The position numbers and the translations under genes are program-made. A DNA stretch of 64,000 nucleotides from Dissulfurimicrobium hydrothermale (GTDB lineage Bacteria > Desulfobacterota > Dissulfuribacteria > Dissulfuribacterales > Sh68): contig NZ_CP085041.1 in assembly GCF_022026155.1 (NCBI RefSeq), forward strand, positions 1,210,306-1,274,305, in the 5' to 3' direction. Positions within the stretch are counted from its first letter, which is position 1; each line of letters begins with the position of its first letter. Below, piece after piece: positions 1 through 64,000 of this stretch. The notes under the pieces were generated by a model. The model saw only the letters and a program-made list of their open reading frames with translations, did not search any database and was not told the DNA's origin.

Positions 1-788
1 TAATGGTCATGAGCGGCAAGGGCGGGGTCGGCAAGAGCACCGTGGCCGTAAATCTGGCGCTCGGTCTCTCCCTTGAGAATTTTTATGTGGGTCTTTTGGA
101 TGTCGATCTGCATGGTCCAAATGTCCCGAAGATGCTCGGCCTTGAAAGGGGTGAGCTTAAACGGAGATCTGACGGGACGGTGGGGCCGGTGTTTTACTCG
201 CCCAATCTCCAATTTATGTCGGTTGAACCGCTCCTGCCAGAAAAAGACTCGGCTGTCATGTGGCGCGGGCCCCTGAAGATGTCGGCCATCAGGCAGTTCA
301 TCTATGACATCGAATGGGGAGATCTTGATTACCTTGTGATAGACGCACCCCCAGGCACTGGAGACGAGCCAATGACCATTGCACAGATGATACCAGATGC
401 CTTTGCGGTGGTCGTCACCACCCCGCAGGAGGTCTCTCTGCTTGACGTCAGGAAGTCAATAAGCTTTTGCAGACACGTAAATATGCCTATTCTGGGGATT
501 GTTGAGAATATGAGCGGTATGATCTGCCCGCACTGTGGGAAGGCGGTGGATGTCTTCAAAAAGGGCGGTGGTGAAAAGCTTGCTGAAGAGCTCGGCATAA
601 CGTTTCTTGGGCGTATCCCTGTTGACCCAAGGATAGTGACCACCGGTGATGCTGGAAGACCGCTTGTGGCTGCATATCCAAACAGCCATACGTCAGAAGC
701 CTTTGAACAAATTATAAGGAATACAATAAATGCAACGCAGGCGCTACGGGCGGAAAAGAAGGCCAGACAGGCCTCTGGGCGACAATGA
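1..788 (+). CDS. Mrp/NBP35-family Fe-S carrier ATPase (5' partial)
   Basis: P-loop ATPase that in its family binds and transfers Fe-S clusters to apoproteins in the cytoplasm. The deviant Walker A SGKGGVGKST is near the left edge, so the true start lies outside the window; 261 residues are visible from the first internal Met at position 3. A DVDLHGPN switch motif and the cluster-binding CxxC (CPHC, about visible residues 175-178) are both present, as expected of Mrp/ApbC. The next gene is a NifX-like protein whose Shine-Dalgarno lies 12 nt downstream, a pairing common in anaerobes. The family call is firm; which apoproteins it serves cannot be told from the sequence. Confidence 0.9.
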   Translation, partial: MVMSGKGGVGKSTVAVNLALGLSLENFYVGLLDVDLHGPNVPKMLGLERGELKRRSDGTVGPVFYSPNLQFMSVEPLLPEKDSAVMWRGPLKMSAIRQFIYDIEWGDLDYLVIDAPPGTGDEPMTIAQMIPDAFAVVVTTPQEVSLLDVRKSISFCRHVNMPILGIVENMSGMICPHCGKAVDVFKKGGGEKLAEELGITFLGRIPVDPRIVTTGDAGRPLVAAYPNSHTSEAFEQIIRNTINATQALRAEKKARQASGRQ

Positions 789-811
789 TATCATGGATGA
801 AGGAGGGACAA

Positions 812-1189
812 ATGAAGATCGCCATGCCTATAGATGGTCAAATGACAGCGGGCCACTTCGGCCATGCACCAAAATTCGCTTTTGTAGATGTAAAAGACGG
901 CCAGCCAGGGGTGATTGCCATGCTCGCACCGCCTCCTCATGAACCTGGTGTTATACCAAGATGGCTCCATGAACAAGGGGTAACTCATCTTATCTGTGGC
1001 GGCATTGGGGCAAGGGCAGTGGAGATACTTACGGCGTCCGGTATAAATGTCATAGCAGGCGTTCAACCCATGGAGCCGAGTGAGGCGGTGAAGGCATTGC
1101 TTTCCGGGAGGCTCAAGGGGGTGGCCGGATCTACATGCGCAGGCCACAGTCATGGCCATGAGCACGGTCATAGTTGCGGCGGACACTAG
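812..1189 (+). CDS. NifX/NifB-C-like (dinitrogenase FeMo-cofactor biosynthesis fold) protein with His-rich tail
   Basis: 125-residue protein of the family of small proteins that bind FeMo-cofactor precursors or other metal clusters. The ATG at 812 is preferred over an in-frame ATG at 785 because AGGAGG sits at 801-806 and because the MKIAMPIDG opening is the usual family N-terminus. The core carries the ICGGIGARAVEIL segment. The last 15 residues contain five His and one Cys (HSHGHEHGHSCGGH), a probable metal-binding extension. It follows the Mrp ATPase, so a role in handling Fe-S or other metal clusters is likely. No nitrogenase genes are in the window, so a nitrogen-fixation role should not be assumed. 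Confidence 0.85.
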   Translation: MKIAMPIDGQMTAGHFGHAPKFAFVDVKDGQPGVIAMLAPPPHEPGVIPRWLHEQGVTHLICGGIGARAVEILTASGINVIAGVQPMEPSEAVKALLSGRLKGVAGSTCAGHSHGHEHGHSCGGH

Positions 1190-1206
1190 AGAGATGGCAC
1201 TTGGTT

Positions 1207-1938
1207 ATGTTTCACAAGATAAGGGCTGTATTTTTCTTGATATTTGCCGTGAGCAGCTATGTATTGCTGGGTTCAATAGCCATATTGCTCTCTCTACTTA
1301 CAGGGACAGGGGATTATGGTCATAATCTGGGAAGGTTCTGGTCAAAGTTGCTTTTTATAGTGGCGGGGTTGAGGCTAAATGTCACAGGATCTGAAAATAT
1401 CCCGTTGGGCAGGCCTGTAGTCTTTGCATCTAATCATGCAAGCCAGCTTGATATACCTGTCTTATACCTTGCCTTGTGCGTACAGTTTCGGTTCTTGGTA
1501 AAGAAAGAGCTTTTTAAGATCCCGCTTTTCGGTCAGGCCATGCGTATGGCCGGCTATATACCGATAGATAGATCGGGCGGCAAGACTGCGGTCTTGGGCC
1601 TGAGAGATGCGGCCAAAAGGATCAGGGAAGGCACGTCGATCGTTGTCTTTCCGGAGGGGACGAGGAGTAGTGACGGCCGTCTTCAACCTTTCAAGACAGG
1701 TGGTATAAAGGTGGCCATAGAATCGGGTTGTCCAATAGTTCCTGTGGCGATAAGTGGCAGCCATAAGGTGCTTCCCAAGGGTAGTCTAATGATAAGGCCG
1801 GGGGGGATCATCTCTGTATCCATAGGTAGGCCTATTGACCCTAAAGGTTCAAGAGACGATCTGACAAAAGAGGTATGGGATGCAATAAACGCCATGCTCG
1901 GCAACCTAAACCGGTCTGATCCAAGGGTGCAATCATGA
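1207..1938 (+). CDS. 1-acyl-sn-glycerol-3-phosphate acyltransferase (PlsC family)
   Basis: Membrane-associated acyltransferase that adds the second acyl chain to lysophosphatidic acid, giving phosphatidic acid for phospholipids. From the ATG at 1207 it is 243 residues. One or two hydrophobic segments fill about residues 7-32. The catalytic block NHASQLD (HX4D, residues 76-82) and the glycerol-phosphate-binding FPEGTRSSDG (148-157) are intact. An ATG at 1174 inside the preceding gene would add 11 non-homologous residues and is less likely. Its stop overlaps the pyruvate kinase start by 4 nt (ATGA), so the two are translationally coupled. Confidence 0.88.
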   Translation: MFHKIRAVFFLIFAVSSYVLLGSIAILLSLLTGTGDYGHNLGRFWSKLLFIVAGLRLNVTGSENIPLGRPVVFASNHASQLDIPVLYLALCVQFRFLVKKELFKIPLFGQAMRMAGYIPIDRSGGKTAVLGLRDAAKRIREGTSIVVFPEGTRSSDGRLQPFKTGGIKVAIESGCPIVPVAISGSHKVLPKGSLMIRPGGIISVSIGRPIDPKGSRDDLTKEVWDAINAMLGNLNRSDPRVQS

Positions 1939-3377
1939 TTTTTCCTTCGCATAAGACGAAGATCGTGTGCACTATCGGTCCTGTTTCAAGCGGGCCGGAT
2001 GTGCTTGAGCGGATGGCCAGGGCAGGTATGGATGTGGCCAGGCTTAACTTGGCCCACGGCGATTTTGACAGTCACAGAATGGTTGTCTCCAACGTCAGAT
2101 GGGCGGCTGATGCGGTCGGCAAGAAGGTGGCCATCCTTGCTGATCTCCCCGGCCCAAAGATGCGTGTTGGAAGGCTTAAGAAAGAGCCTTTAGAGCTTGA
2201 TTACGGGAAACGTATCGTTTTGTTCGTGGGTGATGTACAGGAAGGCGCGGACGACAATCGGATCCCTGTGAGTTTTGATGGTCTTTCAAAGGCTGTACGC
2301 AAAGGAGATAAGGTCTATCTGAACGATGGGTTCATTCAGCTTGAAGTGGAGGGGATTGATAGAGGTGACGTCCAATGCAGGGTCGTTGTGGGCGGCACGC
2401 TCAGGTCGCACAAGGGTATAAATCTCCCTGGGATCGATCTTGGCGTAAGGGCTGTCACTGAATATGATCTTAAGTGTCTCGCCTTTGCAGCGGATGAGGG
2501 GATTGATGCGGTCAGCATCTCTTTTGTACGGGACGAAACGGACATAAAATACCTTAGAGATGCGGCATCGACTATTGGCTATGACCCGTTTGTAATAGCA
2601 AAGATAGAGCGGAGAGAGGCCCTTGAACATATTGACGCCATCCTTGAGGCTGCGGATGGTATCATGGTGGCAAGGGGTGATCTCGGGGTCGAGATCCCCA
2701 TAGAAGAGGTCGCTGCTGTGCAGAAGCGTATTATCCGCAAGGCCAGACTTTTCTGCAGACCTGTTATAACCGCCACGCAAATGCTCGAGTCCATGGTGGA
2801 AAATAGTCGCCCGACCAGGGCTGAGGTGACCGATGTGGCGAACGCCATCCTTGACGGTACTGATTGTGTGATGTTGTCCGAGGAATCCGCCATGGGGCGG
2901 TATCCTGTTGAGGCTGTGTCCATGATGTCAAGGATCGCTGAGGTGACGGAAAACGAGCCAGATTTTTATAATATGGCATTATCTATATCCGTTAGTCAGG
3001 TCCCAGGAAAAGAGACAACATCCGTAGAAGATATCATAGCCGAGGGCGTCTGCGGAGCTGTCAGGAGTTTGAGGCCGATTGCAGTCGTCACGCCGACTGC
3101 CAGCGGGGCCACTGCACGGAGAGTCGCGCGTCTCAGACCCAGTGTATGGATTGCAGCCCTCAGTTTTGACGAGAAGACGTGCCGGCGGCTCGTATTTTCA
3201 TGCGGCGTTTATCCTGTCCATGTGTCCGAGGATGTATCAAGCTGGGGGGCCTATTGTCGCAAATGGTTTTTGCAGATGGGCGTTACAAAAGGTCTTGTTG
3301 TTCTTACGCAAGGGCCATCAATCTGGCATCCAGGCGGCACAAATCGCATGGAGATCATGGATCTCGAGCGGACCTAG
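1935..3377 (+). CDS. pyk: pyruvate kinase
   Basis: Converts phosphoenolpyruvate and ADP to pyruvate and ATP, the last step of glycolysis. At 480 residues it is normal length. KTKIVCTIGP at the N-terminus, FVIAKIERREA around the catalytic Lys, and ARGDLGVEIP for metal binding are present. The N-terminal motif usually written ARLNFSHG reads ARLNLAHG here, a mild deviation at the nucleotide/phosphate-binding loop. It starts within the stop of plsC. With the glucose-6-phosphate isomerase downstream it shows a glycolytic or gluconeogenic route. Confidence 0.95.
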   Translation: MIFPSHKTKIVCTIGPVSSGPDVLERMARAGMDVARLNLAHGDFDSHRMVVSNVRWAADAVGKKVAILADLPGPKMRVGRLKKEPLELDYGKRIVLFVGDVQEGADDNRIPVSFDGLSKAVRKGDKVYLNDGFIQLEVEGIDRGDVQCRVVVGGTLRSHKGINLPGIDLGVRAVTEYDLKCLAFAADEGIDAVSISFVRDETDIKYLRDAASTIGYDPFVIAKIERREALEHIDAILEAADGIMVARGDLGVEIPIEEVAAVQKRIIRKARLFCRPVITATQMLESMVENSRPTRAEVTDVANAILDGTDCVMLSEESAMGRYPVEAVSMMSRIAEVTENEPDFYNMALSISVSQVPGKETTSVEDIIAEGVCGAVRSLRPIAVVTPTASGATARRVARLRPSVWIAALSFDEKTCRRLVFSCGVYPVHVSEDVSSWGAYCRKWFLQMGVTKGLVVLTQGPSIWHPGGTNRMEIMDLERT

Positions 3378-3414
3378 CAGATTTGTAAGTGCCTATAGAG
3401 TTTTCATTTGGTGT

Positions 3415-3813
3415 CTATTTTTTTTGAGGCATGGCATGGAGTTTCACAGCCCCTTTTTGAACGAGCTCAAGATATGATTCCCTTATTTTTTCGAGCTGAG
3501 ACATCAGCTTAATGAACTGTTGATATATATTGAAATATTCCGATTCCTCTTGGGCGAATCGCACTTGGACAAATTGCATGCCGATGCCTGTTTTCTCACC
3601 GTTTTTGTGCTGTATGTAACCCTTGAGGGGTATTGGGCCGATCACAGGCAATTCTATTAGCATATCCATGACCTCTCCCTCGTCGATGGGCACCTCGGTT
3701 TCTACAAAACATCCATAAAGGGAAATATTCGAGGTATGACCTAAGATGTCTTGCGACGGAAAATATACGCGCAAGTGTAACGGATGACGCTGGGTTTTAC
3801 GGCGTTCGTTCAT
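3415..3813 (-). CDS. PilZ-domain protein
   Basis: 132-residue single-domain protein. The cyclic-di-GMP-binding signature is present: an RRKTQR (RxxxR-type) motif at residues 4-9 and NISLYGCFVE (the D/NxSxxG element) near residues 29-38. The C-terminal 40 residues, after the beta barrel, look helical with Gln, Glu and Lys, perhaps a partner-binding tail. The family binds c-di-GMP and controls motility, exopolysaccharide or virulence targets; the target here is unknown. It lies 72 nt downstream of the lipid kinase gene on the same strand and converges on pyk. Confidence 0.85.
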   Translation of the reverse strand: MNERRKTQRHPLHLRVYFPSQDILGHTSNISLYGCFVETEVPIDEGEVMDMLIELPVIGPIPLKGYIQHKNGEKTGIGMQFVQVRFAQEESEYFNIYQQFIKLMSQLEKIRESYLELVQKGAVKLHAMPQKK

Positions 3814-3885
3814 ATGGTCTCCTTAGTATCGCATTGCCGACCAGAAGGTATTTTTTTAGTGGTCTTTATGTATTCGCTAGACATG

Positions 3886-4962
3886 TTACTTAATGGTTGA
3901 TCTGATTTTGCCCCTTTTAATTGTAGCCGGTCTTGGATATGCCGAGACGGATTTCTTTTTAAAAGAATGTCCATTATTATACATTTTTTCAAGCCTTGCC
4001 CTTGCAAAAAAATCCTTGGGTGGCAAAAAGGCCGCGATGACCCTTGCAAGTTCAACGCTGATCACGTCGCCAGGTCTTTTTTCACCTGCCCATTCGCCGT
4101 CAAGTTGTATCTGTACGGGGGTCTTTACTGCGATATTTATAAGCTTGGCCGTGATCGGCCTTATTTGGGCTGATAGGGGAGCAAATCTGCCCTTCGCCAG
4201 AAATTTTATATATTCGCACATATCATCAAGTTTATATATATTAAGGATACCGTCGGAGCGGTCTGCGCCTTTGGAAAGCCTTCCTCCGCCAGCATAATAT
4301 TCTATATTGGAGAGGATAAAACTGAAATTTCCTTTTAATGTAAAAGAGTCCTTTTTCCCGGTATGATCGGTTAATGAGATATCTAGTTCAGGGATAGACC
4401 CTTTTACCGTATTTCTTATTATGCTTTTGATCCCTGCAAGGAGATAAAATAGCTTATTTTGTCTGATGCTTGGTGCGGCACTGTTCTTGAAATATCTGCG
4501 CATTTTGTAGAAGGAGCGCACTATGGAGGCGTCAAGGCCGATGCCCATGTAACCAAGGAAGGTATCGCCATGCCCCAATGACCATACGTCGATCGGTTCA
4601 ACTCTGCCGTTTGCAAGGGCCGTAAAAAAGAGCGGTAGTCCGCCTGTATCCCATACGTCCCACCAGCCAAGGCTTCTTGCGATATCATTTCCTGTACCTA
4701 GCGGTAGGATTGCAAAAGGCGGAGGATTGACTAATTTAGATAATATCCTGGTTACTGTGGAGACCGTCCCGTCTCCACCTGCGATGACAATAAGTTTTTT
4801 GCTGCCGGTAAGGGAAAGCACTTGGTTCTCGATGCGTTTGGGGTCTGTAAAGACCGTTTGGATGGAAAAACTCGGGCACTGGACCCCGCCTTCAATCTCA
4901 TCGGCGATCCTGGCGCCTAGCCCTGATCCGGCGACCGGATTTATTAAAAATAAATAGTCCAT
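3886..4962 (-). CDS. diacylglycerol kinase-family lipid kinase (DagK/YegS-like)
   Basis: Predicted ATP-dependent kinase for diacylglycerol or a related lipid or sphingoid-like substrate. The start at 4962 (MDYLFLINPVAGSG) is chosen because the family begins with this strand and the NPxAGxG motif; 34 upstream in-frame codons back to 5064 run into the divergent regulator gene and are not family-like. It is 358 residues. GGDGT at 62-66 and PLGTGNDIAR at about 87-96 form the nucleotide-binding site. It shares a 43-bp divergent intergenic region with the sigma-54 regulator at 5006. The exact lipid substrate cannot be read from the sequence. Confidence 0.88.
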   Translation of the reverse strand: MDYLFLINPVAGSGLGARIADEIEGGVQCPSFSIQTVFTDPKRIENQVLSLTGSKKLIVIAGGDGTVSTVTRILSKLVNPPPFAILPLGTGNDIARSLGWWDVWDTGGLPLFFTALANGRVEPIDVWSLGHGDTFLGYMGIGLDASIVRSFYKMRRYFKNSAAPSIRQNKLFYLLAGIKSIIRNTVKGSIPELDISLTDHTGKKDSFTLKGNFSFILSNIEYYAGGGRLSKGADRSDGILNIYKLDDMCEYIKFLAKGRFAPLSAQIRPITAKLINIAVKTPVQIQLDGEWAGEKRPGDVISVELARVIAAFLPPKDFFARARLEKMYNNGHSFKKKSVSAYPRPATIKRGKIRSTIK

Positions 4963-5005
4963 AGTTTTTATATTATATGGACGGCTCAAGGAAAGAAAGT
5001 CTTTT

Positions 5006-6370
5006 ATGGAACCCGAGATAAGAATACTGGTGGTTGATGATGAGCACGCTATCACGATACTCATTAGCAGGATATTACAACAGCCTGGCTATAGGGTTAA
5101 AACCGCCGAAAGCGGCAGGGAAGCGCTTGATGTAATGGAAGAATTTTCGCCGAATATAGTGATAACCGACCTAAAGATGCCGGATATGAATGGCATCGAA
5201 CTCATGAGAAAGGTGAAAGAAAAGAGACCAGAGATAGATTTTATCCTTCTTACAGCGTTTGCAACGGTAGAAAACGCTGTTCAGGCTATGAAGGAAGGTG
5301 CGCAAGATTATCTTATAAAACCACTGAAAGATCCGGACGAGTTGAGGATAGCGGTCTCGAAGATACTGGAACGCCAGGCATTGCTTGCAGCGAATAGGCT
5401 TTGGCAAAATCAGCTCTCCGATGGGCTTCCGCCAGCGGATGTCCTTTTTGCTGGCATGGAACGGATTTGGGATGAAATAAAACAGGTGGCAAAGACTGGG
5501 GTGACTGTGCTTCTTTTGGGTGAAAGTGGCACGGGAAAGAGCCTTATAGCTAAGGCTATACATAGTCTCAGCGAGAGGAAAGGGCCTTTTGTGGAGTTAA
5601 ATTGCGCTGCGATCCCAGAGACCCTTATCGAATCAGAACTTTTTGGTCATGAACGAGGTGCCTTTACTGGTGCAATAAAGACCAAACAAGGCAAATTTGA
5701 ATTGGCGCAGGAAGGTACTATCTTCTTGGACGAGATAGGTGAGATGCCTATTGGTCTCCAATCTAAACTTTTAAGGGTCCTTCAGGAGAGGTCCTTTGAA
5801 AGGGTAGGGGGGGTTACCACCTTGACGACTACGGCTCGGGTTATAGCGGCTACAAACCAGGACCTTTTATTAAATATCAAGGAAAGACGTTTTAGGGAAG
5901 ACCTCTATTACCGCCTGAATGTGTTTCCCATAGCCCTTCCTCCCTTAAGACAGAGGATCAGGGCCATGCCGACCATTGCTGGCTATATGATACAGACCAT
6001 ATCGGCAAAGGTCGGGGTTAAGCCTGTTAAACTCACTGAAGAGTCGATAAAGAGGCTGCAATCTTATAGTTGGCCGGGTAATATAAGGGAATTGCATAAT
6101 GTACTCGAAAGAGCCATCATCTTAAATCAAGGTCTGGAACTCTTATTGCCCGCTGTCCTTTGGCCTGAACCAAAACCAAAAATAGACAAAGGCGATACCT
6201 CCCTGCAGCCAGGGCCGAGAAGGCTTAAAAGTCTGGAAGAGCTCGAGAAAGATGCCATAGAAGAGGCTTTGAAAGAGACAGGGGGACATAGGCGGAAGGC
6301 TGCCGAGATATTAGGCATATCCTTAAGAACCTTGCAATACAAATTAAAGCAGTATCAAATAGAGACGTAA
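5006..6370 (+). CDS. sigma-54-dependent response regulator (NtrC family)
   Basis: Transcription activator of 454 residues with three domains: receiver (1-120, phospho-acceptor D55 in VITDLKMP), AAA+ ATPase (about 145-375, with Walker A GESGTGKS, the sigma-54-contacting GAFTGA loop, and Walker B IFLDEIGEM), and a Fis-type helix-turn-helix at the C-terminus (HRRKAAEILGISLRTLQYKL). It works with RpoN at -24/-12 promoters. No histidine kinase is adjacent; the nearest ones are at 42177 and 54327, and only the second (NtrB/ZraS-like) is of the class that usually partners this family. A tandem repeat with three terminators follows directly. Confidence 0.93.
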   Translation: MEPEIRILVVDDEHAITILISRILQQPGYRVKTAESGREALDVMEEFSPNIVITDLKMPDMNGIELMRKVKEKRPEIDFILLTAFATVENAVQAMKEGAQDYLIKPLKDPDELRIAVSKILERQALLAANRLWQNQLSDGLPPADVLFAGMERIWDEIKQVAKTGVTVLLLGESGTGKSLIAKAIHSLSERKGPFVELNCAAIPETLIESELFGHERGAFTGAIKTKQGKFELAQEGTIFLDEIGEMPIGLQSKLLRVLQERSFERVGGVTTLTTTARVIAATNQDLLLNIKERRFREDLYYRLNVFPIALPPLRQRIRAMPTIAGYMIQTISAKVGVKPVKLTEESIKRLQSYSWPGNIRELHNVLERAIILNQGLELLLPAVLWPEPKPKIDKGDTSLQPGPRRLKSLEELEKDAIEEALKETGGHRRKAAEILGISLRTLQYKLKQYQIET

Positions 6371-6486
6371 TCGCCTTGCTCAGATTATGGGGTCCCATCT
6401 TTTTAATTGTGGCACAAATATTGCTTCAATTTTCTCAAGAGCAAGAGAGAGATGAATTCCCTAACCCTCCCAACCCTCCTCTCCGG

Positions 6487-6525
6487 AAAGGCTTCCTGAT
6501 CTTGGTCAGGAGGCCTTTCTTTTTT
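6487..6525 (+). terminator. intrinsic terminator, repeat copy 1
   Basis: A 13-bp stem (AAAGGCTTCCTGA at 6487-6499 with TCAGGAGGCCTTT at 6506-6518, one G-T pair) and a 6-nt loop are followed by CTTTTTT. It lies 116 nt downstream of the sigma-54 regulator stop and probably ends that transcript. Confidence 0.85.
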
Positions 6526-6769
6526 GGTTGAAGTGCAAAAAATGCAGAGATTTATATGCAAAAATTGCATTTATAAAATAGGGCCCGCCATGGCCAATTT
6601 GAAAGACGTGAAGTTATATATCTTCAGGCATTTCAGGATAATAGATATCTGTTTGTTGTGTTGGCCTAGTCTAATAAGTGATAGTCCTTCAAATGGTATA
6701 TAGATTGCATGCAATATAAATAAAGACAAGAGAGATGAATTCCCTAACCCTCCCAACCCTCCTCTCCGG

Positions 6770-6808
6770 AAAGGCTTCCTGATCTTGGTCAGGAGGCCTT
6801 TCTTTTTT
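6770..6808 (+). terminator. intrinsic terminator, repeat copy 2
   Basis: Exact copy of the hairpin and T-run at 6487-6525, displaced by 283 bp within the second repeat unit. Confidence 0.8.
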
Positions 6809-7052
6809 GGTTGAAGTGCAAAAAATGCAGAGATTTATATGCAAAAATTGCATTTATAAAATAGGGCCCGCCATGGCCAATTTGAAAGACGTGAAGTTAT
6901 ATATCTTCAGGCATTTCAGGATAATAGATATCTGTTTGTTGTGTTGGCCTAGTCTAATAAGTGATAGTCCTTAAAATGGTATATAGATTGCATGCAATAT
7001 AAATAAAGACAAGAGAGATGAATTCCCTAACCCTCCCAACCCTCCTCTCCGG

Positions 7053-7089
7053 AAAGGCTTCCTGATCTTGGTCAGGAGGCCTTTCTTTT
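7053..7089 (+). terminator. intrinsic terminator, repeat copy 3
   Basis: Third copy of the same hairpin, displaced by 566 bp, in the truncated last unit. The T-run is one base shorter, and the sequence then diverges from the repeat. Confidence 0.8.
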
Positions 7090-7284
7090 TGTACATTCTC
7101 GATGATGCTGGCGAATAGATGACCAATAATCGCGCTATTGACTTGATATGGCAGGATCTGTATTTATCTGTATTTAAAGGAAAGATGAAATGGTCCTTGG
7201 GCGCCTTATCCGGCACGACCCCTGCATATATATAATTATTGTGTGCTTATTCTGTGTATTTGATCTAAGGTTGGAGGCTGGAGA

Positions 7285-7773
7285 ATGAAAAAACAGGGCG
7301 AGGTTGATCATCTGCCAGCCCACGGCGCGATGTGTTTTTGTATATTTTGCGTCGTGTTTTTCTTGTTTATTTCGACACGCCTGATCGCGCATGGGTTCCA
7401 AGAGATAGGTTATGATGAAAATACCGAGATTACGATCAAGGGCAAGGTGGTCAACGCATCTTTTGTACAGGTCATGGGGCTTGAGTGTATGCTTGTCAAA
7501 TCCAAGAATTGCCTATTTAGGGTATTGATAGCCCCTATGTGGTTTATAAAGCAGACAGGGTTTTCGCCGAGAGACGGCGATGCAGTGGAGATAAGGGGAT
7601 CGAAGTTTTTTGGCGAAGACGGAGCGGTGTATCTACTTTCAAGATCGATAAAATTTACCCCAAAAGGACGAGTGTACATCCTGAGAGATAAAGAGTGCCG
7701 GCCTGTTTGGTGTGCAAAAGGGGTGGGCGAATCGTCATGTCTGCGCATATTTTATCCAACGCCTTCAAAGTAG
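7285..7773 (+). CDS. unknown secreted or membrane-anchored protein with OB-fold-like region
   Basis: 162 residues, not recognised. A hydrophobic segment at about residues 16-35 ends in AHG and could be an uncleaved anchor or a signal peptide. The following part reads as short beta strands (ITIKGKVVNASFVQVMG, then DAVEIRGSKFF), the pattern of small periplasmic OB-fold proteins. Six Cys are spread through it, some in the membrane segment. Good ribosome-binding sequence (GGAGGCTGGAG) precedes the ATG. It stands 28 nt upstream of the cyclo-ligase gene and may share its transcript. Confidence 0.6.
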   Translation: MKKQGEVDHLPAHGAMCFCIFCVVFFLFISTRLIAHGFQEIGYDENTEITIKGKVVNASFVQVMGLECMLVKSKNCLFRVLIAPMWFIKQTGFSPRDGDAVEIRGSKFFGEDGAVYLLSRSIKFTPKGRVYILRDKECRPVWCAKGVGESSCLRIFYPTPSK

Positions 7774-7801
7774 TTGAATTATAAGAAAAAGAGAGAGCCC
7801 G

Positions 7802-8392
7802 ATGTCTGATCTCGCACACCTTAGTCTCAAAAAGTCCATCCTTTCCAAAAGAGATGGCCTTTCACCGGATGTCATATTCAGAAAAAGCGGACGGATTGCA
7901 GAGGTTCTTGACTCGATTCCAGATTATAGAGACGCAGCGCTGCCCTTTATTTACGTTTCATTCAGAAGCGAGGTGGCAACCCACGGCCTCATAAAGGAAA
8001 GATTGGCCAAAGGGCTTGCTGTGGCTGTGCCGTTTACCGATATTAAAAATAAGAGAATAATACCATTTCTGATAAGGAATTGGGAACGTGATCTCGGGCC
8101 GGGCAGCTATGGAATACTGGCGCCTGATCCTTCAAGGGCCGAGGCCGTTCGGCCCGGACTCCTGGATATCATTATCGTTCCGGGCAGTGTATTTGACAGG
8201 CGTTGTGGTAGGTATGGATATGGAGGCGGGTATTATGATCGTTTTTTAGCGCAAGAGGCCCTTTGCGCCCTACGTATAGGTCTTGCATTTCAATTGCAGC
8301 TGGTGAAGGAGATGCCTCTTGCGCCTCACGATCAAAAGATGGACCTTATTGTCACTGAAAATGAGGTTATAAGATGCGGGAGATTGGGCTAG
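7802..8392 (+). CDS. 5-formyltetrahydrofolate cyclo-ligase
   Basis: ATP-dependent conversion of 5-formyl-THF to 5,10-methenyl-THF, returning stored folate to the one-carbon pool. Its 196 residues are family length. The signature GYGGGYYDRFL lies at about residues 140-150, and the preceding VPGSVFDRRCGRYG matches the usual PGvAFD-xxGxRLG with Cys and Tyr substitutions. A basic N-terminus (KKSILSKRDGLS) fits the ATP/folate site. It ends by convergent 4-nt overlap with the DUF2892 gene. Confidence 0.92.
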   Translation: MSDLAHLSLKKSILSKRDGLSPDVIFRKSGRIAEVLDSIPDYRDAALPFIYVSFRSEVATHGLIKERLAKGLAVAVPFTDIKNKRIIPFLIRNWERDLGPGSYGILAPDPSRAEAVRPGLLDIIIVPGSVFDRRCGRYGYGGGYYDRFLAQEALCALRIGLAFQLQLVKEMPLAPHDQKMDLIVTENEVIRCGRLG

Positions 8393-8628
8393 TTCCTCAC
8401 GCCTCGTGTTTCAGTGATGGATTTTACGCCCATTTTATGGAGCAATACCGCCATTGGGCAAAAGCCTGAGAATGCAAAAATAAGCAGATTTATGCCCACT
8501 AGTATAGGCAGGGCGAACCAATAAGGGTGGACAACGATCCCCAGGATCGTGCCTGTCAATACCACGCTTCCTGCTATGAGCCATAGGATACGTTCAAGAT
8601 ACCATCTGTCGGTATGTGCAAGATACAT
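8389..8628 (-). CDS. DUF2892-type two-helix membrane protein (YgaP-TM-like)
   Basis: 79 residues. Two hydrophobic segments at about residues 15-33 and 37-55 are followed by FSGFCPMAVLLHKMGV, matching the FTGFCPxxxLLG ending of the family that also forms the membrane part of rhodanese YgaP. The single Cys in the conserved CP motif is present. The function of stand-alone members is unknown. An AGGAGGAT ribosome-binding site lies directly upstream (complement of 8632-8639). Confidence 0.78.
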   Translation of the reverse strand: MYLAHTDRWYLERILWLIAGSVVLTGTILGIVVHPYWFALPILVGINLLIFAFSGFCPMAVLLHKMGVKSITETRGVRN

Positions 8629-8716
8629 AGATCCTCCTTTTTGTTTTTTAAAATACCCAACAGCCTAGTCGCTAGCATATAATATAAGATTTGTAAGGCT
8701 GATATGTAACATTGGG

Positions 8717-9712
8717 TCAGCTGACCAGTGTCCTTAGCTCATTCAGCCCCTTTTCACTCCCAAGGGCTATTACAATATCGCCTGCCTTTAAGATATAATC
8801 CGGGTCAGGTCCAAGTATCATGCTGTCGGCCAGTTTTTGTACGGCGAGTACGGTTACACCAGTTTTTTGTCTAAGGCCTATGTCTCTAATGGTAACGCCA
8901 TCGACCGCAGATCCGGCGTTTACCACTATCTGCTCGATGGATATGCCAAGGTCCGATGAGTGGACCGCCAGGTCCAGAAACTCTATCACCGTGGGTTTCA
9001 AGACAGAAAGCGCCATGCGTCTTGCACCTATCTCATAGGGCGATATAACCTTATTGGCCCCGGCCTGGGCCATTCTCTTCTCAGCCCTTGAGTCGCTGGC
9101 CCTTGCAACGATCAAGAGGCCAGGGTTTAAAAGTCTTGAAGTAAGTGTAATATAGACGTTGTCGGCGTCGGATTTGAGGACGCATATGATACCCCTTGCC
9201 TTTTCTATGCCCGCCTTTATGAGGTACTCATCTTGGGTGGCGTCGCCTTCAATATACAAAAACCCGGCCTTTTGTGTATTTCTCAAGGCCTCGGGGTCAT
9301 TTTCAATAACTACTACCGTATGACCTTCTTTTGAGATCATGTCTGAAATGGACCTTCCGATCCTCCCGTAGCCACAGACTATAAAATGCTGAGACAAGCG
9401 CGAGATGGTCTTTTCCATCTTTCTTTTCTCCCACAATCCTTTTAGATGTCCTTCGAGCATAGTTTCCGCAAGGGCGGTTACTGCATAAAAAAATAACCCT
9501 ACGCCCATGGTTATCAAGGTCATTGTAAAGATGCGGCCAGCTGATGAAAGCGGCCTTACTTCACCATAACCTACTGTAGAAATGGAGATTATGGTCATAT
9601 AAAGGGCGTCAAGGGCGCTCCATCCCTCGACAATCATATATCCGAATGTGCCGAATAGTATAAGGGCGATAATGAGCAGAAATATGAATAAAACCCTGCG
9701 CTCACCCTGCAT
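8717..9712 (-). CDS. two-TM potassium channel with RCK (TrkA-N/TrkA-C) domain
   Basis: 331-residue inner-membrane K+ channel subunit. TM1 is at about residues 7-28, then a pore helix and the selectivity filter TVGYGEV (46-52), TM2 at about 63-85, and a cytoplasmic RCK module from about residue 105 with the nucleotide-binding GYGRIGRSI motif and an acidic end of strand 2 (VVVIENDPEAL). A TrkA-C domain fills the last 80 residues. The layout is that of MthK/Kch-type ligand-gated channels. It lies 14 nt downstream of glucose-6-phosphate isomerase on the same strand and is probably co-transcribed. Confidence 0.93.
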   Translation of the reverse strand: MQGERRVLFIFLLIIALILFGTFGYMIVEGWSALDALYMTIISISTVGYGEVRPLSSAGRIFTMTLITMGVGLFFYAVTALAETMLEGHLKGLWEKRKMEKTISRLSQHFIVCGYGRIGRSISDMISKEGHTVVVIENDPEALRNTQKAGFLYIEGDATQDEYLIKAGIEKARGIICVLKSDADNVYITLTSRLLNPGLLIVARASDSRAEKRMAQAGANKVISPYEIGARRMALSVLKPTVIEFLDLAVHSSDLGISIEQIVVNAGSAVDGVTIRDIGLRQKTGVTVLAVQKLADSMILGPDPDYILKAGDIVIALGSEKGLNELRTLVS

Positions 9713-9726
9713 GAGGTCCTGCTGTC

Positions 9727-11409
9727 CTATAGACGGGCTGCCCTTGAGAAGAGTTTGCTGAAGCTTTTAAGGCCAAGTATATAATCGCTTGGCAGGTGTA
9801 TATGTATTGCCCTGCGCCTGGCCTCAGACAAGGCCTCAAAATCCCCCACGGCTTGGGCCAACTCGACATGCCAGAAGGATACGTCGAGTCCAGGGATTAC
9901 AGGATAATCTCCAGCTCTTTTCCTTGTGAAGATCAAAAATGCAGCGCTCATAGGCCCTCCCTTGTGTATCTGTCCGGTAGAGTGTAGATATCTGGGACCA
10001 AAACCCAAGGTTGTAGCGCAACTGCGTTCTTGTCTTGCGATGTGCCTCATCTCACCTATAATTTCTTCAACATCTTTGTCATAGGGAAGATAGGGCAGAA
10101 ATGCCAGATAGCCCCACGAAGGCAGAACTTGGAATATATCACGCAGTGCCCTTGACAGGCCTTTCATGGAGCTTGCCAGCATATTGGAAAGTCTGAAGTT
10201 AAACTGACTCTGCTGGTCGATCCAGAAACTTACGGGCATCTTGCCTTCGGCCTTATAGCGGTCAAGCACAGCCCGTGCCTTTTCCTTTGTCGATTTGACG
10301 TCGGGTTCGTCGAATGCATTGACGTCCAGAAAATGGGATGCGATTGCAACGGCCATTTCCCAAAGAAAAAAGTGCCCCCAAACTTCATAGACATTATTCA
10401 GTGAAAGTTCATATACGGGGAATTGGGCCTTTTTGATTTCTGAAAAGAACTCATCCAGTCGTTCTTTATCGGGCGTTTCCTTCAGTCTTATGTAGATGAA
10501 GGAGCGCTCTCCGCCGTAAAATCCAGGTATTCCGGTCGTCTCTCCGATTATCGGTACTATGCCCCTTGTCTCTTTGCCTGTGCTCTCAGCGATCAGTTGC
10601 TCCAGCCAGAGTGCCATAGGTCTGATCTTTGGGTCGGCGAAGATAGTGAGCTTATCCCTGTTTTGTAAGGCGTATTCGGCTAGAAATTCGCCGAGCATAC
10701 AAGCGGGATTTTTGATCCATGGAACGGACCGGCCGCAGTCGTTTATCATCTTTTCTGCCTGGTTGAATATCTTGTCAAGATCAAGACCTAAGATGGCAGC
10801 CGGCACAAGACCGAAATAAGAAAGGGCCGAATATCTCCCCCCTATATCGGATCTGTTTAAAAATATCTTTAGAAATCCCTTTTCTGCAGCAAGACTTTCA
10901 AGAGGCGTCCCTGGGTCTGTAATGGCCGCAAAGTATCTCCCGGTGTTTGGAAGATCAGCTTCCAGCATGGACCAGAAATAGTTGAAAAGGGCATTCGGTT
11001 CCAAGGTAGTGCCTGATTTACTTGCAACTAAAAAGAATACCTTGCCTGGTTTATTTTTATCAGCAATCTTTCTTATTTCATCTGGATCGGTGGTGTCAAG
11101 GACATCTAATATCGGATAGCCTTCTGCCGGGCCGAAGACATCCCTCAATACTATTGAGACGAGGCTCGAGCCACCCATTCCAAGGACTACTACCCTTTTT
11201 ATATCCATATCATGGAGCATCTTGACAAAATCGATGATCTCCGTCCTCGCCTGCTTCATGTCAGGCAAGACATCCAGCCAGCCAAGACGTTTCTTGATCA
11301 GGATCTGGGCGGTTTCATCTTTTGACCATAGGGATGGGTCTTTCTCCCAAAGCCTTTTTAAAATGGCGTTTTTTTCTTCCTCGTTTATATAAGATGGGCG
11401 GTAAAACAC
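9727..11409 (-). CDS. pgi: glucose-6-phosphate isomerase
   Basis: Interconverts glucose-6-phosphate and fructose-6-phosphate. It is 560 residues. SIS-domain features are present: VVLGMGGSSLVSIV near residues 75-88, FLVASKSGTTLEPNA with the phosphate-binding Ser/Thr cluster around 125-139, and STGKETRGIVPIIGE near the expected catalytic Glu region. It belongs to the divergent branch also found fused to transaldolase in some bacteria; no transaldolase domain is fused here. The GMGGSS loop and SKSGTT make the call firm. Upstream is a 214-bp region shared with the divergent PEBP gene. Confidence 0.9.
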   Translation of the reverse strand: MFYRPSYINEEEKNAILKRLWEKDPSLWSKDETAQILIKKRLGWLDVLPDMKQARTEIIDFVKMLHDMDIKRVVVLGMGGSSLVSIVLRDVFGPAEGYPILDVLDTTDPDEIRKIADKNKPGKVFFLVASKSGTTLEPNALFNYFWSMLEADLPNTGRYFAAITDPGTPLESLAAEKGFLKIFLNRSDIGGRYSALSYFGLVPAAILGLDLDKIFNQAEKMINDCGRSVPWIKNPACMLGEFLAEYALQNRDKLTIFADPKIRPMALWLEQLIAESTGKETRGIVPIIGETTGIPGFYGGERSFIYIRLKETPDKERLDEFFSEIKKAQFPVYELSLNNVYEVWGHFFLWEMAVAIASHFLDVNAFDEPDVKSTKEKARAVLDRYKAEGKMPVSFWIDQQSQFNFRLSNMLASSMKGLSRALRDIFQVLPSWGYLAFLPYLPYDKDVEEIIGEMRHIARQERSCATTLGFGPRYLHSTGQIHKGGPMSAAFLIFTRKRAGDYPVIPGLDVSFWHVELAQAVGDFEALSEARRRAIHIHLPSDYILGLKSFSKLFSRAARL

Positions 11410-11456
11410 TGTTTATCCTTATTTAGTATCTTCTTAAGATGTCTCTAAGAATGCCT

Positions 11457-11491
11457 TTTTGCTCGACAGTCGTTGTCGGTATCGAGCAAAA
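11457..11491. promoter_or_regulatory. hairpin and nearby FNR/CRP-like half-palindrome in the divergent region
   Basis: A perfect 10-bp inverted repeat, TTTTGCTCGA (11457-11466) with TCGAGCAAAA (11482-11491), has a 15-nt loop that itself can pair (CGACA/TGTCG). Further along, TTAATTTTGATCAA at 11532-11545 resembles an FNR/CRP-family site with one good half. Both lie between pgi (minus) and the PEBP gene (plus). Regulatory function is only a guess. Confidence 0.3.
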
Positions 11492-11623
11492 TCTCCGGTC
11501 GTTTTTTTATGATTACCTGCTCAATTTGGGATTAATTTTGATCAATAGAAATACTTTAATAATCTGCAAGTTTCAATAGGCTATCTACTGGATTTTTATT
11601 TTAAAAGTTATATTATTATAATT

Positions 11624-12184
11624 ATGAAAAATATCCAGATAAAAAAGAATATCTTTGTCTTTACTTGGTTGATTTTGTTGATTAATGTCGCTATCCCGAA
11701 GGCCGAGGAGGTGAAGATGTACGTACATTCTGAGGCGTTTCCCGACGGTTCAAGCATCCCGGTGGTCTATACGAGGCCGCGCGTTGGCGGAAAGAACGTC
11801 TCGCCGCCTATATCCTGGGCAGACCTTCCGCGCGGGACGAGATCCATAGCGCTATCTGTTGTGGATATACATCCTGTCGCAAGGAGATGGGTACATTGGC
11901 TTGTGATCAATATACCGAAGGATTGCAGCGGGCTCACGGAGGGGGCATCGCGTAAGGCCATGCCGCCAGGTGCAAGGGAGCTAAGGAATTCATTCGGCGA
12001 TCTTGGTTACGGCGGCCCACAACCCCCTGCCGGTACAGGCGCTCATCCATATGTTTTTACTGTATATGCACTTGATTTGGATCGCCTCGATCTACCGGAC
12101 GACACAACGCTTGATGCATTTATGAAGGCGATAAAGACACATATAATAGGCCAGGCTTCAATAACTGGTTATTTCGGTCGATGA
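11624..12184 (+). CDS. secreted PEBP/Raf-kinase-inhibitor-like protein (YbhB/YbcL family)
   Basis: 186 residues with a signal peptide (basic MKNIQIKKN, hydrophobic residues 10-25, likely cleavage near PKAEE). The PEBP core is evident: SPPISWADLPRGTRSIAL, then DxHPxARRWVHWLVINIP with the conserved ligand-site His and Asp residues, and GYGGPQPPAGTGAHPYVFTVYAL. The biochemical role of bacterial members is poorly known; they bind phosphorylated small ligands. The ATG has no clear Shine-Dalgarno and sits directly after an AT-rich stretch. The zinc-ribbon/ATP-grasp pair follows 37 nt on. Confidence 0.88.
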   Translation: MKNIQIKKNIFVFTWLILLINVAIPKAEEVKMYVHSEAFPDGSSIPVVYTRPRVGGKNVSPPISWADLPRGTRSIALSVVDIHPVARRWVHWLVINIPKDCSGLTEGASRKAMPPGARELRNSFGDLGYGGPQPPAGTGAHPYVFTVYALDLDRLDLPDDTTLDAFMKAIKTHIIGQASITGYFGR

Positions 12185-12221
12185 CCACAATAATATTTAA
12201 ATCACAATGAGAGTTTAATAC

Positions 12222-12524
12222 ATGACGACGATAGAAAAAAGTAAGGGCAAGATTAAATCAGGCAAGGCGGTCGGCTATATATGTCTCGATGCATTTTCTT
12301 ATTACAACCGGCGCATCGTCTGTCCGACATGCGGGAATGACAGGCATTTTTATGAAATAGCCGAAGATGTAATGCTTACCACCCGCTATACACAAAATCC
12401 TGACGGCAGTTTTACCCCACAGAGCGATGAATCAAGGATTCTGGGTGAGGTGAAGTTGTATTGTGGGGAGTGCCAGACGGATATGAGCCAATTCCATAGC
12501 AGGTTCATGGAGATGCTCTTTTGA
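12222..12524 (+). CDS. small zinc-ribbon-like protein of unknown function
   Basis: 100 residues, no recognised family. Two Cys pairs, CPTCGNDRHFYE at about residues 36-47 and CGECQTDMSQFH at about 82-93, could form one four-Cys zinc site. The segment between them is polar with a tyrosine/threonine-rich strand (VMLTTRYTQN). Its stop (TGA 12522-12524) overlaps the TTG start of the ATP-grasp gene, so the two are very likely made together. It could be a partner or a substrate of that ligase. Confidence 0.7.
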   Translation: MTTIEKSKGKIKSGKAVGYICLDAFSYYNRRIVCPTCGNDRHFYEIAEDVMLTTRYTQNPDGSFTPQSDESRILGEVKLYCGECQTDMSQFHSRFMEMLF

Positions 12525-13291
12525 ATGTCGCCGCACGTTCCCCGCTTGTGATTACAGACAACCGCTCTTTCAGGGAACACATGGCCGTGCTCGGTTACGG
12601 TGACAAGGTCATAGGTCTCCTGAATATAAAACCAACAGAAGAGGTCTTGTTTCTTGATCTGGTTGAGCGCGGCGTCATCTTGTTTCCTTCGGCCCTCGCC
12701 CAGCAATTAAGCAGGTCAAAGTGTCTTCAGGCTATGATATTCAAGGAATGGATGGTTCCACATACCTTTGTGGCCAGAGATCGCCATGATTTGGTCCAAG
12801 GTATTACTTTTTATGGAAAACAAGGTGTAAAAAGCGTAGTTACTAAGCAGAATCGTCTGAATTGCGGCCTTGGTATACATATATGGTCTTCCATCGAGGA
12901 TGTATATAACCAGGCGTGTTTTGGTTCTTTGGGATATCCATTTGTTGTTCAGCCTTTTGTTGAGTCTGTTACAGATGTCCGTGTAGTGATTATAGGAGAT
13001 TATGTTGAGGCATATTGGCGGCGGAATCCTTACACGCTGCGGAACAACCTGTATTTTGGGGGGGTCAGTGGCGAATACAGGCTTACTGACGAGGAGTTGT
13101 CGCTGTGTAGAAGGGTGATGGACAGAGGAAAATTCCCTTATGCGCATATTGATCTTATGATATCTCCGGCGGGCGTTTTTTTATCTGAAATAAATCTTAG
13201 AGGCGGGCTGAAAGGCGCCAAGATCTCAACTAAAGAATATCATGAGCGCATAGCAGCGCTTGAAGTGGCCTTTGTAGACCAAGGGCCTTGA
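12521..13291 (+). CDS. ATP-grasp ligase (RimK/glutathione-synthetase-like)
   Basis: 256 residues from a TTG start that overlaps the preceding stop (TTGA), with a GGAGA 7 nt upstream; an internal ATG at 12584 is possible but would cut the N-domain. ATP-grasp elements: SVVTKQNRLNCGLGIHIW (flexible loop with ATP-binding Lys), YPFVVQPFVES (hinge, here Q rather than E), VRVVIIGDYVEAYWRR, and the metal-binding end FPYAHIDLMISP followed by FLSEINLRGGL with E and N metal ligands. The family joins a carboxylate to an amine or thiol by an acyl-phosphate. The substrate is unknown; the upstream zinc-ribbon protein is the obvious candidate partner. Confidence 0.8.
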   Translation: MNVAARSPLVITDNRSFREHMAVLGYGDKVIGLLNIKPTEEVLFLDLVERGVILFPSALAQQLSRSKCLQAMIFKEWMVPHTFVARDRHDLVQGITFYGKQGVKSVVTKQNRLNCGLGIHIWSSIEDVYNQACFGSLGYPFVVQPFVESVTDVRVVIIGDYVEAYWRRNPYTLRNNLYFGGVSGEYRLTDEELSLCRRVMDRGKFPYAHIDLMISPAGVFLSEINLRGGLKGAKISTKEYHERIAALEVAFVDQGP

Positions 13292-13345
13292 AATAAAGCG
13301 CGTATCATTTTTAATAGAGGTGGTTGGACGCCCTCTTACTTCCCT

Positions 13346-15043
13346 TTACTTTACCTTTACTGCGTAAAGGATACTTTCGTGGTTTCCTGGTTTTTTGGGA
13401 TTGTTTCTGACGATACAGATCAGAAGCTGCCCGTTTACGTTTGAAATGCCAGATATGCGGCCTCCAAGGGGTTGACTTATTGCTTGCAGGACATATCTGC
13501 CGTCTTGCCATGATAGCATCATTATCCTGTCTTCCATTGCTTCACCATTGTCAGTGGAGTCGCGTCCAGCGAACAGCAGGCACGATAGTCTTGGATCGTT
13601 TGGGTTTGAGACCAAACAGGCCTTCAAGATGCCTTGTCTGGCGATCGGTTGCATTACGGGTTCGGCTGTGGACCAGATAGATTGACCCAGGCTGTTGTAG
13701 ATCGAAAGTCTGCCAAAGATGTCAGCTGCTATGAGTTTTTGTTCGCCATCTCTGCTAAGATCGGCCCAATATGCGCCCAATATTGAAAATTGAGCCGGGA
13801 ATTTCAATGTGTCGGCGTATAGTATGCCTCTTTGATCGGGTTTAAGTAAATAGAACCTCTGTCCGAACAATGTATCCTGATCAAAACTTTGTCCGACCAT
13901 TGACGGCGTTTTTGAATTGCCTCCCATGTTCAAGAACGCCATCCACAGATTTATCCCGTCTTGGACCTCGATAAGCCTCCCCTCTTTGTAGGAAAGCAGG
14001 ACAGATTTCATCCCTGCATTATCCATAATTATATTGAGGGTGAGCCACCCTTCGCCAGGCATGGCGGAAAAGCTTACTAGACGCCCTGGGCCGTAGAATC
14101 TATACGACGCCGTCGGACCTTGTTGCCTAAAGGGGCAGATGTAAAGCCCAGACGGTACAAGGTAGATCATCTCCAGCTTTCCATCCCCGTTTAGGTCAAG
14201 TATATCCGTTTGTAATGCGCCTTCAGGAAGACGGCCTACAGTTACGGCGTTTGCAAGGTCTATATGTATCTGAGGGTTTGAAGAGGTGACATTCTGTACA
14301 ACCGCATTGGTTTTTTCGGCTGTCTTTTGTTCGGATGTTTCCCACCTGCCTTTTCCGAGAGGATATTGGTGCAGAAGTTTGAATCCAGGCCCATAAACCT
14401 TTAGATCATCTGCCTCAAAAGAAAAAAGTATCTTTATGCCTAGTGTTTCCATAGATTTGGCGTCCAATATCTCTGATGGGACACTGGACGAAGGGAGCCA
14501 TATCAGGTTAGGAAGGGTTTGGATTAGTGTCTCGCAACTATTCTGCGTCGATTTTGAGCTGTTTCCAATTACGCAGGCTGCGGTGATATCGCTGTATCGC
14601 GTAGCGGGTAGCCCCGGGCTGATCAGTGTTTTTCCAGATATTATATGACAATCTGCCTTTTGCTCCTCTAGATGCACTACTTCCAACAAGGCGGCTGGTT
14701 GTTTCAGGTAGCCAATGATTTTTCCATTGTTTTCATGATCTTTTATTGCAATTCCTTTGTTATAAACTATAAAGATATCGCCGGTGGTTATACCTTGCGC
14801 CCTGCCTCTATCTATTGTGGCGAGGTCGCCTGTGACATTCATAACCATGGCGGCGATGGGGGCAAAGTCTTTGGCGACTTCAGAATATATAGCCAGGGGC
14901 CCCTGATATGCCGCAGCAAAAGAGGATTGACAAAGGCCTTGGATTATGGCTAGGGCCAACGATAAGATCGTGATAGATGAGATCGCTGGGCGACATGCCA
15001 GGCCTGGTCGTGGTCTATTGGTTGGTGCGTATCCTGGGTGCAT
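13346..15043 (-). CDS. secreted protein with FlgT-C-like and FG-GAP/VCBS-like repeats
   Basis: 565 residues from the ATG at 15043. A hydrophobic segment near residues 20-40 ends in SSFAAAYQG, a likely signal peptide cleaved after AAA. The part after it, VTGDLATIDRGRAQGITTGDIFIVY, resembles the C-terminal domain of the flagellar assembly protein FlgT. The second half holds blade-like repeats with a calcium-type DLNGDGKLEMIYL loop and a second DLSRDGEQKLIAAD loop, typical of FG-GAP beta propellers. It is probably periplasmic or surface-exposed. An upstream extension to 15157 would run into the dsrC coding end and was not used. The role is unknown. Confidence 0.65.
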   Translation of the reverse strand: MHPGYAPTNRPRPGLACRPAISSITILSLALAIIQGLCQSSFAAAYQGPLAIYSEVAKDFAPIAAMVMNVTGDLATIDRGRAQGITTGDIFIVYNKGIAIKDHENNGKIIGYLKQPAALLEVVHLEEQKADCHIISGKTLISPGLPATRYSDITAACVIGNSSKSTQNSCETLIQTLPNLIWLPSSSVPSEILDAKSMETLGIKILFSFEADDLKVYGPGFKLLHQYPLGKGRWETSEQKTAEKTNAVVQNVTSSNPQIHIDLANAVTVGRLPEGALQTDILDLNGDGKLEMIYLVPSGLYICPFRQQGPTASYRFYGPGRLVSFSAMPGEGWLTLNIIMDNAGMKSVLLSYKEGRLIEVQDGINLWMAFLNMGGNSKTPSMVGQSFDQDTLFGQRFYLLKPDQRGILYADTLKFPAQFSILGAYWADLSRDGEQKLIAADIFGRLSIYNSLGQSIWSTAEPVMQPIARQGILKACLVSNPNDPRLSCLLFAGRDSTDNGEAMEDRIMMLSWQDGRYVLQAISQPLGGRISGISNVNGQLLICIVRNNPKKPGNHESILYAVKVK

Positions 15044-15082
15044 AGTTAATTTTGTATTGAGATAAGATAAAAAATATGATAG

Positions 15083-15112
15083 AAAAGCCCTTGCCTTTAG
15101 GCAAGGGCTTTT
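15083..15112 (-). terminator. intrinsic terminator of dsrC
   Basis: Perfect 13-bp stem (AAAAGCCCTTGCC at 15083-15095 with GGCAAGGGCTTTT at 15100-15112) and a 4-nt loop; on the minus strand the stem ends in TTTT and is followed by a further T-rich stretch. It lies 36 nt after the dsrC stop and separates dsrC from the FG-GAP gene. Confidence 0.9.
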
Positions 15113-15147
15113 GAGGAGGAAATAAAAACAAGGGCTTAAAAATAAAC

Positions 15148-15468
15148 TTATACGCACCCGGTCGGTTTAGGCAGTCCTGCCATTTTACAAGCTCCCTTGC
15201 CAGGTCCTGACGGGAAGAGCTCATATATCTTCTTAAGGGGGAATCCGGTCGTCTTTGAAAGAATCCTCACCATCGGAGCAATCCCGTTTTTCTTGTAGTA
15301 ATCTTGAAGGATATTTATCATCTTCCAGTGTTCGTCTGTAAGTTCTGATATACCCTCTTGTTCTTTGACGTAATCAACCCATTCGTTGCACCATTCCTCC
15401 ATGCCCTTAGCTAGAAAGCCGTCTTCATCGACTTCAAACGTCTTTCCTTTGTACTCTATTGTTGCCAT
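15148..15468 (-). CDS. dsrC: DsrC-type sulfur carrier protein
   Basis: 106-residue sulfur-carrier and redox partner of dissimilatory sulfite reductase DsrAB and the DsrMKJOP membrane complex. Both C-terminal redox cysteines are present, C94 and the penultimate C105 (KGACKMAGLPKPTGCV), spaced by ten residues as in genuine DsrC; TusE homologues for tRNA thiolation usually keep only the last. The helix-turn-helix-like GIAPMVRILSKTTGFPLKKI is conserved. It is monocistronic: a near-consensus promoter and AAGGAGG lie upstream and a perfect terminator downstream. This is the best marker in the window of sulfate, sulfite or sulfur-disproportionating metabolism. Confidence 0.95.
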   Translation of the reverse strand: MATIEYKGKTFEVDEDGFLAKGMEEWCNEWVDYVKEQEGISELTDEHWKMINILQDYYKKNGIAPMVRILSKTTGFPLKKIYELFPSGPGKGACKMAGLPKPTGCV

Positions 15469-15527
15469 GCGGTCCTCCTTATGAGATTATTGATACATTT
15501 AATACGTCTTAAGTTTTTTCAATTTGC

Positions 15528-15556
15528 TTCATACTATAGTAAAAAATGTTTGTCAA
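15528..15556 (-). promoter_or_regulatory. sigma-70-type promoter of dsrC
   Basis: On the minus strand TTGACA (15556-15551), a 17-nt spacer and TATGAA (15533-15528), followed by a leader of about 50 nt with AAGGAGG at 15480-15474 and the ATG at 15468. Strong match for a housekeeping promoter and a high-expression ribosome-binding site. Confidence 0.75.
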
Positions 15557-15705
15557 GCCAGACTTGTGCTTTTTTGCATTAATTTATATCAAATTTTATT
15601 TCTTAATTACAGATAGTTGTGAAATGCAACTATAAAAATTAATGTAAAAAATTGAATAATAATTCAAAAAATTGTCTTACATTTAATAGACGGAGGACTG
15701 CAGGT

Positions 15706-17451
15706 TTAGATTGTTGAGAGTTGTTCTCTTGCCCATACGATATCTGGGTCAAGCTCCAAGGCTGCCTCATACCACAAAGCAGCCATTTTTTTCATGCCGA
15801 GAAGGTGGAGATTCCTGCCTATATTTGCATAATCTATAGCCGAGCCAGGGTCAATGGCGATGGCTTGTTCAAAGGCCTCGATGGCCTTTATATAATCACC
15901 CATACGATAAAAACAATAACCAAGGAGATTGTAGGTCTCTTTGAGTTCAGGGTTCAGTCCTTTTGAGCGTTCGAGCTCGACCGCTGCCATCTCAAACTCC
16001 CCTTTTTCTTTGAGACAGAAACCTTTGTGGCAATGGATGCTGGCGAGTTCATCAGGGTCAGGGCCGCGGCTAATGGCCTCGTCATACCAGTGTAGTGCAT
16101 CATCGTATCTGCCACTCCGTTCCAGAAGATGCCCTATATAAAATGCTACTTCATAGCGCCCTTTCGAGGAGATGTGATCAATTTTGTGCAGCACGGATAG
16201 CCCTTCGGCATGGTCTTCTTGTAAAGTGGCGAGGCGAGCGCAATGAAAGACAGGATCTATCTTAATAGTCCTGTCTCTAAAATGGTTGCCGGGGATTATC
16301 GCATATACTGCCGGTATGCCTAGATCGGGGTGCGTTACATCTATGAGGTATGTGTTCATCCCTGCCTTTCTAAGGGCAAGTGCAGCGTTTTCTATCTCAG
16401 TCTTGAAATTTTTCGAGCTGCAGTCAGGAAGGGCGTTTATTGGCGTGATCGATTGCGCCCTTAAGATGTAATCCGCCTCTTCAAGGACTGAGAATTTCGG
16501 GAGGCCGCTTTCAACATATCTTCCCTCTGTATCAAAATCGCCGGCCAACTGGGCTATTTCAGTTATCGCTCTTATGGCCGCCCGTTCCGGGCTGGTCGAT
16601 GTCCCTGCTGTATAAACAATCTCGCTTCTTCTCGGAAATGTGGACGGATCCCATGCAATGGCTCCTACGGTCGGGATGCCGAGACCTAGAGAAAAGTCTT
16701 TAAGGATCAGATGAATGCCCGTCTCTCTGAATTTCCTTACCAATTCCCTTGCAACTGGATTTTGAAGGCTCCCTGGATCGATCGTAGGGGTTTCGAGCTT
16801 GTCCCTGCTTATTATTGAGCACACGTGGCGCTCCACTACCTCGCATATTGCCTGCACAGCCGCCTCTTCCAGTGAATTTCCAGCGGCTGAACCGTTATAT
16901 TCGTTGATGGGCCAGAACCATGACCACGGCAGCAGAAATCCCTTTCCATCATGGGGGCGCAAGGCCTTTGTCCATTTGAAAGACATCGCTGTGGATACAA
17001 GCCACGCCAAGGCCTCTGGGCACCTTGATTCATTTTTGAGGCCAGCGGCCATGAGCATCTCATCTATGGGCAGCAATTCGAACTCATCCCAATCAATGGC
17101 GATATCTGCAAAGATATCTGTAAATTTCCCTTGATTGGATCTCGTACCGTCTTTTACAAAACTAAAGATGCTAAATCTTTCTACGAGTTCCATCACAGCG
17201 CTTGCCTCAGCCTGTTCCGGCGTCGCACCCTTGCCCATCTGTTTTTGAGTGCCAGTGATGCGGCTTGCTTGAGGGGTGTATCGGCTGATATATACAGGTA
17301 TGCCTAGCCGCCCTTTGTCTATGCGTTCGGCCGTCTTGAGTATCTGGGTATCAAAGGCCTCGAGGCGACTTCGTGCCCATGCAACAGTATCGCCGGGGGC
17401 GATGGCCTTGTCTATGTCGGCGCCTGATGCCTTAAAACTGTCTTTAAACAT
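15706..17451 (-). CDS. YcaO-domain protein with C-terminal TPR repeats
   Basis: 581 residues. YcaO enzymes use ATP to activate peptide-amide backbones, giving azolines or thioamides, or to assist methylthiolation. ATP-site elements are visible: EASAVMELVERFSIF (about 80-94), AAVQAICEVVERHVCSI (about 193-209) and AAIRAITEIAQLAGDFD (about 287-303). Residues about 420-581 are TPR repeats (for example NLLGYCFYRMGDYIKAIEAF and YANIGRNLHLLGMKKMAALW). Length and layout resemble E. coli YcaO, which acts with RimO on ribosomal protein S12, rather than RiPP cyclodehydratases. It sits 5 nt after a DUF5335-like gene and upstream of dsrC. No precursor peptide or TfuA-like partner was seen. Confidence 0.82.
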   Translation of the reverse strand: MFKDSFKASGADIDKAIAPGDTVAWARSRLEAFDTQILKTAERIDKGRLGIPVYISRYTPQASRITGTQKQMGKGATPEQAEASAVMELVERFSIFSFVKDGTRSNQGKFTDIFADIAIDWDEFELLPIDEMLMAAGLKNESRCPEALAWLVSTAMSFKWTKALRPHDGKGFLLPWSWFWPINEYNGSAAGNSLEEAAVQAICEVVERHVCSIISRDKLETPTIDPGSLQNPVARELVRKFRETGIHLILKDFSLGLGIPTVGAIAWDPSTFPRRSEIVYTAGTSTSPERAAIRAITEIAQLAGDFDTEGRYVESGLPKFSVLEEADYILRAQSITPINALPDCSSKNFKTEIENAALALRKAGMNTYLIDVTHPDLGIPAVYAIIPGNHFRDRTIKIDPVFHCARLATLQEDHAEGLSVLHKIDHISSKGRYEVAFYIGHLLERSGRYDDALHWYDEAISRGPDPDELASIHCHKGFCLKEKGEFEMAAVELERSKGLNPELKETYNLLGYCFYRMGDYIKAIEAFEQAIAIDPGSAIDYANIGRNLHLLGMKKMAALWYEAALELDPDIVWAREQLSTI

Positions 17452-17456
17452 GCGTC

Positions 17457-17954
17457 TTATCCTTTCAGAAAGCGGCGTGACACGTCTTCAATGACGGATT
17501 CAGCCTCGTACCAGTCTTGTTGGTCGAGACCACAGGCCATTCCGCGGTTTTCGTATATATGGTAGGCGATGCATGATGTCCAGTGTCGCCTACCTTCCCC
17601 GGGACTGTTTTCTGCAAATGCAAGATATGCTGTCCGTGATCCAGGCGCGCCCTGGATGTTGAGGCCTATGACCGGATTGTCGGCTTCATAATCATTGACA
17701 AGATAGACAGCCCGCGGGCCATTTATTGTATGTGCAAGGTTTAGAGGATGCGCTGCATCCTGTCCACCAAAATAGACTTCCATCTTGTTGGCCTTAGGCT
17801 CATAGGAAAGACCGACAAAAACTGCTCCCTGTCCCCCTATTATCGTATTTTCTCCCAATACAAATGTAGCCAAGCGGAACTGATTCTGTCTGTTGAAATC
17901 CCTTATGAAACTCTGCCATTCGCCCTTGATGATCCGTGTCTTTTTGGGTGCCAT
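17457..17954 (-). CDS. DUF5335-like protein of unknown function
   Basis: 165 residues, soluble, probably cytoplasmic. The opening EWQSFIRDFNRQNQFRLATF resembles DUF5335 proteins, which share an EWxxFFxxFSRxHxxWLVT start; this identification is from memory of the pattern only. It carries two Cys (CIAYHIYENRGMACG). A strong AAGGAGG precedes the ATG. It is 5 nt upstream of the YcaO-TPR gene on the same strand, so they are very probably one operon and may act together. Confidence 0.55.
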   Translation of the reverse strand: MAPKKTRIIKGEWQSFIRDFNRQNQFRLATFVLGENTIIGGQGAVFVGLSYEPKANKMEVYFGGQDAAHPLNLAHTINGPRAVYLVNDYEADNPVIGLNIQGAPGSRTAYLAFAENSPGEGRRHWTSCIAYHIYENRGMACGLDQQDWYEAESVIEDVSRRFLKG

Positions 17955-18091
17955 TTTTTGGATCCTCCTTGGTGGGTCAAAAATGTGAAGAATTCACTAG
18001 TTAATGTGTGTATCATTTCGTATCTTTTGTCAAATTACAAGAAATCAACCAAGGTCCTCATCCTGTTTGTATGTCGTCGAGCTCGGGTTGG

Positions 18092-20128
18092 TTAATGGAC
18101 GGGTGCATAGTGGGAAAATACCATAGTGAACGTACCTCTGCCCTGCGTAGCTGAACGAAGGGCCGTGGAATATCCGAACATCTTGGCAAGGGGCGCCACG
18201 GCCCTTATGACCTGTATTGGACCTTTCGGTTCTATGAATTCTACGTTCCCGCCCCTGGAGTTTATATCCCCTATAACCTCGCCGAGATAACTGTCAGGTA
18301 CGAGTATCTCAAGTCTCATTATGGGTTCGACGAGTATAGGAGACGCATTTTCACACGCGTGTTTGAAACCTATAGAGGTTGCAGCCCTCAAGGCAATGTC
18401 GGTGGAAACGCCTTCTTCAAAGACAACGTCTTTTAAAACCACCTTTGTGTCGATCATAGGGAAACCGCGGACGACCCCACTTTCAAGCCCTTGCCTTAGC
18501 ACCTCAAGGACCATGTCTTCATAGCCTACCGGCAGTTCCTCGGGCGGCAACTCGCTTACAACGAGGTTTCCGGCATCCCTTGGTCTTGGACCTATTCCGA
18601 TGACCACTGTAGCCGCCTGGAGGTGACCGGCTATCTCCTTTTCAAAGCGCTCCTCCCATACTGCCTCATTTCCTACAGTTTCTTTATAGACTACTTGTGG
18701 TTTCCCTGCCGTGACAGGGGCGTTGAATTCCCTCGACAGCCTGTGGACGAGTATTTCAAGATGCAGCTCCCCCATGCCCGACACAATCAGTTGTCCTGTA
18801 TCTTCATCTGTGTGCACCTTAAAGGTCGGATCTTCCTCGGCAAGTTTTTTCAAGGCAAGCTCTACCTTTTCCTGATCGCCAGTAGTCTTTGGTTCGATGG
18901 CGATCGAGATTACTGGTTTGTAGGCCTCTATCGGTTCCAGGAGGATGGGGTGCGTTGGATCACATAGGGTATCGCCAGTCGTTGTGTCTTTAAGCCCCAT
19001 TACGGCTACGATATTCCCGGCCCGCGCCTCTTCTATCCTTTCTCGTTTGTTTGCATGCATCTGGAGTATGCGCGCAGCCCGCTCTTTAAGCTTTTTGCCC
19101 GGGTTCAGGACCTCGTCTCCTGCCCTGAGCACCCCCGAATATACCCTTAAATAGGTCATTTTCCTTCCTTGGTCCATCTGTATCTTGAAGGCCAGGGCAC
19201 AAAGGGGGGCATTTTCGCGGCCGGGACGCTCAGTCTTTTCGCCCGTGACAGGGTTTATCCCCTTTACGGCCGGGATGTCGACAGGGCTAGGCAGGTAGCG
19301 CGCTATGCCATTCAGGAGCGGCTGGACCCCTTTATTTTTGAGCGCTGAACCACAGAAGACTGGCACACCTTTAAGGGAGATACACGCCTTTCTTATCGCT
19401 TCATGGATATCTTTATCGCTTATTTCCTCTTCAGAAAGGTATTTTTCCATTATCCCGTCATCAACCTCGGCCAGCGCCTCTATTAGCCCAAGCCTGGTTT
19501 TTGCAACGCTGTCCATGTATTCATCCGGCACAGGGCGTTCTTCGAATTCCATCCCTTGGGTCTCTTCGTTCCAAACGATCAATTTTCTTTTTATGAGATC
19601 GAATACCCCATTGAATGAATCTTCCGAGCCCATTGGCATAGTCAGTATCAAGGGATGTGCGCCGAGCCGGTTTTTTAATTGCTCCACCACACCCCAGAAA
19701 TCGGCTCCTAGCCTGTCCATCTTGTTTATGAAGGCTATTTTAGGGACATTGTATTTGTCAGCCTGATGCCATACGGTTTCGGACTGGGGCTCTACGCCGC
19801 CTACTGCACAAAAAACACCTATGGCACCGTCCAGGACCCTCAGTGACCTCTCCACCTCGATGGTGAAGTCTACATGCCCAGGCGTGTCTATAATGTGTAT
19901 CTCTTTATCTTGCCAATAACATGTAGTAACCGCGGATGTTATGGTGATACCTCGCTCTTGCTCTTCTGGCATCCAATCCATAGTGGCCTGCCCATCATGG
20001 ACCTCACCTATCTTGTGGGTCTTGCCTGTGTAAAAAAGGATACGTTCTGTAAGTGTGGTCTTGCCTGCATCTATATGTGCGATAATTCCTATATTCCTTA
20101 TGAGTTTGATGCGGTTTTCGCCTGCCAT
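18092..20128 (-). CDS. elongation factor G (translocation GTPase)
   Basis: 678 residues, slightly shorter than canonical EF-G. G1 AHIDAGKT (17-24), the switch-2 DTPGHVDF, G4 NKMD and domain IV/V motifs such as GMGELHLEI and [19 protein letters not shown] are present. The ATG at 20128 is chosen for its GAGGAAA ribosome-binding site; a TTG at 20152 would add eight residues. It is not next to rpsL, rpsG or tuf but sits between the YcaO operon and pyrR, so it may be a second EF-G paralogue rather than the str-operon copy; the window alone cannot decide. Confidence 0.88.
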
Positions 20129-20261
20129 ATTTTCCTCTATTTTTATTGACAAAGGGTAAGGAATCTATTTAACAAAAAGTCATGTGTTATACAATACAGA
20201 CCGCCAGATCATTTTACGCATTTATATTCTAAGGTATCTAGGCGCGATAAGGAGTCAGGTC

Positions 20262-20810
20262 ATGGGTTCTGAGGCCAAAATCATTATGGATGGCAAGGAG
20301 ATGGACAGGGCGATCACCAGGATGGCCCATGAGATAGTTGAGGCTAATAAAGGTGTGATGGGCATGGCTGTTATCGGTATCAGGACCGGTGGCGTGCCTA
20401 TTGCTGAGCGATTGATAGAACGAATCGGTGCCATCGAGGGGACAAAGCCCGATTTCGGGGTCCTGGATATAACCCTCTACCGTGATGACTGGAGCAGATT
20501 AAGTCACCATCCTATCGTCAGGAAGACCGATATATCTTTTCCCATAGACGACAAGGTGATTGTTTTGGTTGATGATGTGCTCTACACTGGAAGGACCGTC
20601 CGCGCCGCCCTTGACGCCCTTACCGACCTCGGTCGTCCGCGCAAGATCCAGCTTGCTGTTATGGTTGACAGGGGCAGACGGGAGCTTCCGATTCAGTCCG
20701 ACTATACAGGGCTTTCCATACAAACCTCTGGCGATGAGCATGTAAACGTCTATCTGAATGAGATAGATGGGAGGGATGAGGTTGTAATCAAAAGGGGCAG
20801 CGATGACTGA
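20262..20810 (+). CDS. pyrR: PyrR-type pyrimidine regulatory protein / uracil phosphoribosyltransferase
   Basis: 182 residues from the ATG at 20262, preceded by AAGGAG at 20249-20254. The PRPP-binding loop VLVDDVLYTGRT (residues 101-112) and RTGGVPIAERL (41-51) are typical of PyrR, as is the SHHPIVRKTDISFPIDDK segment near 81-98. Members attenuate pyr operons by binding mRNA with UMP and often have weak UPRTase activity. No pyr genes or PyrR-binding leader are seen here, so its regulatory targets are elsewhere. It overlaps pdxA by 8 nt. Confidence 0.9.
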   Translation: MGSEAKIIMDGKEMDRAITRMAHEIVEANKGVMGMAVIGIRTGGVPIAERLIERIGAIEGTKPDFGVLDITLYRDDWSRLSHHPIVRKTDISFPIDDKVIVLVDDVLYTGRTVRAALDALTDLGRPRKIQLAVMVDRGRRELPIQSDYTGLSIQTSGDEHVNVYLNEIDGRDEVVIKRGSDD

Positions 20811-21837
20811 TCCAGTTGATCGGAGGATCAAATTGGGCATCACGATGGGTTGTCCTGCGGGCATCGGGCCGGAGATAATCGTCAAGGCCTTTGTCCAAAG
20901 GCCGCTCTGGCGTTCTGGTTACGCCAGGTTTGTACCTATCGTCTTGGGGGATACTGGCATACTTCAAACAACAGCTGCGTTCCTTGGGGAGGATGTGCCG
21001 ATAAGTAGTATTTTATCTGATTGGACCATATTTGACGGTGCGATAAACGTCCTGCCGGTTTCGAATCTCCAGCCTGATGAAGTCAGATGCGGGAGGCCGA
21101 CCGCTCTTACGGGTGAGCTTTCTTACAAATATATAGTCAAGGCACTTGAATTGTCATTGAGCGGCATTATCTCCGGCATTGTCACCGCACCTATAAGCAA
21201 GCACGGTTTGAGGCTTGCCGGTATTTCATATCCTGGCCATACAGAGATGCTTGCAGAGAAGACGAATACCGAGAGATATGCCATGATGCTTGTAGGCGAC
21301 AGGTTGAAGGTAGTCCTTGTGACCATACATTGTCCGCTTAAGCATGTATCGAGGCTCTTGACAAAAGAAAAGATATGCGAGGTCGTCTCCATTACACATG
21401 AGGCCTTGATGCATGATTTCGGCATTCAAAGACCGAGGATAGCGGTCGCCGGTCTGAATCCGCATGGCGGTGAGTCCGGCCAGTTCGGTCATGAAGAGGA
21501 AGAAGTCATATCGCCTGCAGTGGACCTGTCCAGGGCCGAAGGAATAGATGTCACAGGACCTTATCCCCCTGATTCGATCTTTTATCATGCAGTCATGGAT
21601 GGCAGGTTTGACGCCGTGGTCTGTCAATATCACGATCAGGGTCTGATCCCGTTCAAGCTCCTACACTTTAAAGACGGTGTAAACGTTACCCTCGGCCTCC
21701 CTATAATCAGGACATCGGTCGATCACGGCACGGCTTATGACATAGCGGGGACTGGCATAGCCGACCCTTCAAGTCTTATTGCTGCGGTTGAGTTGGCATA
21801 TAGGCTTGTATGCAATCGTAAGAAGGCAGGGTCTTGA
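20803..21837 (+). CDS. pdxA: 4-hydroxythreonine-4-phosphate dehydrogenase
   Basis: 344 residues. Oxidises 4-phosphohydroxy-L-threonine in DXP-dependent pyridoxal phosphate synthesis. GITMGCPAGIGPEI at the N-terminus, TAPISKHGLRLAGISYPGHTEML with a metal-ligand His, GLNPHGGESGQFGHEE, and CQYHDQGLIPFKLLHF are all family hallmarks including the zinc-binding histidines. The ATG overlaps the end of pyrR. It converges on the deaminase gene after a 98-bp gap with no obvious terminator. Confidence 0.95.
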   Translation: MTDPVDRRIKLGITMGCPAGIGPEIIVKAFVQRPLWRSGYARFVPIVLGDTGILQTTAAFLGEDVPISSILSDWTIFDGAINVLPVSNLQPDEVRCGRPTALTGELSYKYIVKALELSLSGIISGIVTAPISKHGLRLAGISYPGHTEMLAEKTNTERYAMMLVGDRLKVVLVTIHCPLKHVSRLLTKEKICEVVSITHEALMHDFGIQRPRIAVAGLNPHGGESGQFGHEEEEVISPAVDLSRAEGIDVTGPYPPDSIFYHAVMDGRFDAVVCQYHDQGLIPFKLLHFKDGVNVTLGLPIIRTSVDHGTAYDIAGTGIADPSSLIAAVELAYRLVCNRKKAGS

Positions 21838-21935
21838 TCTGCGCACCTTTTATCAATACAGGTAGGGTTGGGGGGCGAACGTATCAGCAATGGATGCCAC
21901 TTTAATTTTAAAGAGAGGTTTTTGGGCGGGAGATT

Positions 21936-23243
21936 TTATATTGCCTGGACAATCCTTTTAAGCCTTGAAAGCAGGTCTTCTTCGTCTATTGTGGTAAGCC
22001 TCCGGTCTTCCATCAAGACCATGCCTGAGGCGATCACATCCTGGACATCACCGCTCCTCGCCACATATACTATATGTGAGACAGGGTTGTAACATGGTCT
22101 CAAGTGTACCTGATTGAGGTCGACCACTACGAGATCCGCTTGCGCGCCCTTACGTAAGACCCCAAGATCGTCGCGGTGGAGAGCCTTTGCGGTCCATGTG
22201 GTCGCCATGGCAAGGGCCTGTGATGCAGGAACAAATGTAGGGTCCTTCATTATACCCTTTTGCAGCTTTGCGGCTGTGTCCATCTCACTCATGAGGTCGA
22301 GGTCGTTGTTGCTTGCCGCACCGTCTGTCCCAAGGACTATGATCACGCCTTCCTGGATCATCTCCGCAACGGGCGCCACTCCTGAGGCGAGTTTCAGGTT
22401 GCTTTCAGGACAGTGCGCCACCCGTGCCCTTTTCCTGGCCAGGAGTTTTATGTCATCTTTATCAAGCGAAACGCAGTGGACGGCAAGGAGCCTTTCGTTC
22501 AGAAGACCGAGCCTGTCGAGGTGGCAGACTGGTGAGGTCCCGAATCTCGTCTGTATTTCATGCGCCTCCCAGTCCGTCTCGGCAAGATGGATGACCGTCA
22601 TGGCCCCATGCCTTTCTGCAGTATCTCTTGCCATGGCAAGGAGATCAGGTGAGCAGGTATAAGGGGTATGCGGGTCGACGGTTATGGTAATCCTTGGGTG
22701 GCCTTGCCACTTTGAGATAAGCCGTCCTGTCTCTTTCAGGGCCTCGATGCCTGATGAAAAGGCAGGGGAGGGGAAGTCAAAGACCCCCTCACCAATCCAG
22801 GCCCTTAACCCGATCCTGTCCACTACCGATGCGACTGTGTCTTCAAAGAGATACATATCCACAAAGCCTGTGGTCCCGCACCGGATCATCTCCGCACAGG
22901 CAAGCTCTGTCCCAATTGCTACAATCTCAGGCGTAAGGCGCGCCTCCTTTGGGAATATGTGTTCCTCAAGCCAGGTCTTGAGTGGCAGATCGTCTGCAAG
23001 GCCTCTGAATACGGTCATGGCTGCATGGGTGTGGGCATTTATGAGTCCTGGGGCTATGAGGCCATTGGGTCTGTCAATCCGTTTTGCGGCATAAAATGCC
23101 GTCTCTATTCCATTTTTTGGGCCAAGCGCAATGATTTTACCGTCCTTGACGGCCACAGCCCCGTCTTTTACAGGCGGGCTGAAGGGGTCTGTCACCAGAA
23201 GCTCCCCTGTAACGACGATATCTACTTTTTCCAATTGCGCCAC
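21936..23243 (-). CDS. mtaD: 5-methylthioadenosine / S-adenosylhomocysteine deaminase (amidohydrolase)
   Basis: 435 residues, ATZ/TRZ-type amidohydrolase. Metal ligands: INAHTHAAM (HxH), VIHLAETDWEA, AVHCVSLDKDD and GTDGAASNNDLDL (metal Asp). The GLADDLPLKTWLEEHIFP segment is typical of MtaD, which deaminates MTA, SAH and adenosine to the inosine forms. It overlaps the nucleoside phosphorylase gene by 22 nt on the same strand, so the two likely act in sequence to salvage MTA. Other amidohydrolase substrates (chlorinated triazines) are less likely in this setting. Confidence 0.87.
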   Translation of the reverse strand: MAQLEKVDIVVTGELLVTDPFSPPVKDGAVAVKDGKIIALGPKNGIETAFYAAKRIDRPNGLIAPGLINAHTHAAMTVFRGLADDLPLKTWLEEHIFPKEARLTPEIVAIGTELACAEMIRCGTTGFVDMYLFEDTVASVVDRIGLRAWIGEGVFDFPSPAFSSGIEALKETGRLISKWQGHPRITITVDPHTPYTCSPDLLAMARDTAERHGAMTVIHLAETDWEAHEIQTRFGTSPVCHLDRLGLLNERLLAVHCVSLDKDDIKLLARKRARVAHCPESNLKLASGVAPVAEMIQEGVIIVLGTDGAASNNDLDLMSEMDTAAKLQKGIMKDPTFVPASQALAMATTWTAKALHRDDLGVLRKGAQADLVVVDLNQVHLRPCYNPVSHIVYVARSGDVQDVIASGMVLMEDRRLTTIDEEDLLSRLKRIVQAI

Positions 23244-24049
23244 TCCTCCAAGATATTTACTATGAGTTGCTCCAGGCGGCCTTCGGCCCTGTGCGCCTGC
23301 TCGATGACATCTTCTATCAGGATGGGTCTGAAGTTGTCAGGATCGTTTATATTTGCGATGACCGAGAGACCGATGACCTTCATCCCGGCATGAACTGCAG
23401 CGATCACCTCAGGCACAAGGGACATGGCTACAGCATCTGCGCCTATCATCCGAAGGAATCTGGTTTCTGCAGCTGTCTCGAGACTAGGTCCTGGCACGGC
23501 AACAAAGACCCCTTCTTTCAGCTTGATCCCCATACCTTCGGCCAGACTCAAGACTTTTTCCCTGATTTCTTTCGGATATGCGCATGAAAGGTCTGGAAAT
23601 CTGGGCCCTGCAGCGTCTATGTTTGACCCCCTTAAAGGGTTATCCGGTATGAGATTTATATGGTCTTTGATCAGCATGATGTCCCCGGATGAAAGATCAG
23701 GGTTAAGCCCGCCTGCGGCGTTACAGGTGATGAGGAGTCTTGCCCCAAGAAGGGCCATGATTTGCACAGGCATGGCCACTTCTCTTGCAGAGTATCCTTC
23801 GTAGTAATGGAATCTTCCTTGGAACAGGGCGGCCTTTGTCCCGTTAATGGTACCGACAAGGAGCTTGCCAGCGTGCGTCGGAGAAGTCGAGATCGGGAAG
23901 CCTGGTATGTCTTTATAGTCCTTCGACCAGGTCACATCCATGGCCCTTACTACCCCGCCAAGCCCTGTCCCGAGCACGAGGCAGACATCAGGAATTAAAG
24001 GGAGTGTCTTTTTAAAATAAGTAAGCGATGTGTTTAGCGTTTCATGCAT
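23222..24049 (-). CDS. purine nucleoside / methylthio-nucleoside phosphorylase (PNP/MTAP family)
   Basis: 275 residues from the ATG at 24049; the extension to 24103 lacks family character. LVLGTGLGGVVRAM (phosphate loop with Thr replacing the usual Ser), HYYEGYS, TCNAAGGLN, FVAVPGPSLETAAETRFLR and AMSLVPEVIAAVHAGMKV define the trimeric PNP/MTAP fold. The purine-contact region reads SVIANINDPD, with Asn, as in 6-oxopurine-specific PNPs. With the deaminase that overlaps it, the route would be MTA to methylthioinosine to hypoxanthine plus methylthioribose-1-phosphate. Substrate is inferred, not shown. Confidence 0.85.
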   Translation of the reverse strand: MHETLNTSLTYFKKTLPLIPDVCLVLGTGLGGVVRAMDVTWSKDYKDIPGFPISTSPTHAGKLLVGTINGTKAALFQGRFHYYEGYSAREVAMPVQIMALLGARLLITCNAAGGLNPDLSSGDIMLIKDHINLIPDNPLRGSNIDAAGPRFPDLSCAYPKEIREKVLSLAEGMGIKLKEGVFVAVPGPSLETAAETRFLRMIGADAVAMSLVPEVIAAVHAGMKVIGLSVIANINDPDNFRPILIEDVIEQAHRAEGRLEQLIVNILEEWRNWKK

Positions 24050-24128
24050 GATGACGTTATTATGAATAAATGAGTGAATGGGCAAAGTCAATGATGCATT
24101 CAAATTTGTTGAAAAAGCCCTTGCTTTT

Positions 24129-24157
24129 TTGATTAAAGCTTGCTATGAATTTATAAA
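24129..24157 (+). promoter_or_regulatory. sigma-70-type promoter of the triheme cytochrome
   Basis: TTGATT (24129-24134), 17-nt spacer, TATAAA (24152-24157), then AAAGGAGG at 24169-24176 and the ATG at 24186. The short leader and good elements suggest strong expression. Confidence 0.6.
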
Positions 24158-24185
24158 ATTTAATCTTAAAGGAGGCGCTACAAAG

Positions 24186-24527
24186 ATGAGGGTCAAATCA
24201 TTAGGGTTGATAGCAGCGTCATTGTTGGCATTCGCACCTGTCCTGGCCTTTGCCGGCGACAAGGGTCCTGCCGACATAAATCTCAAAGAGAAGTTCGGGG
24301 TTAAGGGCAACAAAGAAGCGGTCATTTTTCCGCACGCAAAACACCAGGCTAATCCCAAGCTTACCTGCGATAAGTGCCATGAGACTGCACAGGGTGGAAA
24401 GCTCAAGGTAACTATTGAAAAGAAAGAGGGTATGAAAAACGATTTCCATGATAAGATGTGTTTTCCCTGTCACACTGAGATGAATGTACCAAAGGGCAAG
24501 GTCTGCACAACCTGCCACAAGAAGTAG
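24186..24527 (+). CDS. periplasmic triheme cytochrome c (c7/c3-type)
   Basis: 113-residue precursor. A signal peptide (MRVKSLGL then hydrophobic to AFAG, cleavage near residue 23) directs it to the periplasm. Three CxxCH heme sites: C61-H65, C92-H96 and C107-H111. Three further histidines (H50, H53 in FPHAKH, and H88 in DFHDK) fit the bis-histidine distal ligands, so this is a triheme c7 like Geobacter PpcA rather than tetraheme c3. It shuttles electrons in the periplasm; the partner is not in the window. It has its own promoter, an AAAGGAGG site and an immediate terminator. Confidence 0.92.
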   Translation: MRVKSLGLIAASLLAFAPVLAFAGDKGPADINLKEKFGVKGNKEAVIFPHAKHQANPKLTCDKCHETAQGGKLKVTIEKKEGMKNDFHDKMCFPCHTEMNVPKGKVCTTCHKK

Positions 24528-24550
24528 CAGTATTGTAGTTTTTCATGCTA

Positions 24551-24591
24551 AGACCCCTTCAGGCTATGCCGGTCTGAAGGGGTCTTTGTTT
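24551..24591 (+). terminator. intrinsic terminator after the cytochrome, abutting bioF
   Basis: Perfect 12-bp stem (AGACCCCTTCAG 24551-24562 with CTGAAGGGGTCT 24574-24585), 11-nt loop, then TTTGTTT. The 3' arm contains AAGGGG, which is also the only ribosome-binding-like sequence for the bioF ATG at 24592, so the hairpin may affect bioF translation too. Confidence 0.85.
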
Positions 24592-25758
24592 ATGGGTGAC
24601 GATAAAAACACAATGGATGAACAACGATCGGCATATCTCTATTCACCAATAGATCCAGACCTTTTGAGGACGCTCGAGCCAATTGAGACCATTGGGCAAG
24701 GTAGGATCACAATAAACGGTAGGACCTTGGTCGACTTTGCATCCAATGATTATTTGGGCATTTCTCAAGATCTTGCCCTTGTAGAAGGCGCAATGGAGGC
24801 TATGAAAAGATGGGGTGCAGGCGCTAGGGCCTCGAGGCTCATGAGCGGCGATATGGAGATTCATCATGAATTAGAGGATGCAGTGGCCGGGCTCAAGGGC
24901 ACAGAGGCCGCACTCCTATTTGGGAGTGGTTATCTTGCAAATCTCGGTATGATAAGCGCCCTGTGCGGAAAAGGAGATGCGGTCTTTGCGGACCGCCTGA
25001 TCCACGCCAGCATGGTGGATGGCATACTCCTTTCAGGCGCGCGTCTTTTCAGATTCCGACACAATGACCTTGATCATCTAGAGGGTCTTTTGAAGCAACA
25101 TAGAGGCAGACACAAAAAGGCCTTAATACTTGTTGAAAGCCTTTACAGCATGGAGGGCGACGAGGCCGATGTTGCAGGTCTTATCGAGCTTAAAAGGCAT
25201 TTTGACGCCCTTCTTATGGTGGATGAGGCCCATGCGGTTGGGGTCTTTGGTGAGTACGGCGAAGGCCTGGTGACGATGTCACAGGCCAGGGATGTGGATT
25301 TGATGGTCGGGACGTTTGGCAAGGCCTTTGGCGGCTATGGTGCATTTGTGGCTATGTCCAAGGCGATGAAGGGGTTTTTGATCAATCGGGCAAGGACATT
25401 TATATTCTCTACCGCACTACCTCCGTCTGTGATAGGCACCAATATCGCGGCCGTTCGACTTGTCAGTAAAGAAAGGGCGATGGGACTTAAGGTCCTTGAG
25501 ATTTCTGGATATCTCAGAACCAGGCTTCGGCAATCTATGGGCATGGACGTCGTCGGCCGTTCCCAGATCGTCCCGGTTATGGTTGGAGGGAATGAAGATG
25601 CGGTGAGGATTGCCGAGCGGCTTAAGGCCGTCGGTTTTTTTGTAAAGGCCGTCAGGCCGCCCACTGTCCCACGAGGAACAGCGCGCATCAGGCTCTCTGT
25701 CACTGCATGGCATTCAAAAGGAGACATCGACGCCCTTGTGGAGGCCATGGCAAGGTGA
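24592..25758 (+). CDS. bioF: 8-amino-7-oxononanoate synthase (BioF)
   Basis: PLP-dependent condensation of pimeloyl-ACP (or CoA) with alanine, first step of the biotin ring pathway. 388 residues from the ATG at 24592; an ATG at 24613 gives a similarly family-like start but no ribosome-binding site. FASNDYLGIS, GARASRLMSG, MVDEAHAVGVFG and the PLP-Lys segment GTFGKAFGGYGAF are conserved. Glycine C-acetyltransferase is a close relative, but coupling to bioC supports BioF. It starts right behind the cytochrome terminator and overlaps the next gene by GTGA. Confidence 0.9.
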   Translation: MGDDKNTMDEQRSAYLYSPIDPDLLRTLEPIETIGQGRITINGRTLVDFASNDYLGISQDLALVEGAMEAMKRWGAGARASRLMSGDMEIHHELEDAVAGLKGTEAALLFGSGYLANLGMISALCGKGDAVFADRLIHASMVDGILLSGARLFRFRHNDLDHLEGLLKQHRGRHKKALILVESLYSMEGDEADVAGLIELKRHFDALLMVDEAHAVGVFGEYGEGLVTMSQARDVDLMVGTFGKAFGGYGAFVAMSKAMKGFLINRARTFIFSTALPPSVIGTNIAAVRLVSKERAMGLKVLEISGYLRTRLRQSMGMDVVGRSQIVPVMVGGNEDAVRIAERLKAVGFFVKAVRPPTVPRGTARIRLSVTAWHSKGDIDALVEAMAR

Positions 25759-26441
25759 ATTTCATTTTTATAGACAAGGGATTTGGTGCATCCCTGGTGT
25801 TGCTCCCTGGTTGGGGATTTTTGCCGGAGATATTTTCAAGGCTTGATCTCCCATTTAACTATATCCTTCCGACCCGGCCTGTCAACGGCGACATCTCACG
25901 TGGACTCTATGATTTTTTACGCGCCTACGGTATACAATCGGTCCTGCTTTTTGGTTGGTCCATGGGGGCGTATCAGGCCGTTGATTTTTGCCTTGATTAC
26001 GTCTGGATGGTTTCAGGCCTTATATTGGTCTCGCTGCGTCCATCTTTCGCGAAAGAGGAGCTATTGGCACAGGAAAGGGATCTTGAGGCGGATTTTGAGG
26101 GGGCGATGAGGCGTTTCTATAGGAGGGCGTTTTTGGGGCAGAAGGAAGACTATAGGTGGTTCAAGGAGGAGTTGCTTGATATCCATTTGTCACGCATAGA
26201 TTTAAATGGACTTAAAAAGGGACTTGAATATCTTGCGCAAAAAGACGCATCCAGCCTTTTTGCGGCCCAATGTATCAGTAAGAGGCCTTGGCTCTTTTAC
26301 GGGGCAAGGGATGTTATCTCGCCCTTTAACTCCATGTTTTTCAAGGAAATGGTCGGGGAGGTGAGGATTGAGATCATTAGAGCTGCTGGACATCTGCCAT
26401 TTTTATCTCAAGAGTTTAGAGGGAGATTTCTCAGGTCTTGA
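25755..26441 (+). CDS. BioH/BioG-like pimeloyl-ACP methyl ester esterase (alpha/beta hydrolase)
   Basis: 228 residues from a GTG start that overlaps the bioF stop. The nucleophile elbow GWSMGAYQAV (Ser near residue 76), LFYGARDVISP (acid Asp) and AAGHLPFLS (His) complete a Ser-Asp-His triad. In the BioC-BioH route the esterase removes the methyl ester from pimeloyl-ACP once the chain is complete. The position between bioF and bioC makes that role likely, though the sequence is divergent from E. coli BioH and closer in size to the BioG type. Confidence 0.8.
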   Translation: MNFIFIDKGFGASLVLLPGWGFLPEIFSRLDLPFNYILPTRPVNGDISRGLYDFLRAYGIQSVLLFGWSMGAYQAVDFCLDYVWMVSGLILVSLRPSFAKEELLAQERDLEADFEGAMRRFYRRAFLGQKEDYRWFKEELLDIHLSRIDLNGLKKGLEYLAQKDASSLFAAQCISKRPWLFYGARDVISPFNSMFFKEMVGEVRIEIIRAAGHLPFLSQEFRGRFLRS

Positions 26442-27202
26442 AATCCAGTGTCGAAAGGTCATTCAGCAAGGCCTCTCTGACTTACGATGCCCATGCCGAT
26501 GTACAGCTTGAGGTTGCAGGGCGTCTCATTGCGATGCTGACAGGGAGATCGTTCGGGCATATACTTGAAATAGGCTGCGGGACCGGCCGATATACCCTTA
26601 TGCTTGCAGAGGCGTTTAGAGAAGCCGAGATCGAGGCCGTAGACATATCCCTTGCTATGTTGGAGGAGGCGAGGAAGAAATTTAAAGACCAAAGGATTAG
26701 TTTTTATGTGGCTGATGGGGAGCGCCTTCCTGCATTCATAACAGGGCCGTTTGACCTGATTACTGCAAACAGCGTATTTCACTGGTTCGATGATTTGGCT
26801 GGTGCGCTTGTGAGATATAGGGATCTCCTCGGACCTGGCGGGACAATACTCTTTTCAGTTTTTGGACCTAAGACCCTTTGGGAATTGAAGACTGTGCTGG
26901 ATGAGGCGTTCGGCCGCTGGATTTTGCTCCCAGCTGTTGCCTTTCCAGACTATGCAGGTTTGAAGGGCATGATATCCGATCTTTTTAGACATACAGCTAT
27001 GGAGGAAGTCGTGGTGTTAAGGGAATATAGGGACACACTCTCTCTCTTTCGTAGTCTGAAGGCCACAGGGGTTGCATCTTCTAGGGGCGGCCGTCCGCTG
27101 AGATTTACTGCCTCTAAGCTCTCTTTTATAGACGGTCTTTATAGGAGACGGTTTGGTTCAATAATGGCCTCATATCAGGTCTTTTTGTGTGAAGTAAGCT
27201 GA
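26438..27202 (+). CDS. bioC: malonyl-ACP O-methyltransferase (BioC)
   Basis: SAM-dependent methylation of malonyl-ACP, which lets fatty-acid synthase build the pimeloyl chain. 254 residues from a TTG start overlapping the preceding stop (TTGA). The opening VERSFSKASLTYDAHADVQ is the BioC signature; ILEIGCGTGRYTLML is SAM motif I; ANSVFHWFDDLAGAL matches the BioC NxAlQWc-type region. The stop overlaps the next ATG by TGATG. Together with bioF and the esterase it gives pimelate synthesis; bioA, bioD and bioB are not in the window. Confidence 0.93.
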   Translation: MKSSVERSFSKASLTYDAHADVQLEVAGRLIAMLTGRSFGHILEIGCGTGRYTLMLAEAFREAEIEAVDISLAMLEEARKKFKDQRISFYVADGERLPAFITGPFDLITANSVFHWFDDLAGALVRYRDLLGPGGTILFSVFGPKTLWELKTVLDEAFGRWILLPAVAFPDYAGLKGMISDLFRHTAMEEVVVLREYRDTLSLFRSLKATGVASSRGGRPLRFTASKLSFIDGLYRRRFGSIMASYQVFLCEVS

Positions 27203-28032
27203 TGTCTTTGCACGTACTTGAGGTTTTGACAAGGTTTTTAGGGGGTTCACTTTATCCTGCCATGCCTTTGCGTAAAGGACTCGAGGTGGCCAATGGATGG
27301 GTCTCTCTTTTTGATTCGGCAGGGATTTTAGGCTTTGACGCCCTCTGGGATTCGGGCAGGCTCAATCGTTTCGGCGAAAAGCCAGGTCGTGACATCTCCA
27401 CTATGGAGCTTGGCGGTAAAACGCTTTTTGTCAAGCGTTATTATAAAAAGAGTCTATTGTCTTCCATATTGTCGAGGCTGGAGGGCAGCGTCGTCGAGTG
27501 GGTGGGCGCGCACGTCCTTAAGGACCTTGGATTCAAGAGTTTTGAGCCCGTGGCCATAGGTTTTGACGGTTCTGGTAGGTCAATACTCGTGATAGCAAAG
27601 ATTGAAGGCGAGCGTCTTGAAGACTTTTTTAAGAGAGACGTTCCATTTGAGTATAAGGTAAATGTGACAGAGAGGTTGGCTGATTTTGCTGCAAGATTTC
27701 ATGCCTGTGGTTTCACCCATCAGGATTTCTACTTGTGTCATCTGTTTTGGAACAAAGAAACTGGCGAAATCGGTGTGATCGATCTCCAAAGGTTGCGAAG
27801 GACGGGTCACCTTATCTTGCCATGGGTGATAAAAGACCTTGCACAGATCGGCTATTCTTCAAAAAACGTCCTTAAGATAGAGGAATGGGCCGAACTGTCA
27901 GATATTTTTTGGGATACCTATACTTCTGTGCTCCCGAAGTTTAAGGATGGGCGTATCGTGGAAAAGATCCAGAAGAAGATCGCCAGAATTGAAAGGCACG
28001 ACATTAAGCTTAAAAAGGGGTCGGCCAGATGA
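27202..28032 (+). CDS. LPS core heptose kinase-like protein (WaaP/RfaP, Kdo-kinase family)
   Basis: 276 residues of the small kinase-like fold that phosphorylates inner-core heptose or Kdo. LFVKRYYKKS provides the ATP Lys; GFTHQDFYLCHLFW is the catalytic loop (HxDfyxxH) and IGVIDLQRLRR the metal-binding DxxR segment, both typical of WaaP. It overlaps bioC and the next glycosyltransferase by a few nt each, so the biotin and LPS genes form one transcript. The exact sugar acceptor is not known. Confidence 0.83.
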   Translation: MSLHVLEVLTRFLGGSLYPAMPLRKGLEVANGWVSLFDSAGILGFDALWDSGRLNRFGEKPGRDISTMELGGKTLFVKRYYKKSLLSSILSRLEGSVVEWVGAHVLKDLGFKSFEPVAIGFDGSGRSILVIAKIEGERLEDFFKRDVPFEYKVNVTERLADFAARFHACGFTHQDFYLCHLFWNKETGEIGVIDLQRLRRTGHLILPWVIKDLAQIGYSSKNVLKIEEWAELSDIFWDTYTSVLPKFKDGRIVEKIQKKIARIERHDIKLKKGSAR

Positions 28033-29147
28033 ATTTGGCCGTCATTCGCAGGGAGTGCAGCTTTGACATAGGCGGGGCCGAGGCCTATTGCGCAAATATC
28101 TGCAACCGGTTTTCCCGCCTCGGCCATAAGGTGACATTAGTAGCCGACAGGGCCGAGATAGATTCCGCATGTCTTCTAAGGGCAATGGTAATGGGCCGTG
28201 GAAGTATTATGAAAAATCTGAGCTTTTTTGTCAATTCAAGAAGGATATTGAAGGTCGGGGGCTTTGATCTGACCTATGGCCTTTCTAGAGTGGCCCCTGT
28301 TGATGTCCTTCGCATCTCAGATCCACTTCATGCCGCCTGGCTTGATCTTGGTTATCCATGGACAGGGAGGCTCAGGAGATTCATGCCGAGACACAAGATG
28401 CTCCTTTGGATGGAGAGGATGGCGATAGAGGAGGCAAGGGCCATCATAGTCAATTCTAATATGGTAAAAGCACAGATTGAACACTATTACGACATGGCCT
28501 TGGATAAGGTCCATGTGGTGTATAATGGTGTGGATACAAGCCTTTTTGCACCCATGCTGCCAGACGAACGAGAGATGGTCAGGCTTTCCATGGGGCTGCC
28601 AGCTGATATCACGGTGTTTCTTTTCGCTGGTACTGACCTGAGGCGCAAGGGCCTTGCCCCCTTGATCCATGGGCTTGACAGCCTTTCTTCTTGTTGTGAT
28701 TTTGCACTCTTGATTGCAGGTGTCTGCAGCGACAGGGCCATGGAGGCAGAGATAAGGCGTCTCGGCCTTTCAAAAAGGGTCAGATGGCTTGGCTATACAA
28801 GGGATATGGCCCGACTTTACGGCATATCGGATCTCTTTATATTGCCCACTCTCTATGACCCGTTTGCAAATGCAGTCCTTGAGGCAATGGCGTGCGGGAC
28901 GCCAGCCCTCACTACAGTGAACAATGGGGCATCAGAGGTGGCCCGTGAGGTTGATGAATGGCTGGTGATCAAAAACTCTACAGCCGATGCTATTCACGGC
29001 GCCTTAAGGCGTTTTGTCGGGTTGTCAGGCGACATGAGGTCTTTTCTGAGGGGGAAGGCAGTCTCTGTCGCCGCTAAGTACAGTTGGGAGGCCCATATGG
29101 CTTCATTGCAGACGGTTTTCCTTACCAAAGGTGTCAACCTTGCCTGA
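28029..29147 (+). CDS. family 4 glycosyltransferase (WaaG-like LPS core)
   Basis: 372 residues, GT-B fold. N-domain: CSFDIGGAEAYCANICNRF; linker VVYNGVDTSLFAP; donor-site FAGTDLRRKGLAPLI (RxK of GT4) and LPTLYDPFANAVLEAMACGTPALT with the conserved acidic residues. These match WaaG, which adds the first outer-core glucose to heptose II. It overlaps the kinase gene by 4 nt, supporting an LPS-core role. Donor sugar is unproven. Confidence 0.87.
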   Translation: MNLAVIRRECSFDIGGAEAYCANICNRFSRLGHKVTLVADRAEIDSACLLRAMVMGRGSIMKNLSFFVNSRRILKVGGFDLTYGLSRVAPVDVLRISDPLHAAWLDLGYPWTGRLRRFMPRHKMLLWMERMAIEEARAIIVNSNMVKAQIEHYYDMALDKVHVVYNGVDTSLFAPMLPDEREMVRLSMGLPADITVFLFAGTDLRRKGLAPLIHGLDSLSSCCDFALLIAGVCSDRAMEAEIRRLGLSKRVRWLGYTRDMARLYGISDLFILPTLYDPFANAVLEAMACGTPALTTVNNGASEVAREVDEWLVIKNSTADAIHGALRRFVGLSGDMRSFLRGKAVSVAAKYSWEAHMASLQTVFLTKGVNLA

Positions 29148-29194
29148 TGTCCATCTTATTTTGTAGGTGTGTCTTGTTTGTTTTATAGGCCGGC

Positions 29195-29224
29195 TTGACA
29201 TAAAGACCATTATGTTCATATTAA
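29195..29224 (+). promoter_or_regulatory. possible sigma-70-type promoter
   Basis: TTGACA (29195-29200), 18-nt spacer, TATTAA (29219-29224), between the GT4 gene and the small membrane protein at 29301. Plausible start of a new transcript leading into the dGTPase. Confidence 0.5.
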
Positions 29225-29300
29225 GCGGGAGATATTTAGGGCAGGCAGATGGGATTTGAGTCGTCTGCAGTGTCCGTTTCGATTCATGAAAGGTTTTTAT

Positions 29301-29780
29301 ATGTCAAGATATCCTGAAATAAACGGCTGGTTTTGTTCGCACACACCAAGGTCGTCGGCCTTGACCAATCTCTTTCTGGCTGGCCTTATGTGGTCGTTGG
29401 TAGGGACGTTTCTTCTTTTGAGGGGTGGACTGAACATGAATGGGTTCGTAGGTCGCCCCGTCTATCCGGTTTTCCTTGCAGCGTGGGCAGCGGTTGGCCT
29501 TTTGAAAGGTCGGCTGATCTTGGACAGGGCTGCAGTCAAGGTGCTTGAAAGGATAGTCGAAAGGGGCGACGGCAGGTGTATGGGCGGTTTTCTTGGTGCT
29601 AGGAGTTGGGGGCTCATCCTAGCGATGATCATGCTTGGGCGTATCCTGCGCCTGAGTCCCCTGCCTCCGAGTTTCGTCTGGGGCGTATATACGGCCATCG
29701 GCACCGGACTTTTGTTTTCAAGCCGCACATTCTGGGCGAGATGGATCGGGGAAATCAAGGCAAGACATCCCGTGGCATAG
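29301..29780 (+). CDS. small integral membrane protein of unknown function
   Basis: 159 residues from the ATG at 29301, preceded by AAAGG at 29290; an earlier ATG at 29256 is less supported. Three to four hydrophobic segments (about 20-40, 51-68, 100-118, 122-140) make it an inner-membrane protein. The N-terminus, RYPEINGWFCSHTPR, and the C-terminus are charged. No family is recognised and no active-site-like residues stand out. Confidence 0.6.
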   Translation: MSRYPEINGWFCSHTPRSSALTNLFLAGLMWSLVGTFLLLRGGLNMNGFVGRPVYPVFLAAWAAVGLLKGRLILDRAAVKVLERIVERGDGRCMGGFLGARSWGLILAMIMLGRILRLSPLPPSFVWGVYTAIGTGLLFSSRTFWARWIGEIKARHPVA

Positions 29781-29938
29781 AAGGCCCATTGTTGCAATTG
29801 GTCTGATCGTGCTGGCATATCTCCCTGACGGTAATGCCTTTAGTCGAGATGTCAGGGCGAGGCGACGAACCTTGGGTATATTATTTATTATGCAAGGGCT
29901 TGGGCATGAAAACCTCACATGGTCTTGAGGGAGTGGAC

Positions 29939-31102
29939 ATGATTGATCTGTCGAATTTGAGAACAAGACTGGATTATGAGGAAGACAAGAGGCTTTCGCC
30001 GTATGCCGCAAGGAGCACCGAGGCCTTTCGCGAAATGGAGGAGGAGCGCATAAGCGCCGGCCACAGGCAGTGGTTTTCCATCGACGCCGACCGGATACTT
30101 CACTCACTTTCTTACACAAGATACATAGACAAGACGCAGGTCTTTTTCCTTATACCGAATGATCATATCACGCACCGCGTACTTCATGTCCAGCTCGTCT
30201 CAAAGATTGCAAGGACCATCGGCAGGCTGCTCCGTCTGAACGAAGACCTTATAGAGGCCATCGCGCTCGGCCACGACATAGGTCACCCGCCGTTCGGTCA
30301 CGACGGTGAGCGCTATCTCTCAGAGATATGCATAGAGCACGGTATTCCGCCGTTTATCCACAGTGTGCAAGGCGTGCATTTCTTAAGACATGTCGAGCGC
30401 AAGGGCAAGGGGATGAACCTGAGCTGCCAGGTCCTGGACGGAATCTTGTGCCATGATGGCGAAAGGCACCTTAAGTCACTGAAGCCGTTGAGAAAAAAGG
30501 ACTTTAAGTTCCTTGACCGCGAGATCGCAATAAAATTATCAGATCCTGACGTCGATCTGAGTCCACCCATGACCCTTGAAGGTTGCGTTGTAAGAATGGC
30601 GGATGTGATAAGCTATATAGGGCGGGATATCGAAGATGCCTTACGTATAAACCTCATAACGAAGGACCAGGTGCCGATGCAGTGTAGGGAGACGCTTGGA
30701 GAGACGAACGGCACTATAGTCTATCGCCTTGTTGAAGATCTCATCTCAAATAGTCTTGAAAAAGACGAAATTGCATTCAGCCAAGAGATGGCCGACGCCC
30801 TTTTTATGCTTAAGGAGTTTAATTATGAGTTCATTTATAAAAATCCAAAGATAAAGACAGAATCAGACAAAATAAAATGGCTTTATAGGATACTTTTTGA
30901 TCGATTTTTGAATGATTTGAATCTGAACCGTAAGGAATCCGTAATATTTAAAGACTATCTTGACGGCATGGATCCGTCTTACAGGGAGGCGTTCAGTCCC
31001 CCTGAGATCGTAAGGGACTTTATCGCAGGCATGACTGATGCTTATTTTTTGAGGATGGGGAAGGATATCCTTATCCCGAGGCCATTCCCCGCTAGGTTTT
31101 AA
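29939..31102 (+). CDS. deoxyguanosinetriphosphate triphosphohydrolase-like protein
   Basis: 387 residues from the ATG at 29939 (GAGGGAG upstream); a start at 29834 lacks family character. HD-domain dNTPase that cleaves dNTPs to nucleoside and triphosphate. YAARSTEAF, DADRILHSLSYTRYIDKTQVF, the first metal His in THRVLHVQLVSKIA, and HDIGHPPFGHDGE (HD at 112-113) are conserved, with the final Asp in RMADVISYIGRDIEDAL. Roles of the family are dNTP pool control and defence against phage. Confidence 0.93.
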   Translation: MIDLSNLRTRLDYEEDKRLSPYAARSTEAFREMEEERISAGHRQWFSIDADRILHSLSYTRYIDKTQVFFLIPNDHITHRVLHVQLVSKIARTIGRLLRLNEDLIEAIALGHDIGHPPFGHDGERYLSEICIEHGIPPFIHSVQGVHFLRHVERKGKGMNLSCQVLDGILCHDGERHLKSLKPLRKKDFKFLDREIAIKLSDPDVDLSPPMTLEGCVVRMADVISYIGRDIEDALRINLITKDQVPMQCRETLGETNGTIVYRLVEDLISNSLEKDEIAFSQEMADALFMLKEFNYEFIYKNPKIKTESDKIKWLYRILFDRFLNDLNLNRKESVIFKDYLDGMDPSYREAFSPPEIVRDFIAGMTDAYFLRMGKDILIPRPFPARF

Positions 31103-31194
31103 GGCGTAACCCGCATTGGCATCCGCCAGTCGGGCGTACAAATGTAGTTTTTGAATCTTCTGAATATTGTGTCGATCTGATAGGAGGTGTGTGT

Positions 31195-31770
31195 ATGAAG
31201 GTGGTGGCATTCAACGGCAGCGCAAGGAAAGATGGGAACACGGCTATTCTCTTGAATGTTGTGCTCGAGGAACTTAAAGCCGAGGGCATTGAGACCGAGC
31301 TCTATTCCCTTGCAGGAAGGTCGATTCTAGGGTGCATCGCATGTTATCAATGTTTTGAGAAAAAGAACAGGCGGTGTGCAGTGGAAAACGATGTCGTTAA
31401 TGACTGTATCCAGAAGATGGATAAGGCGGATGGCATACTGCTCGGTTCCCCTACGTATTTCGCCGATGTGTCCGCCGGGATGAAGGCCCTGATCGAAAGA
31501 TGCGGCATGGTAGGGAGGGCTAATAACGGTATGTATAGACGCAAGGTCGGTGCTGCTGTTGTGGCGGCCAGGCGCGCGGGGGCGGTACACGTGTTCAATT
31601 CGATCAATTTTTTCTTTACAATCAGCGAGATGATTGTTGTTGGTTCGAGCTATTGGAATATAGGCATGGGTAGGCAGCCAGGTGAGGTAAGTAATGACAC
31701 GGAAGGTATACAGACCATGAAAGACCTCGGCAGGAACATGGCATGGTTGCTGAAGAGGATCAATCCATAG
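31195..31770 (+). CDS. iron-sulfur flavoprotein / NADPH-dependent FMN reductase family
   Basis: About 191 residues, flavodoxin-like. FNGSARKDGNTAILL is the FMN phosphate loop; GSPTYFADVSAGMKALIER is the second flavin-binding stretch. A CIACYQCFEKKNRRC segment near residues 45-60 gives C-x2-C-x2-C-x7-C, the compact cluster motif of archaeal-type iron-sulfur flavoproteins, suggesting a 4Fe-4S group beside FMN. Such proteins pass single electrons in anaerobes. AGGAGG lies just upstream; a GTG two codons earlier is an alternative start. Confidence 0.85.
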   Translation: MKVVAFNGSARKDGNTAILLNVVLEELKAEGIETELYSLAGRSILGCIACYQCFEKKNRRCAVENDVVNDCIQKMDKADGILLGSPTYFADVSAGMKALIERCGMVGRANNGMYRRKVGAAVVAARRAGAVHVFNSINFFFTISEMIVVGSSYWNIGMGRQPGEVSNDTEGIQTMKDLGRNMAWLLKRINP

Positions 31771-31776
31771 ACGGTA

Positions 31777-32496
31777 TCAATAACGTCGGTTTGATGGCGG
31801 AAGACCAGCGGCTTGATCGGCAGGTGTGAACGGTGCGGTGTTGGGGGCGTCCACAAGCCTTGCAAGGATTGAAAGGAAGGTCTTTCGAGGTATTTCTTCT
31901 GCCCCTAGACTCAGCAGGTGCCTTGTTGTCATTTGGCAGTCGATGAGTTCAAAACTCCAGGCGTCAAGTTGGCGCACAAGTGTTACAAGGGCGACCTTCG
32001 ATGCATCTCTTTCGGTACTAAACATGGATTCTCCGAAAAATACCCTGCCAATCGCCACGCCGTAGAGTCCACCGACAAGTCTGCCGCTGGCCCATGCCTC
32101 CGAAGAGTGGGCAATACCCATATTATGGAGTCTTGTATAGGCTGCGACCATCTCATCACTGATCCACGTCCCTTCACCGGCCTCGATCCTTGTCTCCCTG
32201 CATGCCCTTATTACGTCGCTAAAGGCGGCGTCAAAAGTTATCTTGAATTTCGCCTGTCTTATTGTCCTTCTGAGACGTCTTGAGACATGAAGTCTTTTTG
32301 GATTGAGGACAAGCCGTGGATCTGGCGACCACCAGAGGATTGGCTCCCCAGGGCTGTACCATGGGAATATGCCCAGTCTGTAGGCCGCAATGAGCCTCTG
32401 CGGGTCAAGATCTCCGCCTATAGCTAGCAGCCCGTCGGATCTGGCCGATTCTGGCGGCGGAAAGACGGGGTCGTTTCCAAGCACATAGACCGGCAT
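31777..32496 (-). CDS. aat: leucyl/phenylalanyl-tRNA--protein transferase
   Basis: 239 residues. Adds Leu or Phe to N-terminal Lys/Arg of proteins, marking them for ClpS/ClpAP. LLAIGGDLDPQRLIAAYRLGIFPWYSPGEPILWWSPDPR, read as successive pieces near the N-terminus, and the later HSSEAWASGRLVGGLYGVAIGRVFFGESMFS region are hallmarks. It is the last gene of the minus-strand run, 13 nt after rnhA. Confidence 0.95.
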   Translation of the reverse strand: MPVYVLGNDPVFPPPESARSDGLLAIGGDLDPQRLIAAYRLGIFPWYSPGEPILWWSPDPRLVLNPKRLHVSRRLRRTIRQAKFKITFDAAFSDVIRACRETRIEAGEGTWISDEMVAAYTRLHNMGIAHSSEAWASGRLVGGLYGVAIGRVFFGESMFSTERDASKVALVTLVRQLDAWSFELIDCQMTTRHLLSLGAEEIPRKTFLSILARLVDAPNTAPFTPADQAAGLPPSNRRY

Positions 32497-32509
32497 CTCC
32501 CTATCCCTT

Positions 32510-32998
32510 TTATTTCAGACCTTCTGTCGGCAGCCCGGCGGGATCTTCCTCAAGTACGCCGGCCAGTCCGGTTTTTATCGCATTGGTCGCCAGGCCGTCT
32601 GCAATCTCGTTTTCGACATGACCATTGTGTCCTCTGACCCATTCCCAGTGGATGTCATGGACATTACAAAGCGCATCAAGCGCTTTCCAGAGATCGCTGT
32701 TTTTTACCGGTTTCCCCGATGCGGTCTTCCAGTCCCTCTTTTTCCAGAGGTGGATCCATTCAGTGATGCCTTGTTTGAGATATTGCGAGTCGGTCATCAT
32801 GACGATGCGGGATGGTCTCTTGATCGCCTCGAGCGCCCTTATGGCGGCAAGGAGTTCCATCCTGTTGTTTGTGGTATGACTCGACCAGCCGGACAATTTC
32901 TTTTCGTGTCCCCCTGATTTGAGGACTGCACCCCATCCGCCTGGCCCTGGGTTTCCTGAGCAGGCACCGTCGGTAAAGATAAAAATGACGTCATTCAT
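32510..32998 (-). CDS. rnhA: ribonuclease HI
   Basis: 162 residues. Cleaves the RNA strand of RNA-DNA hybrids. Active-site residues D10 ([14 protein letters not shown]), E48 (NRMELLAAI), D70 (MMTDSQYL) and the late Asp in ENEIADGLA are present, with the handle-region [15 protein letters not shown]. It is 10 nt downstream of arnD and 13 nt upstream of aat, so it is carried by the arn transcript. Confidence 0.95.
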
Positions 32999-33008
32999 CT
33001 ATCAGCCA

Positions 33009-33965
33009 TCAACTTTGTTCGGAGATTTCTCTGAGCGCCTCTGGTCCTATTGATGTGGCGACCGTTCCGGCCCGGCCCGGCAGCTCCATAAAGGAAAGTT
33101 CACGAATCGGCACTGTACCGCCAAGCAAGATAGCTGCCATGTCCTTGAGTCTGACGATATTGTATTTGGTCTTGAGCATTCGAAGGAGACGGATGAGAAA
33201 TCTGCTGAACGGTCCGCCTTCAACCTCTGCATGTATCGGGATCACCGGGTATTTTGCCTTGTATATCTGGCGCAGGATGGCCTTGAATAGGTCTTCATTG
33301 TCACGTATACCTATGGTCAGGAGTTCCTCGATGCATGGGCCTGTAGATGGGATTTGAAGGGTCTTGAATATCCTGTCGCCTATCGATAGCCTTGCCGGTT
33401 CGCCTCCCCTCAGGTCACTTGCATATAAAAGGCCGAGTTCGTCTTGGATCTCGAGGCTTTCGGGTGTAACCTGCCAGCCTGGGGCTGCAACCGCCTCAGG
33501 CCGTTTGTCCAGTATATCTTGAAATGCGGAGAATGCCCTGTCAAATTCGCGGGCAATCTCCTCGCTCGTCATATCAGTAAGTCTATCCTGCCATTTTCTG
33601 TGATCCCAGGCATGAACTATGGCCTCGTGTCCATCGGCCTCGATTCTTCTGACAAGATCAGGAAATGCAATTGCTATAGGCCTGGCAGGTAGAAGTGTCC
33701 CTGAAAGAATGGTCCTCAGGCCATAGAGCCTCGGGGCCCCTGTCTTTAGCATCTTTTTCAGAAACAGCGGGTCGTTAAAGAGCCTAAAGATAGCCTTCCC
33801 TGCATTGTCAGGTCCGAACGAGAGACAGAAGGTAGCCTTTATCTCTTCCTTGTTTAAGATGTCGAGGAGTTTCGGTACACCCTTGGCCATACCGTCATGT
33901 GTATCAACGTCTATCTTTAGGGCAAGCAACCGGCCTCGTCCGGTATTTTTAAGTTTAAGATCCAT
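33009..33965 (-). CDS. arnD: ArnD-type polysaccharide deacetylase (Ara4FN-undecaprenol deformylase)
   Basis: 318 residues, NodB-fold metal hydrolase. LKIDVDTHDGMAKGVP holds the catalytic and metal Asp; HAWDHRKWQDRLTDM holds the metal His pair; PGWQVTPES is the family PGW motif. ArnD removes the formyl group from undecaprenyl-phosphate-Ara4FN so the sugar can be flipped and transferred. It is the last arn gene, separated from the epimerase by 157 nt that include a TTGACA. Confidence 0.9.
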   Translation of the reverse strand: MDLKLKNTGRGRLLALKIDVDTHDGMAKGVPKLLDILNKEEIKATFCLSFGPDNAGKAIFRLFNDPLFLKKMLKTGAPRLYGLRTILSGTLLPARPIAIAFPDLVRRIEADGHEAIVHAWDHRKWQDRLTDMTSEEIAREFDRAFSAFQDILDKRPEAVAAPGWQVTPESLEIQDELGLLYASDLRGGEPARLSIGDRIFKTLQIPSTGPCIEELLTIGIRDNEDLFKAILRQIYKAKYPVIPIHAEVEGGPFSRFLIRLLRMLKTKYNIVRLKDMAAILLGGTVPIRELSFMELPGRAGTVATSIGPEALREISEQS

Positions 33966-33991
33966 TCAAAAAATATCCTTGCACACCTTTT

Positions 33992-34020
33992 TCATGGTTT
34001 GTCTGGCACGTCTGTGTCAA
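33992..34020 (-). promoter_or_regulatory. possible internal promoter before arnD
   Basis: On the minus strand TTGACA (34020-34015) with a 17-nt spacer to CCATGA (33997-33992). The -35 is perfect, the -10 poor. It lies in the only sizeable gap of the arn cluster. Confidence 0.3.
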
Positions 34021-34122
34021 GATGCCTCTCGCCGGAAGGCCGTATATCAATTAGGCTATAGGGGGCCTCTTGGAAGGACGGATCGAGCAAGGGTCCTTTT
34101 AAAGTATGGGTTTTAGAGGTAG

Positions 34123-35181
34123 TCAGGCCTCATCCAGCGTACCGAGGTCTTTTACAGTCCCATTGCTCTGGTCGAGCACATAGGCAGAGATGGTACGCCT
34201 AAGGGCCTCTTCGAGGCCGATCTTAGGCGTCCAGCCGAGGACCGTATGTGCACGAGTGATGTCGGGCACCCTATAACCTACGTCCTGATAATCAGGTCCG
34301 TAATAGACCTCGGCAGGCACTTCCCGAAACTCGACTTTGTCGGCAAGGGCGGCGAGGGACGGGAATTCTCTGACGACCTTTATCATGGTCTCCGCAAGTT
34401 CTCGCACAGAATAGTCATTGTTCGGGTTGCCAATATTGAATATCTGGCCGTCGCATCTTCCATTTTTATTTTTTAATATCTCGATCAGACAGTCCAGGCC
34501 GTCATCGACATATGTAAAGCAGCGCCTTTGGCGTCCGCCGTCAACTAGAGTTATTGGTTCACCCCTCAGTATGTGCCCAAGGAACTGCGTCACCACACGT
34601 GAGCTTCCCTCTTTCGGTGTAGTGAGGCTGTCAAGGCCAGGGCCTATCCAATTGAATGGCCTGATGAGCGTAAACTGGAGCCCCCGATCCCTTCCCATCG
34701 CCCAAATAACCCGATCCATCATCTGTTTGGCGCAGGCATAAATCCAGCGTTGTTTGTGTATTGGCCCATAGACCAATAGGCTTGTTTCTTCATTAAATAT
34801 GGGATCTTGGCTCATGCCATACACCTCGCTGGTAGAGGGGAAGATGACCCTCGTTTTGTATTTGGCGCATTGGCGTACGATTCTTAAATTTTCCTCGAAG
34901 TCCAACTCAAAAACCGCGAGCGGATCCTTGACATATGAGGCTGGTGTGGCTATGGCCACGAGCGGTAGGCATACATCACATTTTTTTATATGGTATTCGA
35001 TCCATTCCTTGTTGATGGAGATATCCCCTTCAAGGAAATGGAACCTCGGATCGTGTATGAGTCTGCCCAGCCTGTCGGAGGAGAGATCCATTCCGTATAC
35101 CTCCCACTCAGTCTCGGCCAGGATGCGTCTGACAAGGTGGCTTCCTATGAAACCGTTTACGCCGACAATTAAGATCTTCAA
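34123..35181 (-). CDS. arnA: UDP-glucuronate decarboxylase, ArnA C-terminal-type (stand-alone)
   Basis: 352-residue short-chain dehydrogenase fold. GVNGFIGSHLVRRIL is the NAD loop; PSTSEVYGMS and WIYACAKQMMDR give the Ser/Thr and YxxxK catalytic residues. FTLIRPFNWIGPGLD and RRCFTYVDDGLDCL match the decarboxylase half of ArnA, which turns UDP-glucuronate into UDP-4-keto-pentose. In E. coli this half is fused to a formyltransferase; here the two are separate genes with a 44-nt gap. Confidence 0.9.
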   Translation of the reverse strand: MKILIVGVNGFIGSHLVRRILAETEWEVYGMDLSSDRLGRLIHDPRFHFLEGDISINKEWIEYHIKKCDVCLPLVAIATPASYVKDPLAVFELDFEENLRIVRQCAKYKTRVIFPSTSEVYGMSQDPIFNEETSLLVYGPIHKQRWIYACAKQMMDRVIWAMGRDRGLQFTLIRPFNWIGPGLDSLTTPKEGSSRVVTQFLGHILRGEPITLVDGGRQRRCFTYVDDGLDCLIEILKNKNGRCDGQIFNIGNPNNDYSVRELAETMIKVVREFPSLAALADKVEFREVPAEVYYGPDYQDVGYRVPDITRAHTVLGWTPKIGLEEALRRTISAYVLDQSNGTVKDLGTLDEA

Positions 35182-35225
35182 TTCAAGTTCTCCGTTTGCT
35201 AGATTTTTATATGTAATAGATTGGT

Positions 35226-36164
35226 CTATCCAAGGCTGTATTTGATTATGAATCTGTCTCCATCTCTGACCAATTTTAGGACATCAGGGCATTTATTAGG
35301 CGGTATATCATCTTCGCTGGCGTTAACCAGACGAAGAATGCCCTTACCTGTCTGTACGAATACATTGCATCCTTCAACCTTTATCGTGCCCGGGATAAGT
35401 CCAAGCTCCATGTCGCTCAATGGTTCAGCCCACCAGATTATGAGTTTTTTGCCGTTTAGGAATGAAAATGCCCCTGGATAAGGCCAGGTTACCGCCCTTA
35501 TGAGGTTGTATATGTCACGGGCCGGTAGATTCCAATCAATTATACCATCCTCCGGACGTCTCCCGCCGAAGTATGTGGCAAGGCTGTGATCCTGTGGTGT
35601 CCGTGGCGCCGTGCCGTCCAGGACCCTAGGTATAAATTCTTTAAGGAGTTCGTAGGTCGCAGCCTCCATCTTCTTAAACAAGGTGAAGGCCGTATCGGTC
35701 TCCGAAATATCGACTTCTTTTTGTGCTACGATGTCGCCTGCATCCGCCTTCCTTACCATATGATGCAGCGTGACCCCTCCTTTGGTCTCGCCGAAGATTA
35801 TCTGCCAGTTCACCGGACATCTGCCGCGGTATCTTGGGAGGAGCGAGCCGTGGAGGTTTAATGCGGCTATCTTCGGAATAGCGAGGATCTCTTCTTTTAT
35901 CATATTTCTATAATAGCAGGAAAGTATGACGTCCGGTGAAAGCCTACGGATGAATCCCACCCACTCAGGCGTGTTTACATCGTCAGGATGGTAGACAGGT
36001 ATGCCCATCGATCCAGCCATCGCCCTGAGAGATTCAAACCATATGTTTTCATTGGGGTTGTCTTGATGGGTTATCACTGCCGAAACGTCCACGCCGGTTT
36101 CTTTCAAGGCCTTTAGGGCGACACACCCCATATTGTGGTAACCGAAAAGCACTACCGACATCAC
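35226..36164 (-). CDS. UDP-L-Ara4N formyltransferase, ArnA N-terminal-type (stand-alone)
   Basis: 312 residues of the methionyl-tRNA-formyltransferase fold. LNLHGSLLPRYRGRCPVNW holds the catalytic Asn/His, HHMVRKADAGDIVAQ the catalytic Asp. VSAVITHQDNPNENIW, near residues 30-45, is typical of the ArnA N-half. It uses 10-formyl-THF to formylate UDP-Ara4N, a transient protection step before ArnC. It overlaps arnT by 4 nt. Confidence 0.92.
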   Translation of the reverse strand: MMSVVLFGYHNMGCVALKALKETGVDVSAVITHQDNPNENIWFESLRAMAGSMGIPVYHPDDVNTPEWVGFIRRLSPDVILSCYYRNMIKEEILAIPKIAALNLHGSLLPRYRGRCPVNWQIIFGETKGGVTLHHMVRKADAGDIVAQKEVDISETDTAFTLFKKMEAATYELLKEFIPRVLDGTAPRTPQDHSLATYFGGRRPEDGIIDWNLPARDIYNLIRAVTWPYPGAFSFLNGKKLIIWWAEPLSDMELGLIPGTIKVEGCNVFVQTGKGILRLVNASEDDIPPNKCPDVLKLVRDGDRFIIKYSLG

Positions 36165-37885
36165 TTACCCCTTTGGCCTTTTATAAACCAGGCCACATGT
36201 TTAGCCATCAATTTCCCCTTGCTCGTTTCCCACGGGTTGACGGATTCCCTGATGTCAGGTCCTCTCGCTGCACCACTTGTGCCAAAGATAATACCGGATA
36301 GTTCATTGGCATATCTCTGGGTAGTAATAATAAGTTTATCCCCATTGCCCCCATTTAGAAAGGCGCTGACGTCATTTTTATCCTTCAATATCTTGATCGG
36401 GCCTGGCATGTCTAGATAAAATACCAGGTTGGTTATAGTCTTCGGATAGAATGCGACAGAGCCTTGCGATATATTGGGCAGCCTTTGGCGGACATCTTCC
36501 ACAAATGCCCTTTCTGTTCTGTAGTTGTCGAGCATATTAAATTGTATGCAAAAAAGGCCGCCCATGATTATCGCCGTGCTTAACAAAACTGCGGCGGTCT
36601 TTGGGGCGATGCCTGTGAGGGACTTGAGCGTTTCAGGTAATATACGTCTTAAAAACAGGGGTAAAAGGGCCATGAGTCCGATTAATACCGTCGCGATCTT
36701 GAACGCAGATGGGGTATAAAACCCAGTGAATCTTTCAAGTATGGGCAATATAACAGGGCTTAAGACCTCGATAAATGAGGCGGCGAGGACAATCCATGTC
36801 TGAATGAGCAGTGCAGTCTTTTTAAAACCGTTTTCCCCTGTCTTTTCAAGAAATACTGCAACCAGCAGGGCTGAGAAGGGGAATATGGGCAGGATGTAGT
36901 AGCTTCGCCTTGAGCCTGATGCAGTAAAAAAAAGGAATATTAGAAAAAATACAGTAATAAGCCACGTCGTTTTTTCGTCTAGTCGTTTCCATGAGGCGGT
37001 TGTCTTTGCCAGCGCCGCTATCAAGAGTGGGCTCCATGGCATGAAGAGCAGCGGGAGATAGTAAAAATAGACATAAAAAGGCTCTTTATGGTCAAATGGT
37101 TCGAAAAAACGCTGGATGTTTTCTTTGAATACCATAAACAATCCGTTTTCGCTGTAGTTTTTCGCTGTAATTGTCGCATAGACAAAAGGAGAGAGATATA
37201 TCGCAAGCCCGATCATAAGGGCCAGGATGTGCCCTTGCGTAAAGATGGCCTTCCAGCGACCCCGTCTTAATAGATCGGGGGCGATGGCGATCATCGGTAT
37301 CACTACTGAGGTCAGGCCCTTTGTGTGCGCCCCGATAAAGCATATGAGATAGAAGACGATGGAGATGTAAAAGGCATCCATGCCCTTCATATTTTCAAGG
37401 CCATCCCGTTTTGACCAATACCATGCTACTGCCAGGATGGAGGCTGCCAGATTTTCTGTGTCACTGACCCCGGTACGGGACCAAAATATCATGCCATAGG
37501 CGGTCAAGAGTATCCATCCAGCCACCAGGCCTGTTTCCCTTGACCACAACCTCCTGCCGAGGTCCATGACGGCCCAAAGGCTCAATGCCCCTGCAATAGC
37601 ACTTGGAAGCCTCAAGGCCCATTCATTGAGTCCGCCTGTAATAAAAGAGGCAAGGGCTATTAGCCAATAGCTAAGAAGCGGTTTATCAAAATAGGGTTCC
37701 CAATTGACGGCAGGATGGAAAAAGTCGTGTTTTATGAACATCTCGCGTACTATCTCGGCCCAGCGTCCTTCTGCTACATAGAGGCTTCTTCCGCCCACCC
37801 CCCAGAAGAGTATGATCACCGCGGCGGCCCAAAAAACGGCCGTAAAATAGTCCTTTTTCGTCCTTATCGCTATCGTGTTATTCAT
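36161..37885 (-). CDS. arnT: ArnT-type lipid A 4-amino-4-deoxy-L-arabinosyltransferase
   Basis: 574 residues from the ATG at 37885, an integral membrane GT-C enzyme with about a dozen hydrophobic segments and a C-terminal soluble part. The first periplasmic loop, YVAEGRWAEIVREMF, holds the acidic catalytic residue region, and NWEPYFDKPLLSYWL is the family PPL-type motif. ArnT moves Ara4N from undecaprenyl phosphate to lipid A phosphates, lowering the negative charge. A start at 37909 would lie deeper inside arnC and is less likely. Confidence 0.88.
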   Translation of the reverse strand: MNNTIAIRTKKDYFTAVFWAAAVIILFWGVGGRSLYVAEGRWAEIVREMFIKHDFFHPAVNWEPYFDKPLLSYWLIALASFITGGLNEWALRLPSAIAGALSLWAVMDLGRRLWSRETGLVAGWILLTAYGMIFWSRTGVSDTENLAASILAVAWYWSKRDGLENMKGMDAFYISIVFYLICFIGAHTKGLTSVVIPMIAIAPDLLRRGRWKAIFTQGHILALMIGLAIYLSPFVYATITAKNYSENGLFMVFKENIQRFFEPFDHKEPFYVYFYYLPLLFMPWSPLLIAALAKTTASWKRLDEKTTWLITVFFLIFLFFTASGSRRSYYILPIFPFSALLVAVFLEKTGENGFKKTALLIQTWIVLAASFIEVLSPVILPILERFTGFYTPSAFKIATVLIGLMALLPLFLRRILPETLKSLTGIAPKTAAVLLSTAIIMGGLFCIQFNMLDNYRTERAFVEDVRQRLPNISQGSVAFYPKTITNLVFYLDMPGPIKILKDKNDVSAFLNGGNGDKLIITTQRYANELSGIIFGTSGAARGPDIRESVNPWETSKGKLMAKHVAWFIKGQRGK

Positions 37886-38825
37886 TGCGGTATATCTCCC
37901 TAAGCACATAACCCGGCCGGCCCCTTACTGCCTGGAATATGCGGCCTATATAATCCCCGATCAAGCCGAGTGCAAAGAACTGGCCGCCGACAATAAAAAA
38001 AAGTACGGCAAACAAGGTGAAGACCCCTTCTGCCGCCCAACCGGCGCCGAAATATAGCCTCATGGCAAGTATAAACGCGCCCAAAAAGAGACCCAAGGCG
38101 GCGACTGCCGCACCCACAAAAAAGAGTATCCTCAACGGCCACATGGAAAAGCCAAGCATCAGGTCAAGCTGAAGACCCAGGAGTTTCATGAGTGAGTATT
38201 TAGAGCGCCCGCCCGCCCGTTCTTCATGTCTGACAGGTATCTCAACCGGATTCCTGGCGAAAAAAGTGGCGAGGGCAGGTATGAATGTTCGATATTCTGG
38301 ATTTGAAAGTATCCCATTCACCACCTCGCGGCTGTAGCCTCTTAGCATACAGCCGAAATCTTGAAGCGATATGCCCGACATCTTTGTCGTAAGTTTGTTT
38401 GTAATGCGGGATGCGAATTTCCTGAACAAGGTGTCTTTCCTGCCCTGCCTTATTGTTCCGATTAGGTCATGGCCCTTTCTGAATGCGTCGAGGAGTCTTG
38501 GTACCTCTTCTGGTGGGTTTTGGAGGTCTGCGTCAAGGGTGACGACCCACTCCCCGCGCGAGATCCTGAAGCCTGCCATGACAGCTGAATGCTGCCCAAA
38601 ATTTCTCGCCAGATCTACTACCACCATGCCTTTGCGCCGTTTCTTCTCCTCAAGGAGGAGTTTTAATGTGGCATCCCTTGAGCCGTCGTTTACACAAACC
38701 ACCTCCCATGATTCTGGGATGGTATTGAGTGTATCGAAGAGCCTCTTTAACAGGGCCGTTACATTTGCCTCTTCATTATAGAATGGAATTACCACGGATA
38801 CCTTTGGTTTGGTTTCGCTTGCCAT
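37878..38825 (-). CDS. arnC: undecaprenyl-phosphate Ara4FN transferase (ArnC, GT2)
   Basis: 315 residues. N-terminal GT2 domain with VVIPFYNEEANVTALL, VCVNDGSRDAT and VTLDADLQNPPEE (DxD-type metal site); YSREVVNGILS and HEERAGGRSKYSLMKL are ArnC/polyprenyl-transferase motifs. Two C-terminal TM helices at about 230-255 and 270-295. It transfers Ara4FN to undecaprenyl phosphate at the inner face of the membrane. It overlaps arnT by 8 nt. Confidence 0.92.
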   Translation of the reverse strand: MASETKPKVSVVIPFYNEEANVTALLKRLFDTLNTIPESWEVVCVNDGSRDATLKLLLEEKKRRKGMVVVDLARNFGQHSAVMAGFRISRGEWVVTLDADLQNPPEEVPRLLDAFRKGHDLIGTIRQGRKDTLFRKFASRITNKLTTKMSGISLQDFGCMLRGYSREVVNGILSNPEYRTFIPALATFFARNPVEIPVRHEERAGGRSKYSLMKLLGLQLDLMLGFSMWPLRILFFVGAAVAALGLFLGAFILAMRLYFGAGWAAEGVFTLFAVLFFIVGGQFFALGLIGDYIGRIFQAVRGRPGYVLREIYRNE

Positions 38826-38838
38826 GTTTCGTCTTTAG

Positions 38839-40029
38839 CTATCTCTCATATCGTTTGATTATACGTTTCATAGCCGATATCACATCAGCCTGATCATTTT
38901 CTTCAAGCGTCGGATATAGTGGGAGTGAAAACAGGCGCTCGCTGTTCCATTCGGCGTTGGGGAGCATCCCTTTTTGAAAACCATAGTGTTCGCGGTAGTA
39001 TCTTTGGAGATGCACGGCTGGAAAATGCAGGCCGGTTCCGATGTTTTCTTCCTGCAGCGCCAGGATGAATTGATCTCTGTCTATAGTAAGGGCCTCTATC
39101 TCAAGCCTGACGACAAAAAGGTGCCATGTATGTCTGTGTTTGTATGGTACACTCCCAAGGGGCGTTATTCTGGGAACATCGGCAAGGAGCTTTCTGTAAT
39201 TTGATGCGAGCTTGGCCCGTTTTTCATTGAATTTTTCCAATTTTTTAAGTTGATGTATGCCGATTGCGGCCTGGATATCCATCATATTGTATTTAAAGCC
39301 TGGTTCTTCCACCTCATACTGGGGGCTGCCGCCTTTTGAGTAGCGCCTCCATGCATCCCTTGATATGCCGTGAAACCTGAGTCTGCGCATCCTGGCAGAA
39401 CGTTCTTCATTGTTGCAGACTATCATTCCACCTTCACCTGTGGTTATGTTTTTGATCACATGAAAGCTGAAGACAGCGGCATCCGAGCCATTTTTGCTGT
39501 TTCCGATGACACGGCCTTTATATTCAGTTCCTACGGCATGGGCCGCGTCTTCTATGAGATAAAGCCTATACCTTTTGCATATCTCAGAAAGGGCGTCCAT
39601 GTCGCACGGCGCACCTGCGAAATGCACCGGGATTACAGCCCTTGTCCTTGGAGTGATTGAACGCTCGACGTCGTAAGGGTCGATCTGGAGCGTCTCCTTG
39701 TCCACATCAGCGAATATAGGCCTTGCCCCGCAGATTTCGATGGTATTTACCGTGGATGGCCAGGTAATGGGTGTTGTGATAACCTCGTCTTCAGGACCAA
39801 GGTCAAGCGTCTTGAGCACCAAATGTAGCCCCGAAGTGGCTGAGTTTACTGAAATCGCAGCCTTTGCACCGGTAAGCTCCATAAACGCTTCTTCAAGCTT
39901 GAGTACCTTCGGTCCAGTGGTGAGCCATCCTGAGCGGAGGCTGTCGATTACCTCGCTTATCTCTTCTTCGCCTATTGTAGGTCTTGAAAACGGCAAAAAA
40001 TCTTCCCTTGTCGGTCTATTTGATGTCAT
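38839..40029 (-). CDS. arnB: UDP-4-amino-4-deoxy-L-arabinose aminotransferase (ArnB)
   Basis: 396 residues, PLP enzyme of the DegT/DnrJ/EryC1 type. The ATG at 40029 has AAGGAG upstream and is joined to arnE by TAATG. LPFSRPTIGEEEI at the start, SATSGLHLVLKTL, LIEDAAHAVGTEY, and FSFHVIKNITTGEGGM with the PLP Lys are present. It makes UDP-Ara4N from the 4-keto-pentose with glutamate. Confidence 0.93.
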   Translation of the reverse strand: MTSNRPTREDFLPFSRPTIGEEEISEVIDSLRSGWLTTGPKVLKLEEAFMELTGAKAAISVNSATSGLHLVLKTLDLGPEDEVITTPITWPSTVNTIEICGARPIFADVDKETLQIDPYDVERSITPRTRAVIPVHFAGAPCDMDALSEICKRYRLYLIEDAAHAVGTEYKGRVIGNSKNGSDAAVFSFHVIKNITTGEGGMIVCNNEERSARMRRLRFHGISRDAWRRYSKGGSPQYEVEEPGFKYNMMDIQAAIGIHQLKKLEKFNEKRAKLASNYRKLLADVPRITPLGSVPYKHRHTWHLFVVRLEIEALTIDRDQFILALQEENIGTGLHFPAVHLQRYYREHYGFQKGMLPNAEWNSERLFSLPLYPTLEENDQADVISAMKRIIKRYER

Positions 40030-40400
40030 TAGCCGCTCCTTGTTATGAGATATACCCCGAGACAGATGGTAATTATGCCAGCCCATCGCATTGGGCCGAC
40101 CGCCTCCCCGAAAAACGCCATGCCGGATAGCGCAGCTACTATATAGCCTACGCTTAAAAATGGATATGCAAAGCTTACATCGACTCTTGAAAGGACGAGG
40201 AGCCAGACCACAAGGCTTATGACATAACAGGAGAGCCCCAGGAGCACATAGGGGCTTGATGCCACTTTTACTCCTATCGGGATCAGATTTTCCATTGAAA
40301 AAGTGAATTCTCCTATTGTACGCATCCCTTGTTTCAGGGCGATTTGGGCGAATGCATTGAGAAATACCCCAAGCAGAATGATCGGCAGATATCTGTTCAT
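40029..40400 (-). CDS. ArnE/ArnF-like SMR-family flippase subunit
   Basis: 123 residues with four hydrophobic helices (about 3-20, 47-66, 70-92, 100-120). FAQIALKQGM and SFAYPFLSVGYIVAALSG are small-multidrug-resistance-type motifs. In E. coli ArnE and ArnF together flip undecaprenyl-phosphate-Ara4N to the periplasmic side; here only one such gene is in the cluster, so it may act alone or with a distant partner. 4-nt overlap with the upstream transferase. Confidence 0.85.
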   Translation of the reverse strand: MNRYLPIILLGVFLNAFAQIALKQGMRTIGEFTFSMENLIPIGVKVASSPYVLLGLSCYVISLVVWLLVLSRVDVSFAYPFLSVGYIVAALSGMAFFGEAVGPMRWAGIITICLGVYLITRSG

Positions 40401-42061
40401 AATTGCCTTACGGTTACAGCCGTGACCTCCTTTTTGTGGATGTGGCCTATGGCGGTCTGAGTAAATGCAAGGGTGTGTCGAGTCCTTTCTTCAAGTTCAA
40501 GTATGTCTTTTTTGTATCCAACCATAATAAATTTTGTGGGAAGCATATATCTTTTAAGGTCTTTTACGGACTTCGGTATAAACAAGATGTCTTTTGACAG
40601 TGTTTTGCTGAACAGGGCGTATTTGACACCATCACCATCTTGTTTTATGCCATAGAGGACTATTTGCATCGGTCTTTTCAGATCCCTTTCGGCGTCCATT
40701 ACAAAACTCTTTCCTGATTCGGCCTTGGATAAAGCGGGCTCAAAGATGAGTTCGTATCCTGAAATCCCACATGCCAGGATGAGTGCGGTCATGGACGGGA
40801 GCACCGTCTCAAGACTTGCTCGTTTTATAATTAAAAGCCAGCCCGCGATGACCACCGACAACCATATTAAAACCATGAAGGTCGGCACGGCAAGGCCAAA
40901 TGGCGGCCTGAATACGCATACAAGGCCGACAATCAACAAAACAGCCAAGACGATGCCGGCAAGTCGGAGATATAGCCTATTATGTCTTGGGATGGGCGTG
41001 TTTACCACATTTTGGACGGCCATGCCAATGAGGATCGAAAGCGCCGGCAGGAGCGGCACAAGATATCTCCCATGTCTTGAGCTTGCGAGGCTAAAGATCA
41101 AAAGGACCGAGAAAAGCCAGGCCAATGAAAGCCGTAAGATATTATTTTCGGAAACGCCAATGACGAACGATCTTGCGCCTGACGCCTTTGATCTGAACGT
41201 CATAATCCCCCACGAAATTATCCAAATCCACCAGGGCCCTATACCCTGGGCTAAAAATATAGCGTAGTAATATGCAGGTTTATTCGCCTCCTCCCCAACC
41301 CTTCCAGTCACCTGGGCGGTCAGTATCTTTTGTGCAAGTGCTGTTCCGCCGGTATGCCAGGCGTAAAGAAGTTCACCCCCCATCAAGAGCGCACCCAATA
41401 ACCCGATGAAGATGAAAAAGGGCAAGAGATCCCTGAATCTGCCACTCAGGATTAGATACCCGCCCCAGATGGCCAACGGCAGAATGACCCCTATTAGACC
41501 TTTTGTCAGGAACGCAAGGGATATGGCAAGGGCGACGAATAAATAATGCCTGAAGTTGATTTTCTTATTTTGTAGTAGATTTTTATCCTTCGAAAACAGG
41601 TATAGGATAGAAAGGCCGACAAAAAATGCAAGCAGCATATCGATCGCCGCATGGGCTGCCTCTTGCCAGAACTGGGGGTTAGATGCAAGTATCACGGCCG
41701 AGAAAAGACCTACACGTCTTGAGACCTTTGAACCGAGCTTGGACGTAATGGCCACGAGACCTGCAGCAGAGATGGCGCTTGGCAATACAGCGCTGAGTGT
41801 CGAGATATGTCCGGTGGGCATGGAAAAGACTGCTTCAAGCCAGAAATAGAGCGGGGTGTAGTCCGGATAGATATTGCCGAAAGCGGTTGGGAAAAAGCCC
41901 AGGCCTCTTTCGAGCATCTCGCGCGCTATGAGTGCAGTCCTGGCCTCCAAGCCGTAGAGGTCCCTGAGTGGTGCAGTCCAGATATATAATACGAAGGCTG
42001 CGACGGCGACAATGATGTGCCATGGTCCTTTATTATCCCTTTCATAGTCGGATGAATCCAA
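40397..42061 (-). CDS. second ArnT/PMT-type membrane glycosyltransferase
   Basis: 554 residues, polytopic, GT39-like. DLYGLEARTALIAREML carries the first-loop acidic residue and YPDYTPLYFWLEAVF the conserved aromatic/Pro motif. It resembles ArnT but is clearly distinct from the other one in the cluster. It is the first gene of the arn transcript. It may attach Ara4N to a second site or acceptor, or transfer another lipid-linked sugar. Confidence 0.82.
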   Translation of the reverse strand: MDSSDYERDNKGPWHIIVAVAAFVLYIWTAPLRDLYGLEARTALIAREMLERGLGFFPTAFGNIYPDYTPLYFWLEAVFSMPTGHISTLSAVLPSAISAAGLVAITSKLGSKVSRRVGLFSAVILASNPQFWQEAAHAAIDMLLAFFVGLSILYLFSKDKNLLQNKKINFRHYLFVALAISLAFLTKGLIGVILPLAIWGGYLILSGRFRDLLPFFIFIGLLGALLMGGELLYAWHTGGTALAQKILTAQVTGRVGEEANKPAYYYAIFLAQGIGPWWIWIISWGIMTFRSKASGARSFVIGVSENNILRLSLAWLFSVLLIFSLASSRHGRYLVPLLPALSILIGMAVQNVVNTPIPRHNRLYLRLAGIVLAVLLIVGLVCVFRPPFGLAVPTFMVLIWLSVVIAGWLLIIKRASLETVLPSMTALILACGISGYELIFEPALSKAESGKSFVMDAERDLKRPMQIVLYGIKQDGDGVKYALFSKTLSKDILFIPKSVKDLKRYMLPTKFIMVGYKKDILELEERTRHTLAFTQTAIGHIHKKEVTAVTVRQL

Positions 42062-42119
42062 ACTGAATAGCGTCAGGGCCTGCCTCCATTTAGTTTTTCT
42101 GATGACAAAATCATTAATA

Positions 42120-42162
42120 ATTATACAGGCCAGAGATTAACAATTGTTTCCAGCAAGATTAA
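42120..42162 (-). promoter_or_regulatory. arn operon promoter with direct-repeat regulator site
   Basis: On the minus strand TATAAT (42125-42120) has no good -35. Instead TTAATCT occurs twice, at 42162-42156 and 42140-42134, exactly 22 bp apart, the nearer copy ending 8 nt before the -10. Direct repeats in helical phase over the -35 region are what OmpR/PmrA-type activators bind, and the upstream genes encode such a regulator. Seen in sequence; the function is inferred. Confidence 0.5.
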
Positions 42163-42176
42163 AAATCGGTAATGAT

Positions 42177-43646
42177 TCAAGCGAGATCCCCTGAAGCGCC
42201 AGATATGATAGGGCCTTCTCCAGCCGGTATGAATATAATGAAAGTTGATCCCTTTTCGGGCGTGCTTTTGACCTCGATTCTTCCCCTGTGGGCATGAATC
42301 ACCGCCCTCACAAGGCTGAGACCCAACCCTAGACCTCTTTGTGAACGGCTTTTATCCGCACGGAATAGGCGGTCGAATATCCTCGGCAAGTCATTCTGAG
42401 TTATTCCGGCACCTGTGTCTTTGACGGAGATGATGAGCTCCTTTCCTGTTTCAGTCTTGTCAGCGTTTATGAAGACACTCCCGCCCTTTTCTGTGTATTT
42501 GATCGCATTGTCGAGCAGATTGGCTATGGCTTGGCGGAACCGATTTGGATCGATCCGAGCCAGCAGACCCTTAGGTGCCGTCACCGATATGCTTATACCC
42601 TTGGTTTCCGCTACGTACTGATAGAGTTCAGCTATGTCTTTTATGATGCGGCCAACATCTGAATCCTCGAATCTGAGCCTTAACGTCCCTGTCTCGGCCT
42701 CCGAGATGTCCATGAGGGTGTTGAGCATGGAGGATATGCGCTCCGCCTCCTCTGCGCAATCCATAAGGGCCTCACGTAGCCTTTCCTTGTCGTTGTCAGC
42801 TGCCAGTGTAGTCTCGATCACGGCCCTGATGCGAGTGATGGGGGTCCTAAGGTCGTGGGCTACGTTGTCGAGGGCCTCTTTCATGCCGTTTACAAGGGTC
42901 TCAATCTTCTTCAGCATCTCATTAAAGAGCCTGATAAGCTCGTCCAATTCATCCCCTGTATTGCGGGACGGCACCCTCGCGCTTATTTTTCCGCTGCCTA
43001 TTGTCTTTACGGTGGAGATTAGGTCCCTGATGGGCCGCAGGGTACGGAAGGCAAGGAAACCCCCGCCTATTAGGCTGAGCATGACGGTCGAGGCTATGAT
43101 GCAGGCGAATATAATCTGGAATTCTTCGAGCAGATCTTCTTTAGCATCCAGGCTTCTCCCTACCTCTATGATAGTTCCGTCGGCAAGGCGGCTGTAGGCG
43201 GTTTCGATGGTGTCTTCTTCGCCCTCGCTCTTCAGTCTTAGTTTTATAAACAGCCAACCCTTTTTATTTTGCGGGATATTTTTTTCAATTTCATCTTTAA
43301 GTGTGTTGTAAAGTGTGTTGTACGGCCTTGGTATGTTTAAAAATAGGGTTTTGTTTTTTGCGTCGGCTATCCTTACAAAGAAGGTCGAGGCCTTATCTTT
43401 GGCCTGTTCGAGCCTGATCTTGTCTATGATACCCCTCCAGCCTTCGATTTTATATGCCAGGTTGTATTCGTTGAGTTCATCTTCGATAATACCTCGGTTG
43501 TCGTCTTCAATAGCAGAGGTAAGGAGCACGTAGGCTATTCCGAATATTATGAGTGAACTGATGAGGAATATAGATGAATACCAAAGGGTCAGCCTGAAGC
43601 CTATCGCCCTCGGCATCTTCAATATCTCAGGAATTTTTAAGGACAT
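42177..43646 (-). CDS. sensor histidine kinase (PmrB/QseC-like)
   Basis: 489 residues: TM1 at about 17-37, periplasmic sensor to about 175, TM2 at about 180-203, HAMP to about 255, then HisKA with NVAHDLRTPITRIRA (phospho-His) and HATPase with LLDNAIKYTEKGG, VKDTGAGIT and RGLGLGLSLV. It overlaps the regulator gene by 20 nt and is 115 nt upstream of the arn cluster on the same strand. The position suggests it senses envelope stress and controls lipid A modification, as PmrB does; the ligand is unknown. Confidence 0.88.
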   Translation of the reverse strand: MSLKIPEILKMPRAIGFRLTLWYSSIFLISSLIIFGIAYVLLTSAIEDDNRGIIEDELNEYNLAYKIEGWRGIIDKIRLEQAKDKASTFFVRIADAKNKTLFLNIPRPYNTLYNTLKDEIEKNIPQNKKGWLFIKLRLKSEGEEDTIETAYSRLADGTIIEVGRSLDAKEDLLEEFQIIFACIIASTVMLSLIGGGFLAFRTLRPIRDLISTVKTIGSGKISARVPSRNTGDELDELIRLFNEMLKKIETLVNGMKEALDNVAHDLRTPITRIRAVIETTLAADNDKERLREALMDCAEEAERISSMLNTLMDISEAETGTLRLRFEDSDVGRIIKDIAELYQYVAETKGISISVTAPKGLLARIDPNRFRQAIANLLDNAIKYTEKGGSVFINADKTETGKELIISVKDTGAGITQNDLPRIFDRLFRADKSRSQRGLGLGLSLVRAVIHAHRGRIEVKSTPEKGSTFIIFIPAGEGPIISGASGDLA

Positions 43647-44301
43647 AACCTACGCCGCGAATGGTATGGATCAATTTTTTCTCAAAGTCTTTGTCCACTT
43701 TGTTTCTGAGTCTCCAGACCATTACGTCAACCACGTTTGTCTGTGGGTCGAAATTGTAGTCCCACACGTGTTCGAGTATCATGGTCTTCGAGACGACCCT
43801 GCCCGCATTGCGCATTAGATATTCAAGGAGCGAAAATTCTTTGGGTTGAAGTTCTATCTTTACTTCCCCCCTTTTTACCTCACGAGTGAGTATATTCATA
43901 GAGAGGTCACCAACGGTGAGGGTAGCAGGTTTTGGTGACCTTGTATGCCTACGGATAAGGGCCTGTACGCGGGCAAGGAGTTCAGAGAATGAAAATGGTT
44001 TGATGAGGTAATCGTCGCTGCCTGTCTCAAGCCCTTTAATCCTGTCTTCAACTGATCGTTTGGCGCTTAATATTATAACTGGTGTGTTGACGCCCCTATG
44101 TCTCATCTCTTCGATAAGAGACAGGCCGTCAAGGTTGGGCAGCATTATGTCTATTACAGCTGCGTCGTACGGTTCGGTCAACGCCAAATGGAGGCCTTCA
44201 TCGCCGTCTTGCGCCTGGTCCACTGCGAAACCAGCCTGTTTCAGGCCGGATGCTACAAAAGAGCTGATCTTCTCGTCGTCTTCAACAACCAGTATTCTCA
44301 T
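43627..44301 (-). CDS. OmpR/PhoB-family response regulator
   Basis: 224 residues: receiver with D51 in AAVIDIMLPNLDG, DD acid pair at 8-9, Lys in LIKPFSFSELL, and a C-terminal winged helix (SLLEYLMRNAGRVVSKTMILEHVW, DVMVWRLRNKVD). It forms a two-component pair with the overlapping kinase gene and is the probable activator of the arn promoter near 42120. Confidence 0.92.
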   Translation of the reverse strand: MRILVVEDDEKISSFVASGLKQAGFAVDQAQDGDEGLHLALTEPYDAAVIDIMLPNLDGLSLIEEMRHRGVNTPVIILSAKRSVEDRIKGLETGSDDYLIKPFSFSELLARVQALIRRHTRSPKPATLTVGDLSMNILTREVKRGEVKIELQPKEFSLLEYLMRNAGRVVSKTMILEHVWDYNFDPQTNVVDVMVWRLRNKVDKDFEKKLIHTIRGVGYVLKNS

Positions 44302-44387
44302 GATTTCAATTAATGTGCATCGTATATTTTTATTTTTTTAATGTGTCATTCCTATGCGCGCCGGGATTTGTAGTATACCCGCCTGCA

Positions 44388-44401
44388 GCAGGCAGGCCTG
44401 T
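44388..44401. repeat. small inverted repeat in the gap before the regulator
   Basis: GCCTGCAGCAGGCAGGC lies within the 165-nt gap between the Fe-S protein and the response regulator, a short GC-rich palindrome in AT-rich surroundings. It has no T-run, so it is a weak terminator candidate at best. Confidence 0.3.
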
Positions 44402-44466
44402 CACTGATATATGGATTCAGAGTTTTTACGTCTCTTTGGAGATGGGGACCTTTTCATCTTTAAGTG

Positions 44467-44991
44467 TCAACCGCCTTCAACCAGTTTAGTGATGCGCTCC
44501 TTGGCTTCGGTGTCTTCATTCAAAGGGATGCATGAGTCAATATCGAGTTCGGCGAGGGCGAGCTTTGTTGCAAACGCCAGACATGATGCCTCTCCACAGG
44601 CCCTGCAGTTGGTTTTTGGAAGTAGTTTGTATATATCGAACGCCTGAGGGCGTTTACGTTCCCGATTGTCAGGGGTGATCGCCCCCCGCCTTTCCCACAG
44701 GGCATTTAGGTAATTTACGGCACTCGATACAGCCTCTCTGCCTTCGATGAGGTCAGGTACGGTTGCAACGGCCAGTTCATAAGGCCTTAAAGCAACTTTG
44801 TACCTGCCGAGTCTGAAGATGATCACCGGCCCTTCAGGGTCAAACGATATCACCCTTGCCTCAGCGTTCACATAGGGCATGACGGGCGACAGGTCTTTTT
44901 CTGTCTTTATTTTTGCCTTGTAGCAGGCCTTGTCTACATGACAGGCCGCGGCTTCGAGTACGGGTTCTGTATATTTTACAAACTCTTCCAT
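44467..44991 (-). CDS. Fe-S cluster protein of unknown function (PF04060-type motif)
   Basis: 174 residues. The C-terminal third has NCRACGEASCLAFATKLA with a further Cys sixteen residues on (C-x2-C-x4-C-x16-C), the 4Fe-4S motif also found in RnfB and the corrinoid/iron-sulfur protein of acetogens. The N-terminal 110 residues are of unknown fold and have two further Cys near the start (ACHVDKACY). It is 27 nt downstream of the LABN-like gene, itself coupled to cbiH. A link to corrinoid reduction is possible but unproven. Confidence 0.7.
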   Translation of the reverse strand: MEEFVKYTEPVLEAAACHVDKACYKAKIKTEKDLSPVMPYVNAEARVISFDPEGPVIIFRLGRYKVALRPYELAVATVPDLIEGREAVSSAVNYLNALWERRGAITPDNRERKRPQAFDIYKLLPKTNCRACGEASCLAFATKLALAELDIDSCIPLNEDTEAKERITKLVEGG

Positions 44992-45018
44992 GCGACTCCC
45001 CCTTTTTTTATGAGATTT

Positions 45019-45309
45019 TCATGTATGATGCGTCTTTTCCTTCGAGATGAAATAGAGATTTCTGAGATATATAAGTATCCCGAAGGCCTGACCTGCAATA
45101 AAGACTATATCGCGCCTTAAAATTGCATAGATTAGCAGCACCAGGCTTCCTGCGATGCTCAGATACCAGAATGCCGTTGGGATCATGCTCTTTTTGCGCC
45201 TTTCAGAATATATCCACTGGATAAAAAAGCGCATAAAAAACAGAAACTGGCCGGTAAATCCTATCGCAAGGACTAAAATTTCTTTTTTTGTCAAATTTTC
45301 CAGGATCAT
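45019..45309 (-). CDS. lipid-A-disaccharide synthase N-terminal-domain-like membrane protein
   Basis: 96 residues with three hydrophobic segments. FFMRFFIQWIYSERRKKS, IPTAFWYLSIAGSLVLL and YLRNLYFI are the hallmarks of the LABN family (PF07578), which also forms the N-terminal extension of some LpxB proteins and often lies beside lipid A modification genes. Its start overlaps the cbiH stop by 4 nt (ATGA). It is probably part of the envelope functions that follow on the same strand. Confidence 0.85.
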   Translation of the reverse strand: MILENLTKKEILVLAIGFTGQFLFFMRFFIQWIYSERRKKSMIPTAFWYLSIAGSLVLLIYAILRRDIVFIAGQAFGILIYLRNLYFISKEKTHHT

Positions 45310-46076
45310 AGCAGGTATTTGTTTTGATAACCTCGTGGGGTGATCATACGGTTGTTCCAGACAAAGGTCAAGGAGTTACCTATGATAACCGTTGTCTGCA
45401 TGTTGATTGCTGCATTGCACATGGCGTCAAGGTCTGTGATGGTCACTGACTCTTCGTCCCTTGTGGCTGCCATGACTATGCCAACAGGGGTTTCGGGCGG
45501 ACGGTATTCAAGGATGATGTCCCTGGCCCTCATGATGTGTCCTTCCCTGCGTTTGGATCTGGGGTTGTAGAGTACTATCACCATGTCAGCGGATGCAGCG
45601 GCCTTGAGCCGCATCTCTATGACCTCCCATGGGGTAAGGAGATCCGAAAGGCTTATGGCTGCAAAGTCGTGCATGATCGGGGCGCCAAGCCTTGAGGCGC
45701 AGGCATTTAAAGCAGCAATCCCCGGAATGACCCGGATATCCACATCCAAACCATCTGCCCTTGCCAGTTCGAATACAAGACCGGCCATGGCATATATCCC
45801 GGGGTCTCCGCCCGAGACAAGGGCCACGGTCTTCCCGTTTCCCGCGAGATCAAGCGCCTTTCTGCAGCGCTCGACCTCTTTCATCATCTCTGAGGAGATG
45901 ACTTCCTTGCCCGTAAGCAGGGCAGGTATGAGTTCGAGATAGGTCTTGTATCCGATGACCACGTCTGCCTTGCTGATTGCATCCATCGCCGCCGGGGTGA
46001 CGTGCTCAAGCCCTCCTGGACCTGTTCCTACCACGTAAAGTCTGCTTCGGCCACCGCCACTGTAACTTCCTTCCAT
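45306..46076 (-). CDS. cbiH: cobalt-precorrin-3 C17-methyltransferase (CbiH/CobJ)
   Basis: 256 residues, SAM-dependent tetrapyrrole methylase that contracts the ring. RLYVVGTGPGGLEHVT, ADVVIGYKTYLELI, ALVSGGDPGIYAMAG and VIPGIAALNACASRLGAP are typical. The start at 46076 overlaps cbiG by 49 nt; the first dozen residues before RLYVVG are not conserved, so an internal start is possible. Followed by the LABN-like gene with 4-nt overlap. Confidence 0.92.
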   Translation of the reverse strand: MEGSYSGGGRSRLYVVGTGPGGLEHVTPAAMDAISKADVVIGYKTYLELIPALLTGKEVISSEMMKEVERCRKALDLAGNGKTVALVSGGDPGIYAMAGLVFELARADGLDVDIRVIPGIAALNACASRLGAPIMHDFAAISLSDLLTPWEVIEMRLKAAASADMVIVLYNPRSKRREGHIMRARDIILEYRPPETPVGIVMAATRDEESVTITDLDAMCNAAINMQTTVIIGNSLTFVWNNRMITPRGYQNKYLL

Positions 46077-47011
46077 TTGGTCTTCTCCACTAAAAGTCTT
46101 TTTGTCCCGGCGCTCAGTATGGCCGCGGGCTCACATACCCCGCCTACACCTGTGGCCTCCATAACGATCATTGAAGACTCCCTGATCGGAATTTTGCTGA
46201 GGAGGTTTTTTGAATAAAATTCGACGTCTACGCCGAGCATCCTTGCATATTTCATCAGCCCGTCTTCATCCTTTTTTATGTCGATTGAGGCGAGATTGCG
46301 AATGGAAAGGGGGGAAAGGCCATTAATTTTAAATGTTTTGTTTACAGCGTGGGCGATTTTTTCCATTGATGTGCCCCGGTTGCACCCGATTCCTACGACA
46401 AGGTTCCTCGGCCTGAGGAACAGCGGACCTTTAAAAGACCATATACGGTTCGATACAACAATATCGGCTGTATCCGGCGCATCAGTCTTTACAAGTCCTG
46501 GCGGAAGGGCGGGGAGCCTGACCTCTGAATATATGCTGACCGAGCCCTTATTTACAAGCCTGGCGCTTACACGGGTGAGCGCCTTTCCGTCTTCCACCGC
46601 AAGATCAAGCCCTTTTGCCCAGAGATCAACGGCGGCCAGACCTAGGATGTCCGATGCAGTGGTTATCACGGCCTCGGCGCCTATGCTCTCTGCAACACGC
46701 CTTGCAAGGTCGTTTCCGCCGCCTATGTGTCCTGAAAGCAGGCTTATGGCGAATCTCCCTACCTCGTCCACCACCACTACACAAGGATCTTTTTTCTTGT
46801 CCTTAAGATGAGGTGCTATGGCCCTTACGACAATGCCGGTCGCCATGATGAAGACAAAACCGTCGTAATCCGTCCATATGCGTCCGACTGTCTCACGGAC
46901 AGGGCTGGGCTCAGGGATCACCTCGGCCCTGCCGGTCTTGGAAAGATCATCGGCGATCCTCTTTGCAAGCCCTTTCGTCCTGTCTGTAAGGGCAAGAATC
47001 GCTACATTCAT
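46028..47011 (-). CDS. cbiG: cobalt-precorrin-5A hydrolase (CbiG)
   Basis: 327 residues. Opens the delta-lactone to release acetaldehyde in the anaerobic pathway. VFIMATGIVVRAIAPHLKDK and SLLSGHIGGGNDLARRVA in the N-half, VVGIGCNRGTSMEKIA in the C-half are diagnostic. CbiG occurs only in the anaerobic (early cobalt insertion) route. 4-nt overlap with cbiF. Confidence 0.95.
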   Translation of the reverse strand: MNVAILALTDRTKGLAKRIADDLSKTGRAEVIPEPSPVRETVGRIWTDYDGFVFIMATGIVVRAIAPHLKDKKKDPCVVVVDEVGRFAISLLSGHIGGGNDLARRVAESIGAEAVITTASDILGLAAVDLWAKGLDLAVEDGKALTRVSARLVNKGSVSIYSEVRLPALPPGLVKTDAPDTADIVVSNRIWSFKGPLFLRPRNLVVGIGCNRGTSMEKIAHAVNKTFKINGLSPLSIRNLASIDIKKDEDGLMKYARMLGVDVEFYSKNLLSKIPIRESSMIVMEATGVGGVCEPAAILSAGTKRLLVEKTKWKEVTVAVAEADFTW

Positions 47012-47760
47012 TTCCTATACCCATGTGTGAAGTCTTTTGCATAAAGCCTCGATTTTTCGTAACTTTCTTTTTCTCCAAAAACCTTGCCAACGGCTATGAC
47101 GGCGGTCTTTTCAACCCCTGCATCCCTTGCCAGCCCTGATATGGTGGAGAGCCTGCCCCTTATTATCCTCTCTTCAGGCCATGTCGCCTTCTCTATCACT
47201 GCGACAGGCGTATCGTTCGGATATCCGCCGTCTATCAGATCATGCACGACCTCGTCTATCATGCCGGCGCTCAGGAGGATCATCATGGTGGCCTGATGCC
47301 CGGCGAGCGATTTAAGCCCCTCGCCTTCGGGCACAGGGGTGCGGCCTTTGCGTCTTGTAATGATGACGGTCTGTGAGATGCCTGGGATTGTAAGCTCGGT
47401 CTTTAACGCCGCAGCCGCCGCGGTCACAGAGCTGACACCAGGTATGACATCAAACGGGATGCCAAGGTCTTTGAGCGCGTCCATCTGCTCCTGTATGGCC
47501 CCGTAGATGGCAGGGTCCCCTGTGTGCAGGCGCACAATCCTCTTTCCTTCTCTCCATGCCCTGGCCATGATTGCTGTTGTCTCATCGAGTGTAAGCCCTG
47601 AAGAGTCATGGGCCTCGGCCTTTATGTCCTGAATCAGGGCCGTTGGCACGAGGCTTCCTGTATAGATCACCACATCTGCCTCATCGAGCAGCCTCCTGCC
47701 CTTTAATGTGATGAGCTCGGGGTCGCCTGGGCCCGCCCCTACAAAAGAGACCGGTTTCAT
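47008..47760 (-). CDS. cbiF: cobalt-precorrin-4 C11-methyltransferase (CbiF/CobM)
   Basis: 250 residues. VSFVGAGPGDPELITLKG, ADVVIYTGSLVP, IVRLHTGDPAIYGAIQEQ and VIPGVSSVTAAAAALK match CbiF. It methylates C11 of cobalt-precorrin-4. 4-nt overlaps with cbiL upstream and cbiG downstream. Confidence 0.94.
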   Translation of the reverse strand: MKPVSFVGAGPGDPELITLKGRRLLDEADVVIYTGSLVPTALIQDIKAEAHDSSGLTLDETTAIMARAWREGKRIVRLHTGDPAIYGAIQEQMDALKDLGIPFDVIPGVSSVTAAAAALKTELTIPGISQTVIITRRKGRTPVPEGEGLKSLAGHQATMMILLSAGMIDEVVHDLIDGGYPNDTPVAVIEKATWPEERIIRGRLSTISGLARDAGVEKTAVIAVGKVFGEKESYEKSRLYAKDFTHGYRK

Positions 47761-48500
47761 CGCCGAACCCCTGTTCCAGTTGCCTTTCTTACAATAATGG
47801 TGGAAAAGTAGTGAAGCGGCCCAATGGATGAGGACTTTATGTCACGAATGACCCTTTCGTCCTCAAGACTTGAGCGCTCAATAAGTACGGCCCTTTTGGT
47901 CAGGCCGAGCTCATCCAGGATAGCTGTGATTTTATCCATTACGTTATGCACCTTCATAAGGACTATCGTATCAAAGGTCAAAAGGGCGTCTCTTATGCGT
48001 ATGTCTTCAAATGTCGCAGGGATGACGACCATCTGTTCATCTCCAAGACACAAAGGGATGGTTGCAGAGGCCGCACCCGCGCTTATGGATGATACCCCGG
48101 GGATGATTGTGACATTAAAATCTGGCATGAGATCCATCAGGGTCTCGCAGACATAGAAACCAGTGCTGTATATGCCTGGATCGCCCATTGTCGGGAAGGC
48201 TACGTCTTTGCCCTGTAAGAGCCTTGCTGATATGGCATTTGCCGCCTCCCGCCAGGCCATGACCATGTCTTTGTCCCCAAGGCCTTTTCTGACCTTTTTC
48301 ATGGGGAAGTGGACATCAAGGACCTCCTTACCTTCCCTTGAGACCAGGCGTTCAATGATGGAAAGGGCCACGCTTCCGCCATTTTCTCTCCCCTTTGGCG
48401 CAAGCCAGACGGGAGATTGTTTTAAGACATCCAAGGCCTTTAGTGTCATAAGCCCTGGATCCCCCGGTCCTACGCCTACAACAAAGAATTTTCCGGTCAT
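47757..48500 (-). CDS. cbiL: cobalt-precorrin-2 C20-methyltransferase (CbiL/CobI)
   Basis: 247 residues. FFVVGVGPGDPGLMTLKAL, VAFPTMGDPGIYSTGFYV and IIPGVSSISAGAASATIPL identify the family, along with the VWLAPKGRENGGSVALSI segment after the first strand. It adds the C20 methyl that is later lost with ring contraction. It lies between cbiET and cbiF with 4-nt overlaps. Confidence 0.94.
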   Translation of the reverse strand: MTGKFFVVGVGPGDPGLMTLKALDVLKQSPVWLAPKGRENGGSVALSIIERLVSREGKEVLDVHFPMKKVRKGLGDKDMVMAWREAANAISARLLQGKDVAFPTMGDPGIYSTGFYVCETLMDLMPDFNVTIIPGVSSISAGAASATIPLCLGDEQMVVIPATFEDIRIRDALLTFDTIVLMKVHNVMDKITAILDELGLTKRAVLIERSSLEDERVIRDIKSSSIGPLHYFSTIIVRKATGTGVRR

Positions 48501-49705
48501 TTTACCCCTGTTATAATGGAAATTGGATTTAGATTTAAAGACGTCCCGTCTTCGAGTTTCCGTCTCGTGACGCTTATTTCGCTTATATCTACTTCAAGCC
48601 CTGCCTCGCACATAAGCCTTGGGGCGAGATCCCTGGTCTTTGCCGTTACGGCGTTTATCACGATCCGCCCGCTGTTTTTAAGCCTTCTGGCAGTGGATGC
48701 GATAATCCCAGGGAGGCTTCCGCCGCTTCCGCCTATAAAGACCCGGTCAGGGTCCGGAAGGCCGGACAGCACGCCAGGCGCCTCGCCATGGACAGGGGTT
48801 ATGTTCCAAACGCCAAATCTCATTATGTTTGTGCGGAGATTGAACATCTCAGCCCCATCTTTTTCGATGGCGAATATCTTGAGCCTAGGCGAGATGCGCC
48901 CGGTCTCTATGGAGACGGAGCCGCTTCCAGCCCCTATGTCCCAGAGTACGCCCTCTTTCGGGGGTCTGAGCCTGTGGATTGTAACGGCCCTGACCTCATC
49001 CTTGGTAATAAGCCCGCGGCTGTGCTCGATTTGAGACTCAGTGAGGCCGAAGACAAATGGATGATCTTCATCCTCAGCCCTTGTCTTCCTGATGACGATC
49101 ATGACATTCGGCTCGGCGAATTCCTGGCCTACCGCCTCATCAAGTCTGCCCTCAAAGACCCGCTCGTCTTTCATCCCAAGCCTTTCCCCCACAAAGACCA
49201 GATAATCACCGCGGCGATCAGGCGGCAGGGCGTCAAGGAGCCTTTTCGCTATAAAGGATGGATCGTGCACATCGTCGGTCAGGATGAATGTCTTTTGATG
49301 CAGCAGGATGCGGCCATGGATATCGTCAATCTCCCTCCCGTGCAGGCTCAAAAAGTGTGCGTCGTCCCATGGCTCCTTAAGGCATGAAAAGGCAAGCTGC
49401 ATGGAGGAAAGGGCAGGGTAGATCGTTATGACGTCCCTTTCAAATTCCTTGATGATCAGGCGGCCTATGCCGTAAAAGAGCGGGTCTCCATCTGCAAGGA
49501 CAGCGACATCTGTTTTGTTTAGCGCATCCCTTATGGCCTTTATGGCCTCTTTTATCGGGACGATCGGAATGATGCCGAGGTCTGCGCTATGGATAAAAGA
49601 ACGGAATCTCTCAGGAGTTACTGCATAGCCACAAGATAAGATAGCATTTCTGCCCATTTTCGACGGACCTTCAGGCCCTATGCCGATAAGGTGCAACCTA
49701 TGCAC
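48497..49705 (-). CDS. cbiET: bifunctional cobalt-precorrin-6B/7 C5,C15-methyltransferase (CbiET/CobL)
   Basis: 402 residues in two parts: a CbiE methylase domain (1 to about 205; LHLIGIGPEGPS, VAVLADGDPLFYGIG, ALSSMQLAFSCLKEPW) and a CbiT Rossmann methyltransferase (about 215-402; VLWDIGAGSGSVSIE, FIGGSGGSLPGIIA) that also decarboxylates C12 acetate. The fusion is common. It starts 8 nt inside the cbiD end. Confidence 0.94.
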   Translation of the reverse strand: MHRLHLIGIGPEGPSKMGRNAILSCGYAVTPERFRSFIHSADLGIIPIVPIKEAIKAIRDALNKTDVAVLADGDPLFYGIGRLIIKEFERDVITIYPALSSMQLAFSCLKEPWDDAHFLSLHGREIDDIHGRILLHQKTFILTDDVHDPSFIAKRLLDALPPDRRGDYLVFVGERLGMKDERVFEGRLDEAVGQEFAEPNVMIVIRKTRAEDEDHPFVFGLTESQIEHSRGLITKDEVRAVTIHRLRPPKEGVLWDIGAGSGSVSIETGRISPRLKIFAIEKDGAEMFNLRTNIMRFGVWNITPVHGEAPGVLSGLPDPDRVFIGGSGGSLPGIIASTARRLKNSGRIVINAVTAKTRDLAPRLMCEAGLEVDISEISVTRRKLEDGTSLNLNPISIITGVK

Positions 49706-50768
49706 GTTCAGCCACCTCGCCTGAATCTATCAGATAGACCGAGACCGGGATACCTGCCACACCCTCTGCAAATGCCTTTGCCCTTTTGCACACAAGGCAG
49801 ATTATCTCCTTTTCCCCAGCCTCCTTTAGCCGCCAATAGATCTCCCTTGCGGTGTTCGCATTATAGAACTTATCGGAGTCCTTGAGGCCGAGGTCTTTCA
49901 GGAACGAGACCATTGCTTTGATCTCAAGGGCCCCGTGCCGCACATGGGTCTGAGGGATGCCCATTGCGGCTTTTACAAGCTTTGCCCACATACACCCAAG
50001 GTGCAGCCTTGAAAAGCCGTGGGCCCTGGCCTCAAGGAGGGAGAATTCGAGGTAGTCGCCCATCATCACATAGGCCTCTTCAGGAAGCCCCAGTTCCGCC
50101 TCAAGGACTGCCTCTGATGTGCGGCCGGTGGAGAGCGCCACCTCTGAAAGCCCCGCTGCCCGCGCCACATCCATGGATGCCTTGATGGTGGCCGTCCATG
50201 CCTCGGCGGATATGGGCCTTACGATACCGGTGGTGCCGAGGATGGAAATCCCTCCCAATATTCCAAGGCGTCTGTTCAGGGTGTGTTCCGCAAGTCTCTC
50301 CCCATTCGGCACGGAGATGATGACCTCAATGCCCAACACTTGCCCTATAGCGCAACCAGATTCCGAAATCGCCTCTTCCACCGCCTTTTTGATCATCTTT
50401 TTTGGCATAGGGTTTATGGCTGGCTCGCCAACCTGTACAGGCAGTCCTGGCTTTGTAACAATGCCGACCCCTGGCCCCCCGAGTATCCTGATCCTATCTT
50501 TCCCTGTCTCGATAACCCTTATCAAGGCCTCTATCTCGGCACCGTTCGTTACGTCAGGGTCGTCCCCTGCATCCTTGATTATTGATGCAACTGCTGTGTA
50601 AGGGCCGGCCAGGGCTGCCATATGCACGGCGAATGTCACCCTGCCGCCTTGTGGAAATGGTATCTCGACCCGTGGCTGAAGGTCTTTTGTAAGGAGACAG
50701 AGTGTTGCAGCCTTTGCCGCTGCAGCTGCACAGGCCCCTGTGGTATAGCCTGAGCGGAGCCTCTTCAT
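49698..50768 (-). CDS. cbiD: cobalt-precorrin-5B C1-methyltransferase (CbiD)
   Basis: 356 residues from the ATG at 50768 that forms ATGA with the cbiC stop. RLRSGYTTGACAAAAAKAA, SIIKDAGDDPDVTNGAEI, GGPGVGIVTKPGL and ILGTTGIVRPISAEAW are unmistakable. The open frame continues upstream to 51107 in the cbiC region, but that part is basic, Cys-rich and not conserved. CbiD is specific to the anaerobic pathway. Confidence 0.95.
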   Translation of the reverse strand: MKRLRSGYTTGACAAAAAKAATLCLLTKDLQPRVEIPFPQGGRVTFAVHMAALAGPYTAVASIIKDAGDDPDVTNGAEIEALIRVIETGKDRIRILGGPGVGIVTKPGLPVQVGEPAINPMPKKMIKKAVEEAISESGCAIGQVLGIEVIISVPNGERLAEHTLNRRLGILGGISILGTTGIVRPISAEAWTATIKASMDVARAAGLSEVALSTGRTSEAVLEAELGLPEEAYVMMGDYLEFSLLEARAHGFSRLHLGCMWAKLVKAAMGIPQTHVRHGALEIKAMVSFLKDLGLKDSDKFYNANTAREIYWRLKEAGEKEIICLVCKRAKAFAEGVAGIPVSVYLIDSGEVAERA

Positions 50769-51400
50769 GCCTTGCATTCCGCTAGACGAAGGAGTGCGTT
50801 TACAATCGCGGCGGCCGCAGGGCTTCCGCCTTTTCTGCCGAGGATCGTTATGAAGGGGTATGGCCTTGAAGACAGAAGTTCCTTTGATTCCGCTGCATTT
50901 ACAAAGCCGACCGGAGTACCGACCAGCAGCGAGTTGCAGCCGTTCCTGTCTATATATTTGACGGCGCTTAAAAGTGCGGTCGGGGCGTTTCCTATGGCGA
51001 TTATACCAATATCGTTTTGATCTATTCCGATCTCTATGGCCGCATCGGCCCTTGTACGACCCTCTTCCTGTGCCTTCTTCGCGGCACCAGGATCCGCGAT
51101 CAAACACATGACCCTGCCGCCGAACCTTGAAAGCCTTGTCTTGTCTATACCTGCGGCAACCATGTTTACATCGGTCAGCACGTCTTTTCCCGCCCTTACA
51201 GCCTCGATTCCGGCCTGAATGGCCTTTGGATGAAATTTCATCTGGGAGGCGATCGAGACGTCACCAGTGGCATGAACCACCCGTATAACTACGGAGAGCT
51301 CATCCTGGTTAAACGGTGTCTGTCCGAGTTCCTCCCTTATTATCCTGAAACTCTCTTCTTCGATCTCGTCTGGCCTTGAAAACCTCAGCTCAAATTCCAT
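50765..51400 (-). CDS. cbiC: cobalt-precorrin-8 methylmutase (CbiC/CobH)
   Basis: 211 residues. Moves the C11 methyl to C12, giving cobyrinate. SFRIIREELGQTPF, RVVHATGDVSIASQMKFHP with the catalytic His, VLTDVNMVAAGI, and LLVGTPVGFVNAAESKELL are all conserved. 11-nt overlap with cbiA and 4 nt with cbiD. Confidence 0.95.
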   Translation of the reverse strand: MEFELRFSRPDEIEEESFRIIREELGQTPFNQDELSVVIRVVHATGDVSIASQMKFHPKAIQAGIEAVRAGKDVLTDVNMVAAGIDKTRLSRFGGRVMCLIADPGAAKKAQEEGRTRADAAIEIGIDQNDIGIIAIGNAPTALLSAVKYIDRNGCNSLLVGTPVGFVNAAESKELLSSRPYPFITILGRKGGSPAAAAIVNALLRLAECKA

Positions 51401-52820
51401 GGCCTCCTGCTCCCTTTGAAAACTCGATGAACCTCCTGACCGCCCACGGTGTGTTGCCGAAATGGATGTGTATGTAGCTGCCCAGCGTATTTTTGATTAG
51501 ATAGCCACTGAACCTCCCGTCTGCAAGCCGGAATGTACGATCGACCTCAGGCGGCATCTCTTCTATGGTCGAATAGTGGAACTCATGGCCTTTGAGCCTG
51601 GGGATGCCATGCTGTGCAAAGGCGGTCCGCAAACCCTTGTACATAGCCGCAAATGGTCCAGAGACAGGTTCTATCTCCCTGTATCCGAGTGCTGACAAGC
51701 GGTAGTTCATCTTGGCTCTGACCGGATATATGCCGACCATTGGATAGAATTTTTGGTCAAGGCCTTCTATACCCTGGGTAAGGTACATAAAACCGCCGCA
51801 TTCGGCATAAACGACCCCGCCTCTAATCGACCAGTCCCTGATCGAATTGAGCATCTCATGGTTTTCAGAGAGCCGTTCAGCATAGAGTTCAGGATAGCCG
51901 CCGCCAAGATATATAGCATCTATACCATCAGGGATGGCTGTATCTGAAAGTGGACTGAATTCTGTTATCCTCGCCCCCATTTTTCGGAACAGATCGAGAT
52001 TGTCTTCATAATAGAAACAGAATGCCTCATCTCTTGCAATTCCTATGGTTATTTCATGCCCTTGGGTGTATCCGTCATTGTTGTTCTTAGGACCGTCTCC
52101 GCCTGTCTCGGAAATAGTACAGTCCAGATTCAAAGGCTCTTTGATTTTAACTGGTTTTATCTGGAGGTCCATAAGTCTTTCTAGATCAATGAAATCGGAC
52201 ACCGCACAGGAAAGCCTTTCTACAGCCTTTTTATCGAGCGGGGCGTCGTTTGCCATAAATAGCCCGAGGTGGCGGCTTGGTATCTCAAACCATTGATCCC
52301 TTGGGAGATATCCTAGAAATAGATCAGAGTTGCAATGCCTTACGATGGCGTTTTTCAATAGATCAAGGTGTCTCCGGCTCCCGACTCTGTTAAGAATTAT
52401 TCCCTGGACAAGATCTGGGTCGATTACCTCAAAGCCCTTTATAATAGCGGCGACCGTTTCTGCCATTGAACGTACGTCAATGACCAGGATAACCGGTAAT
52501 CCAAGGCATCTTGCGAGAGATGCACTGCTCGAGACCCCGCCGTCAAAAAGACCCATAACCCCCTCGACTACGGCTATATCCGCCCCTTTTGCATGGTCAA
52601 AGAAGGTCTCTTTTACAAAATTTTCCCCGCACATCCATATATCCAGGTTCCTTGACATCCTTCCTGTCACCATGTGGTGCAGGGTGGGGTCTATGAAGTC
52701 GGGCCCGCATTTAAAGGGTTGGACATCGAGACCCTTTGACTTAAGGGCCGCCATGATGCCAAGTGCCACGGTGGTTTTACCTACTCCGCTTTGGGTGCCG
52801 GCGATGAGGAACGTCTTCAT
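51390..52820 (-). CDS. cbiA: cobyrinate a,c-diamide synthase (CbiA/CobB)
   Basis: 476 residues from the ATG at 52820. N-terminal dethiobiotin-synthetase-like ATPase (FLIAGTQSGVGKTTVALG, VVEGVMGLFDGG) and C-terminal class I glutaminase-like domain (YLGGGYPELYAERL, VYAECGGFMYLTQG with the nucleophile Cys). It amidates the a and c side chains with glutamine. A start at 52847 would overlap cbiK and add nine residues. Confidence 0.95.
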   Translation of the reverse strand: MKTFLIAGTQSGVGKTTVALGIMAALKSKGLDVQPFKCGPDFIDPTLHHMVTGRMSRNLDIWMCGENFVKETFFDHAKGADIAVVEGVMGLFDGGVSSSASLARCLGLPVILVIDVRSMAETVAAIIKGFEVIDPDLVQGIILNRVGSRRHLDLLKNAIVRHCNSDLFLGYLPRDQWFEIPSRHLGLFMANDAPLDKKAVERLSCAVSDFIDLERLMDLQIKPVKIKEPLNLDCTISETGGDGPKNNNDGYTQGHEITIGIARDEAFCFYYEDNLDLFRKMGARITEFSPLSDTAIPDGIDAIYLGGGYPELYAERLSENHEMLNSIRDWSIRGGVVYAECGGFMYLTQGIEGLDQKFYPMVGIYPVRAKMNYRLSALGYREIEPVSGPFAAMYKGLRTAFAQHGIPRLKGHEFHYSTIEEMPPEVDRTFRLADGRFSGYLIKNTLGSYIHIHFGNTPWAVRRFIEFSKGAGGHGI

Positions 52821-52831
52821 AGAGACATTAT

Positions 52832-53824
52832 TCACTTCTCTCCGCATATCTCTATACCACTGTCTTTAGCGGCATCTTTTATATGTCTTACAAAGATGTC
52901 TGCAAATGCATCGTTTTCACTAAGACCGTGGATGTCTGCGACCACCTTTATTCCAGCTGACTCAAGCCGCCGTTTCCACGAAGTATTAGCGTCGCCTGCC
53001 ATATCATTTCGTGCATGGTCACCAGCCACTTCCATGAATGGTTTGAGCAGCACCTTTCTTATCTTTTCAGCCTTAAGTTTGTCCATGACTTGATCAAAAG
53101 ATGGAAAGCCTTCTACTGTACCTATGAAGATCTTGGCATCCGGGTACATGGAGCGCATGACGTCTTGGAGTTCTGCATAGGCTCCTGACGAATAATATTT
53201 GTTTCCATGTCCCATATAGACAAGGGCCGCCTTTTTTCTTTGGGCCTCTCGGACATCTTCCGCTACAGCCCTTGCCGCTTCCTTAATATCGTCTATATAC
53301 GGATGGACATCGCCGTTTGCGCCAAGTGCGGGTCTGCCTATAGCCAGCCTTTCAAACGGCATATTTTTGGTTTTAAGGGTTTTTATGGCCTCAAGCCCCT
53401 TGACATAAGAGACAAGGTCGTCGTACTCCTCGCCGTTATATATGTGTAGCGACTGAACTATTATATTAGAATAGCCTTTGTCTTGAAGGTCGGCTATGGT
53501 CGCCAACGGGCCTTTGACGCTGAAGATATCGGGCGGCAACGACTTGTTTGCTGCCTTAAAGTCCTTATCGTGTATCCTCTTGTGCCATATCTTGCGGATC
53601 ATGTTTGATGTAAATGCGACCTTGACCGGTACGCCGGGGCAGGCATCTTCGACCCGTTTTTTGATATTCATGATGCCGGTAAGTGCCTCAGGATAGCTGG
53701 TTCCAAAGGCGGCAAGCACGATAGCGGCGTTTTCTCCTTTTGTCTCTTTTGCAGAGACGCTCACGGATTGCAATCCCAAAGATATTAAAAGCGTTATTAT
53801 TAACCATGCTGATTCTTTGATCAT
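52832..53824 (-). CDS. cbiK: CbiK-type cobaltochelatase with signal peptide
   Basis: 330 residues. Inserts Co2+ into sirohydrochlorin, the entry to the anaerobic pathway. IVLAAFGTSYPEALTGIMN with the key residues of the family, PVKVAFTSNMIRKIW, and YMGHGNKYYSS containing a metal His are present. The first 25 residues (MIKESAWLIITLLISLG, ending VSVSA) are a typical Sec signal, so the enzyme should be periplasmic, as the CbiKP form of Desulfovibrio vulgaris is. An AAGGAGG lies 6 nt upstream of the ATG, and the gene is headed by the riboswitch. Confidence 0.93.
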   Translation of the reverse strand: MIKESAWLIITLLISLGLQSVSVSAKETKGENAAIVLAAFGTSYPEALTGIMNIKKRVEDACPGVPVKVAFTSNMIRKIWHKRIHDKDFKAANKSLPPDIFSVKGPLATIADLQDKGYSNIIVQSLHIYNGEEYDDLVSYVKGLEAIKTLKTKNMPFERLAIGRPALGANGDVHPYIDDIKEAARAVAEDVREAQRKKAALVYMGHGNKYYSSGAYAELQDVMRSMYPDAKIFIGTVEGFPSFDQVMDKLKAEKIRKVLLKPFMEVAGDHARNDMAGDANTSWKRRLESAGIKVVADIHGLSENDAFADIFVRHIKDAAKDSGIEICGEK

Positions 53825-53860
53825 TTTTTACCTCCTTAAGATCTAGTAGATTTTTTACAT

Positions 53861-53913
53861 AAAACAAAAATCCCGAATCAAACGCCTTGGTTGATAGGCA
53901 GTTGGATTCGGGA
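53861..53913 (-). terminator. riboswitch expression-platform terminator
   Basis: On the minus strand TCCCGAATCCAACTGCC pairs with GGCGTTTGATTCGGGA across a 10-nt loop and is followed by TTTTTGTTTT. It lies between the cobalamin aptamer and the cbiK ribosome-binding site, so ligand binding should end transcription here. A small CCGCG/CGCGG hairpin (53986-54000) lies between aptamer and terminator. Confidence 0.85.
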
Positions 53914-54008
53914 CAGCCCTTTTTATCCGCTTAAATCCTTAAAATTTATCGTTTCAGCCCAAATGGGCGGCCGTTGCTCTTTTTGCCGCGAAGAGCGCGG
54001 TTTCTTAA

Positions 54009-54178
54009 GACAGGCAGGTCTTCTGACTAACGGATCTTCCTAGCGGCTGCAAGTCTTCCCAGGCGATTATTATCTTGCCCAGTGACTCGTTGCAGTTGCA
54101 GCCTTAGTCCCCGATCACAGCGGCGGGCCCGTTCCTGATTTGCACAGGATTCCCTATTAAGCCTTACGACACCTGGTT
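54009..54178 (-). ncRNA. cobalamin riboswitch aptamer
   Basis: On the minus strand the order is AGGTGTCGTAAGG, then GGGAATCCTGTGCAAATC, then AGGAACGGGCCCGCCGCTGT, and finally the B12-box AGTCAGAAGACCTGCC. All conserved blocks of the AdoCbl/cobalamin class are in the right order and spacing. It precedes cbiK and should switch off the whole cbi run when cobalamin is plentiful. Confidence 0.95.
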
Positions 54179-54192
54179 TAGATTTTGGATGT

Positions 54193-54221
54193 AAATTATT
54201 TGCCTTAAAGGGGCTTGTCAA
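54193..54221 (-). promoter_or_regulatory. sigma-70-type promoter of the cbi operon
   Basis: On the minus strand TTGACA (54221-54216), 17-nt spacer, TAATTT (54198-54193), placing the start of the transcript just ahead of the aptamer. Confidence 0.75.
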
Positions 54222-54326
54222 GATAGCGTTTATTTGCAAGGAAGACTTCGCACGCTTTTGATGGATTTTGTGTTATGGTAAATAAAAAGTAAATAAAAAA
54301 TTAGATAAACCGCACAACCGGTAAAG

Positions 54327-55721
54327 ATGCCAGAAACGATAAAAACAAGCCGCAGCCCGACTGGTTTTTCTGTGCCCTATCAAATTGTCGCATTTAGTAT
54401 CTTGATGTTGTTTTCGATTGTCGTCGTAATAAGCGGCATAGGCACATATAAGATATCCATCGATGGGGCAAGGAACCTTATGGAGAAGCGGGCGGTGGAC
54501 ATAGCGGTGAACATTGGCATCACGCTAGACCGATTCGGCTTCAAAGAGGAGTTCTTCGAAGAGTTGATCCGCTCAGAGAGATGGAGAGATCTGGCCTTTT
54601 TAAGTTTGTATGATCAGGAAGGCACGATCATCCTACATTCAAATCCAAAACTCCTTGGTAGGGAACAGAAAGACGAATATATAGAGAAGGTTATAAGAGA
54701 TGAATCTCCGCTCATACATTTTTCAACCCTTGCTACAGGCGAAGAGGTCTTTATTTTGGACTTCCCATTGCAGCTACACAAGAGGTTTCTGCGCGTATAT
54801 CATTCATCTAGATTTAAAAGGGGCATGAAAAAGGATATGGATCAGGAAAAGACAGAAAAGGTATTTTGTCTCAGGGTGGCTATTCATCCATATCCTGCAA
54901 ATGGGATCGTAAGGAAGGCGAATTTTCAGATAATCCTGGTAGGATTCTCGCTTGTGATACTTTGGGTGCTTGCCATTTTTTTCTTCCTTGCCTGGCGGCG
55001 CGGAGAGAGATTCAGGGCGCGGCTTCGAGAGCAGGAGAGGCTTGTGGCCCTGGGGGAGATGGCGGCGGTTCTTGCGCACGAAATCAGGAATCCATTGAGC
55101 AGTATAAAGGGGTTTGCCCAATATCATCTTGAACAGGGCGACCTATCGCCGGTCTTAAAGGAGGATATGGGTATTATCGTCGGGGAATCGGAGAGACTCG
55201 AGCGTCTTACATTCGATCTCCTGGCCTATGCCAGACCTGCTATGCCGCATGAAGAAGAATTTGATCTTGAAAAATTCTGTAAAGAGCTTGTAAGGGGTCT
55301 GGTCGTACCTTCCGACAGAATCAGCATTGTTTTAGACTGCAAGCAGGCAAAGATACGCCTGGATAAGGCTAAGCTTACACAGATAGGGATAAATCTACTT
55401 CAAAACGCGGTTGATGCTGTGCATGAGCATGGCGGCGAGGTCGGAGTCGCCATGCGATATGGTGAAGGAAGGTTTGTTATGGATGTCTGGGACAGCGGCC
55501 CAGGTCTTCCGGGGGAAGTAAGACAGCACCTGTTCGAGCCGTTTGTTACTACAAAGGCTAGAGGTACCGGGCTCGGCCTTGCCATTGTCAAGCGTCTGAC
55601 AGAATCCCTTGGCGGTTCAGTAACCATTAAAGATCGAGGTCCTGTAGGGCCTACTGGAGAGGGTGGCGGTACGTTGGCAGAGGTCATTATACCGATTCCT
55701 GAGCAGGAGGAAGAATCTTGA
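54327..55721 (+). CDS. membrane sensor histidine kinase (NtrB/ZraS-like)
   Basis: 464 residues: TM1 at about 19-41, a periplasmic sensor of about 140 residues (HSNPKLLGREQKDEYIEKV resembles a CHASE/Cache-like domain), TM2 at about 207-227, then HisKA with VLAHEIRNPLSSIKGFAQ and HATPase with INLLQNAVDAV, VWDSGPGLPG and TGLGLAIVKRL. No HAMP is evident. This HPK4 type usually partners sigma-54 response regulators; the orphan at 5006 is a candidate. It overlaps radA by 4 nt through a TTG start. Confidence 0.88.
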   Translation: MPETIKTSRSPTGFSVPYQIVAFSILMLFSIVVVISGIGTYKISIDGARNLMEKRAVDIAVNIGITLDRFGFKEEFFEELIRSERWRDLAFLSLYDQEGTIILHSNPKLLGREQKDEYIEKVIRDESPLIHFSTLATGEEVFILDFPLQLHKRFLRVYHSSRFKRGMKKDMDQEKTEKVFCLRVAIHPYPANGIVRKANFQIILVGFSLVILWVLAIFFFLAWRRGERFRARLREQERLVALGEMAAVLAHEIRNPLSSIKGFAQYHLEQGDLSPVLKEDMGIIVGESERLERLTFDLLAYARPAMPHEEEFDLEKFCKELVRGLVVPSDRISIVLDCKQAKIRLDKAKLTQIGINLLQNAVDAVHEHGGEVGVAMRYGEGRFVMDVWDSGPGLPGEVRQHLFEPFVTTKARGTGLGLAIVKRLTESLGGSVTIKDRGPVGPTGEGGGTLAEVIIPIPEQEEES

Positions 55722-57088
55722 GTAAAGAGAAGATGAAGCGGATATATATTTGTCAGTCTTGTAACTATCGATCATTTAAATGGCTTGGTCGATGCCCTGA
55801 CTGTGGCGTATGGAATTCATTCACAGAAGAGATTGAAACCTGCGCAAGCGGGATATCCCTTAATGCTGGCGGTTGTCCTGAGCGTATGTCAGAGATTGCG
55901 ACGCGAGCCGAAGGATGCCGCATAATCACCGGCATAAAGGAGCTGGACAGGGTCTTGGGTGGAGGGCTAGTTCCTGGTTCGGTTGTCTTGCTCGGCGGTG
56001 AGCCGGGGATCGGAAAATCCACGCTCCTCCTCCAGTTCCTTGGTCATATTTCTGGTCTCGGCAATAAGGTTTTATATATAAGCGGCGAAGAGTCGCCTGA
56101 ACAGATAAGGATGAGAGCGGAGAGGCTCGGCATCGAGATGGGCGGGAAGGAAGATTTTTGGTTGGCTGGTGAGGTGATGCTCGAACGCATAGAGAGATAT
56201 GTATCTGAACTGTCACCCATGTTTTTGGCGGTAGATTCCATCCAGACCGTGATTTGTGAGGATTTGGAATCGGCCGCAGGGAGCATCTCACAGATTAGGG
56301 AATCGGCTGCAAGGCTCATCCGCATGTCGAAACCGAGGGGGTTGAGCGTATTTCTGATAGGTCATGTCACAAAGGAAGGTGTCATTGCTGGTCCGAGGGT
56401 CCTTGAACATCTAGTGGATACCGTACTCTATTTTGAAGGGGAAAGGGGCCACGCCTTCAGGATATTGAGGACCGTAAAGAATCGCTATGGCCCGACCCAC
56501 GAGATCGGAGTGTTCGAAATGACCGGCGCAGGTCTTAGAGAGATAGTGAATCCTTCAGAGATATTCCTTACCAGCAGATCGGAGGCCGTAGCCGGTTCGG
56601 TTGTGACGGTTTGTCTTGAAGGTACAAGACCAATGCTCGTTGAGATACAGGCCTTGGTGAGTCGGTCTTATCTTGCCAATCCCAGACGGACATCTACGGG
56701 TTTTGATGCAAATCGCCTTGCCATGCTTGTAGCTGTAGGCGAACGGCATCTGGGGACTGTGCTCTATGACAAGGATATCTTTATTAATGTGGCAGGCGGT
56801 CTCAGGATAATTGAACCAGCCGCCGACCTCGCGGTCCTGATGGCCATTGTTTCGAGCCTTAAGGGGATCCCGATCCCTGGAGGAACAGCTTTGTTCGGCG
56901 AAGTCGGGCTTACTGGTGAGGTCAGGGCTGTTACAATGTCAGGCGCCAGGCTGAATGAGGCAGCTAGACTAGGCCTTAAATGTTGTTTGATACCTTGGAT
57001 GGGTGGTAAACAGTCAGATACGCCAAAGGGTCTTGGTGTGGAGTTTGTGCGCGACGTCAAGGTATGTGCTGAGCGCCTAGGCCTCTGA
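55718..57088 (+). CDS. radA: DNA repair protein RadA (Sms)
   Basis: 456 residues from a TTG start (AGGAGG at 55705-55710 supports it; an ATG at 55733 is the alternative). N-terminal zinc finger YICQSCNYRSFKWLGRCPDC, RecA-like ATPase with GGEPGIGKSTLLLQ and the RadA-specific KNRYGPTHEIGVFEM (usually KNRFG), and a C-terminal Lon-like domain (GEVGLTGEVRAV). It drives branch migration in recombination repair. Its start overlaps the histidine kinase stop. Confidence 0.95.
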   Translation: MSKEKMKRIYICQSCNYRSFKWLGRCPDCGVWNSFTEEIETCASGISLNAGGCPERMSEIATRAEGCRIITGIKELDRVLGGGLVPGSVVLLGGEPGIGKSTLLLQFLGHISGLGNKVLYISGEESPEQIRMRAERLGIEMGGKEDFWLAGEVMLERIERYVSELSPMFLAVDSIQTVICEDLESAAGSISQIRESAARLIRMSKPRGLSVFLIGHVTKEGVIAGPRVLEHLVDTVLYFEGERGHAFRILRTVKNRYGPTHEIGVFEMTGAGLREIVNPSEIFLTSRSEAVAGSVVTVCLEGTRPMLVEIQALVSRSYLANPRRTSTGFDANRLAMLVAVGERHLGTVLYDKDIFINVAGGLRIIEPAADLAVLMAIVSSLKGIPIPGGTALFGEVGLTGEVRAVTMSGARLNEAARLGLKCCLIPWMGGKQSDTPKGLGVEFVRDVKVCAERLGL

Positions 57089-57123
57089 TCCCTTCTGTGG
57101 ATAAAGAAATTTATTTGCTTTCC

Positions 57124-57152
57124 TTGACAGCCAGATGTTATTGCCATAAATT
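57124..57152 (+). promoter_or_regulatory. sigma-70-type promoter of trxA-trxB-bamD
   Basis: TTGACA (57124-57129), 17-nt spacer, TAAATT (57147-57152), in the 131-nt gap after radA; the trxA ATG follows AAAGGAG. Confidence 0.65.
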
Positions 57153-57219
57153 CACAAAAATTGATGCATGTTTTTATACACGATGAAATCAACAATTTAA
57201 TAATAAAAGGAGTAAAATT

Positions 57220-57552
57220 ATGTCTGCTGACAACGTGTTGCATGTTGGTGATTCCGATTTTGACTCAGTGGTGCTTAAGTCTGACCTACCTGTCTTGGTT
57301 GATTTCTGGGCTGCCTGGTGTGGGCCTTGCAGGGCCATCGCCCCTGTTATAGATGAGCTTGCATCTGATTATGCAGGAAGGGTCAAGATAGCCAAGATGA
57401 ATGTGGATGAAAATCCAATCACCCCTGGAAGGTATGGTATAAGGGCCATTCCAACCCTGATTATCTTTAAGGGCGGCAAGGTAATGGATCAGATAACCGG
57501 CGCTGTCGGCAAGGGCGCTATAGAAGCGGTCCTAAACAGGGTATTGTCCTAA
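57220..57552 (+). CDS. trxA: thioredoxin
   Basis: 110 residues. The redox motif WCGPC (33-37) in LVDFWAAWCGPCRAIAPV and cis-Pro IRAIPTLIIFKGG are standard. It reduces protein disulfides with electrons from the reductase encoded next to it (1-nt overlap). Family call certain; one of possibly several thioredoxins. Confidence 0.95.
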   Translation: MSADNVLHVGDSDFDSVVLKSDLPVLVDFWAAWCGPCRAIAPVIDELASDYAGRVKIAKMNVDENPITPGRYGIRAIPTLIIFKGGKVMDQITGAVGKGAIEAVLNRVLS

Positions 57553-58469
57553 TGTCAGAGCCGCAACTGATCATTATAGGAGGCGGACCAGCCGGCATGG
57601 CCGCTGCCCTCTATGCCGGAAGGGCCATGATCAATACCCTTTTGATCGAAAAGATAGCGCCAGGCGGTCAGATGTTATGGACAGATAAGGTTGATAACTA
57701 TCTTGGCTTTCCAGACGGGGTGCTGGCCTATGAGCTGGTTGAGAAGATGGCTGCCCATGCGAGGAGATTTGGCGTAAAAGAGATGGCAGGCGAAGTCTCT
57801 AACATCGAATCCGATGAGGCGCATGGCTGTGTGCACGTAAAGGTTGGCGATAAGCTCTTTTCCCCTAACGCCGTCATTGTGGCCACAGGGGCAAGCCCGA
57901 GGAGGCTTGGTGTAAAAGGTGAGGCTGAATTTACGGGCAAGGGGGTTTCTTATTGCGCTACATGTGACGCTGCGTTTTTCAAAGACCAGAAAGTGGCGGT
58001 TGTAGGTGGTGGCGATACGGCCGTGCAGGAGGCCGTTTTCCTTACAAGGTTTGCCAGCAAGGTCTATATTATACATCGTAGGGATCGATTCAGGGCGGTT
58101 AAGATACTGGCGCAGCGTGCCTTGTCCGATCCTAAGATAGAGCCTATATGGAATACAATAGTCGAAGAAATAGAGGGCGATAGTGTGGTCAGTGCACTTG
58201 CCCTTAGGAACAAGGTAACCGGCGAGCCGAAGAGGCTGCCGGTGGATGGGGTTTTTGTCTTTATAGGCATGGATCCAAATACAGGGTTTGTGCCTGATGC
58301 TGCAAAGAAAGACGGACAGGGTTTTTTGATTACCGATGAATGGATGCGTACATCGCTTCCAAGGGTGTTTGCGGCCGGAGATTGCAGATCCAAGCCGCTG
58401 CGGCAGATAATCACTGCTGTCGGAGACGGCGCTACGGCCGCTTTTGCAGCAGAACAATTAATCGAGTGA
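57552..58469 (+). CDS. trxB: thioredoxin-disulfide reductase
   Basis: 305 residues, FAD/NAD(P)H two-domain fold. IIGGGPAGMAAALYAGRA binds FAD, GVSYCATCDAAFF holds the redox pair C135/C138, VVGGGDTAVQEAVFLT binds the nicotinamide nucleotide and FAAGDCRSKPLRQI closes the FAD site. Coupled to trxA. HRRDRFRA (residues after the second dinucleotide loop) is the NADPH-type signature. Confidence 0.95.
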   Translation: MSEPQLIIIGGGPAGMAAALYAGRAMINTLLIEKIAPGGQMLWTDKVDNYLGFPDGVLAYELVEKMAAHARRFGVKEMAGEVSNIESDEAHGCVHVKVGDKLFSPNAVIVATGASPRRLGVKGEAEFTGKGVSYCATCDAAFFKDQKVAVVGGGDTAVQEAVFLTRFASKVYIIHRRDRFRAVKILAQRALSDPKIEPIWNTIVEEIEGDSVVSALALRNKVTGEPKRLPVDGVFVFIGMDPNTGFVPDAAKKDGQGFLITDEWMRTSLPRVFAAGDCRSKPLRQIITAVGDGATAAFAAEQLIE

Positions 58470-58486
58470 ATTAAAGTGATCACTAA

Positions 58487-59284
58487 ATGAGAAAGACAAC
58501 GTCTCTAATCAGGTGGATCTCCGCCGCGTTCCTGGTTGTATTTTTCGTTAGCCTCGTGTCAGGTTGTGGTAAAAATATTTTCAGCCGCAATGTAAAGAAG
58601 ACCGGAGAGGAGGAGATGCCGTTTTCGTCTCTGTATCCAACAAGCAAGGCAAGCAGAGGCAATGAAAAGGAGATGGTCATGGAGGCCATGTACGACTATG
58701 AAAGGGGGCTTTATTCAACAGCTGCCGAGCAATTTCAGAAGATAAAAGACCAGTTTCCTTTCAGCCCTTATGCCACATTGGCCGAGCTTCATTTGGCGGA
58801 TTGTAAATTTTATGAGGGTGAATATGAAGAGGCTGTAACCCTTTACGAAGAGTTTGAAAAGCTTCATCCCAACAATGAAGTTGTCCCTTATGTGATCTAT
58901 CAGGAAGGTAGATGTTACCACAGGCTCATGTCAACTGCAGATAGGGATCAGACGGATACGCGTAAACTCATTGAGACCTATGATCGCCTTTTAAAGCGCT
59001 TTCCCAATAGCCCTTATAGCTTTGAGGCAAAGAGGCGCATAAAAGAAGCCAGGCAGATGTTGGCGGAACATGAGTTGGTCGTGGCCCGTTGGTATATACG
59101 AACCGGGCAGTATCCACAGGCAAGGGCGCGTCTTCAAAATGTCCTAGATCTATACCCTGATACTCCTGCAAGCATTAGTGCTCAAAAGCTATTGTCAAAG
59201 ATAGCTCATTCAGGCACAAGGGCAGATCGGGTTGCGGGTGGGCGCGAAAAAAGGGGCTGGATATATAGGCTGTTTCCATTTTAG
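58487..59284 (+). CDS. bamD: outer-membrane assembly lipoprotein BamD
   Basis: 265 residues. Lipoprotein signal with Cys27 (VSGC); then TPR-type helices (YERGLYSTAAEQFQKIKDQF, LADCKFYEGEYEEAVTLYEE, TYDRLLKRFPNSPYSFEAK). It is part of the BAM complex that inserts beta-barrel proteins. Its presence, with surA, shows a diderm envelope. A short ATAAGGCCTTAT palindrome follows before the convergent LysR gene. Confidence 0.9.
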   Translation: MRKTTSLIRWISAAFLVVFFVSLVSGCGKNIFSRNVKKTGEEEMPFSSLYPTSKASRGNEKEMVMEAMYDYERGLYSTAAEQFQKIKDQFPFSPYATLAELHLADCKFYEGEYEEAVTLYEEFEKLHPNNEVVPYVIYQEGRCYHRLMSTADRDQTDTRKLIETYDRLLKRFPNSPYSFEAKRRIKEARQMLAEHELVVARWYIRTGQYPQARARLQNVLDLYPDTPASISAQKLLSKIAHSGTRADRVAGGREKRGWIYRLFPF

Positions 59285-59297
59285 CCATAAGGCCTTA

Positions 59298-60203
59298 TCA
59301 ACGATCGGCGCGGATTGATTTTATAAGGTCTATAAAGGCGAGTGCAAGCGGCGACAGAGTTCTGTCTTTACGCCATAGGAGATAAAATCTACGCCGGAGA
59401 TCCACGCCTTTTAGTGAGGCTGCATGAAAGATGCCCGTGCGGATTTCTTCCTCGACCGCCTGTCTTGAGATTATCGCAAGACCGAGTCCGGCCTTTATCG
59501 CCTGCCGCACTGCCTCTGTACTCCCTATCTCGGCTACTATATTTAATCTGTCAAAGCAAGGCCATCCTGCGGACGTAAGCGCCCTTTCCGCTGCCAGCCT
59601 GCTGCCCGATCCCTTTTCTCTGACTATGAACGGTTCATATAAGACGTCGTTGAGGTCTATCTCGCTTAAACCGTCTAGTCTATGGCCTTTTGGGACGATC
59701 AACACCATTTGATCGTCCATGCATGGCTCAAATATCAGCTCAGGTCTTTCCAGACATGCACCTGCAATGCCTAGTTCTATCTCTCCGGATGCAACCATAT
59801 CGATGATCCCTGCCGTATCACTGATGCGGAGGACAATGTTTACGTCTTTTCGTGAGGTCTTGAATCGTCCAATGAGGTCTGGCAGTAGATATTGGCCGGG
59901 TATATTGCTGCCCCCGATGCGTAATCGTCCGCTTTCACCTTTTACAAAGGCACTCATTGCCTCTTCGGCCTCGGCTACGAGATGGAGGATCTGTTTGGCA
60001 TATGGATAAAGCGCCTCCCCGGCCTTTGTAGGCAGCACTTCCTTGCCCGTTCTGTCGAACAACTTGGTGTTGAGCGCCTCTTCAAGGGCCTTTATGTGGC
60101 CGCTGACAGTGGGTTGAGTGAGATATACAGCCCTGGATGCGCCGCTGAAGCCTTTTTCTTGCCATACAGCCAAGAAGATTCTGAGTTGATGGATATCCAA
60201 CAT
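59298..60203 (-). CDS. LysR-family regulator (selenium-metabolism-associated type?)
   Basis: 301 residues: winged HTH (LDIHQLRIFLAVWQEKGFSG, TQPTVSGHIKALEEALNTKL) and an effector domain with RIGGSNIPGQYLLPDLIG. The last motif resembles the LysR group linked to selenium metabolism in delta-proteobacteria, but that sub-assignment is from pattern memory. No selenoprotein genes are nearby, so its targets are unknown. Confidence 0.85.
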   Translation of the reverse strand: MLDIHQLRIFLAVWQEKGFSGASRAVYLTQPTVSGHIKALEEALNTKLFDRTGKEVLPTKAGEALYPYAKQILHLVAEAEEAMSAFVKGESGRLRIGGSNIPGQYLLPDLIGRFKTSRKDVNIVLRISDTAGIIDMVASGEIELGIAGACLERPELIFEPCMDDQMVLIVPKGHRLDGLSEIDLNDVLYEPFIVREKGSGSRLAAERALTSAGWPCFDRLNIVAEIGSTEAVRQAIKAGLGLAIISRQAVEEEIRTGIFHAASLKGVDLRRRFYLLWRKDRTLSPLALAFIDLIKSIRADR

Positions 60204-60326
60204 AATCTATTATATCTTATTTTGATCTCGGTCAGCAGCCCGATAATAATTTTGAATAAATACCTCGGCCTTTAAACAGGTTATACGGCCCGATATAAAA
60301 GACAAGGCCTTATTTTAATAATGATA

Positions 60327-63300
60327 TCAATGACGCCTAGTCGTTGCAGCGGCGACTTCATCGACTTCTTCCAGGTCGATGTAGATCAAGAGTCCTGTTA
60401 TGTTATTGTCTGGATAGATATCGCCGAAGAGTCTAATATATCTCTTTATCTGTTCGAGATCGGTCCGTTTAGAGCCGCTTGAGGTTTTGAATTCACCGAT
60501 CAGGATGCCTGCATCGCTCTTGATCACCCTGTCAACCCTGGATATTTCTCCGTTTTCATCGGCGACCTCCATCTCAACCGAGATCTCCGCGCCATCTCCC
60601 GGCCAAAAAAGTCGCCTTGCAGCCGGAAGGCAGATGGTCCTTGCTGTTTTGGCTATCCACATATGTATTTCATCTGTCGGGAATCCCGCAAAGATATCTT
60701 GGTTTTTTAGCATGATCCTTAGATATGACTCAACCGCGGTAGGTTCGCATCCTGTTTTGATCGGTCCGTTCAATAGGGACAACAGCCTGTGAACTGAATC
60801 TCCGATCCTGGCGGCATATCTCCTTGCCGCATCCGTCATGGCCTGGACATCTCTTTTTTTCAACAAATGCTGCCAACCAGGGTGTTTTTGTAGCCAATAT
60901 TCCATGGCTTGCCCTGTCTCAGCTGTCCCCCTATTATCATCTCTAGTGTCCGCAAAGACTTCATGGATTTCGGGGCGTCCTAGTGAGAGGATGCCGTCAC
61001 TCGGTTGCCAGACCATCTCCAAAAGGTCCTTGAGTCTATTTTTGCCACCCCCCAGTTTGGGCGGCACCAGCATATAAAGTTCATTTTCAGCCCTTGTGAC
61101 AGCTACATAGAGGGTGTTCAGTTCATCGAGCCATGTCATTTTTCTTTCGTTTTCATACAGCCTTTTCAGCCCTGGCGAGAGCCCGACAAGTTTGGCCGGC
61201 AGCTTTAATACCTTAAGCCCTTCATCGGACTGTTCTACAATCCTTATCTTACTGCTGTTTACTGAGAGCCCGATAAAGGGCAGGATCACCACCTTCGATT
61301 GGAGCCCTTTTGCCTTGTGGATCGTCATGACCTTGACCGCATCAACCGAGGCGGCCCCTTTTAAAATAAATGGCTCATCCGGTCCATGCCTTATCCAGGA
61401 CAGGAGGCCGGAAAGTCCGGTGTCCAGAGATTTTTGATGAAATATCTCAAGTAGGTGCAAAATGGCAGGCCAGTGCCTGGTAAACCTGGTCTTTAATTCA
61501 AGATCCTTGACGATATAGGTGGTAAGTTCATATGGCGTTAGATATCCCGAAATATCTATCAGTATTTTCAGTACAGCCTGCCAGAATCTCGGGGCCTTCT
61601 TTTTTATCTTGCTGTAAAGTGGTTGATCTCTGTCCGGTCCTATCGATTCCAAAAATCTCCATGGGTCTATTCCGACCGATGTCTTCCACCTGTCTTCGAT
61701 GATCTTGCCTGTGACAACCGCCGAAAGGGCATGGTCGTCGGCAGGATTGTCGAGAAAGTTTAAAAATTGAAGGATTTCACGTACTATACCGTCTTGTCTT
61801 ATATCCATCTGGCGATTCGATAGGACCGCTATGCCAGCCCGAGAGATAGCATGGGTAAATATTGCGGCCTGGTTGTTGTCTCTCACCAGTACATAGATAT
61901 CCTGAGGCCTGTTGCGTCTCAATATGTCATCTAGCAGGACCAAGAGCCGCATTGCCGCATCCTCAATGGCTGTTTTGGTGTCTTCCGCCTCCTCTAAAAA
62001 TTCTATCCTTACATAACCACCATTTTTTTTGCCATTCCGTCCTGGTGGCGGTTTTTGGGCGGCACTTGAAAAGCAGGAAAAGTCTGAATTAAAGCCAAGT
62101 TTTTGGTCTTCAGTCCATCTTTTCAGACAATCAGGGTCAAAGAGACTTGCCGTAAAATCCAAGATGACCTTTCCGCTTCTCCAGTTGTGGGGTAGTGCGA
62201 TATTGAGTACGCCGGATTCAACGATACCTTTGAGGCTGTCAGGTTTTTTTTCAAAGACGTCCCTGTCGCTTCCCCTCCAGCGGTAGAGTATCTGCTTCAC
62301 GTCGCCTACACAGAATAACGATCCACCTTGAGAGAGGGAGTTTTCTATCAGTGGTGCCAGCCCTTGCCACTGGATGAGGCTTGTGTCTTGGAATTCATCG
62401 ATCAGGTAGTGAAAGAGCCTTTCTCCAATCCTAAACTCCAGCTCAGAGACGATGAATTTATCGTGCATCTTCTTGACCAATCTGGCGATATCGCTAAAAA
62501 AGAGGACATGTGATCGCTTCTTGGATAGGGCCAGTTCTTTCTTCCAATATTTCAAAAGGATTATATATGGAAATGACTCTTCTGTGGCCCTCGAGACAGC
62601 ATATCGCCTGACTGTATCCCTTATCTTATGCCATGCCTTCATAAATTCTTTGGTTAACCGACGGCGGTCGCAGCGGTTGCATATGTCCCCCGGATCATCT
62701 TTTGCTAGATATTTGCTCGACAGACCGCCCGCTACGTCTCCGCACGCGATCTTATTTAAGGCGTCGAACGCCTTCTTGTTCAGCGTTATCCCTTGGGCGT
62801 CGGCAAGTCTCATGATCTCTGCCGCCTCATCGCTCAAGAGGTTTGTCAGGGCATGGATATTTTCTGGACGGCGGCCTTCATCAAGATCGGCCCCATATAT
62901 GCATTCTATTTCATAGAGGTCCATGATCTCTTTGAGGATGGCGTCTCTTGGCCACCAGCTTTTATGGTCTTGAAAGGAAAGATAGTGCAGCACTGCTTTT
63001 TTTAGGAAGGCGGCTGCCTTTTCATTCTCTTTGGCAGAGACAAGTAGCACGTCCATGGCGGCTTCATAAAATGGTTTGGGAAATTCAGTCAGTTCATCCT
63101 GTTCCGTAAGGCCTAATTCTTGAGGTGCAGCTTTGACCAGTTTATAGAGGAAGCTGTCGATAGTCTTTATCTGCCATTTATCATAGGCATTGATGATTTC
63201 ATCCACCAGCGCGTGTGCCCTATGTCTTGCCTCGTCTTCGGTTAGATCCGTCAGTTTCAAGACCTCGTCCATTGTCTCGGCATCTCCAAGGGCCATCTTT

Positions 63301-63527
63301 TTTAGAAAGAGCAGGATCCGCCTTTTCATTTCGGCAGTGGCCTCCCTGGTGAAGGTGATGGCCATGATGTTTTCGAGTATGTTATGGGGGATCTTGGCTG
63401 AAAGCAGCAATTGGATGAACCTCATGGCAAGGAGATGGGTCTTGCCCGCACCTGCCGAGGCGCTTACGCGTAATATATGCGGAAACTTCAATTCACTGTC
63501 GGACGGGAGCGGATTCATGGTTTTCAA
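60327..63527 (-). CDS. UvrD/RecB-type helicase-nuclease (AddA/RecB-like)
   Basis: 1066 residues. Superfamily 1 helicase: ASAGAGKTHLLAMRF (Walker A), MAITFTREATAEMKRR, YLIDEFQDTSLIQWQG (motif II), NWRSGKVILDF, VMTIHKAKGLQSKVVIL (motif V) and TLYVAVTRAENELYML (motif VI). The C-terminus carries a RecB-type nuclease domain: GDSVHRLLSLL, VDRVIKSD, LIGEFKTSSG (E-x-K instead of the usual D-x-K) and QIKRYIRLF (QxxxY). Such proteins resect double-strand breaks with AddB or RecC; no partner gene is in the window. Confidence 0.88.
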   Translation of the reverse strand: MKTMNPLPSDSELKFPHILRVSASAGAGKTHLLAMRFIQLLLSAKIPHNILENIMAITFTREATAEMKRRILLFLKKMALGDAETMDEVLKLTDLTEDEARHRAHALVDEIINAYDKWQIKTIDSFLYKLVKAAPQELGLTEQDELTEFPKPFYEAAMDVLLVSAKENEKAAAFLKKAVLHYLSFQDHKSWWPRDAILKEIMDLYEIECIYGADLDEGRRPENIHALTNLLSDEAAEIMRLADAQGITLNKKAFDALNKIACGDVAGGLSSKYLAKDDPGDICNRCDRRRLTKEFMKAWHKIRDTVRRYAVSRATEESFPYIILLKYWKKELALSKKRSHVLFFSDIARLVKKMHDKFIVSELEFRIGERLFHYLIDEFQDTSLIQWQGLAPLIENSLSQGGSLFCVGDVKQILYRWRGSDRDVFEKKPDSLKGIVESGVLNIALPHNWRSGKVILDFTASLFDPDCLKRWTEDQKLGFNSDFSCFSSAAQKPPPGRNGKKNGGYVRIEFLEEAEDTKTAIEDAAMRLLVLLDDILRRNRPQDIYVLVRDNNQAAIFTHAISRAGIAVLSNRQMDIRQDGIVREILQFLNFLDNPADDHALSAVVTGKIIEDRWKTSVGIDPWRFLESIGPDRDQPLYSKIKKKAPRFWQAVLKILIDISGYLTPYELTTYIVKDLELKTRFTRHWPAILHLLEIFHQKSLDTGLSGLLSWIRHGPDEPFILKGAASVDAVKVMTIHKAKGLQSKVVILPFIGLSVNSSKIRIVEQSDEGLKVLKLPAKLVGLSPGLKRLYENERKMTWLDELNTLYVAVTRAENELYMLVPPKLGGGKNRLKDLLEMVWQPSDGILSLGRPEIHEVFADTRDDNRGTAETGQAMEYWLQKHPGWQHLLKKRDVQAMTDAARRYAARIGDSVHRLLSLLNGPIKTGCEPTAVESYLRIMLKNQDIFAGFPTDEIHMWIAKTARTICLPAARRLFWPGDGAEISVEMEVADENGEISRVDRVIKSDAGILIGEFKTSSGSKRTDLEQIKRYIRLFGDIYPDNNITGLLIYIDLEEVDEVAAATTRRH

Positions 63528-63609
63528 CTGTTGATACTTGCAATTAACCGGGGCTGGAATAAAATTTAATTATGTTTTGATCATCAATTTCAAAAAGGAT
63601 AAACAACCT

Positions 63610-64000
63610 ATGAAAAGACTGCAAGACGCACCATTTCCCTTGATCGCATTTTTTGTCACTGTCCTTGTCCTGTTTTTCTGGACCCAAGATGCCCTTTGTG
63701 TGGTTATAGACAGGGTGGCGGCGGTAGTCAATGGGGACGTGATCACCCTCTCTGAGTTGGAGAGATATGCAGAGCCGATACTTAAAAAGTATATGACAAG
63801 TGACATTGCACAGGATGAAAGAGAGGGCAAAAAGGAAGAGATACTCAAACAGGTCCTTGCACAGTTAATAGATGAGCGTCTTGTCGAGGCCGAAGTCAAG
63901 AGACTTGGCATCAAGGTCAGCGACAAAGAGGTGGATCTTGCAATCGACAGGATATGCAAAGAAAATAATATGACTTTGAATGATCTGAAGAACAAACTCT
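63610..64000 (+). CDS. surA: SurA-type periplasmic peptidyl-prolyl isomerase/chaperone (3' partial)
   Basis: 130 codons visible, running off the right edge. A signal peptide (PLIAFFVTVLVLFFW, then DALC) precedes VIDRVAAVVNGDVITLSELE, the standard SurA/PpiD N-terminal domain start, followed by LKQVLAQLIDERLVEAEVKRLGI. The family escorts outer-membrane proteins to the BAM complex. It diverges from the helicase gene across an 82-bp gap. The parvulin domain is outside the window. Confidence 0.85.
   Translation, partial: MKRLQDAPFPLIAFFVTVLVLFFWTQDALCVVIDRVAAVVNGDVITLSELERYAEPILKKYMTSDIAQDEREGKKEEILKQVLAQLIDERLVEAEVKRLGIKVSDKEVDLAIDRICKENNMTLNDLKNKL

Follow-up and report, generated by a model that had tools for sequence, protein, structure and literature searches.

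We found a gene for a YcaO-TPR protein, a putative thioamidase, beside dsrC in the window (the whole 64,000-nucleotide stretch of contig NZ_CP085041.1 of Dissulfurimicrobium hydrothermale), and conclude that this enzyme probably thioamidates Gly90 of DsrC. In dissimilatory sulfite reduction DsrC is the hub protein. In the proposed reaction, YcaO-TPR would spend ATP on activating the Gly90 carbonyl, which belongs to the backbone of the C-terminal DsrC arm, and sulfur derived from sulfide, which these cells produce, would replace the carbonyl oxygen; the TPR domain may serve in DsrC binding or in dimerisation of the enzyme. The resulting thioamide could stiffen or tune the arm, which carries sulfite-derived sulfur between DsrAB and the membrane.

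Results

The row of dsrC, ycaO-TPR and a gene for a DUF5335-like protein described in the initial annotation was confirmed by ORF coordinates and Pfam, with all three genes on the same strand (Table 1). Genome-wide, one YcaO, one DsrC match (E <= 1e-20) and one dsrA match were detected. Because only 5 nt separate ycaO-TPR from the gene of the 165-residue protein, the two are likely to form one operon, as had been assumed. The order, with ycaO-TPR upstream of dsrC, also held; the gap of 237 nt between them is AT-rich, so that dsrC may have a promoter of its own, and a consensus scan of this gap gave no promoter or terminator match on the minus strand. No short gene for a RiPP precursor was noticed beside ycaO-TPR in the list of ORFs, which holds frames of at least 70 aa only. 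In families f56, f80 and f84 a short ORF with a Cys is conserved downstream of ycaO-TPR; it was rejected as the substrate, having been seen in these three families only.

Table 1. Features of the dsrC/ycaO-TPR locus, in positions of the window.
Feature	Positions	Strand	Basis or proposed role
dsrC, 106 aa, arm cysteines C94 and C105	15148..15468	-	Pfam; proposed substrate
Codon GGC of DsrC Gly90, arm FPSGPGKGACKMAGLPKPTGCV	15199..15201	-	Proposed thioamidation site
AT-rich spacer ycaO/dsrC, 237 nt, may hold dsrC promoter	15469..15705	-	Base composition
ycaO-TPR, 581 aa, YcaO domain 72-388, TPR repeats C-terminal	15706..17451	-	Proposed ATP-dependent thioamide former
DUF5335/DUF2934-like protein, 165 aa, first gene of likely operon	17457..17954	-	Local accessory

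The 165-residue protein exceeded the cut-off of DUF2934 (33.4 vs 22 bits) and stayed below that of DUF5335 (PF17269; 23.5 vs 27 bits). Its partnership with ycaO-TPR is real at this locus, but a DUF5335-like gene was detected in only 20 of the 394 genomes of the phylum and lies far from ycaO in two of them (G267 and G211). It was therefore rejected as a core partner outside its own order and is a local partner only.

YcaO-TPR matched the Pfam YcaO family (PF02624) with 227 bits against a cut-off of 25.7 and carries TPRs in addition. Among 39 aligned YcaO-TPR sequences, residues E196, Q200, E204, E207 and R208 of the ATP motif are invariant, as are E88, E91, R294 and E298, which we take to be ATP/Mg ligands. 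The AlphaFold2 model reached a mean pLDDT of 92.1. The protein scored below the cut-offs of two equivalog models, namely that for McrA thioamidation (TIGR03266; 126 vs 365 bits) and that for the E. coli-type YcaO (NF040716; 50 vs 700 bits). A profile search of the PDB returned the methanogen protein MJ1094 as the nearest solved YcaO (144 bits, compared with 65.5 for E. coli YcaO), and the nearest by fold was 6peu (Foldseek). The closest solved YcaOs are thus methanogen enzymes of the McrA-thioamidating type.

The association with dsrC reaches well beyond the window. In a phylum-wide census of 394 genomes, 158 had both YcaO-TPR and a close DsrC and 225 had neither, leaving 11 mismatches (YcaO-TPR alone in 3, close DsrC alone in 8), where close and distant DsrC are divided by an E-value limit that was chosen after the tables had been seen. 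The two genes are adjacent in at least four lineages, with dsrC downstream in three and upstream in one. Adjacency was found in 16 of 20 cases in the own order (dsrC downstream, gaps of 96-331 nt), in 9/9 of family f23 (dsrC upstream, gaps of 169-201 nt), in 2/2 of genus g58 of family f47 and in the Desulfobacterales MAG L156. Since the pairs of the own order lie within a syntenic block with EF-G, they count as one event only. In most families outside these lineages dsrC is sited elsewhere: DsrC was absent from the fetched flanks of 39 of 61 ycaO-TPR loci, and dsrC was not found near 63 of 80 named loci. Neighbours of ycaO-TPR in some other families are sulfur-handling, comprising HcyBio, Thi4, a NIL-ferredoxin and an MnmA-type enzyme, together with a PP-loop protein that is presumably LarE-like. 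The conservation of the link to dsrC, raised as a question in the initial annotation, is borne out by co-occurrence and by adjacency in several lineages, and it is not due to chance.

DsrC itself matched PF04358 with 123 bits (cut-off 24.9) and retains both arm cysteines, with Gly90 four residues before the inner one, C94. Gly90 was present in every one of the 165 genomes with YcaO-TPR in which a two-Cys DsrC was read (145 and 20 in two censuses). Among the 45 genomes with DsrA and without YcaO-TPR, 36 were read, and 31 of these carry Ala90; 29 of the 31 possess a distant DsrC and lack any YcaO. Family f45 shows the contrast within itself: G107 and G132 combine YcaO-TPR with Gly90, whereas G074 and G156, which have no orthologue and retain other YcaOs, carry Ala90. 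In the same comparison DsrC columns 67 and 71 also switch, taking on the residues most frequent in the distant-DsrC group, and further columns (55, 96 and more) likewise separate the two DsrC groups. Two changes, one of them within f45, explain the Gly90/Ala90 pattern, so that a sign test is unable to reach significance, and the DsrC tree is poorly resolved. The outgroups E. coli TusE, A. fulgidus 1sau and 1ji8 have GPA at the site. Against thioamidation of Gly90 by YcaO-TPR, ten of the genomes read carry Gly90 without any YcaO (G069, G214, G251, G369, G221 and, from family f81, G222, G241, G260, G329 and G375), and a dsrA match is lacking in seven of them (G214, G251 and the five of f81). In an eleventh, G196, the sole YcaO is a different one, encoded in a 555-aa frame. 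The PDB also holds native DsrABC crystal structures with Gly at the residue-90 site, among them 2V4J, 2XSJ, 3OR1 and 3OR2; we know of no thioamide reported in them.

A published modification of DsrC points towards a thioamide on this arm. The D. vulgaris DsrC peptide LK*EVYELFPSGPGK was listed as 'Trimethylation+Oxidation' in three pull-downs (PMC3125180, Table 1, which is restricted to modified peptides and gives no occupancy). This peptide contains the residue-90 Gly and is devoid of Met, Trp and Cys. The addition of oxygen and the replacement of oxygen by sulfur share one nominal mass and differ by 0.018 Da, or 11 ppm; at the mass accuracy used, according to the authors, trimethylation and acetylation were inseparable, and the spectra were inspected manually and the shift was named oxidation (PMC3125180). 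We infer that the +16 Da represents sulfur installed by YcaO-TPR, and that the modified residue is Gly90, not Gly88. Alternatively, the +16 could be a hydroxylation, or the whole +58 could be another pair of modifications. An azoline on the DsrC arm was rejected as a product, as it would mean -18 Da and the loss of a functional residue while the published shift is +16.

Discussion

Of the substrates suggested in the initial annotation (S12, DsrC itself or another sulfur enzyme), DsrC is favoured by the Gly90 census and the +16 Da peptide, and S12 is left without support. The relation between the two proteins might be reversed, with persulfidated DsrC as the sulfur donor and a different protein as the one that YcaO-TPR thioamidates. 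In E. coli the DsrC relative TusE passes sulfur to MnmA, and the sulfur-transfer and sulfur-incorporating enzymes that neighbour ycaO-TPR in other families would suit such a role. For E. coli YcaO, the origin of the sulfur has been called open (PMC13063428). We nevertheless consider a donor role unlikely, since it leaves unexplained both the +16 on the DsrC peptide and the Gly90/Ala90 pattern at a site only four residues away from the inner Cys, and since these cells make free sulfide.

Co-inheritance of the SRB-type DsrC, Gly90 and YcaO-TPR in one lineage, with YcaO-TPR serving an unrelated role, appears quite improbable. It would agree with only two changes at residue 90 and with the retention of Gly90 in the ten genomes without any YcaO, but adjacency in four or more lineages, with dsrC on either side, the contrast within f45 and the +16 peptide speak against it. 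One example of an unrelated role comes from a proposal for DVU2210 of D. vulgaris, namely that it activates molybdate and so wastes ATP; loss of DVU2210 together with sat leads to molybdate resistance (PMC7774982). Molybdate turnover, however, accounts for neither the adjacency, the f45 contrast nor the +16 peptide, and plasmid-borne DVU2210 did not render E. coli sensitive to molybdate.

We regard it as very unlikely that YcaO-TPR thioamidates uL16 and that its link to DsrC merely reflects a sulfide-rich life. E. coli YcaO, which likewise bears a TPR domain, does thioamidate uL16 (PMC13063428). YcaO-TPR, by comparison, is 24.7-30.6% identical to it in the five best local matches, falls far short of the E. 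coli-type model, and belongs to a family with a median pI of 5.25 (range 4.60-8.39 in 61 proteins) against 4.38 for the E. coli enzyme, whose low pI has been tied to uL16 (PMC13063428); modification of uL16 would also give no reason for tracking the type of DsrC. A function as accessory of S12 methylthiolation with RimO, the former annotation of E. coli YcaO, is hardly credible: rimO is indeed present in the genome (419 bits, cut-off 357), but YcaO-TPR remains far below the cut-off of the S12-accessory YcaO model (50 vs 700 bits), and later work gave uL16 as the target of the E. coli enzyme (PMC13063428).

As to thioamidation of DsrC by YcaO-TPR, a wider, rather doubtful extension would be that most Desulfobacterota sulfate reducers with YcaO-TPR carry a DsrC thioglycine by the inner Cys, whose sulfur acts directly in trisulfide handling or helps DsrC to dock, be it to DsrAB or to the membrane complex. 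The same thioglycine would be the site of molybdate action in cells without sat, which would account for the resistance that follows the loss of YcaO-TPR. Within the open-access literature covered, we found no work joining YcaO with DsrC or DsrC with a thioamide, and no YcaO thioamidation for sulfate-reducing organisms; two papers that touch on both thioamides and dissimilatory sulfur metabolism deal, judging from their listing, with other subjects, and DVU2210 is named in two papers. A thioamide in DsrC, if true, would be the third in a protein after MCR and uL16 (by the count in PMC13063428).

Comparison with known systems

The D. vulgaris protein DVU2210 is itself a YcaO-TPR protein; its printed 20-residue ATP motif, which alone was compared, closely matches those of L073 and L074 of family f47. 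Judged from the locus numbers, it does not lie beside dsrC (DVU2776), unlike the gene described here, and it was studied for molybdate sensitivity. Against a function on DsrC, the deletion strain grew like the wild type on sulfate, and in the view of the authors DVU2210 plays no direct part in sulfate reduction (PMC7774982). In favour of it, DsrC and DVU2210 were both among the high-score mutated genes in evolved D. vulgaris cocultures. Thioamidation of DsrC, if true, would provide a function for the unexplained DVU2210.

DsrC is a member of the TusE/DsrC sulfur-relay family (115 bits, cut-off 53.5), whereas E. coli TusE, with GPAKQAT, has Ala at the residue-90 site and lacks the inner arm cysteine. 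With E. coli YcaO, which modifies a folded protein, ribosomal uL16 (PMC13063428), YcaO-TPR shares the layout of a YcaO domain and a C-terminal TPR; it differs in its low identity, its proposed substrate and the greater acidity of the E. coli protein relative to the family median. The McrA-glycine YcaOs (MJ1094, the Methanopyrus YcaO; TIGR03266) resemble it in the top NCBIfam score, the PDB profile search and the Foldseek match, and in methanogens the ycaO locus is required for thioglycine in a central energy-metabolism enzyme (PMC5589413). YcaO-TPR differs from this type by its sub-threshold score, its added TPR domain and its bacterial origin, and a thioamide in DsrC, if true, would tie the chemistry of methanogenesis to that of sulfate respiration.

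Results

The pairing of YcaO-TPR with dsrC claimed in the initial annotation is real. Within the locus, 5 nt separate the 165-aa gene from ycaO-TPR and 237 AT-rich nt lie between ycaO-TPR and dsrC. The source genome is a single contig of 2.03 Mb in which one YcaO was detected; rimO, raised as a check in the same annotation, is present. A RimK-like ATP-grasp gene near dsrC was seen in six families of the order Dissulfuribacterales, and the 603-aa protein is conserved in six families of this order.

Genes at the ycaO-TPR/dsrC locus, by window position
Feature	Position	Strand	Remark
DUF2934/DUF5335-like gene, 165 aa	17954-17457	-	first in order of transcription
YcaO-TPR gene, 581 aa	17451-15706	-	second in order of transcription
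dsrC	15468-15148	-	third in order of transcription
603-aa protein, weak FG-GAP match	13346-15157	-	immediately after dsrC
RimK-like ATP-grasp gene	12521-13291	+	opposite dsrC
100-aa protein gene	12222-12524	+	opposite dsrC

Directly downstream of ycaO-TPR, dsrC was found in 16 of the 20 Dissulfuribacterales genomes of the sample and in both genomes of genus g58 (family f47), and it lies directly upstream in all nine genomes of family f23, which includes Desulfarculaceae. Of the 80 named loci, which are the best 80 of a contig scan, 17 have dsrC adjacent, one of them in a further Desulfobacterales MAG (L156). EF-G is also kept in the block in most Dissulfuribacterales families, and the adjacency in this order therefore counts as one event; the four adjacency lineages would represent independent gains. 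In 39 of 61 YcaO-TPR loci, other f47 genera among them, DsrC was absent from the fetched flanks. For loci without adjacent DsrC, Pfam was run on one example per neighbour type, and ycaO-TPR was found beside HcyBio and Thi4 (f45), NIL-ferredoxin (f36, f45, f69), an MnmA-type enzyme (f36, f69), a JAB protein (f78) and a PP-loop protein that we take to resemble LarE (f40, f43, f55). A Cys-containing ORF of 58-59 aa is conserved directly downstream of ycaO-TPR in f56, f80 and f84 (L058, L059, L062); the L062 copy has 112 aa as called, and Pfam gave no match for that of L059.

YcaO-TPR, DsrC and DsrA were each searched for in one set of 394 genomes of the phylum, all at least 90% complete. YcaO-TPR matched in 164 (E <= 1e-30, three best candidates scored per genome), from which three weak or paralogous matches (G074, G093, G156) were excluded while a fragment with 45% identity (G294) was retained; 216 genomes gave a DsrC match at E <= 1e-20, and 204 a DsrA match at E <= 1e-30. 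With close DsrC defined as E <= 1e-45, a limit chosen only after the tables were seen, 158 genomes contained YcaO-TPR together with close DsrC and 225 contained neither; the discordant ones were 3 with just YcaO-TPR and 8 with just close DsrC. In a recheck, the YcaO domain by itself was used on 18 genomes, then-known mismatches included, and the YcaO profile on 50. Since 156 of the 204 DsrA-positive genomes carry close DsrC with YcaO-TPR, whereas 37 have distant DsrC only and lack YcaO-TPR, the latter tracks the type of DsrC and not DsrAB in general. Co-occurrence and the adjacency in several lineages together bear out a conserved association with dsrC in relatives, the check asked for in the initial annotation.

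Residue 90 lies in the C-terminal arm (FPSGPGKGACKMAGLPKPTGCV), four residues before the inner cysteine. It was Gly in all 165 YcaO-TPR-positive genomes with a two-Cys DsrC read (145 and 20 from two readings, 9 of the 145 from a separate relatives search alone; G198, G325 and G387 of the sample were left out). In two further positive genomes (G113, G296) we found a DsrC-like paralogue only. Among DsrA-positive genomes without YcaO-TPR, 36 of 45 were read: 31 have Ala, 4 have Gly, and one (G186) had no true DsrC; the YcaO profile detected no YcaO whatever in the 29 Ala90 genomes with distant DsrC. The outgroups E. coli TusE and A. fulgidus 1sau and 1ji8 have GPA at the site. On the DsrC tree, which has few columns and is poorly resolved, residue 90 changes twice, and two events are not enough for a sign test to become significant.

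The second change falls within f45, where G107 and G132 have YcaO-TPR and Gly90 while G074 and G156 lack the orthologue and have Ala90; this change is accompanied by V to I in column 67 and S to C in column 71, in each case to the residue most frequent in the distant group. All four genomes encode a YcaO of about 485 aa, and G074 and G156 also one of 574-578 aa whose YcaO domain lies at the C-terminus. Some f45 and f2 genomes (L034, L035, L257-L259) carry, beside YcaO-TPR, another YcaO of about 480-500 aa; in G156 the gene preceding this YcaO resembles alanine racemase.

Counter-examples are five genomes with Gly90 and no YcaO (G069, G214, G251, G369, G221), G196, with Gly90 and a different YcaO, and f81, which has no dsrA match and whose 5 genomes read all have Gly90 but lack YcaO. 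Gly90 in genomes without YcaO is compatible with a Gly left unmodified and also with a function of this residue that has nothing to do with YcaO. The f81 DsrC-like proteins (L183, L197, L346, L347, L350) have arms ending in EGCV or EGCA. Six DsrC-like stretches, several in shared open frames, form two clusters in another genome (G323:C20:35882-37301 and 51432-52067), with the true dsrC on a different contig.

Discussion

Searching the open literature for the D. vulgaris arm peptide yielded a single paper, PMC3125180, the available part of which gives the DsrC peptide LK*EVYELFPSGPGK the label 'Trimethylation+Oxidation' for the ApsA, CooH and Roo pull-downs (Table 1, which lists modified peptides only, so that occupancy is not readable from it). 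Met, Trp and Cys are all missing from the peptide, whose C-terminal end is the GPG of interest. Exchange of O for S (+15.977) and oxidation (+15.995) are 11 ppm apart on this peptide; according to the same text, mass accuracy was insufficient to tell trimethylation from acetylation, the 100-ppm tolerance belonged to the Mascot search, and modifications were assigned via ProteinPilot and checked by hand. No thioamide is proposed for the peptide in that part. We infer that the '+16' would be sulfur on Gly90. The lysine matching K79 is described there as trimethylated and the K49 counterpart as trimethylated or acetylated; K79 is invariant in 90 aligned DsrC. A Biochemistry 2026 paper (PMC13063428) has uL16 as its subject.

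The D. vulgaris YcaO-TPR protein, DVU2210, was found via molybdate resistance in a sat-deleted background; its deletion left growth on sulfate near normal, and the authors see no direct role in sulfate reduction (PMC7774982). Its printed ATP motif, the only part compared, closely matches f47 members L073 and L074. This growth is a weak argument against a thioamidase because M. acetivorans without ycaO-tfuA, as far as the available text of PMC5589413 goes, lacks the McrA thioglycine and is viable, with wild-type-like growth at 36 C on methanol and trimethylamine and poorer growth on acetate, on dimethylsulfide and when the temperature is raised. In evolved syntrophic cocultures the high-score mutated genes include DVU2210 as well as DsrC (PMC8319347, in part); the accessible portion of PMC4215793 held nothing further on YcaO.

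Of the substrates suggested initially (S12, DsrC or another sulfur enzyme), DsrC is favoured by the Gly90 census and the +16 peptide and is the best candidate for YcaO-TPR. On balance, we consider it fairly probable that YcaO-TPR thioamidates Gly90 of DsrC.

The ATP-motif residues of YcaO-TPR are invariant across 39 diverse sequences, and its AlphaFold2 model is confident (pLDDT 92.1, pTM 0.90), with M. jannaschii YcaO (6peu) as best PDB match followed by E. coli YcaO (4q86). In a profile search of the PDB the best YcaO was MJ1094 (144 bits; E. coli YcaO 65.5), several TPR proteins ranking higher. The window protein belongs to neither curated equivalog, scoring 126 bits against a cut-off of 365 for the McrA thioamidation YcaO and 50 bits against 700 for the E. 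coli-type YcaO.
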